From: a virus
Length of the DNA: 28,020 nucleotides
IMG/VR virus record: IMGVR_UViG_3300020404_001043
Coordinates: 1 to 28,020 of that record
Direction: 5' to 3' (one strand)
This document shows positions 1-28,020 of the stretch, piece after piece. The notes under the pieces were generated by a model that saw only the letters and a list, made by a program, of their open reading frames with translations, was not told the DNA's origin and made no database searches. The position numbers were made by a program, and so were the translations under genes. The first letter of the stretch is position 1. Each line of letters opens with the position of its first letter.

Positions 1-1806
1 CTTTATAACAATGACTTCAGAACGTTCATTGAGTACAACAGACAAGACGTTGCACTACTGGACAAGTTGGACAAAAAGTTAAGATTTATTGATCTAGCAA
101 ACGAACTTGCTCATGCAAATACTGTTTTACTTCCTACTACAATGGGTGCAGTAGCAGTTACAGAACAAGCAATTATTAATGAAGCACATAGACGTGGTTT
201 TATTGTTCCTAACAGAGTACACAGGGAACCAGGATCAAATGCGGCCGCTGGTGCTTATGTGGCATATCCTAAAAAAGGACTACATGATTGGATTGGATCA
301 ATGGACTTGAATTCACTGTATCCTAGTGTAATTAGAGCATTGAATATGGATCCAGCAACAGTAGTAGGACAACTTAGACAAAATCATACAGAAACTTACA
401 TTGACGAACAAATGCATCTTAAGAAAAAATCATTTGCGGCGGCATGGGAAGGAAAGTTTGGTAGTTTAGAATATGACTATGTAATGGAACAACGTAAAGA
501 TATTGAGATTATAATTGATTGGGAAAATGGTGAATCGGATACATTAAGTGCCGCAGAAGTGTACAAACTTATTTTTGATAGTAGTCAACCCTGGATGTTA
601 AGTGCAAACGGAACTATTTTTACAACAGAGTATGAAGGTATTATTCCAGGACTACTAAAACGTTGGTATGCTGAACGAAAAGAAATGCAGGCTAAAAAAG
701 GTCAGGCACAAGATGCCGGAAACAAAATTGAAACTGCATTTTGGGATAAAAGACAACTAGTTAAAAAGATTAACCTAAATAGTTTGTACGGTGCTATCTT
801 AAATCCAGGTTGTAGATTTTTTGATCACAGAATTGGACAAAGCACAACACTAACAGGTAGACGTATTGCAAAACACATGTCTGCTAAAGTAAATGAAATT
901 ATCACAGGTGAATATGACCATGTAGGCAAAAGTATTATATATGGTGATACAGATTCTGTTTACTTTAGTGCATATACAAGTTTGCGTCCTGAAATAGAAA
1001 AAGGACAAATACCTTGGGATAAAGATAGTGTTATTACACTTTATGATCAAATCTGTGAAGAAGCAAACAAGACATTTCCGTCATTCATGGGACAAGCATT
1101 CCATTGTCCTAAGTCAAGAGGAGAAGTTATTGCGGCAGGTAGAGAAGTTGTAGGTGAAAAAGGTTTGTATATTACAAAGAAAAGATATGCAGTATTAATT
1201 TATGACTTAGAAGGATTTAGAACTGACACTGACGGCAAACCAGGTAAAGTTAAAGCAATGGGATTAGATCTTAAACGTTCTGATACTCCAGTGTTTATGC
1301 AAGACTTTTTAAGTGAAGTATTGTTAGCAGTACTAACAGGTGCTAAAGAAGAAGATGTACTAGACATGATTACAGAGTTTAGAACAAAATTTAAAGCAAG
1401 ACCTGGTTGGGAAAAAGGATCGCCTAAACGTGCAAACAATGTTACAGACTATCTTGCAAGACTTAAAAAACACGGAAAGGTGAATATGCCTGGACATGTA
1501 AGAGCAAGTATTAACTGGAATTCTCTAAAAGAGATGAACAGTGACAAGTTTAGTATGCAGATTGTAGATGGTATGAAAGTTATCGTTTGCAAACTAAAAT
1601 CAAATCCAATGGGATATACTTCGGTTGCGTATCCTACGGATGAACTTAGACTTCCAAAATGGTTCCAAGAACTTCCATTCGCAGATGACGAAATGGAGTC
1701 AACAATTATCGATAATAAGTTAGATAATTTGATTGGAGTACTAGATTGGGATATAAAATCAACCGAACAGAAGAATACATTCAATAATTTATTTGACTTT
1801 GAATGA
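1..1806 (+). CDS. 43: DNA polymerase, family B (T4 gp43-like), 5' truncated by window edge
   Basis: Replicative DNA polymerase. The reading frame is open from base 1, so the true start lies upstream and the TTG at 67 is internal. The first codons read FIEYNRQDVALLDKL, the Exo III motif (YxxxD) of the 3'-5' proofreading domain, so what remains is the end of the exonuclease plus the whole palm/fingers/thumb. Palm motif A (DLNSLYPS) lies at about 304-327, the fingers motif KKINLNSLYG at about 766-795, and the catalytic YGDTDS at 940-957. The C-terminus, FNNLFDFE, matches the position and character of the clamp-binding tail of T4/RB69 gp43. The sliding-clamp gene follows after 37 bases. Family assignment is certain; only the missing N-terminus is unknown. 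Confidence 0.97.
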   Translation, partial: LYNNDFRTFIEYNRQDVALLDKLDKKLRFIDLANELAHANTVLLPTTMGAVAVTEQAIINEAHRRGFIVPNRVHREPGSNAAAGAYVAYPKKGLHDWIGSMDLNSLYPSVIRALNMDPATVVGQLRQNHTETYIDEQMHLKKKSFAAAWEGKFGSLEYDYVMEQRKDIEIIIDWENGESDTLSAAEVYKLIFDSSQPWMLSANGTIFTTEYEGIIPGLLKRWYAERKEMQAKKGQAQDAGNKIETAFWDKRQLVKKINLNSLYGAILNPGCRFFDHRIGQSTTLTGRRIAKHMSAKVNEIITGEYDHVGKSIIYGDTDSVYFSAYTSLRPEIEKGQIPWDKDSVITLYDQICEEANKTFPSFMGQAFHCPKSRGEVIAAGREVVGEKGLYITKKRYAVLIYDLEGFRTDTDGKPGKVKAMGLDLKRSDTPVFMQDFLSEVLLAVLTGAKEEDVLDMITEFRTKFKARPGWEKGSPKRANNVTDYLARLKKHGKVNMPGHVRASINWNSLKEMNSDKFSMQIVDGMKVIVCKLKSNPMGYTSVAYPTDELRLPKWFQELPFADDEMESTIIDNKLDNLIGVLDWDIKSTEQKNTFNNLFDFE

Positions 1807-1821
1807 TTTTCTAAATATAAT
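1793..1821 (+). promoter_or_regulatory. sigma70-like promoter for the sliding-clamp gene
   Basis: TTGACT at 1793-1798 and a perfect TATAAT at 1816-1821 are separated by 17 bases. The -35 box lies in the last codons of the polymerase gene. The predicted transcript start (about 1828) is 15-16 bases before the clamp start codon and leaves GGAG (1831-1834) in the leader. Motif match only. Confidence 0.6.
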
Positions 1822-1843
1822 ATAAGGAACGGAGAAAAAACTT

Positions 1844-2575
1844 ATGAAAGACATATTACAAGATATTGTTGCACATACACACGCACTTGGCTTTCTTAAC
1901 ATTGTTAAAGTAAACGGTGATGATGCACAAACTGGTATTGATAGCATGGCAGAGGATCGCTCTGTGATCATGCAGGCAAATACTAAAAATGCTCAAGTAG
2001 AAATGAAAGGCACATTTGGTATGCCTAACCTAAATAAACTTGACATTCATTTAAAATGCCCTGAATACAAAGATGGTGCTTCTATTGATGTTGTAAGACA
2101 AGATAGAAATGGTGAAACTATTCCAGTAGGAATACACTTTGAAAATGCAACAGGTGATTTTAAAAATGATTATCGCTTTATGAACGCAGATATTATTAAT
2201 GAAAAATTAAAAACTGTTAAGTTTAAAGGTGCACAGTGGGACGTAGAAGTTTCCCCAACTATTGCAAGTGTACAGAGATTTAAAATGCAGGCAACTGCAA
2301 ATGCTGAAGAAACTGTGTTTACAGTTTTAACAGATGGCGCTAATCTTAAATTTAAGTTTGGTGATGCAAGTACACACGCAGGTGAATTTGTTTTCCATGC
2401 AGGTATAAGCGGTACTCTTAAAAATGAGTGGGCATGGCCTGTACAACAAACACTTGCTATCTTAAGTTTAGATGGCGATAAGGTAATGAAGTTTTCAGAT
2501 CAAGGTGCTATGCAAATTCAAGTAGACAGCGGTTTGGCAACTTATGAATACATTTTGCCAGCACAAAGTAAGTAG
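1844..2575 (+). CDS. 45: sliding clamp (PCNA-fold, T4 gp45-like)
   Basis: Processivity clamp that encircles DNA and tethers the polymerase and other DNA-acting proteins. The 243-residue length fits gp45/PCNA subunits. The C-terminal half follows the PCNA pattern: alternating strands, a GEFVFHAGISG strand, an L-W-P-hydrophobic stretch at about residues 193-207, and a terminal strand QIQVDSGLATYEYILPA that closely resembles archaeal/phage clamp ends. The N-terminal half is more divergent. It sits directly after DNA polymerase and has its own promoter in the polymerase tail. GGAG at 1831-1834 supports the ATG at 1844. The call rests on fold-level pattern and context, not on a strong signature. 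Confidence 0.72.
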   Translation: MKDILQDIVAHTHALGFLNIVKVNGDDAQTGIDSMAEDRSVIMQANTKNAQVEMKGTFGMPNLNKLDIHLKCPEYKDGASIDVVRQDRNGETIPVGIHFENATGDFKNDYRFMNADIINEKLKTVKFKGAQWDVEVSPTIASVQRFKMQATANAEETVFTVLTDGANLKFKFGDASTHAGEFVFHAGISGTLKNEWAWPVQQTLAILSLDGDKVMKFSDQGAMQIQVDSGLATYEYILPAQSK

Positions 2576-2586
2576 GAGGAACAGTA

Positions 2587-4044
2587 GTGAACACTGATCT
2601 AACAAAAGAACAAAAAGACTATGCAATTTTCTTGCCAGCGATCAGTGGTTTCTATGCGACTTTTATCGGCAAACAACGTAGAGAAGAATACGTAGAAAAA
2701 AGTCGTATACCATTTCCAAACAACGAGATGGAGGGACTAAACTGGTTCAATAAAAAAGATAGCATGTTTAACTATCATTGGAGTTTATATAGTGCGGGTC
2801 ATGCCGAACTTGACATCAATAAAGACGCACCAAAAGAACTAATGATACGTGAACGTGATCGAGAAAACAGTTGGTTACTTGGTGACTCAGGTGGCTTCCA
2901 GATTGGTAAAGGTGTTTGGGAAGGTAATTGGAAAGATCCTAACTGCCCTAAAGCAAAAAAGAAACGTGAACAAGTATTAACTTGGATGGACGCATATATG
3001 GACTATGGCATGATACTTGATATTCCGGCGTGGGTATCTCGTTCACCTGCAGGACAAAAAGCAACTGGCATTACAAACTATCAAGATGCCGTAAATGCAA
3101 CAAGAATTAACAACGACTATTTTATGAAAAATAGAACAGGTGCTTGTAAATTCTTAAATGTTTTACAAGGTGAAAATCATACTGATGCAGAAGATTGGTA
3201 TCAACAGATGAAAGACTACTGTGATCCAAAACAATATCCAGACACACACTTTAATGGTTGGTCGATGGGTGGTCAGAATATGTGTGATGTTCATTTAGTT
3301 TTGAAAAGACTTGTATCTTTACGTTTTGATGGTTTATTAGAAAAAGGCATACATGACTTTATGCACTTTTTAGGTACTAGTAAACTTGAGTGGGCAACAC
3401 TACTTACAGATATACAAAGAGCAGTACGCAAATATCACAATCCAAACTTTACGATTACATTTGACTGTGCATCTCCGTTCCTTGCAACAGCAAATGGTCA
3501 AATATATTGTGAACTAGAAACACAAGACAGAAGTAAATGGGTATATAGAATGGTGCCTAGCATTGACGATAAAGCACTTGCAACTGATACTACACATTTT
3601 GGTACTGCATTTGTAAGAGAAGGCAAACATGGAAGTTTCTTAGATAGTCCTGTAACAAAAGATCTACAAGCAAAAGATGTTTGTATATACGCACCAGGCG
3701 ACCTAAATAAGATAGGTAAAGAAGGAAAAACATCTTGGGATAGTTTTTCGTATGCGATCCAAATGGGTCATAATGTATGGAGTCATATTAATGCAGTACA
3801 AGAAGCAAACAGACAATACGACAATGGCATCATTCCAAACATGCTTGTCGATGAACAGTTTGACAGGGTTTTATTTAGAGATGTTGTGGAGGCAATATTC
3901 GCAACTGACAACAGAGACACTGCAAACGCAGTTATTGAAGAGTTTTCCAGATTCTGGATGTCGATAATCGGCACTAGAGGCGCAACGGGAAAGAAGACTG
4001 TAAACGCAAGTACACAGTTTTCGAATTTATTCGAGGAGGTATAA
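2587..4044 (+). CDS. dpdA: DpdA-like DNA 7-deazaguanine transglycosylase (TGT superfamily)
   Basis: Predicted to swap guanine in phage DNA for a 7-deazaguanine base, by analogy with tRNA-guanine transglycosylase (TGT). Visible TGT features in order: LLGDSGGFQIG with acid/base D100 (about residues 97-107), LDIPAWV (144-150), GWSMGG (224-229) matching the TGT substrate loop, and FDCASPF with the likely nucleophile D293. The CxCxxC-His zinc cluster of tRNA TGTs is not seen, which fits a DNA-acting phage version. At 485 residues it is longer than bacterial TGT. The last residues, TQFSNLFEEV, resemble the clamp-binding tail of the neighbouring polymerase. Start is GTG with GGAGG 7 bases upstream. 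folE, queD-like, queE and yhhQ genes occur in the same window. The substrate base is not deducible from sequence. Confidence 0.85.
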   Translation: MNTDLTKEQKDYAIFLPAISGFYATFIGKQRREEYVEKSRIPFPNNEMEGLNWFNKKDSMFNYHWSLYSAGHAELDINKDAPKELMIRERDRENSWLLGDSGGFQIGKGVWEGNWKDPNCPKAKKKREQVLTWMDAYMDYGMILDIPAWVSRSPAGQKATGITNYQDAVNATRINNDYFMKNRTGACKFLNVLQGENHTDAEDWYQQMKDYCDPKQYPDTHFNGWSMGGQNMCDVHLVLKRLVSLRFDGLLEKGIHDFMHFLGTSKLEWATLLTDIQRAVRKYHNPNFTITFDCASPFLATANGQIYCELETQDRSKWVYRMVPSIDDKALATDTTHFGTAFVREGKHGSFLDSPVTKDLQAKDVCIYAPGDLNKIGKEGKTSWDSFSYAIQMGHNVWSHINAVQEANRQYDNGIIPNMLVDEQFDRVLFRDVVEAIFATDNRDTANAVIEEFSRFWMSIIGTRGATGKKTVNASTQFSNLFEEV

Positions 4045-4230
4045 ATGATGGCGACCGGCAGACAAACAAAAAAAGCAAAAAGACTACAAAACATGCACAA
4101 CTATCTACACAACAAAGTTGAAGAAGTAGAAAAAGAAAGAAATGGTGATAGAAGTTGGCAAACAAAAGAACATTTAATGAAACTTAAAAAGCAAAAGTTG
4201 GCAATTAAGGATCAAATAAAAAACGGGTAA
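4045..4230 (+). CDS. small basic coiled-coil protein, DUF465-like
   Basis: A 61-residue, Lys/Glu-rich, fully helical-looking protein. The second half (HLMKLKKQKLAIKDQI) resembles the end of the short DUF465/YdcH proteins, whose function is poorly defined. The start overlaps the DpdA stop as TAAATGATG. A strong GAGGAGG at 4033-4039 inside the dpdA tail serves either the ATG at 4045 or that at 4048; the latter has the better spacing. Translational coupling to dpdA is likely. No catalytic motif is seen; the DUF465 link is a resemblance over about 20 residues. Confidence 0.7.
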   Translation: MMATGRQTKKAKRLQNMHNYLHNKVEEVEKERNGDRSWQTKEHLMKLKKQKLAIKDQIKNG

Positions 4231-4234
4231 TATT

Positions 4235-4744
4235 ATGAAACGTGATTACGAAGACGGTGTTAGAGATGATGTTGTATTTTTTACAGGATATGAAGTAGAA
4301 AAGACTCCTGCATTTGATATGGATACACTATTTGTTGTAGGTATACAACCATTAGAAAAAGTATTAAGTGAAGCAAATAAACATCACGTTGATCACATAT
4401 ATTTAGGTGCTAATCAATCTTTCTTTCCAGATGAAGATTGGGATCATCTTGTTTTTGGTTTATTAAGTGAAGGTTATACTGTTACACTTGATTATGATGT
4501 TAAACATCATGAATGGGTTTTAGAATCAGGGTATAACGAAGATAAAAAATTTATTAGTCAAATAAGTGTTAAACTTCCAAATATTAATCAACTTAATTAC
4601 AATGCTTGTATTAAAATTGACGATAAAGACTTTAAAGCAACTAACAATGGCGTTTGGATTCATCAAGTACATGATTTGCAAGATCGGCAAAAATTTACTG
4701 ATTGGTCAAAGTATGAAAATGATAATCCACTTGACAACAAATAA
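4235..4744 (+). CDS. conserved-type phage protein of unknown function between dpdA and the queD-like gene
   Basis: A 169-residue acidic soluble protein without a recognised domain. The N-terminal 70 residues alternate hydrophobic strands and helices: VVFFTGYEV, TLFVVGI, then HIYLGANQSF. This would suit a small alpha/beta fold such as a nucleotide- or receiver-like fold. The C-terminal part (LPNINQLNYNACIKIDDKDF) looks beta-rich. It begins 4 bases after the upstream gene and ends 15 bases before the queD-like gene, whose promoter lies in its last codons. The location suggests a role in the 7-deazaguanine pathway, but that is inference from neighbours only. Confidence 0.75.
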   Translation: MKRDYEDGVRDDVVFFTGYEVEKTPAFDMDTLFVVGIQPLEKVLSEANKHHVDHIYLGANQSFFPDEDWDHLVFGLLSEGYTVTLDYDVKHHEWVLESGYNEDKKFISQISVKLPNINQLNYNACIKIDDKDFKATNNGVWIHQVHDLQDRQKFTDWSKYENDNPLDNK

Positions 4745-4759
4745 GAAAGGCACTATACT
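4731..4759 (+). promoter_or_regulatory. sigma70-like promoter at the start of the queD-like gene
   Basis: TTGACA at 4731-4736 and TATACT at 4754-4759 with exactly 17 bases between. The -10 box abuts the ATG at 4760, so transcripts from here would begin just inside the annotated gene and could only be translated from a downstream ATG such as 4793. The full-length protein would come from read-through of upstream transcripts. Confidence 0.55.
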
Positions 4760-5203
4760 ATGAGCATAGTAGATACAATGATGAAGGAACAAATGGAAAC
4801 AGAAACAAAAGAACATATTATGAATACTGCTAAAAGAATGATTTGGGTTACTTTTAGAAAAGAAGGTGTTCATAAGTATCCTGCGGCCTTAGATGATCCT
4901 AAGTTAGCAACAGGAGATTGGGACGATGTGTCTTTTTTAGGATATCCGCATAGACACATATTTCATTTTAAAGTAGGTATCACTGTAACACACAATGACA
5001 GGGATATTGAGTTTATTCAATTCAAACGTTGGATGGAGAAATTATACGCAGAAAAAACACTAGATCTTGATTACAAATCATGTGAAATGATGTCAGATGA
5101 TCTTTACACTAAGATACATGAAAAGTATCCAGGTAGAGAAGTTCACATAGACATTTCAGAAGACGGAGAGAATGGTGCTCATATCGAGTATCCAAAATAC
5201 TAA
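4760..5203 (+). CDS. divergent QueD/6-pyruvoyl-tetrahydropterin synthase-like T-fold protein
   Basis: Probably a 6-carboxytetrahydropterin synthase-type enzyme acting between FolE and QueE. The order of elements follows the PTPS/QueD fold: VTFRKEGVHKYPAA (residues 30-43) with H38 where QueD has its first zinc His; PHRHIFHFKVGITV (63-76) with H64-x-H66 at the place of the HGH zinc pair; DIEFIQFKRWMEKL (82-95) matching the QueD DFxxLK helix; then CEMMSDDLYTKIHEKY aligning with the PTAENLA helix, and DISEDGENGAHIEY ending with a Glu-bearing strand. At 147 residues it fits the family length. Overall identity to classical QueD is low, so a different T-fold activity is possible. Start: ATG 4760 follows AAAGG by 9 bases. 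M12 (4793) has its own AAGGA and is favoured if the overlapping promoter is used. Confidence 0.6.
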   Translation: MSIVDTMMKEQMETETKEHIMNTAKRMIWVTFRKEGVHKYPAALDDPKLATGDWDDVSFLGYPHRHIFHFKVGITVTHNDRDIEFIQFKRWMEKLYAEKTLDLDYKSCEMMSDDLYTKIHEKYPGREVHIDISEDGENGAHIEYPKY

Positions 5204-5219
5204 AATGGAGACGAACAAA

Positions 5220-5444
5220 ATGGCTAACGGTGATTACTTTGCCGCCCATCCCGAGATTGTTAAAATCTTTGATGACCTTGAAAAATATCGTGACTGGTGC
5301 AGATATAATGGTCGTAAATTTAACGAGAAGGACTTGTATAAAGGCAAGACCTATCAAGAGTTCCTTAATTGGGACAACGTAAAGAAAGCGAAAAAACGTG
5401 TTAACAAAAAGTATTACAATAGAAATAAAAGATTTAAGCACTAG
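5220..5444 (+). CDS. small basic hypothetical protein
   Basis: 74 residues, no recognised family. The N-terminal half is neutral (HPEIVKIFDDLEKYRDWC); the C-terminal 25 residues are strongly basic (KKAKKRVNKKYYNRNKRFK), suggesting nucleic-acid binding, though this is inference. The ATG at 5220 is chosen because GGAG at 5207-5210 lies 9 bases upstream. The in-frame ATG at 5205 lacks a good site. The 3' end overlaps the next reading frame by 47 bases. Confidence 0.65.
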   Translation: MANGDYFAAHPEIVKIFDDLEKYRDWCRYNGRKFNEKDLYKGKTYQEFLNWDNVKKAKKRVNKKYYNRNKRFKH

Positions 5445-5679
5445 AACTCCGTATAGGACGGACGCACAAGGCAATAGTGTAGAAGGTGGTGCTCTAAATG
5501 CCAACTATACTACTGTTGAGGCAGTTGCTAAAATCTGTAATACTTTAGGTGTCCACGGTTATCACTATGGTAAAGATTTTATTTGGGAAGATCAAGGTTA
5601 TACAGATGACCTTGAAGATGCTATAATATTAAACTATAAAGATGACAAAATAAAGACACTTATAGGAGTTGCTAAATGA
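5398..5679 (+). CDS. hypothetical protein with GTG start
   Basis: 93 residues, acidic, no recognised family. The only standard start codon before the conserved-looking body is GTG at 5398, which overlaps the upstream gene by 47 bases and has no clear ribosome-binding site, so the start is uncertain. The body (VEAVAKICNTLGVHGYHYGKDFIWEDQGYTDDLED) looks like a compact globular domain. It ends in an ATGA overlap with the glycosyltransferase gene, implying coupled translation. Confidence 0.6.
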   Translation: MLTKSITIEIKDLSTRTPYRTDAQGNSVEGGALNANYTTVEAVAKICNTLGVHGYHYGKDFIWEDQGYTDDLEDAIILNYKDDKIKTLIGVAK

Positions 5680-6776
5680 GTACAGTATGGTTAATTGATT
5701 TAGAAAGTGTAGAAACAAGATACACAAAAGAGTGGAAAACTTATCTTCCGAAACTACTAAAAAAACATGGGCATACTGTTAATGTTGTAGAAGGTCCAAA
5801 AGATATACCTAATGCAACTACTCCAGGTGCATTTCTTAACTTTGGTGGCACTAACATTTATAAAGCAAAACAAGTTGAACTTATATCAAGAGCATTTACA
5901 TCAGGTGCAGTAAAAGATGGCGATCATTTTTTGTTTACTGATGCTTGGCATCCTGGTATTATTAATTTAAAGTATATGGCTGAATTGCTTGGTGTTAAAA
6001 TTATTACACACGCATTATGGCATGCCGGGTCTTATGATCCTGAGGACTTCTTAGGAAGATTAATTGGCAATAGTCCGTGGGTACGTAATGCAGAAAAAAG
6101 TTTCTTTCATGCTTATGATCATAATTATTTTGCATCCGAATTTCATGTAAGATTGTTTTTTGATGAATTATTAAATGATGGTCGTAAAGAACATAATCCT
6201 TTGTATGAAGAAACTTGGAAGGCACGTTATGACAACGGCAAAATTGTGCGTTGTGGTTGGCCTATGAGTTATGTTAAAGATGAACTGACTCCATATGTAG
6301 GCATGGAAAAGAAAAACATTATACTATTTCCACACAGAGTTGCTCCTGAAAAGCAACCTGAAATATTTAGAGATTTAAAAGAATCGCTAACACAATATGA
6401 ATTTGTAATTGCAATGGAACGCAATTTACAAAAGAAAGAATACTATAACTTGCTAGGTGAAAGTAAATTAGTGTTTAGTGCTAACTTACAAGAAACACTA
6501 GGTATCAGTTGGTATGAAGGATCTGTTGTTGGAACATTGCCAATGGTTCCAGATAGATTAAGTTATAGTGAAATGGAAAATACTGGCAAATTTTTATATC
6601 CATCGGAATGGACAGAATCGTTTGATTCGTATAAAAACAACAAAGACAAGGTAATTGAACGCATAGTTGACTATATGGAAAATTATGACAAGCATCTTGT
6701 AAACCTAAATAAACTTACTAATCATCTAAATGAAAACTATTTTAGTTGCAATAATTTACTTGAGAGGTTACAATAA
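5676..6776 (+). CDS. GT-B glycosyltransferase (GT4-like)
   Basis: Predicted to transfer a sugar from an activated donor to an unknown acceptor. The 366-residue protein has a two-Rossmann layout. The N-terminal half contains FLNFGGTNIY and GDHFLFTDAWHPG. The C-terminal half opens with IILFPHRVAPEKQPEIF (about residues 215-231), the usual start of a GT4 donor domain. It carries the donor-binding helix LQETLGISWYEGSVVGTLPMVPD (about 277-299), with a Glu in the E-x7-E-like region. Start overlaps the previous stop as ATGA. The acceptor could be phage DNA, given the neighbouring base-modification genes, or a host surface glycan; the sequence does not decide. Confidence 0.72.
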   Translation: MSTVWLIDLESVETRYTKEWKTYLPKLLKKHGHTVNVVEGPKDIPNATTPGAFLNFGGTNIYKAKQVELISRAFTSGAVKDGDHFLFTDAWHPGIINLKYMAELLGVKIITHALWHAGSYDPEDFLGRLIGNSPWVRNAEKSFFHAYDHNYFASEFHVRLFFDELLNDGRKEHNPLYEETWKARYDNGKIVRCGWPMSYVKDELTPYVGMEKKNIILFPHRVAPEKQPEIFRDLKESLTQYEFVIAMERNLQKKEYYNLLGESKLVFSANLQETLGISWYEGSVVGTLPMVPDRLSYSEMENTGKFLYPSEWTESFDSYKNNKDKVIERIVDYMENYDKHLVNLNKLTNHLNENYFSCNNLLERLQ

Positions 6777-6816
6777 ACATAATGGCAATCCACTGCCTTA
6801 ACATCGGAGATGAAAA

Positions 6817-7503
6817 ATGAAAATTAAAGACAAAATTCAACAAAGACTGAAAGACAATAATATTAGATATTGGGCGAATGATAATATATCTAAATTTATT
6901 GATTCAGATGAAAAGCAACAATTAATTGACGAGGCTGTTCCTGCCTTTGAAAATGTACTACAACATTTGCTGATTGATACTGAAACAGATCCTAACAGTC
7001 AGGATACTGCAAGACGTATGGCAAAGATGTATATAAATGAGATTATGAGTGGACGTTATGAGTCTATGCCTAATCCAAGTGCTTTTCCTAACTATATTGA
7101 AAACGGTTATGAAGGTATGCTAGTGGTAAGAAGTGAACTATCAAGTGTTTGTTCACATCATCATCAACCTGTAAAGGGTGTAGCATATATTGGTATCATA
7201 GCAGGTCCTAAACTATTAGGATTAAGCAAGTACACAAGGATTGCACAATGGTGTGCAAAACGTGGTACACTACAAGAAGAACTTAATGTAATGATTGCAA
7301 ATCAGATACAGGAAACTACTGGTAGTGAACATGTTGGTGTATACATTCAAGCAACACATGGTTGTTGTGAGAATAGAGGTATCAAAGCACATAGTTCTTT
7401 AACTCAAACAACAGTATTGCGTGGAGATTTTAAAAATGTTCCTGCAACTAAAAAAGAGTTTATGGACAATGTGAAACTTCAACAAGAATTTGCTCCAAGA
7501 TAA
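6817..7503 (+). CDS. folE: GTP cyclohydrolase I
   Basis: Converts GTP to 7,8-dihydroneopterin triphosphate, the first step toward 7-deazaguanines (and folate). Family landmarks in order: DTARRMAKMY (residues 63-72), VCSHHHQPVKGVAYIGI (111-127) with zinc ligands C112 and H115, GLSKYTRIAQWCAKR (135-149) forming the GTP-binding helix, and HGCCENRG (181-188) with zinc ligand C183. The catalytic set is intact. 228 residues matches the usual 190-230. GGAG at 6806-6809 supports the ATG. yhhQ follows 60 bases downstream. Together with the QueD-like protein and QueE this implies de novo synthesis of CDG during infection. Confidence 0.95.
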   Translation: MKIKDKIQQRLKDNNIRYWANDNISKFIDSDEKQQLIDEAVPAFENVLQHLLIDTETDPNSQDTARRMAKMYINEIMSGRYESMPNPSAFPNYIENGYEGMLVVRSELSSVCSHHHQPVKGVAYIGIIAGPKLLGLSKYTRIAQWCAKRGTLQEELNVMIANQIQETTGSEHVGVYIQATHGCCENRGIKAHSSLTQTTVLRGDFKNVPATKKEFMDNVKLQQEFAPR

Positions 7504-7517
7504 ACGGAGCAGATATC

Positions 7518-7541
7518 GTTTAACATATCTTTATGTTAAAC
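7518..7541 (+). promoter_or_regulatory. perfect 10-bp hairpin in the yhhQ leader
   Basis: GTTTAACATA at 7518-7527 pairs perfectly with TATGTTAAAC at 7532-7541 around the loop TCTT. No T-run follows, so it is not an intrinsic terminator. It ends 12 bases before AAGGAGG of yhhQ and could be an RNA-processing or stabilising element, or an operator-like palindrome. It does not match the preQ1 riboswitch pattern as far as I can see. Confidence 0.5.
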
Positions 7542-7563
7542 AAAAGAACAAAAAGGAGGACTC

Positions 7564-8181
7564 ATGTTCAAATCACTTTTAGAAGGTGTTGATAAAACAC
7601 TAGTTAGAAACCTAGTGATACTACACACCTTGGTAATTGCAGTAAGTAATTACCTTGTAACAATTAGGTTCAATTTGTTTGACGAGCCTATTCTTCCAGT
7701 TCTTGGTCAATTTCCATTAGCGGCGGCGGCATTTACGTTTCCGATCGTTGTAGTGGCAACTGACTTAACTGTTAGATTGGTCGGTAAACAAGCAGGAAGG
7801 GCCGTTGTTGCAATGGCAATTATTCCGGCAATTATTGCCTCCGTTCTAGTGCTTTTAGCATTAGGCGACGAACATGCATACAGAGTTGGTATCGCTTCTG
7901 GTACTGCTTATGCTATCGGTACAATGCTTGACGTATATGTATTCCAACATATTCGTGAACGTTATACAGATATGTGGTGGGCGGCACCGGCGTTGTCAAC
8001 TGTTGCGGCGAATATAATTGATACATATTCGTTCTTTTACACGGCTTTTTACCCGGCGCCGTGGGTACACGCAGTAGCATTTAATAACACACTTACAAAA
8101 ATTATTGTAGGACTAGTTGTGTTTTTACCTGCTTATGGTGTATTACTTGCGTATCTAAAACGAAGATTCGCAAAGGTATAA
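7564..8181 (+). CDS. yhhQ: YhhQ/VUT-family queuosine-precursor transporter
   Basis: Inner-membrane protein predicted to import preQ0/preQ1, the established role of E. coli YhhQ. The 205-residue protein is hydrophobic with about six membrane segments. It carries hallmark stretches shared with E. coli YhhQ: HTLVIAVSNYLV (about residues 21-32), AFTFPIVVVATDLTVRLVG (56-74), YAIGTMLDVYVFQHIRER (118-135), STVAANIIDTYSFF (146-159), and KIIVGLVVFLPAYGVLL near the end. A strong AAGGAGG (7552-7558) precedes the ATG. It follows folE and is closed by an intrinsic terminator, so it ends the folE-yhhQ unit. A phage copy means the virus can use salvaged precursor as well as make its own. Confidence 0.9.
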   Translation: MFKSLLEGVDKTLVRNLVILHTLVIAVSNYLVTIRFNLFDEPILPVLGQFPLAAAAFTFPIVVVATDLTVRLVGKQAGRAVVAMAIIPAIIASVLVLLALGDEHAYRVGIASGTAYAIGTMLDVYVFQHIRERYTDMWWAAPALSTVAANIIDTYSFFYTAFYPAPWVHAVAFNNTLTKIIVGLVVFLPAYGVLLAYLKRRFAKV

Positions 8182-8188
8182 ATGAATT

Positions 8189-8224
8189 TGGCTAGGCTAC
8201 GGTCTAGCCATTTTTCTTTTTTTT
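8189..8224 (+). terminator. intrinsic terminator after yhhQ
   Basis: TGGCTAG (8189-8195) pairs with CTAGCCA (8204-8210) around an 8-base loop, followed immediately by a T-run (8211-8224) interrupted by a single C. Its position directly after the yhhQ stop codon supports the call. Confidence 0.85.
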
Positions 8225-8234
8225 GGAGAAAAAC

Positions 8235-8549
8235 ATGAGTAACAATGAATTAGAAGATGATTTTAATGGTACATATACAATAGATATCACAAATAATAGT
8301 GATTACAGTAGCAGTCTTTTTACATCTACTCCTTACGAAAATGCAACAACCGTAAGTACAGTAAATTTTGATCCAACTAATATTACTATGGATATAGATC
8401 CTTATCCAAATTCAAAAAGAATCGATTTGGACTTATTGGAAAAATATCCGGCGGCAAAATCTCTTTACAATCAATTTATTTCCGTGTATAATATGTGTGA
8501 AGCAGAAGAAGAATTGAATGGAGAATCAAATGCTGGGACGTCTTTTTAA
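8235..8549 (+). CDS. small acidic hypothetical protein
   Basis: 104 residues, acidic and Asn/Ser/Thr-rich in the first 60 residues (low complexity, probably disordered). A helical stretch follows (LLEKYPAAKSLYNQFISVYNMCEAEEEL). No recognised family. ATG 8235 is chosen over the in-frame TTG at 8223 because GGAG at 8225-8228 is correctly spaced. It lies just after the yhhQ terminator, so it must be read from another promoter or by read-through; none was clear. The 3' end overlaps the next gene by 20 bases. Confidence 0.65.
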   Translation: MSNNELEDDFNGTYTIDITNNSDYSSSLFTSTPYENATTVSTVNFDPTNITMDIDPYPNSKRIDLDLLEKYPAAKSLYNQFISVYNMCEAEEELNGESNAGTSF

Positions 8550-9003
8550 AGACAGAAAACGTGTAATTAGAGATAGAAATAGCAATGAGCCTTATCTGGT
8601 ACGTTGGTATATCTTTTTAAAGGATAGAAAAAAGTTTCCTTTTAATATTACACTACATAAAGTTTTAAAAAGTGATGAAGATACTTTGCATGATCATCCA
8701 TGGAACTGGGCGGCCTTAATACTAAAAGGTGGATACTGGGAACACATTCCTGTATATTCACAAGAAGGTAAAGTAGTAGGCAGTACAAGGAAGTGGCGTG
8801 GTCCTGGACATTTTAGATATAGAAAAGCAGATGATCTACATTGGTTAGAACTTGCTAAAGATAAAGATGGTAATGATATACCTTGTTGGAGTATATTTTA
8901 TATGGGAAAGAAACAGAAAGAATGGGGTTTTGTTAGACATATAAAATATATAGGTTATCGTTGGATTGATCACAAAACATATTTAGGTGAAAACAATGTT
9001 TGA
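8530..9003 (+). CDS. cupin-like protein
   Basis: 157 residues, predicted small beta-barrel. TLHDHPWNWAALILKGGYWEH (about residues 52-72) resembles cupin motif 1, with HxH metal ligands and a Gly-Gly-x-x-E turn. A later His in KADDLHWLEL could complete the site. Substrate unknown. It may be an enzyme or a small-molecule-binding protein. ATG 8530 has GGAG 6 bases upstream (8520-8523) and is preferred over the ATG at 8518. It overlaps both neighbours, indicating a co-translated cluster. Confidence 0.6.
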   Translation: MLGRLFKDRKRVIRDRNSNEPYLVRWYIFLKDRKKFPFNITLHKVLKSDEDTLHDHPWNWAALILKGGYWEHIPVYSQEGKVVGSTRKWRGPGHFRYRKADDLHWLELAKDKDGNDIPCWSIFYMGKKQKEWGFVRHIKYIGYRWIDHKTYLGENNV

Positions 9004-9289
9004 ATGGAATACACAAGAACAACAAGAACAAGTAAGACAAACTTTAACTGAAAAAGTTCTTACTGTTACTTTTACAAAAAATAATGGCGATAATAGAATT
9101 ATGGCCTGTACTTTGCAGGAAGGAGAAATTCCTAAAGCAAATAAAGAGGATCCTCTAAGTCAAAAAAAGATTAGAAAGATCAATCCTGAAGTTTGTGCAG
9201 TATGGGACTTAAATGCCCAAGGATGGAGAAGTTTTCGTTGGGATAAAGTAATTGCAATCAAGGAAGGCAGGATAGACGTTTTATCATGA
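8996..9289 (+). CDS. DUF2693-like phage protein (SH3-type barrel)
   Basis: 97 residues. The core LTVTFTKNNGDNRIMACTLQEGEIP and, near the end, VCAVWDLNAQGWRSFRWDKVI resemble the small phage proteins grouped as DUF2693, which are thought to adopt an SH3-like barrel; their function is not established. The ATG at 8996 overlaps the previous stop (ATGTTTGA), and the 3' end overlaps the phosphoribosyltransferase start as ATGA. The in-frame GTG at 8987 is less likely. Confidence 0.65.
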   Translation: MFEWNTQEQQEQVRQTLTEKVLTVTFTKNNGDNRIMACTLQEGEIPKANKEDPLSQKKIRKINPEVCAVWDLNAQGWRSFRWDKVIAIKEGRIDVLS

Positions 9290-9819
9290 TTAAAAAGAAA
9301 TTTTACAGTTGGCACGATGTAGAAAAAATGTGCCTTGATATTACTAACCAAATGTACAGGCAAAACTGGAAGCCTGATTATATTATAGGAATTACACGTG
9401 GCGGTAATGTGCCAGCAACTATTATTTCTAATATGATTGATGTACGTTGCGAAGCATTAAAAGTAAGTTTACGTGATGATAGCGGACATGGAAACGAAAG
9501 TAATAGTTGGATGGCCGAAGATGCTTTAGGTCAACCAGATCAAGATTCAGGTGGACAAGGCAAGAATATACTTATTGTAGACGATATAAATGATACAGGT
9601 GCTACGTTTAATTGGATTATGCAAGACTGGAAAGCAAGTTGCCTACCCGATCATAAACAATGGGATCATGTATGGGGACAAAACGTAAAGTTTGCAGTAT
9701 TAACAGAAAACCTTGCTAGTGATTTTAGCAAAGTTTCATTTAGTTGCGATGAAGTTAACAAAGCAGAAGAAGATGTTTGGTTAGTTTATCCATGGGAGAA
9801 TGTAGCAAGTTATGGCTAA
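9286..9819 (+). CDS. type I phosphoribosyltransferase
   Basis: Predicted to couple PRPP with a nucleobase (purine salvage type). The PRPP-binding signature ILIVDDINDTGAT is at residues 95-107. The PPi-binding loop GITRGGNVPA (35-44) is also in place, as in xanthine/hypoxanthine PRTases. The 177-residue length is normal. Base specificity cannot be read from the hood region. Starts in an ATGA overlap with the upstream gene and overlaps the ClpP-like gene by 8 bases. A role in recycling bases from degraded host DNA is plausible; a role with deazaguanine bases is speculation. Confidence 0.85.
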   Translation: MIKKKFYSWHDVEKMCLDITNQMYRQNWKPDYIIGITRGGNVPATIISNMIDVRCEALKVSLRDDSGHGNESNSWMAEDALGQPDQDSGGQGKNILIVDDINDTGATFNWIMQDWKASCLPDHKQWDHVWGQNVKFAVLTENLASDFSKVSFSCDEVNKAEEDVWLVYPWENVASYG

Positions 9820-10369
9820 AGAAAAAGTACAACAACAACCACAGAACGTTGACAGTAATGGCGTATACTTGTTGATGGATCAAATAAATTATACAAGTTG
9901 CAAAGAAGCAATCAAATGGATAATGAATAAAAATTTAGATCCACAGCCATTACCAGAACTAACACTAATTATTAATTCGCCTGGAGGAGATGTACATGCC
10001 GCATTTGCTCTTATAGACACAATTAAAGCAAGTACTATACCTATTAAAACAGTAGGACTTGGACTTATTGCTAGTGCAGGATTCTTAATTTTTATAGCAG
10101 GAGAAAAAGGCAAACGTATACTAACTCCTAACACTGCAATACTTTCACATCAATACAGTTGGGGTAGTAGAGGTAAAGAACATGAACTATACGCAAAAGT
10201 AAAAGAGTTTGAACTTTCTACAGAACGTATGATAACACATTATAAAAAATGTATTGGTATGAACGAAAAGAAAATAAGAGAAGTTTTGTTACCACCACAA
10301 GATGTTTGGTTAAGTGCAAACGAGGCACTTAAATTAAAAATTTGCGATAAAATAGAGGACTTGTATTAA
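9812..10369 (+). CDS. clpP: ClpP-like serine protease
   Basis: 185 residues, ClpP/crotonase fold. The catalytic triad is in place: S88 in GLIASAGF, H113 in AILSHQ, and D164 in PPQDVWLSANEAL. The oxyanion-type NSPGGDVHAA (55-64) is also present. Expected to form a barrel protease. No phage ClpX/ClpA is seen here, so it would use host unfoldases or act alone. Start overlaps the previous gene by 8 bases and the stop overlaps the next as TAATG. Its role may be turnover of host proteins or processing of virion proteins; it lies in the early block, which favours the former (inference). Confidence 0.88.
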   Translation: MAKEKVQQQPQNVDSNGVYLLMDQINYTSCKEAIKWIMNKNLDPQPLPELTLIINSPGGDVHAAFALIDTIKASTIPIKTVGLGLIASAGFLIFIAGEKGKRILTPNTAILSHQYSWGSRGKEHELYAKVKEFELSTERMITHYKKCIGMNEKKIREVLLPPQDVWLSANEALKLKICDKIEDLY

Positions 10370-10770
10370 TGCATGACGATCTTATGGTACAACAACAAGT
10401 GGAAAACGTATGGCAACATATGGTTGGTGTCATTTGTCTTAATCAAGTAGATCGTAAACAAACAAAGCCTGTCCTTACACAACTATTCAAAAAATATCCA
10501 ACTGCCCACAGTTTATTACGTGGTTGCACTATTCCTATGCTAGAAGAATTATTAGAGCCGTTAGGTATGCAACGAGTAAGAGCAAAAAGAATATATAAAA
10601 TGAGTATCCAGATCGAAAACTGGAACGGAGAAGATGCAACTGATTTATATGGTATAGGAAAATATGGTTCTGATAGTTACAGAATATTTTACAAAAATGA
10701 CATACCATCAGATGTAGAAGATAAAGAACTTAAAAGATATATAAAGGAAGAATTAAATTATGCAATTTAA
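10369..10770 (+). CDS. MBD4-like HhH-GPD DNA glycosylase
   Basis: Predicted base-excision glycosylase of the MBD4 branch, whose members remove T or U mispaired with G. The 133-residue protein carries ICLNQVDRKQTKPVLTQLFKKYP (residues 22-44, matching the MBD4 'LLNQT...FF..YP' opening). It also has LLEPLGMQRVRAKRI (61-75), the helix-hairpin-helix DLYGIGKYGSDSYRIF (92-107), and D118 in SDVEDKELKRY at the catalytic Asp position. No Fe-S cysteine cluster is present, as expected for MBD4-like proteins. Linked by TAATG to clpP and overlapping the HIT gene. The target in this phage is unknown. Confidence 0.8.
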   Translation: MHDDLMVQQQVENVWQHMVGVICLNQVDRKQTKPVLTQLFKKYPTAHSLLRGCTIPMLEELLEPLGMQRVRAKRIYKMSIQIENWNGEDATDLYGIGKYGSDSYRIFYKNDIPSDVEDKELKRYIKEELNYAI

Positions 10771-11185
10771 AGATATACCTTGGAAAGACGTTCTAATTGA
10801 TACTAGAGATTTTACAGTATTTAGAGATGGTTATCCTGTAACAGATGGACACATTCTTTTTGTACCCAAAGAAGAAACATGGGATAGTTTATCTAAATGT
10901 TACAAGGCCGCTTATGCTTGGGGTTATGAATGGGTAGAAAAAGGATATTGTGACGCATATAATCTTGGACAAAATATAGGCATTGAAGCAGGCCAAACTG
11001 TAATGTATCCACATGTACATTTGATTCCAAGAAGAAAAGGAGATATGGAAGACCCCAGAGGAGGTGTAAGACATGTCATTCCGGAAAAAGGAAACTATAG
11101 AAAACCAATTGAAAAACACATAAACGGACAGTATACCACTGAAGAATTAGTAGATGCAACCAATAAAATACTACAAAGTTCTTGA
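10760..11185 (+). CDS. HIT-family hydrolase
   Basis: 141 residues. The nucleotide-binding histidine-triad motif appears as PHVHLIPRRKGD (84-95), with H85 and H87. An early FRDGYPVTDGHILFVPK (21-37) corresponds to the HIT N-terminal strand pair. The family hydrolyses or transfers nucleotidyl groups from substrates such as AMP-lysine or dinucleoside polyphosphates; the substrate is unknown here. The start lies inside the end of the glycosylase gene. Its tail contains the -35 region of the queE promoter. Confidence 0.82.
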   Translation: MQFKDIPWKDVLIDTRDFTVFRDGYPVTDGHILFVPKEETWDSLSKCYKAAYAWGYEWVEKGYCDAYNLGQNIGIEAGQTVMYPHVHLIPRRKGDMEDPRGGVRHVIPEKGNYRKPIEKHINGQYTTEELVDATNKILQSS

Positions 11186-11210
11186 CAAAAACCTAAATAT
11201 ATACTATATT
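11182..11210 (+). promoter_or_regulatory. sigma70-like promoter for queE
   Basis: TTGACA (11182-11187, overlapping the HIT stop codon) and TATATT (11205-11210) are 17 bases apart. The predicted transcript start, about 11217, falls on the first in-frame ATG (11216), which argues for translation from the next ATG at 11234. Confidence 0.65.
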
Positions 11211-11233
11211 ATATAATGATAAAGGCTAAACAG

Positions 11234-12130
11234 ATGGATGAAAAGAAATACTATTACTCCGAAATATTTTATAGTATTCAAGGAGAAGGACACTATACAG
11301 GTGCTCCAACGGCTTGGATAAGATTTTTTCTTTGCAATTTACAGTGTAGTGGCTTTGGACAAATAGATCCAACTAATCCAGAAACATATGATTTGCCCTT
11401 TGAGAATTTTGATGTAAGTTCTGTGGATAGAGTTGAGGATTTGCCTGTATGGGAAAAAGGTTGCGATAGTAGTTACACATGGGCAAAGAAGTTTAAAAGT
11501 TTAATGGGGCACGAAACTCCAAGTACACTTGCAAATAAAATTATAGACTGTATTAAAAATGACAGTAATCCTGAAGGCAAGTTTTTACATCCTGTAAGTA
11601 ATTTTAGACAACACTTGTGTTTTACAGGTGGCGAACCTTTAATGGTTACAGGACAACAAGCAGTAGTAGGTATATATAATGAATTAAAAAGACAGGACAA
11701 TTTGCCTGGTTCTATGACATTTGAAACTAATGGTACACAAAAGTTACGTCCAGATTTTATTGAATGGGGCAAAAGTGTTGACACAGAAATATTTTTTAGT
11801 TGTAGTCCTAAACTGTTTACAGTGTCAGGTGAAAAGCCAGAAAAAGCAATTAAGCCTGAAACAGTTGCAGAATATTTACAAGTAAGTAATAAAGGACAAC
11901 TTAAATTTGTTGTAGGTGATAAAGATAGAGAATGGGAAGAAATGGAATCAGTAGTTGCAAAATTTAGAGATGCAGGTGTTGATTGGCCAGTCTGGATTAT
12001 GCCTACAGGTGCTAGAGAAGAAGAACAAACTGCGGGTGCAGGAAAGGTGGCAGAAAAAGCATTTAGAAGAGGTTATAACGTTGCGGCAAGAGTACATGTA
12101 TATCTTTTCGGTAACGCAATAGGAACATGA
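11234..12130 (+). CDS. queE: 7-carboxy-7-deazaguanine synthase (radical SAM)
   Basis: Converts 6-carboxytetrahydropterin to 7-carboxy-7-deazaguanine using SAM and a 4Fe-4S cluster. Counting from the ATG at 11216, YSEIFYSIQGEG (14-25) is the typical QueE N-terminus. FFLCNLQC (37-44) gives C40 and C44, and the third cluster Cys appears to be C83 in EKGCDSSY, after a 38-residue insert instead of the usual CxxC. FTGGEPLM is the radical-SAM SAM-binding strand, and FETNGT follows in the usual order. The long form (about 300 residues) differs from compact bacterial QueE (about 210-225). The ATG at 11234 is chosen because the promoter places the transcript start near 11217; AAAGG lies 11 bases upstream. 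Overlaps the next gene by ATGA. Confidence 0.87.
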   Translation: MDEKKYYYSEIFYSIQGEGHYTGAPTAWIRFFLCNLQCSGFGQIDPTNPETYDLPFENFDVSSVDRVEDLPVWEKGCDSSYTWAKKFKSLMGHETPSTLANKIIDCIKNDSNPEGKFLHPVSNFRQHLCFTGGEPLMVTGQQAVVGIYNELKRQDNLPGSMTFETNGTQKLRPDFIEWGKSVDTEIFFSCSPKLFTVSGEKPEKAIKPETVAEYLQVSNKGQLKFVVGDKDREWEEMESVVAKFRDAGVDWPVWIMPTGAREEEQTAGAGKVAEKAFRRGYNVAARVHVYLFGNAIGT

Positions 12131-12438
12131 TTAAGGAAAAAATAATAACTATTTGGTTCGAAGCAGAAGATAAAGCATACGAATGGACACAGACAACTCT
12201 ATTCAAAACTTTATCTAAACTATTGCTTACGGCTGTTTTACTAGTGTTTACTATTACTTTCTTTGTAGTTTACTCTATAATAGATGTATTTGTTTTTTTG
12301 AAGACTAAACTTAATAAAAGAAACAAAGGGGTTGTTACACAAACTATTGCTCCAGAAAGCAATATTAAGTATGAAGATATGGACGGTGTTAGTGAACGAC
12401 CAGAAGATAAACTAGAAAGAATCAGGAGATACATGTAA
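12127..12438 (+). CDS. small membrane protein
   Basis: 103 residues. A long hydrophobic stretch at about 28-56 (LSKLLLTAVLLVFTITFFVV onward) gives one long or two short membrane helices. It is flanked by a charged N-terminus and a basic then acidic cytoplasmic-type tail. No signal peptidase site or known family is seen. Coupled to queE by ATGA and to the next gene by TAATG. It could be an inner-membrane protein acting on the host envelope; that is inference from topology alone. Confidence 0.72.
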   Translation: MIKEKIITIWFEAEDKAYEWTQTTLFKTLSKLLLTAVLLVFTITFFVVYSIIDVFVFLKTKLNKRNKGVVTQTIAPESNIKYEDMDGVSERPEDKLERIRRYM

Positions 12439-12644
12439 TGACTGAATATAGTTCACACGATTGGAGAAAGAATACAGATGACGCTATTGTTGTTGCATCT
12501 AATATAGGAATACAATTAGAAGCAAACAAAAGCAAAGTAATTTTTACAAATCCTAAAACACTTAAAAGAGAAGAAGTTGATATATCAAGACTAGTAAGAG
12601 TGTTTGTAAATAATATGGAATCAAATAAAAGGAGTGTAAAATAA
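12438..12644 (+). CDS. small hypothetical protein
   Basis: 68 residues, mixed charge, no recognised family. The pattern VIFTNPKTLKREEVDISRLVRVF suggests a small beta-hairpin plus helix. TAATG overlaps on both sides place it firmly inside the operon downstream of queE. Confidence 0.6.
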   Translation: MTEYSSHDWRKNTDDAIVVASNIGIQLEANKSKVIFTNPKTLKREEVDISRLVRVFVNNMESNKRSVK

Positions 12645-12658
12645 TGAAAGGAGGAGAG

Positions 12659-13033
12659 ATGTTAGATAAACTAAAAAACATGTTTAGCAAAAAAGATCAA
12701 GTGCCGGCAAGTGTATCAAAAGACAAAGGAAATGATGCTAAAGAACAAGCAACTAAAAATAAAGAACCTTATATTGCAGTGCTAGATGTACAGATGAAAG
12801 AAGATAATCCAAGAAATGGTTTTTTTGAATTAGATTGGAATGAGTACTTTGTACGTGATTTAAGACTAAATGGTTATAGTGGTGCAACTGAAGAAGAAAT
12901 TGTTGATGCATGGTTCAAGGAACTTTGTGGAAATATTGCAAAAGAACAAGGTGTTGCAAGTGATAGTGTTCCAATGGGAGCAGGTTACGTTAATGTAAAA
13001 CCACTCGGAGATAATAAGTCTGAGGTTAGTTAA
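12659..13033 (+). CDS. hypothetical phage protein
   Basis: 124 residues. The N-terminus (MLDKLKNMFSKK, then a Lys/Asp-rich linker) precedes a globular domain: PYIAVLDVQMKEDNPRNGFF, then FELDWNEYFVRDLRLNGY and an acidic helix. No known family. Two starts compete: ATG 12644 (TAATG overlap, GGAG 9 bases upstream) and ATG 12659, which directly follows AAAGGAGG at 12647-12654. I favour the second because of the strong site and the natural N-terminus. Confidence 0.65.
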   Translation: MLDKLKNMFSKKDQVPASVSKDKGNDAKEQATKNKEPYIAVLDVQMKEDNPRNGFFELDWNEYFVRDLRLNGYSGATEEEIVDAWFKELCGNIAKEQGVASDSVPMGAGYVNVKPLGDNKSEVS

Positions 13034-13650
13034 TGGCAAACCAAGGTGAAATTCTTGGATTATTTCCTAATGTAGTTGCTAGAAAAGAATGGTCTGATTG
13101 TGCAGAACACAATCAAACTATGAAAGATCTTTTTTATAATATTGAAAAAGACTTTCCTATGGAGAATAAAAATGAAATTGACATTAGTTCTAACTATTAC
13201 ACTAGTTATAATTTACAACTGGATAAGCCTTTAATTACATATGACGAACTAAAACCTTTTGTTAACTTTTTAAGTGACAGTATTAGAGGGTTAAATGAAT
13301 TTATGCAATTTGATGGTGAATACAAATTCACTATAAAAAATTTATGGTTTGCTATAAACAGAAAATATAGTTTCCATGAAGTACATGCACATACTCCGGC
13401 AATATGGAGTGGTGTGTATTATGTGCAGGCACAAGAAGATGATGCACATTTAAAACTATTAAGTCCTCCTAGATTTAACAATCAGTGGGCAAGTCATGTT
13501 ATAAAACAATACAATGACTTTAGTAATGCAGAAGTAATATTAAAACCAAAAACAGGACTACTACATATTTTTCCTGGTTATTTGGAACATAGTGTTGGAC
13601 AACAAATAGTTGATAGAGATAGAATAGCAATTAGTTTTAACGTGGTATAA
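13033..13650 (+). CDS. 2OG-Fe(II) oxygenase-like protein (TIGR02466-type)
   Basis: 205 residues with the plan of small phage/bacterial 2-oxoglutarate-Fe(II) oxygenases. HEVHAHTPAIWSGVYYVQA (115-133) has the metal-binding His pair. PKTGLLHIFPGYLEHSVG (172-189) carries the distal H186, and DRIAISFN (196-203) has R197 for 2-oxoglutarate. The first metal motif reads HxH-like rather than HxD, which is seen in related families but lowers certainty of activity. Substrate unknown; protein, nucleobase and lipid substrates all occur. Linked by TAATG to the previous gene. Confidence 0.72.
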   Translation: MANQGEILGLFPNVVARKEWSDCAEHNQTMKDLFYNIEKDFPMENKNEIDISSNYYTSYNLQLDKPLITYDELKPFVNFLSDSIRGLNEFMQFDGEYKFTIKNLWFAINRKYSFHEVHAHTPAIWSGVYYVQAQEDDAHLKLLSPPRFNNQWASHVIKQYNDFSNAEVILKPKTGLLHIFPGYLEHSVGQQIVDRDRIAISFNVV

Positions 13651-13660
13651 GGAGAAAGAT

Positions 13661-13873
13661 ATGGAAATGTTTGTTTTAGTATTAAGTATGTGGGGTAAAA
13701 ATGCACTAGGTGAGTGGTTGTATATAGGAAACCAATATGCATTTAACTCGCCAATGACTCAAATTGAATGTGAAGACCTAATCGACAGACGTTCTTGGTC
13801 GCACAATTTAACAAATGAATATTATCGTATACAGTTTGATTGTATGCCCGAAAGTAGTGAGTTAAAGGAGTAG
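13661..13873 (+). CDS. small conserved-type phage protein
   Basis: 70 residues. It begins with a hydrophobic strand (MFVLVLSMWG), then LGEWLYIGNQYAFNSPMTQIECEDLIDRR and YYRIQFDCMPES. The Cys pair and strand pattern suggest a small compact fold. It resembles short proteins commonly found in marine T4-like phages, function unknown. GGAG at 13651-13654 supports the start. Confidence 0.68.
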   Translation: MEMFVLVLSMWGKNALGEWLYIGNQYAFNSPMTQIECEDLIDRRSWSHNLTNEYYRIQFDCMPESSELKE

Positions 13874-13876
13874 TAA

Positions 13877-14047
13877 ATGGCAACAACCAAAGAAGAACTT
13901 AAAAGAATTGAAGAAAAAATAGACAAATTACAGTTGACAGTTGATCAATTAAGTGCTAAACTACAAAGACATATAGAATTTATTGATCGGACATACGACG
14001 GATTAAAGAATCCAATCGATGCCGCAAGGAGATGGTTAGGACGATGA
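13877..14047 (+). CDS. short coiled-coil protein
   Basis: 56 residues: MATTKEELKRIEEKIDKLQL, then TVDQLSAKLQRHIEFIDRTY and a basic tail RRWLGR. Heptad-like Leu/Ile spacing over residues 8-37 indicates a coiled coil. AAAGGAG at 13864-13870 lies 6 bases before the ATG, and the stop overlaps the nuclease start as ATGA, both supporting a real gene despite its size. Possibly an accessory subunit of the following nuclease (inference). Confidence 0.65.
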   Translation: MATTKEELKRIEEKIDKLQLTVDQLSAKLQRHIEFIDRTYDGLKNPIDAARRWLGR

Positions 14048-15057
14048 CATATATACTTGTTGACACTGCAAATACTTTTTTTAGAGCAAGACATGCCGTA
14101 AGAGGTGATGCTGATATAAAGATTGGCATGGCACTACATACTACTTTTCAAAGTATAAGAAAAGCATGGAAAGATTTTAATGGAAGTCATGTTGTGTTTT
14201 GTTTGGAAGGACGTAGTTGGCGTAAAGATTTCTATGAGCCTTATAAACGTAATAGACAAGAAAGTAGAGATGCACTTACTGTAAGTCAACAAGAAGAAGA
14301 AACAGTTTTTTGGGAAACATTTGATGAGTTTACAAACTTCTTAAAAACAAAAACTAACTGTACAGTAATACAAAATCCTAGTTTAGAAGCAGATGATCTT
14401 ATTGCAGGTTGGATACAAGCACACCCTAAAGACAATCATGTAATTATAAGCACTGATGGTGACTTCGCACAACTTATTGCTCCTAACGTAAAACAATATA
14501 ATGGAGTACAAAAAGTAACAGTTACACATGAAGGTTACTTTGATGAAAAAGGCAAAAGTGTAATTGACAAGAAAACAAAACAAGAAAAGCCTGCTCCTAT
14601 TCCAGAGTGGTTATTGTTTGAAAAATGTATGAGAGGCGATACAAGTGATAACGTTTTTAGTGCCTATCCTGGTGTAAGAGTAAAAGGTACAAAAAACAAA
14701 GTAGGTTTACAAGAAGCATTTGACGATAGAACAACTAAAGGTTATGCTTGGAATAATTTGATGTTACAACGTTGGGTAGATCACAAAGGTGATGAACATA
14801 GAGTGCTTGATGATTATACTAGAAATGTAACACTATGCGATTTAACTGCACAACCTCCTGAAGTAAAAGAACTTATAGGGCAAACTATTGCTGAGGGAAT
14901 AAATGCACAAAAAAATATTTCACAAGTAGGTGTTCGTTTAGTAAAATTTGCGAGTAGTTACGATTTAAACAAAATAACAGAACAGGCTCAATCATTTGCA
15001 GAGCCTTTGAATGCAAAATACGGAGGTAAAGATGCAAGCCAAACAATTAGTGCCTAA
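14044..15057 (+). CDS. rnh: RNase H / 5'-3' exonuclease (T4 rnh-like, FEN family)
   Basis: Removes RNA primers and 5' flaps during lagging-strand synthesis. PIN/FEN metal ligands are visible: D7 in ILVDTANTFFRARH, EADDLI (115-120), STDGDFAQLI (136-145), and MRGDTSDN further on, which leads into the helix-hairpin region. YEPYKRNRQ (64-72) matches the arch region of T4-type enzymes. 337 residues is slightly longer than T4 Rnh (305). ATG 14044 (ATGA overlap) is preferred over ATG 14032, which would abut the AGGAG directly. Confidence 0.9.
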   Translation: MTYILVDTANTFFRARHAVRGDADIKIGMALHTTFQSIRKAWKDFNGSHVVFCLEGRSWRKDFYEPYKRNRQESRDALTVSQQEEETVFWETFDEFTNFLKTKTNCTVIQNPSLEADDLIAGWIQAHPKDNHVIISTDGDFAQLIAPNVKQYNGVQKVTVTHEGYFDEKGKSVIDKKTKQEKPAPIPEWLLFEKCMRGDTSDNVFSAYPGVRVKGTKNKVGLQEAFDDRTTKGYAWNNLMLQRWVDHKGDEHRVLDDYTRNVTLCDLTAQPPEVKELIGQTIAEGINAQKNISQVGVRLVKFASSYDLNKITEQAQSFAEPLNAKYGGKDASQTISA

Positions 15058-15502
15058 TAAATTTTGGATAGTACAAGATCACGGAAGGAAAGTTGGTACA
15101 CTAGCAAAAGACAAAAATAGTTTTGTATTAATTACACCAAAAGATAAAATAATTTTTGAGTCTGTAGACAAAGTTTATGAAACATTCGGAAAAGACTTTT
15201 TTGAACAAGCAGTTCAAAAGAAAACAAAAGATTCTAAAGTATTAGAAGTTAATGGGTATCCTACAAGCACACCTGCTTTTAATCCTTTATTAGATGTACA
15301 GAACAACTTACCACTATACAGTAAAAGTAAAAAATCAAAAAGTTTGTATTGTGCAGGATATTACACAATTAAATTTGCAAAAGGATGGGTAAAATCATTT
15401 TGTCCTAAACTAATTACTTTGCAAAGGTATGTGTACAAAGGTCCTTTTACAACAGAACTAGAAATGCGTCAGGTATTAGCAAATGTCTCGAAGTCCGATT
15501 AA
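15032..15502 (+). CDS. conserved-type phage protein of unknown function
   Basis: 156 residues. The first 50 residues look like a small beta-barrel (FWIVQDHGRKVGTLAKDKNS). An Asn/Pro-containing linker follows, then LYCAGYYTIKFAKGWVKSFC and a helix ending in MRQVLANVSKSD. It resembles uncharacterised proteins of marine T4-like phages. GGAGGT at 15022-15027 fixes the ATG at 15032, inside the end of rnh. The 3' end overlaps the next gene by 20 bases. Confidence 0.7.
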   Translation: MQAKQLVPNKFWIVQDHGRKVGTLAKDKNSFVLITPKDKIIFESVDKVYETFGKDFFEQAVQKKTKDSKVLEVNGYPTSTPAFNPLLDVQNNLPLYSKSKKSKSLYCAGYYTIKFAKGWVKSFCPKLITLQRYVYKGPFTTELEMRQVLANVSKSD

Positions 15503-15710
15503 TACAATTCCAGTTGAAAACTTTTTACAAGCGGTTAAAGTCGCAACTAAGACTCAACAACGTGAAATTAAACTAGATTCTAAACAATACAAAGATCTTG
15601 CAGACAGTATTAGTATTTTAATGGCTAGACTAGTAGAATTGCAGGATAAACGTTTACAACAGCCACAAGATGTAAATGTAGACGTGCAAATGGACGGCGG
15701 AAACTTCTAA
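15483..15710 (+). CDS. small hypothetical protein
   Basis: 75 residues, mostly helical (IPVENFLQAVKVATKTQQRE, then DLADSISILMARLVELQDKR) with a short acidic tail. No recognised family. The start overlaps the preceding gene by 20 bases. Confidence 0.62.
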   Translation: MSRSPINTIPVENFLQAVKVATKTQQREIKLDSKQYKDLADSISILMARLVELQDKRLQQPQDVNVDVQMDGGNF

Positions 15711-15724
15711 ATTCAGATAAATAA

Positions 15725-15753
15725 GTACGTAGTTAACTAAAGGAATTACGTAC
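15725..15753 (+). promoter_or_regulatory. RNA hairpin presenting the ribosome-binding site in its loop
   Basis: GTACGTA (15725-15731) pairs with TACGTAC (15747-15753). The 15-base loop contains AAGGA (15740-15744 region), and the stem ends exactly at the ATG 15754. Such a structure exposes the ribosome-binding site while pulling it close to the start codon, and could be a translational control element. Confidence 0.45.
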
Positions 15754-16035
15754 ATGAGTAGACCAAAACCCAATGTCTTATTAGAATTTACTGATAAGAA
15801 CACATATCGTAAAGAAGAAGTCTTAGATGCAGAAGCCATCTGGGCAGTATTTTATCAAGGAAAGCCATTTAATCTAAAAAGTTCAAATAGTATTTCGCCA
15901 ACACCTGGTCCTAAGTATAAGAAAGTTTCTTTTTCAAATCCTGGACATGCTCATAATCTTGCACGAAAGTTAAACAGTACTTTTAAGTGCGAAGATTTTG
16001 AAGTATATAAGTTGACTAAAGGCGAAAAACTGTAA
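15754..16035 (+). CDS. small conserved-type phage protein
   Basis: 93 residues, basic. Pattern: PNVLLEFTDKNTYRKEEVL, then IWAVFYQGKPFNLKS, then KKVSFSNPGHAHNLARKLN. It resembles a short protein frequent in marine T4-like phages; function unknown. The leader carries a hairpin with the ribosome-binding site in its loop. Directly abuts the next gene (stop TAA then ATG). Confidence 0.7.
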   Translation: MSRPKPNVLLEFTDKNTYRKEEVLDAEAIWAVFYQGKPFNLKSSNSISPTPGPKYKKVSFSNPGHAHNLARKLNSTFKCEDFEVYKLTKGEKL

Positions 16036-16425
16036 ATGGATGTAAAAGAAGCATACACAAAAACATTTATGATAGGTGCTAGTGAAACAGACCTATCCAC
16101 AGAGTCTATTAAGAAAAACTATATGCTATGGTGGCAAAACACTAGAGCAAAAGGAGATAGTGGCTTAAGACTCACAAAAGATGGTTTCGTCTATGCTACT
16201 GATAGTGCAGATTTACAAACATATGAAATAAAATTTCCTAACGAAATTAAATTTACACCACAAGTATTTCTGTATTTGGACAATTTTATAGATTGTCCTT
16301 ATTATGTTACAAAGAAACGCATTTATGTATTCTCTGAAAAAATGGGATTACAATTAATGATGTTCGCCGGTGACATAAAACAGTACGGCCTTGCCCGTGC
16401 TATGGCCAAAGAATTGGAGGATTAA
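16036..16425 (+). CDS. hypothetical phage protein
   Basis: 129 residues. An N-terminal helical part (residues 1-35) is followed by a strand-rich domain (YEIKFPNEIKFTPQVFLYL, then YYVTKKRIYVFSEKMGLQLM) and a C-terminal helix. No known family or catalytic motif. Packed between neighbours with 0- and 2-base gaps. Confidence 0.68.
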   Translation: MDVKEAYTKTFMIGASETDLSTESIKKNYMLWWQNTRAKGDSGLRLTKDGFVYATDSADLQTYEIKFPNEIKFTPQVFLYLDNFIDCPYYVTKKRIYVFSEKMGLQLMMFAGDIKQYGLARAMAKELED

Positions 16426-16427
16426 TA

Positions 16428-16880
16428 ATGGCATATAAATTGAGCAGTCGAAGTTTGGGAAAACTCGAAGGGGTTGATTCTAAATTAGTAAAGGTAGTAG
16501 AAACTGCTATCAAACACACAAAAGTAGACTTTGGAGTTATACAAGGTTTACGAACAGTCGAAGAACAAAAAGAACTTGTAGCCAAAGGTGCATCACAAAC
16601 TATGAAATCTAAACATCTAGATGGTTTAGCAGTTGACTTGATGGCATACATTGGTAGTAGAGGTTCTTGGGAACTAAATGTTTATGATGAAATAGCAGAT
16701 GCTATGAAAATCGCGGCAAAAGAACATGAAGTTTCTGTTCGTTGGGGAGCGGCCTGGCATATAAACGACATGCGAGAGTGGGACGGAACTATGGAAGATG
16801 CTATGAATTCTTACATAGATCTTAGACGTTCACAAGGCAGAAGACCCTTTATCGATGCCCCCCATTTTGAATTAACGTAA
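16428..16880 (+). CDS. endolysin, M15 L-alanyl-D-glutamate peptidase type
   Basis: 150-residue zinc peptidase expected to cut the peptide stem of peptidoglycan. The VanY/M15 motif SKHLDGLAVDL (61-71) supplies H63 and D70. The second motif, DAPHFEL (143-149), supplies the catalytic-type D143 and zinc ligand H146 (DxxH). GLRTVEEQKELVAKGAS (40-56) is the usual preceding helix. No signal peptide, so it would need a holin for export; no holin is obvious in the window. The length matches T5-type endolysins (about 137 residues). Confidence 0.88.
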   Translation: MAYKLSSRSLGKLEGVDSKLVKVVETAIKHTKVDFGVIQGLRTVEEQKELVAKGASQTMKSKHLDGLAVDLMAYIGSRGSWELNVYDEIADAMKIAAKEHEVSVRWGAAWHINDMREWDGTMEDAMNSYIDLRRSQGRRPFIDAPHFELT

Positions 16881-16990
16881 AAAAGTTTCATTTTGGACAG
16901 TTTTTTGTAAAATAAGTGGTTTTTCCGCTTGACAAATCCTTTGTCTGTGTTATTATATATGTATAGTTAGAAAACAAAGGAGCATAGCAA
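16881..16990 (+). promoter_or_regulatory. moxR-gene promoter region
   Basis: Non-coding gap. TTGACA at 16929-16934 and TATTAT at 16951-16956 are 16 bases apart. A small hairpin (AAGTGG/CCGCTT with one G-U pair, about 16914-16930) lies just upstream and overlaps the -35 box. AAAGGAG precedes the moxR ATG. The first 30 bases of the gap show only T-rich sequence and no convincing terminator for the endolysin operon. Confidence 0.65.
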
Positions 16991-18082
16991 ATGGCACAAC
17001 AAACTGAAGCAAGAACAGTTACACCAAATGAAGCGAAGGCGGCTGTTCAACACGCAATGAACAAAAAACGTCCTATCTTTATGTGGGGACCTCCAGGTAT
17101 TGGAAAGTCCGACATTATGGGACAAATCACAAATTCAATGAAGAACGCATATTTAATTGACGTGCGTCTGTCATTATGGGAACCTACTGATGTAAAAGGT
17201 ATGCCTTATTATAGTGCGAATGATAACACTATGAAATGGGCACCTCCTTCTGAACTTCCTGATGAAGAGTTTGCAAAACAATATGATACTATTGTATTGT
17301 TTTTAGATGAAATGAATTCGGCCGCACCGGCAGTACAGGCGGCGGCATATCAACTCGTGCTTAACCGTAAGGTAGGTACATATAAACTTCCTGATAACGT
17401 TGTTATTGTAGCGGCGGGTAACAGGGAAACCGATAAAGGTGTTACATACAGAATGCCTGCACCTTTGGCAAACAGATTTTTGCACTTGGAGTTGAGAGTA
17501 GATTTTGAAGATTGGTTGCTTTGGGCGACTGAGAATAAAGTACACCCAGATGTAGTGGGTTACTTGACTTTTGCAAAACAGGATCTTTATGATTTTGATC
17601 CTAAGTCAAGTTCAAGAGCATTCGCAACGCCACGTAGTTGGTCGTTTGTGAGCGAACTTCTCGACGATAACCTTGCTGAATCAACATTAACTGATTTGGT
17701 TGCTGGTTCCGTCGGCGAAGGGTTGGCAGTTAAGTTTTCCGCACACCGTAAGGTTGCATCACAACTGCCTAATCCAACTGACATACTTGCTGGCAAAGTT
17801 ACTAGCATGGAAACTAAAGATATTTCCGCTATGTACTCTTTGACTGTTAGTATGTGTTACGAACTTCAAGAGGCGTTCAAACGCAAGGAGAAGGGTTGGA
17901 ACAAGATGGCTGATAACTTCTTTGGTTTTATGATGGATAATTTTGAAACTGAATTAGTTGTAATGGGTACGCGAGTTGCTATCGCTACTTATAAACTGCC
18001 ATTTTCGCCTAAAGACTTGAAAAACTTTGACCGTTTTCATAGTAAGTACGGCAAGTATGTTCAAGCCGCTATGGCATCCTAA
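16991..18082 (+). CDS. MoxR-type AAA+ ATPase
   Basis: 363 residues. Walker A GPPGIGKS (33-40), Walker B VLFLDE (102-107), sensor-1 VAAGNRETD (140-148), and arginine-finger region APLANRF (157-163) are all intact. MoxR ATPases act as chaperone-like motors with a VWA-domain partner to insert metals or remodel complexes. A matching VWA protein is encoded at 19442. Own promoter upstream and a strong terminator downstream make this a monocistronic, probably highly expressed gene. Base composition is slightly richer in G+C than its neighbours, owing partly to Ala-Ala codon pairs. Confidence 0.9.
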   Translation: MAQQTEARTVTPNEAKAAVQHAMNKKRPIFMWGPPGIGKSDIMGQITNSMKNAYLIDVRLSLWEPTDVKGMPYYSANDNTMKWAPPSELPDEEFAKQYDTIVLFLDEMNSAAPAVQAAAYQLVLNRKVGTYKLPDNVVIVAAGNRETDKGVTYRMPAPLANRFLHLELRVDFEDWLLWATENKVHPDVVGYLTFAKQDLYDFDPKSSSRAFATPRSWSFVSELLDDNLAESTLTDLVAGSVGEGLAVKFSAHRKVASQLPNPTDILAGKVTSMETKDISAMYSLTVSMCYELQEAFKRKEKGWNKMADNFFGFMMDNFETELVVMGTRVAIATYKLPFSPKDLKNFDRFHSKYGKYVQAAMAS

Positions 18083-18093
18083 CTAACTATACT

Positions 18094-18122
18094 GAGGGGG
18101 TCTTCGGATCCCCTCTTTTTTT
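18094..18122 (+). terminator. intrinsic terminator with cUUCGg tetraloop
   Basis: GAGGGGGTC (18094-18102) pairs with GATCCCCTC (18107-18115; one G-U) around the loop TTCG (18103-18106), followed by seven T residues. This is an unusually stable hairpin directly after the moxR stop codon. Confidence 0.93.
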
Positions 18123-18139
18123 AGAGCAGGGAGGAAATA

Positions 18140-18751
18140 ATGCTCAATTTCAATTTTCAATCAACCCCCCAAACGGTAATTAATATAGACAGGTGCTTTG
18201 ATACTCCTGATTTGTTTAGTAAAGGTAACATGGGTCCAGATAAACTACATATCAAAAACTATATTGAGGACGGCTTTCAGCACGTTGCTGATGTTAAACA
18301 AAAAGAATATGGTCATTACAGTAATTGGGAACTATCAAATATTAACGAAGAACTTCTTTTTAGCGAACATAACAGTTGGGTCTATGTAATTGTTGAAGAT
18401 GAACAAGTGGTTAAACTAGGAGAAACTGGACAACCACTAGGCGTCAAAGGAACAAGAACATATATGTTACAAGGCACCCAAAGTAGATTTGGTAGACTAA
18501 TTAGTCACGGTGATGCACTTGCTAATGCTCGTGATACAGATAGTAGAATAAGATTTCATCTATGGGAATCTGCTATGCAAGGTAAAGTAAGTCTTTATGC
18601 TTTCAAATGTCCTAGTGAAACTATTACAACTAATGTTTTTGGTGTACAACATACCTTTGTTGCTCATACACACAAAACAGTTGAAAAAGCATATTTGACT
18701 AGTTTGAGTGCAAGTGGATGTTTACCAAAACTTAATAAAGCACGAATCTAA
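18140..18751 (+). CDS. GIY-YIG-like nuclease candidate
   Basis: 203 residues. From residue 80 the order fits a degenerate GIY-YIG core: SWVYVIVEDEQVVKLGET for the GIY and YIG strands, an Arg-bearing helix around QSRFGRLI, a later Glu in TVEKAYLTSL, and a terminal Asn in CLPKLNK. The first 75 residues are unassigned. If active, it would be a single-strand-nicking endonuclease. Strong GGGAGG at 18129-18134 supports the start. It lies between the MoxR and VWA genes. The family call rests on motif order, so moderate. Confidence 0.55.
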   Translation: MLNFNFQSTPQTVINIDRCFDTPDLFSKGNMGPDKLHIKNYIEDGFQHVADVKQKEYGHYSNWELSNINEELLFSEHNSWVYVIVEDEQVVKLGETGQPLGVKGTRTYMLQGTQSRFGRLISHGDALANARDTDSRIRFHLWESAMQGKVSLYAFKCPSETITTNVFGVQHTFVAHTHKTVEKAYLTSLSASGCLPKLNKARI

Positions 18752-18760
18752 CCAATTCAG

Positions 18761-18789
18761 TTGACAACACAATAAAAATAATTTAGAAT
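18761..18789 (+). promoter_or_regulatory. sigma70-like promoter upstream of the 18815 gene
   Basis: TTGACA at 18761-18766, 17-base spacer, TAGAAT at 18784-18789. The predicted start near 18796 leaves a short leader with AAAGGAG before the ATG at 18815. Confidence 0.7.
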
Positions 18790-18814
18790 ATATACAGTTG
18801 CAAAGGAGTTTAAA

Positions 18815-19390
18815 ATGCAAACTGTTGATTTGGCAGTATGGTTACAAAACAATGTCGACTGGAACAAATATGTTACTCTAGTTAAGACAATAGGAAGTGA
18901 ACTGAACGAACGTAAATTACGTTTTGATAAAAGCGATTTATTAGAACGTTCATTAGAGTTGTTTAGTGACCAAAATCTAAAATACGTAAACAAAGAAGGT
19001 GTTGATCATATCGGACCTGAAGGTGTTACAATAGAAATGAAGTTTACAGACACTTGCTTGTTTACTCGTAAAACAAAGAAAAAGAAGAACTATGTTTCGG
19101 ATTTACAATTAATGAACAGTAGAGGTTCTAGTGAAGGAAGAACACTTCCAGAATCTTATGCAGAATATCTTTTGATATGTGATACAGACAGTGTTGCAGT
19201 AATTTCCAAAACAGATCTTTTACCGTATGTGACTAGTGCCGGAGATGGACTTAAAACAACTAAATTACCATCAAATTTGATACAATATGTATTTGTTCCA
19301 GGCCAGTATAAACCACAAGATATAGCAGTTCAAAAATCATATTTAGAGTCCAAATTGGACATGCAGAACACATTTTTAGCACAATTTTAG
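18815..19390 (+). CDS. unknown protein, possible PD-(D/E)XK nuclease
   Basis: 191 residues. VDHIGPEGVTIEMKF (about residues 63-77) has the Asp followed by Glu-x-Lys spacing typical of restriction-type PD-(D/E)XK nucleases. The following strand/helix pattern (VSDLQLMNSRGS, then AEYLLICDTDSVAVISK) would fit that fold. A Lys-rich loop (TRKTKKKKN) interrupts it. No firm family match. It has its own promoter and lies between the GIY-YIG-like gene and the VWA gene. The stop overlaps the -35 box region of the next promoter by adjacency. Confidence 0.6.
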   Translation: MQTVDLAVWLQNNVDWNKYVTLVKTIGSELNERKLRFDKSDLLERSLELFSDQNLKYVNKEGVDHIGPEGVTIEMKFTDTCLFTRKTKKKKNYVSDLQLMNSRGSSEGRTLPESYAEYLLICDTDSVAVISKTDLLPYVTSAGDGLKTTKLPSNLIQYVFVPGQYKPQDIAVQKSYLESKLDMQNTFLAQF

Positions 19391-19418
19391 TTGACAAATA
19401 CCTTTTTGATGCTATACT
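19391..19418 (+). promoter_or_regulatory. sigma70-like promoter for the VWA gene
   Basis: TTGACA at 19391-19396 immediately after the upstream stop codon, 16-base spacer, TATACT at 19413-19418. AGGAG follows at 19431-19435. Confidence 0.7.
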
Positions 19419-19441
19419 TTAAATATAGTTAGGAGATAAAC

Positions 19442-20722
19442 ATGTCACAGAATACAACCGCAGTAGAGCAGAGCATGATGGAGGGTAAGATCTATGAGAA
19501 AGACCCTAACATCGATAGTAATAAAATACGTGAAAAATTAACAACGGCAAGAATTGCACTGTTAATTAGACAACCATTTTTTGGTAATCTTGCAACAAGA
19601 TTGAAACTTGAAGATGCAACAGATTGGTGTGCAACTGCGGCCACAGATGGCAGACACTTTTTCTACAATGAAAATTTTATTAATGTGCTGAATCAAAAAC
19701 AGACTGAGTTTTTGTTCGGACATGAAGTATTGCATTGTGTATATGATCACTTTACACGTAGGGGTGAACGTGATCCACAAATACATAACATCGCGGCAGA
19801 CTATTGTGTAAATGGTGATTTGATTCGTCATAACATCGGAGAAGTAATTACACAGGTTAAGCCATTTCATGATCCAAAATATTATGGTTGGTCTTCAGAA
19901 GAAGTTTATGATGACATCTTCGGCAAGTATGATGACGAACAGTTAAAACAACTTGGTAAACTTCTTGACGAACACATCAATTGGGAAGAAGGCAAAGGAC
20001 AAGGTCCTGCAGGTAAAACTAAAAAGTCTAAAAAAGGTAAAGGTAAACAACCAACATATAGCAAAGACGAACTTAAAAAGATACGTGACGAAATGAAAGA
20101 AGCAGTAGTTTCGGCGGCACAGGCGGCAGGTGTTGGTAACATTCCAAAAGGTGTTGCAAGAATCATTAAGGACTTGACTGATCCTAAAATGAACTGGCGT
20201 GAACTTTTAAATCAGCAGATTCAATCGATACTAAAAAGTAACTATACTTTTATGCGTCCATCACGTAAAGCATGGCACACAGGTGCAGTACTTCCTGGTA
20301 TGGATTTTGATCAAACAATAGATATTGCTATTGCACTTGACATGAGTGGCTCAATCGGAAACACAGAAGCAAAAGACTTTTTAAGTGAAGTAAAAGGTAT
20401 TTGTGATCAGTACGATGATTACAAAATTAAAATTTGGTGTTTTGATACAGAAGTATACAATGAGCAAGACTTTACACCAGATGCAGGAGAAAGTATTGAA
20501 GACTATGAACTTGCTGGTGGCGGAGGTACTGACTTTGATGCTAACTGGAGATATATGAAAGATAACAATATTGAACCTAAAAAACTTATTGTATTCACAG
20601 ATGGTTACTCATACAACTGGGGTGACGAAAACTACTGTGACACAATATGGTTAATACATTCTGATAAATCAATTGAAGCACCACACGGTATCACTTGCCA
20701 TTATGACACGGAGGCGGCATAG
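19442..20722 (+). CDS. VWA-domain protein with metallopeptidase-like N-terminus (MoxR partner)
   Basis: 426 residues. The N-terminal domain (about 30-175) has the zinc-peptidase motif GHEVLH (93-98) and a downstream AADYCVNGD, as in DUF2201-type proteins. A Lys/Gly-rich linker (about 183-207) leads to a helical segment. A C-terminal VWA-like domain (about 290-426) has an intact MIDAS: DMSGS (300-304), GGTDF (362-366, T363), and FTDGYS (385-390, D387). Such proteins are encoded with MoxR ATPases and are thought to act as substrate adaptors or metal-dependent partners. Own promoter upstream. The biological target in phage is unknown. Confidence 0.87.
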   Translation: MSQNTTAVEQSMMEGKIYEKDPNIDSNKIREKLTTARIALLIRQPFFGNLATRLKLEDATDWCATAATDGRHFFYNENFINVLNQKQTEFLFGHEVLHCVYDHFTRRGERDPQIHNIAADYCVNGDLIRHNIGEVITQVKPFHDPKYYGWSSEEVYDDIFGKYDDEQLKQLGKLLDEHINWEEGKGQGPAGKTKKSKKGKGKQPTYSKDELKKIRDEMKEAVVSAAQAAGVGNIPKGVARIIKDLTDPKMNWRELLNQQIQSILKSNYTFMRPSRKAWHTGAVLPGMDFDQTIDIAIALDMSGSIGNTEAKDFLSEVKGICDQYDDYKIKIWCFDTEVYNEQDFTPDAGESIEDYELAGGGGTDFDANWRYMKDNNIEPKKLIVFTDGYSYNWGDENYCDTIWLIHSDKSIEAPHGITCHYDTEAA

Positions 20723-20815
20723 ATGACATATTTAGAAATTATGATTGTTGCATTTGTGGTAAATGCAATTCATATTAAAGTAACTGGTCAACCTTGGATG
20801 ATAGAAATTTCATGA
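20723..20815 (+). CDS. 30-residue membrane peptide
   Basis: MTYLEIMIVAFVVNAIHIKV followed by a ten-residue tail. Residues 4-20 form one hydrophobic helix. GGAGG at 20710-20714 lies 8 bases before the ATG, and the stop overlaps the next start as ATGA, both supporting translation. Function unknown; it could be a small membrane effector or only a coupling leader for the next gene. Confidence 0.5.
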   Translation: MTYLEIMIVAFVVNAIHIKVTGQPWMIEIS

Positions 20816-21120
20816 GATTACTAATTGACGATCCTAATCCATTAAATGCTTTGGAAATTAGAGAATTAAATTTTATTCCTAAAAGTTGGGAAAAGGTTAA
20901 TATTTCTAGTGAAGGTTGGAGAGCAGAAGAACTTGTAAACAATATTAGAAAATGGGTATACAATAATCTATCTGGTAGATTTGCAATTACATCAGATGTT
21001 AAAAGTGTTAACAACAAATTGGAAATAGTTTACCAAATCGGCTTTGAAACACCCGGAGAAAGCACTATGTTTAGTTTAGGTTGCTCACTTTTGCATGACC
21101 AGGAAGTTAGAATCATATAA
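20812..21120 (+). CDS. hypothetical phage protein
   Basis: 102 residues (MRLLIDDPNPLNALEIRELN...), no recognised family. A mixed alpha/beta pattern, with strands in the second half (LEIVYQIGFETPGESTMF). The ATG at 20812 overlaps the upstream peptide stop and has no strong ribosome site of its own, so translational coupling is likely. An in-frame TTG at 20794 is a weaker alternative. Confidence 0.65.
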   Translation: MRLLIDDPNPLNALEIRELNFIPKSWEKVNISSEGWRAEELVNNIRKWVYNNLSGRFAITSDVKSVNNKLEIVYQIGFETPGESTMFSLGCSLLHDQEVRII

Positions 21121-21167
21121 TTACAAGTGTTATAACAAACAAACTTATTAATAGGAGTTAACTCAAA

Positions 21168-21509
21168 ATGACGACAGAAAATAACAAACCAGCGGCAAAC
21201 ACTGAAAGTCAAACTGCTCCTGCTCCAGAAGGCGTTCCACCAAAAAGTGGACCAGATCTTACTGTACAGGACTTACAGGCTTTAAAAGCAATTATCGATG
21301 TTGCAAGTCAACGCGGCGGTTTCCGTCCAGCAGAGATGGAAGTAGTTGGAAGAACTTACAACAGATTAGCAACTTTCTTAGATGCAATTACGCCTAAGGA
21401 AGAAGGAAAAGCAGACGGTACTGCACCAGCACCAGTAGGCGCACCGGCAGTTCCACCAGAAGCAACACCTGAACCTCTTGCACCACAGGCAGAGGCTCCA
21501 AAGGAGTAA
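21168..21509 (+). CDS. small Pro/Ala-flanked phage protein
   Basis: 113 residues. A central helical domain DLTVQDLQALKAIIDVASQR plus AEMEVVGRTYNRLATFLDAI (about 30-75) is flanked by Pro/Ala/Glu-rich, probably disordered tails. The central segment resembles short uncharacterised proteins of marine T4-like phages. AGGAG at about 21152-21157 supports the start. Confidence 0.7.
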   Translation: MTTENNKPAANTESQTAPAPEGVPPKSGPDLTVQDLQALKAIIDVASQRGGFRPAEMEVVGRTYNRLATFLDAITPKEEGKADGTAPAPVGAPAVPPEATPEPLAPQAEAPKE

Positions 21510-21512
21510 ATT

Positions 21513-22103
21513 ATGGCTCAAGTAAAACACGTAGGTGTAATAGGACCACAAGACTCTAAAATCGTAATAGCATACAGAACTTTGCCAGGCGATAGTAGTA
21601 GTGCATTAGTGATTCCTACTGCATCTTTAAAACCTGCATATCACGACGAACTAATGAGTGTAGTTGACAGTGACACTGGACAACAATCATTTGAATTAGC
21701 AACCGTGTTAGCAGTAAAAAAGTTTAGTGATGGTACAAACATACTTCAAAGTTTACATGCAAAGGGACATTTACAAAAAGTTCCTACAACTGAAGTAACC
21801 GTTACTCCTACTACACAAAAGAATGAGAACATTAAATTAAATGAACTCAATAAAATAATAGCAGACCAAAGAGGTGTTACTGTTGACGAACTTGCAGTTA
21901 CAGAAGATGGCACTCCAGGTAAAACTGAAGTTAAAACTGTTGCAACTGTAAAAGATGACAGTGTATTAAGCGATGAAGATCTTGCTAAAAAATATAGATC
22001 AGATGCAGATGCTCTATATAAAGAAGTGCAAGAACTTAGAAAAAAAGCAGACGAATTAGCACCTAAAACAACTGCTAAAAAAACTGCGAAAACGAATGCG
22101 TAA
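21513..22103 (+). CDS. conserved-type phage protein of unknown function
   Basis: 196 residues. The N-terminal 85 residues look globular (VKHVGVIGPQDSKIVIAYRT, then ALVIPTASL). A Thr/Val-rich middle and a C-terminal coiled coil follow (LAKKYRSDADALYKEVQELR), with a Lys/Ala tail. No catalytic motif. Preceded by AAAGGAG inside the previous gene's end and coupled to the next gene through a TAATG overlap. Confidence 0.68.
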   Translation: MAQVKHVGVIGPQDSKIVIAYRTLPGDSSSALVIPTASLKPAYHDELMSVVDSDTGQQSFELATVLAVKKFSDGTNILQSLHAKGHLQKVPTTEVTVTPTTQKNENIKLNELNKIIADQRGVTVDELAVTEDGTPGKTEVKTVATVKDDSVLSDEDLAKKYRSDADALYKEVQELRKKADELAPKTTAKKTAKTNA

Positions 22104-22498
22104 TGACGCAGTCGCAGGGAAGAATCATCATAAGTGGTGATCCAACCGAACATCCAGAATGGGAAGGCGTACTAGACAATTTAAAAGTTGAAAGCCTTCC
22201 CATCAAGTACGTTTCCGAACTAATACTCAATTTAAACACAGACCCTAAGAAAAAAGTAATAATAGATGTACCTTCTATTGTAGCACAAAGTCCTAATCTT
22301 GATCAAGCGGCACAGAGGGTAAACAATATTATTAGAGAAAACACTCCAAATTTAATTACTATTGATTTCAAAGTAAATGTTGGTGGTGTGCAAAAACAAG
22401 TAGCAGAAATTAAAAATGCTTTTAACAAAAGAGTAAACAAAAAGTTCAAAGCCAACAACGCAGAAAGAAAGAGAAAAAAACGTGAGCAAAGAAAGTAA
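22103..22498 (+). CDS. hypothetical phage protein with basic tail
   Basis: 131 residues. RIIISGDPTEHPEWEGVL and KKVIIDVPSIV suggest a Rossmann-like alpha/beta start. The last 30 residues are very basic (KRVNKKFKANNAERKRKKRE), consistent with nucleic-acid binding. No family recognised. The 3' end overlaps thyX by 17 bases. Confidence 0.65.
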   Translation: MTQSQGRIIISGDPTEHPEWEGVLDNLKVESLPIKYVSELILNLNTDPKKKVIIDVPSIVAQSPNLDQAAQRVNNIIRENTPNLITIDFKVNVGGVQKQVAEIKNAFNKRVNKKFKANNAERKRKKREQRK

Positions 22499-23171
22499 CA
22501 TTGTAAAATTAGTTTCCTATTCAAAACCAACACTTGAATATCTTACAGAAGGAATGAGCAATGATAATCTTTTAGATTTGGTTGCCTTTTGTGCAAGGGT
22601 AAGTAACCCGTCAAATCAAATGAATACTGAAACAAGTGAAAAACTTGTAAAGTATTTGATTAAACATCAACATTGGTCTCCATTAGAAATGGTAAATGCT
22701 TGTATGGAAATTAATACTACTAGAGATATAGCACATCAAATTGTAAGACATAGAAGTTTTGCTTTCCAAGAGTTTAGTCAACGATATGCTGATCCAAACG
22801 ATCAAGGAGATTTGTTCGAATACAGTGAAGCAAGATTGCAGGACGAAAAGAACAGACAGAACAGCATAACAACTGAAGATAAAAAATTACAACAAGAATG
22901 GTTATGGGCACAGATGCGTATTGCCCATTTGGCAAAGAAGGAATATGACTGGGCAATTAAAAAAGGTATTGCTAAAGAACAGGCACGTAAAGTATTGCCA
23001 GAAGGACTTACAAAAACACGATTGTACATGAATGGAACACTAAGAAGTTGGATCCATTACATTGAACTTCGTGGTGCTAATGGCACACAAAAAGAACACA
23101 TGGAAATTGCTCATGCCTGTGCAGAAGTAATTGCCAAAGTTTTTCCATTGGCAAAAGAACTAAATGTATGA
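22482..23171 (+). CDS. thyX: flavin-dependent thymidylate synthase
   Basis: Makes dTMP from dUMP using FAD and methylene-tetrahydrofolate. The ThyX signature RHRx7S is intact (R89-H90-R91, S99 in RHRSFAFQEFS), preceded by HWSPLEM and followed by SQRYAD. 229 residues is the normal length. Start is GTG at 22482, inside the previous gene. It overlaps the dCMP deaminase gene by ATGA, pairing the two steps that supply dUMP and dTMP. Confidence 0.96.
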   Translation: MSKESNIVKLVSYSKPTLEYLTEGMSNDNLLDLVAFCARVSNPSNQMNTETSEKLVKYLIKHQHWSPLEMVNACMEINTTRDIAHQIVRHRSFAFQEFSQRYADPNDQGDLFEYSEARLQDEKNRQNSITTEDKKLQQEWLWAQMRIAHLAKKEYDWAIKKGIAKEQARKVLPEGLTKTRLYMNGTLRSWIHYIELRGANGTQKEHMEIAHACAEVIAKVFPLAKELNV

Positions 23172-23587
23172 AAGAAAAATTCATAAACGCCTACATGGAC
23201 GTTGCAAAACGTTTCGCAAAATTATCTCATGCACAAAGACTTAATGTAGGAGCAATAGTGGTCAAGGATGACCGTATTATTTCTATTGGCTATAATGGTA
23301 TGCCTAGTGGTTGGCCAAATCAATGCGAAGAAGCCAATGTCACTAAACCTGAAGTATTACATGCTGAATCAAATGCTATTGCCAAATTAGCAAAAAGCAA
23401 CGAAAGTGGCGACGGAGCAGATATCTTTATTACCCATGCACCCTGTATGGAATGTGCCAAATTGATTTATCAAACAGGAATCAAACGTGTATTCTATGGA
23501 GAGGATTATCGCAGTTTGGATGGAATAAACTTCTTAATTGCGTCTAAAATAAACGTTATTAAAGTAGATACTATAACTGAAGCATAG
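23168..23587 (+). CDS. cd: dCMP deaminase
   Basis: Converts dCMP to dUMP, feeding ThyX. The zinc site is HAE (65-67) plus PCMEC (92-96: C93, C96), and the GYNGMPSG (41-48) substrate loop is typical of dCMP deaminases. 139 residues. Last gene of the plus-strand block; no strong intrinsic terminator was found after it. Confidence 0.94.
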   Translation: MKEKFINAYMDVAKRFAKLSHAQRLNVGAIVVKDDRIISIGYNGMPSGWPNQCEEANVTKPEVLHAESNAIAKLAKSNESGDGADIFITHAPCMECAKLIYQTGIKRVFYGEDYRSLDGINFLIASKINVIKVDTITEA

Positions 23588-23597
23588 ATACTATAAC
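23565..23597. repeat. 13-base direct repeat at the convergent junction
   Basis: TAGATACTATAAC occurs at 23565-23577 and again at 23585-23597, spanning the dCMP deaminase stop codon. The rest of the gap to 23647 holds only a weak AT-rich inverted repeat (CTTAAA 23612-23617 / TTTAAG 23623-23628). Confidence 0.6.
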
Positions 23598-23647
23598 ACC
23601 GCTGTATGACGCTTAAAATACGTTTAAGACGCCTTTATATACGTACT

Positions 23648-25387
23648 TTATACTAATATTTCTACTAGTTTTGTTTCTGAAGATTGATTGGATTCTATTG
23701 CTTTTCCAATAATACAAATTGAATTTGGCATAGCACTATCTTTGGCTAAAGCAGTTCCTGTGCCCGGTTCTGTACCAGTAACAATTAAATCACCTTTGTT
23801 TACAGGACCTTGTATTTTGCATGGTACTCTACCACGCAGTGCCACAGCAACACCTTCGCTTGTACTATTCATTAGGTATGCAGGATCTGTTGAAATAACA
23901 CCTGCAACCCTGTAATCACAAAAATTGCTTGTTACTGTAACTTCTTGCTCACCACCTAGTATTACTACTGTGCCTGGTTCGTAAACTTCATCACTTGTAT
24001 ACATTTCTGCCAAGTCAGCAAACTGAGCCGCTGTTGCAGTTCCTTCAAATTTACGTGCAAATATATCACCGTTGTTATCTCTTTGTGCAATGGTTCCTGA
24101 AACAGTAGATGTATTAGCAACTGCATTATTCAATGCTTGTGAATTAGTTGCAGTACCATTGACTATATTAACATTAATATCACCGTTTCCGTCTCTTGCA
24201 ACAATAGTGTTGTTTACTAAAAGTGTTGCCGCCGCTCTTGCAGTACCACTATCTACAACAACTTTGTTAGCAATATCTGAAGTACCTGTAACTGTTGCGT
24301 TTAATGTTCCATTTACAGTTAAATTATTAAATGCACTTGTGCCTGTTGACGCAGTAACATTACCTGTTACGTTACCAGTTAAGTTTCCTGTTACATTACC
24401 TGTTACGTTACCTGTTACTGGACCAGCAATAGCACTTGCAACTAAATTGTCAAAGAATGCCGAACCCCATCTAACTGATGCTGTTCCTACTGATCCTGTT
24501 CCGTCACTGTTTGGAATAAATGTATTTCCACTAAACTTACCAACAATAGCACTTCCTGTACCTGTGTTAACACTAAAGTTTAGAATGTTACCAACTTGGT
24601 TAGTTAAGTTACCTTGATCTCCACCTGTAACATGTAATTTAATATCTTGTCCATTACCAACTGTTAAACCTTCGTCATTTAAAAATTTAACTAGATCTGC
24701 AAAACTTTGTAGTCCACTGTTTAGAACATATTGTGAAGCAGGAATGCCTCCAAGGTTATCTGCGTTTACTGCCGAACCATGATATCTAATACCCGGAATA
24801 GTAGAATCACTTGCAAGGTTAAAACCTTTTTTGATTGCACTGAAACCTGGAATAGGATTTCTATTACTGTCTAATGTAAATTCATCTTTTGCAGTAATGC
24901 CCATTACATCATCATTAACTGTAAATGTTAAAATAGTTCTGTCATTTGCACTAATATCTTTAACAACTTTTGAAGTTACTTGTGAAACACCTTCACCACC
25001 TGTTGATACTGGACCAACTAATATAAAATCTTCACCATTGTAAACGTATAACTGTTCACCATCAGTTTCCCACCAAAGATCTCCTCTTGCTAAACCTGTT
25101 GGTTGGTTGTTGCCAATTTCGGCACCACCTGCAATTCTAAATCTGTTACCATCATAAAACTTAATAACACGGTTAGCACTGTCATACCAAACTTGTCCTG
25201 CTTGTGGATTAGGTGGTTGATTAGCACCTGCGAAACTTTCTAAAAGATGTACAAAGTTTTCATTTATAATTTCACCAAAACCTGCGTAGTTTTTACCTAC
25301 AAGTTTGATGTCAGTTGTATTATCAACTGTACCGTCTTGTATTACAGCAATTTGTTTTCCGTTGTATGTATTAATAATATATGGCAT
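23648..25387 (-). CDS. tail-fibre-like virion protein with GNVTG repeats
   Basis: 579 residues, probably a trimeric fibre or baseplate-attached protein. The N-terminal 130 residues (MPYIINTYNGKQIAVIQDGT, then NYAGFGEIINENFVHLLESF, GQVWYD, GDLWWETDGEQLYVYNG) match the attachment region of virion proteins common in marine T4-like phages. The middle is Asn/Gly/Thr-rich with a GNVTG tandem. The C-terminal 125 residues (EMYTSDEVYEPGTVVILGGE onward, then YRVAGVIS, GRVPCKIQGPVNKGDLIV) form a separate domain resembling the C-terminal module of phage fibre proteins with autoproteolytic or chaperone-like ends; whether it cleaves is unknown. AAGGA 6 bases upstream supports the start. Receptor binding is inference. 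Confidence 0.82.
   Translation of the reverse strand: MPYIINTYNGKQIAVIQDGTVDNTTDIKLVGKNYAGFGEIINENFVHLLESFAGANQPPNPQAGQVWYDSANRVIKFYDGNRFRIAGGAEIGNNQPTGLARGDLWWETDGEQLYVYNGEDFILVGPVSTGGEGVSQVTSKVVKDISANDRTILTFTVNDDVMGITAKDEFTLDSNRNPIPGFSAIKKGFNLASDSTIPGIRYHGSAVNADNLGGIPASQYVLNSGLQSFADLVKFLNDEGLTVGNGQDIKLHVTGGDQGNLTNQVGNILNFSVNTGTGSAIVGKFSGNTFIPNSDGTGSVGTASVRWGSAFFDNLVASAIAGPVTGNVTGNVTGNLTGNVTGNVTASTGTSAFNNLTVNGTLNATVTGTSDIANKVVVDSGTARAAATLLVNNTIVARDGNGDINVNIVNGTATNSQALNNAVANTSTVSGTIAQRDNNGDIFARKFEGTATAAQFADLAEMYTSDEVYEPGTVVILGGEQEVTVTSNFCDYRVAGVISTDPAYLMNSTSEGVAVALRGRVPCKIQGPVNKGDLIVTGTEPGTGTALAKDSAMPNSICIIGKAIESNQSSETKLVEILV
24353..24423 (-). repeat. degenerate 12-base tandem repeat encoding GNVT units
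   Basis: On the plus strand the unit reads roughly ACCTGTTACRTT and encodes VTGNVTGNVTGNLTGNVTG in the minus-strand fibre gene. About six copies with single-base changes. Such repeats form regular beta structures in fibres and can vary in copy number. Confidence 0.75.
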
Positions 25388-25413
25388 ATTGATTCCTTAT
25401 TACCAGTATTTAC

Positions 25414-25893
25414 CTATTCTTCGCCCATACGCAGTTTCCTACTTAATTCGCTCATTTCTTTAGTTTGAACGTCATAAGCATCTGGGTTTGCTTTGTAACT
25501 GTCTAGTTTTGCTTTTGTTCTATCTCTTTGATCTTTGATCCATGCCATCATTTTCTGAAACTCAGGAGTGTTAGGCATATCACTTTTATTAATCATGTCA
25601 ATCATAATGTTGAGTTGTTTGTGTATAGGATATTCTTCTTCAATTGTTAATCTTAATTCTTCTTTAACAATTTCTTCGTCAATAAATTTTTTAGTAGATT
25701 TAACATCTTTAATTTTAACTACTTTTCCATCTTCCCAGCCACCTAAAAATGTTTCAATAGTAGGATCATATTCAACAGTTTTTATGTTTACAGAATCTGG
25801 ATCAATTCCAAATGTAGGTTGATCTGGTGGTAAGTGACCTAACATTACACCGTTAGTAGCATTGAACATCATTTTAAATTTTTCTTTTGCCAT
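25414..25893 (-). CDS. hypothetical protein between fibre genes
   Basis: 159 residues, acidic N-terminal half and helical, charged C-terminal half (TPEFQKMMAWIKDQRDRTKA, then MSELSRKLRMGEE). The first 60 residues (FNATNGVMLGHLPPDQPTF) could be a small beta domain. No family recognised. Placement between two fibre-type genes suggests a fibre assembly chaperone or minor structural protein, which is inference. It begins 4 bases after the upstream gene ends and finishes 26 bases before the next fibre gene. Confidence 0.7.
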   Translation of the reverse strand: MAKEKFKMMFNATNGVMLGHLPPDQPTFGIDPDSVNIKTVEYDPTIETFLGGWEDGKVVKIKDVKSTKKFIDEEIVKEELRLTIEEEYPIHKQLNIMIDMINKSDMPNTPEFQKMMAWIKDQRDRTKAKLDSYKANPDAYDVQTKEMSELSRKLRMGEE

Positions 25894-25897
25894 ATCC

Positions 25898-26386
25898 TTA
25901 TTCCCATATTAAACAAAGACTGTATTTGTTATCTTCGTTTTCCTTTATCTTAGTTACTTCATGCCATGTACTTATTGGCATTTCAAACATAGCACCTTTT
26001 TTCTCTTGTACTAAATGCTCTTTTTCTTCTTTATCCCAATATTTAAAATGAGGTTTGCCCTCTGTTAAAAATACAAGTTTAAATTTCCAATATCCTCCGG
26101 CACTGTCTTGATGTCTTATTAACCAATCGCCTGGTTGATATCTGTTAACAACAATTTGTGAACACCATTGTCTTTCATCTGGTATTGTTTTCCAAACTGT
26201 TTCAACTAATTCTTCTTCCATGTCTTTTTCATATAAACTAGCAAAACAACTTTCACCATATATAGTTGCATGTTTATCGGTACCACCGATACCTCTATTA
26301 GTAAACTTGTTATCTAATTCATGCTTTTCTACTAGTTCCATAATATCGTCTACATTTGTAATAAAATTTTCTTTAACTTCATACAT
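25898..26386 (-). CDS. 2OG-Fe(II) oxygenase (prolyl-hydroxylase-like)
   Basis: 162 residues counted from the ATG at 26386. The metal triad is RHQDS (H92-x-D94) and TWHEV (H142), with K154 or a nearby residue as candidate 2-oxoglutarate contact. NRYQPGDWLIRHQD and GAMFEMPISTWHEV are typical of P4H-type oxygenases in marine phages. The start at 26386 overlaps the previous stop as TAATG; an ATG at 26410 would overlap the fibre gene by 25 bases and is less likely. Its position within the late fibre genes suggests a virion or host-surface protein substrate (inference). Confidence 0.8.
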   Translation of the reverse strand: MYEVKENFITNVDDIMELVEKHELDNKFTNRGIGGTDKHATIYGESCFASLYEKDMEEELVETVWKTIPDERQWCSQIVVNRYQPGDWLIRHQDSAGGYWKFKLVFLTEGKPHFKYWDKEEKEHLVQEKKGAMFEMPISTWHEVTKIKENEDNKYSLCLIWE

Positions 26387-28020
26387 TAAATTGAACCTTT
26401 GTAAATCCATGCAGATGAACTTGACACTGTTTCTCTATCAAAGTTATATACTGCTACCGTAGTTGCAAAACCTCCTAATGATATAGTGCCAGTCCATATT
26501 GATGATGCTCCTGCTCTTTTAAATGTAACATTACCTACTGGAATTTGCACAGTCAATTCGTTTGACGCAAAAGTTTCTACAATACCGTTACGCACTACAA
26601 CCACTTTTGCACCTTGTACAGCATTGGTGCTAAATTCATTTGCCTGTTGTGCATTTAACGGATTAGTAAACACTGCCCAAGCATTCAATGTACTTGCTTG
26701 TAATTGACTTAGGAATGTACCTGCAACACTTGTTGTAACAACATTATCTGTTACTGTGGTAGTTTGTCCAGAAGCACTTAATTCAAATTCATATCCAACT
26801 GTTGGAGATTTTTTGTTAATCAAATCTGTAGTATTTGCAATCGTTGTTTTTACAGTACGACCACCAATATATCCAATTCCTCTTTGTGTTGTTGTACCCA
26901 TTTTTTCATAAAATGCTGGTTGACCTCTGCCATCAACACCATGATCTGCAAAATAATAACTTCCTATAATTCTTGCTTTTGTTCCTTCTAAAAAATTCTC
27001 CGGTGGAGCAAGTCTTGTCAGTTGTTGTTTAACATCATTGGTATTCATGTCTTTTGTGTCTAAGAAGAACTGTATGTCTTGTCCTATCTTAGCAAACTTT
27101 GTATCTACATATTCTTTAATTGCACGTTCAGATACTAAATTGGTTGAATAATTTTGTAGGAACTGTCCATCATCTGAAAATCTTGTTATTTCATTTCCAA
27201 CTGCATCTACAAATTTTTGTGATTTAACTTGTATTGCTGGAGCATTTTTTCCAATGTCTGCACCATCAATTACTGTTGCGTTTGTAATTGTTCCACCACG
27301 CATATCTGCGTTTGTAATTCTTGAGTCATTTACTGTTACTCTGTCAATTAACAAATCGCCTATATTAACATTTGGATCAGTTTGTGGAGATGTAATTGCA
27401 CCTCTACCTATTCTACCTAAAGATAAATTTACATTAGTTGCCGTAAGTGCTTGATGTGTAGCACTTCCATTAAAAATTGAAGATCCTGTAAATGTATTTG
27501 TACCTGTTAATGTGTTACTTTGATTTGTGTAAACTCCATTATCTACAAAAGCGGCAACACCTTCAAATCTACCTTTACGTGTTCCTGCATTTGTAGGAAT
27601 CAAAGGAGCAGTTGTAGTTGCATCTACGTCAACTACTGTTAATCCGTTTGTTGCTTGTGAGTTACCAACATTGATTGTGAATGATTTACCTGTGTCAGGA
27701 TCAACAACTGTGTTACCTTGACTGTCTTGTAATTGACCTCTGTTGGCTCCTGTTGTAGTACCAACCATAGATCCTGATAAAGTTCCTATAAAGTTTGCAT
27801 AAACATCATTCGCATATATGTTTCTATACTGTCTACTTGGTGAACCTAAACTTACTTCATTGTCTTGGAACGGTAGAACATTTTTTCCTTTAATGTAAAT
27901 TACAGTTTTATCTGCACCACTTCCTGAGTATGCAACACCTAAGTTAAGTTGATCTTGAAATTCTGCAAATATACTAGGTTGATTTGAATTAATAACTTTT
28001 AATGAAAGTTCTAATGCATC
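26386..28020 (-). CDS. virion structural / fibre protein, 5' end outside window
   Basis: At least 544 residues. The frame stays open to base 28020, with no stop between 27768 and the window edge, and the extra 84 codons look coding (for example ALELSLKVINSNQPSIFAEF, then GSPSRQYRNIYANDVYANF). The ATG at 27768 is therefore internal. The middle is Asn/Thr-rich with repeated TNT/TGTNTFTG-like and ITNADMRGGTITNATVIDGA stretches, suggesting a beta-helical or fibrous stalk. A helical region (residues about 215-250 from the internal Met) and a beta-rich C-terminal domain follow. It is coupled to the oxygenase by TAATG. Type of fibre is not determinable. Confidence 0.8.
   Translation of the reverse strand, partial: DALELSLKVINSNQPSIFAEFQDQLNLGVAYSGSGADKTVIYIKGKNVLPFQDNEVSLGSPSRQYRNIYANDVYANFIGTLSGSMVGTTTGANRGQLQDSQGNTVVDPDTGKSFTINVGNSQATNGLTVVDVDATTTAPLIPTNAGTRKGRFEGVAAFVDNGVYTNQSNTLTGTNTFTGSSIFNGSATHQALTATNVNLSLGRIGRGAITSPQTDPNVNIGDLLIDRVTVNDSRITNADMRGGTITNATVIDGADIGKNAPAIQVKSQKFVDAVGNEITRFSDDGQFLQNYSTNLVSERAIKEYVDTKFAKIGQDIQFFLDTKDMNTNDVKQQLTRLAPPENFLEGTKARIIGSYYFADHGVDGRGQPAFYEKMGTTTQRGIGYIGGRTVKTTIANTTDLINKKSPTVGYEFELSASGQTTTVTDNVVTTSVAGTFLSQLQASTLNAWAVFTNPLNAQQANEFSTNAVQGAKVVVVRNGIVETFASNELTVQIPVGNVTFKRAGASSIWTGTISLGGFATTVAVYNFDRETVSSSSAWIYKGSI

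Follow-up and report, generated by a model that had tools for sequence, protein, structure and literature searches.

A polymerase-like C-terminal tail in a subfamily of phage DpdA proteins is a probable sliding clamp-interacting peptide

In a viral contig analysed over 28,020 bases (hereafter the window), the genes for a DNA polymerase, a 243-aa protein and a 485-aa protein follow one another in that order, and the first and last of these proteins end in closely similar peptides. Why would a putative DNA-modifying enzyme end like the polymerase, with the gene of a sliding clamp lying between the two? The relevant features are:

1..1806, + strand: family B DNA polymerase (Pfam DNA_pol_B, 8e-35; phrog_262, 3e-126), truncated at its 5' end by the window edge
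1780..1803, + strand: polymerase C-terminal tail FNNLFDFE, a presumed clamp-interacting peptide read from the sequence and conserved in relatives
1844..2575, + strand: sliding clamp of PCNA/gp45 type, 243 aa (phrog_12062, function unknown; homologue models match PCNA)
2587..4044, + strand: DpdA-like enzyme of the TGT family, 485 aa, GTG start (homologue model matches TGT)
3970..4017, + strand: DpdA linker GTRGATGKKTVNASTQ, predicted disordered (low pLDDT in the homologue model)
4018..4041, + strand: DpdA C-terminal tail FSNLFEEV, a proposed clamp-interacting peptide (sequence, conservation, rank statistics)
4033..4040, + strand: GAGGAGGT, Shine-Dalgarno sequence for the ORF at 4045, overlapping the EEV codons

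The 485-aa protein had no match in Pfam, PHROGs or NCBIfam, and its sequence contains the DSGGFQ motif. DpdA, clamp and polymerase were extracted with profiles from a set of relatives comprising 80 close ones, 80 alignment-search hits, 80 distant ones and 43 hits in bacterial or archaeal assemblies, with some overlap. For one of the close ones (L062), clamp and DpdA were modelled with AlphaFold as a single read-through chain in which TAG was read as S (49 rows, mean pLDDT 85). Residues 1-245 of this model match PCNA with a Z of 18.9 over 227 residues, and a clamp model from a second relative (L002) does so with a Z of 18.1, 224-228 residues being aligned for the two clamp models. Residues 255-668 match the queuine tRNA-ribosyltransferase 2ash_A (VIA-align Z 19.4, 304 residues). 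At the level of homologue models, these results confirm the 243-aa protein as a PCNA-type clamp and the 485-aa protein as a TGT-type (DpdA) enzyme. Another locus, L022, was passed over as the modelled chain; the read-through linker there is a small membrane-protein-like ORF between clamp and DpdA (7785-7990).

The initial annotation had drawn attention to an F-x-N-L-F-[D/E] sequence at both C-termini and to the clamp gene between them. Both translations bear out the shared peptide, the polymerase ending in ...TEQKNTFNNLFDFE (TFNNLFDFE) and DpdA in ...GTRGATGKKTVNASTQFSNLFEEV (TQFSNLFEEV), and the intervening ORF at 1844-2575 has a PCNA fold in the homologue models. We propose, with a probability of roughly three in four, that the DpdA tail is a clamp-interacting peptide of the T4 kind, which would dock in the clamp like the polymerase tail and so tether DpdA to new DNA. 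DpdA would carry, on a disordered C-terminal arm, a peptide of the gp43/gp33/gp55 kind with the form phi-x-x-[L/F]-F, in most cases with D or E as the next residue; this peptide would fit into the hydrophobic pocket of the clamp used by the polymerase tail. Once docked, the enzyme would be held on clamps sitting on freshly made DNA, where it would exchange guanine for a preQ0-type base. Clamp binding, the shared pocket and the coupling of base exchange to replication are what we infer here, docking in the pocket by analogy with T4. The last 23 residues of the L062 model (710-732) have a pLDDT of about 31-37 and are predicted to be disordered, which fits the expectation for a short linear motif. 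In the same chain the DpdA tail is undocked, as is the polymerase tail in the control chain of polymerase tail and clamp (L002).

In T4, the clamp-interacting peptide of gp43, SLDFLF, sits between two clamp domains, and removal of six residues from gp43 abolishes association with the clamp (PMC12746103). The tails of gp55, gp33 and gp43 are interchangeable, and the clamp gp45 also has a role in late transcription (PMC2988020). Ligase and RNase H are further clamp clients (PMC7892883, PMC3012046). The T4 alpha-glucosyltransferase pulls down gp45, and the share of alpha-glucosylation is set by expression and enzyme rate, not by clamp binding (PMC13216743); clamp binding therefore need not control the level of a modification. 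The part of gp45 in late transcription and the alpha-glucosyltransferase result lend some weight to a reading that we consider rather unlikely, in which the tail does bind the clamp as a general tether to DNA, including clamps left behind and those of late transcription complexes, uncoupled from the moving fork. The DpdA and polymerase tails would also compete for the same pockets, although a trimeric clamp offers several of them. Against a general tether stands the position of the DpdA gene next to those of polymerase and clamp, an adjacency that supports a functional link. The distance from clamp stop to DpdA start is at most 20 bases in 109 of 227 loci and at most 400 in 207, in a count for which loci were fetched around DpdA, so that a clamp lying outside the flank would have escaped it. 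The late sigma (gp55-like) relatives of these phages were checked for the tail and lack it, which makes a link to late transcription less likely. The polymerase gene itself is split into two ORFs in PA5oct (L081 1-2831), with a Hef-like homing endonuclease between them, and likewise lies in two ORFs in Atu_ph07 (L387 3966-6935).

Recruitment of DpdA by the clamp also predicts that the tail should persist in related phage enzymes, and the initial annotation had named related phage DpdAs without it as evidence against its proposal. The comparison did not refute it: among 45 phage DpdA clusters (80% identity) with a nearby clamp, nearly all have phi-x-x-[L/F]-F after the enzyme core, over a range that extends down to about 28% identity. 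PA5oct DpdA (37% identity) has SFNSLFDV, and that of Vibrio phage 2.275.O (28% identity) has the C-terminus NNNDLFGW. Degenerate versions occur as VSSLWEG (L221), HANFEE (L147) and TKTFGD (L259), and the ambiguous tail of Phosso DpdA has only VEGLF. Phosso was considered as a clamp-less control and rejected because a related clamp is encoded elsewhere in its genome; its polymerase ends in TFNDLFTF. The extreme C-terminal position noted at first holds for the window and must be relaxed for many relatives, in which the motif is internal, about 25-45 residues before the stop, and is followed by an acidic extension. Several extended DpdAs (L081, L224, L257, L290 and others) carry a further acidic element that is conserved, [DE]..[KE]L..LE, for example LDESKLEQLGE, about 20-30 residues downstream of the clamp-like motif.

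Could the motif simply be a conserved part of DpdA, serving self-association or another partner, its resemblance to the polymerase tail being convergent? The linker GTRGATGKKTVNASTQ ahead of the motif is itself strongly conserved within the marine clade, which a pure tether would not need, and the many DpdAs that run past the motif to an acidic end with its own conserved element speak for the same possibility. However, the linkers of the different clades are unrelated (GTRGATGKKTVNASTQ-F, LRGGPAQNTF, LKSTVAGF, SDTSTEEVMNEFF) and the motif is kept nonetheless, in a region that is predicted to be disordered. Chromosomal relatives that share the enzyme core (Shinella, Sphingobium, Sulfitobacter and others) have C-termini that differ from the phage motif: with clusters at 50% identity, a loose pattern was found in 6 of 7 phage clusters versus 5 of 21 chromosomal ones (P = 0.007), and a strict pattern in 4 of 7 versus 1 of 21 (P = 0.008). 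These tailless chromosomal members of the subfamily (L300-L333) are mostly from Alphaproteobacteria. Far TGT-like proteins were also seen on two Bacilli MAG contigs (L336 4245-5388; L337), one of them ending in KQNSLFDF; on L337, two neighbouring proteins (1699-2176 and 4072-4510) carry KGKSLFNY at their C-termini, which may be a different tail code.

The motif also varies along with the tail of the same phage's polymerase, which again argues against a purely DpdA-intrinsic function. The window pairs FNNLFD of the polymerase with FSNLFE of DpdA, and Vibrio phage 2.275.O pairs NNTDLFDW with NDLFGW. In two other relatives both proteins have a double phenylalanine, the polymerase ending in TMQQFFEF and DpdA in EVMNEFFEF (L218), or in ALQAFFEF and EVLNEFFEF (L223). 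When DpdA tails were scored against their own or swapped polymerase tails, the scores were 19.6 and 16.1, respectively (P = 1e-4, 18 clusters at 65% identity); the signal held with 7 clusters at 50% identity (P = 0.01) and lost significance with the 5 groups obtained at 42%. On a tree of DpdA cores from which the tails had been removed, the polymerase switched independently from LF to FF three times; DpdA followed twice, remained unchanged once and never went the opposite way, and three cases are too few for an independent-pairs test to reach significance. An FF/LF class table from automatic windows gave no significance either. The polymerase tail is also found in relatives without DpdA in the clamp neighbourhood, such as Atu_ph07 (FADLFGF). 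With these observations set against it, a purely DpdA-intrinsic motif seems improbable to us.

How unusual is such a tail among the proteins of one phage? We estimated the chance level by whole-proteome scans in ten phages (genomes or large contigs), in which the last 60 residues of each protein were compared with the polymerase tail. Across the ten, DpdA is among the proteins most similar to that tail (in PA5oct, 3 of 469 proteins score at or above it), with a combined P of 5e-7 by Fisher's method using one value per lineage, the worst of each clade; as the lineages share ancestry, this value reflects how unusual such a tail is for a protein and says nothing of independent origin. By a 6-residue core, one genome (G009/L215) gave no rank signal (p = 0.69). 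The initial annotation had seen no comparable tail on other proteins in the window, and this specificity extends to a close relative of 182 kb (G001), where, within the final 15 residues, polymerase and DpdA alone match F/Y..[LMI]F[DEGST]; two further proteins there, both without the acidic residue, satisfy a looser pattern. Similarly, the motif ends only polymerase and DpdA in G006 and G007, and [L/M/I]F[DEG][FWY] ends only these two in Vibrio phage 2.275.O.

Part of the window's tail has a second reading at the DNA level. The DpdA codons GAG GAG GTA (EEV) double as the Shine-Dalgarno sequence GAGGAGGT of the next gene, an arrangement found in 64 of 67 relatives, and the EEV ending is therefore no evidence by itself. 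The overlap of the last DpdA codons and stop (4033-4044) with the Shine-Dalgarno sequence of the gene at 4045 suggests translational coupling. The marine cluster supplied 100 distinct DNA tails; in these, the first motif position is F or Y in all 100, the L is present in 99 and the F in all 100, the L being encoded by six different codons. Similarity by chance, or from the Shine-Dalgarno and stop signals at the gene end, is thus very improbable, since the overlap with the next gene's Shine-Dalgarno, real as it is, explains EEV only, while F, L and F are retained although their codons vary, the motif persists even some 25-45 residues before the stop, and the rank statistics contradict it. Copying of the polymerase tail by recombination was also considered and set aside; the DNA tails of polymerase and DpdA differ at most codons.

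The initial annotation had proposed that the clamp recruits DpdA to the moving replisome so that base exchange follows synthesis. This is partly supported, by a tail that is conserved, predicted to be disordered, matched to the phage's own polymerase tail and absent from chromosomal relatives, and by a partner with a PCNA fold; binding itself and its coupling to replication belong to the proposed mechanism. As judged from sequence, DpdA is likely a new clamp client, recruitment is the most likely role of its tail, and replication coupling would be a further step. Only tentatively do we extend the proposal to a DpdA that is a standing client using the docking code of the polymerase, with guanine replacement coupled to replication and both tails changing together; this fuller version is possible, and we would not yet favor it.

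Other genes of the window bear on the supply of the modified base:

6817-7503: FolE
7564-8181: transporter of the Vut_1/YhhQ type
11216-12130: QueE-like ORF, by inspection

Vibrio phage 2.275.O has QueC, QueD and QueF. None of these three turned up in G001, G006 and G011, incomplete contigs of marine relatives, so the preQ0 may be supplied partly by the host.

If recruitment by the clamp is correct, the clamp would bring modification to new DNA, which would bear on how DpdA finds phage DNA, on which DNA it acts and when. It would also make DpdA the second kind of DNA modifier counted among the clients of phage clamps. The DpdA subfamily itself is missing from profile libraries, and its members are annotated as hypothetical proteins in PA5oct, Phosso and 2.275.O. 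In a literature search of open-licence papers, no description of DpdA bound to a clamp was found.

Among known systems, the phage DpdA and DpdA2 proteins (Enterobacteria phage 9g, Vibrio phage nt-1) are likewise TGT-like, with predicted 7-deazaguanine insertion and nearby preQ0 genes. The present subfamily differs in being unmatched by Pfam, PHROGs and NCBIfam, and its likeness to nt-1 DpdA2 is marginal (profile probability 25%, E 8e-4 over 68 columns). DpdA2 of the T4-like phage nt-1 has no such tail, which makes the tail a trait of the present subfamily and not of DpdA in general. With the T4 alpha-glucosyltransferase and gp45, the system would have in common a phage DNA-modifying enzyme associated with the sliding clamp, an association proposed here from sequence and known there from the pull-down. 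The two enzymes belong to different families, one glucosylating hmC and the other predicted to exchange guanine, and in DpdA the tail resembles that of the polymerase. Another parallel is with the T4/RB69 peptides of gp43, gp33 and gp55: a short hydrophobic-acidic C-terminal peptide of the phi-x-x-L-F form on a flexible arm, a PCNA-type clamp encoded by the same genome, and a peptide common to the polymerase of the same phage. Here, by contrast, the candidate peptide is known from sequence, is sometimes internal and followed by an acidic extension, and is carried by a putative base-exchanging DNA modifier.
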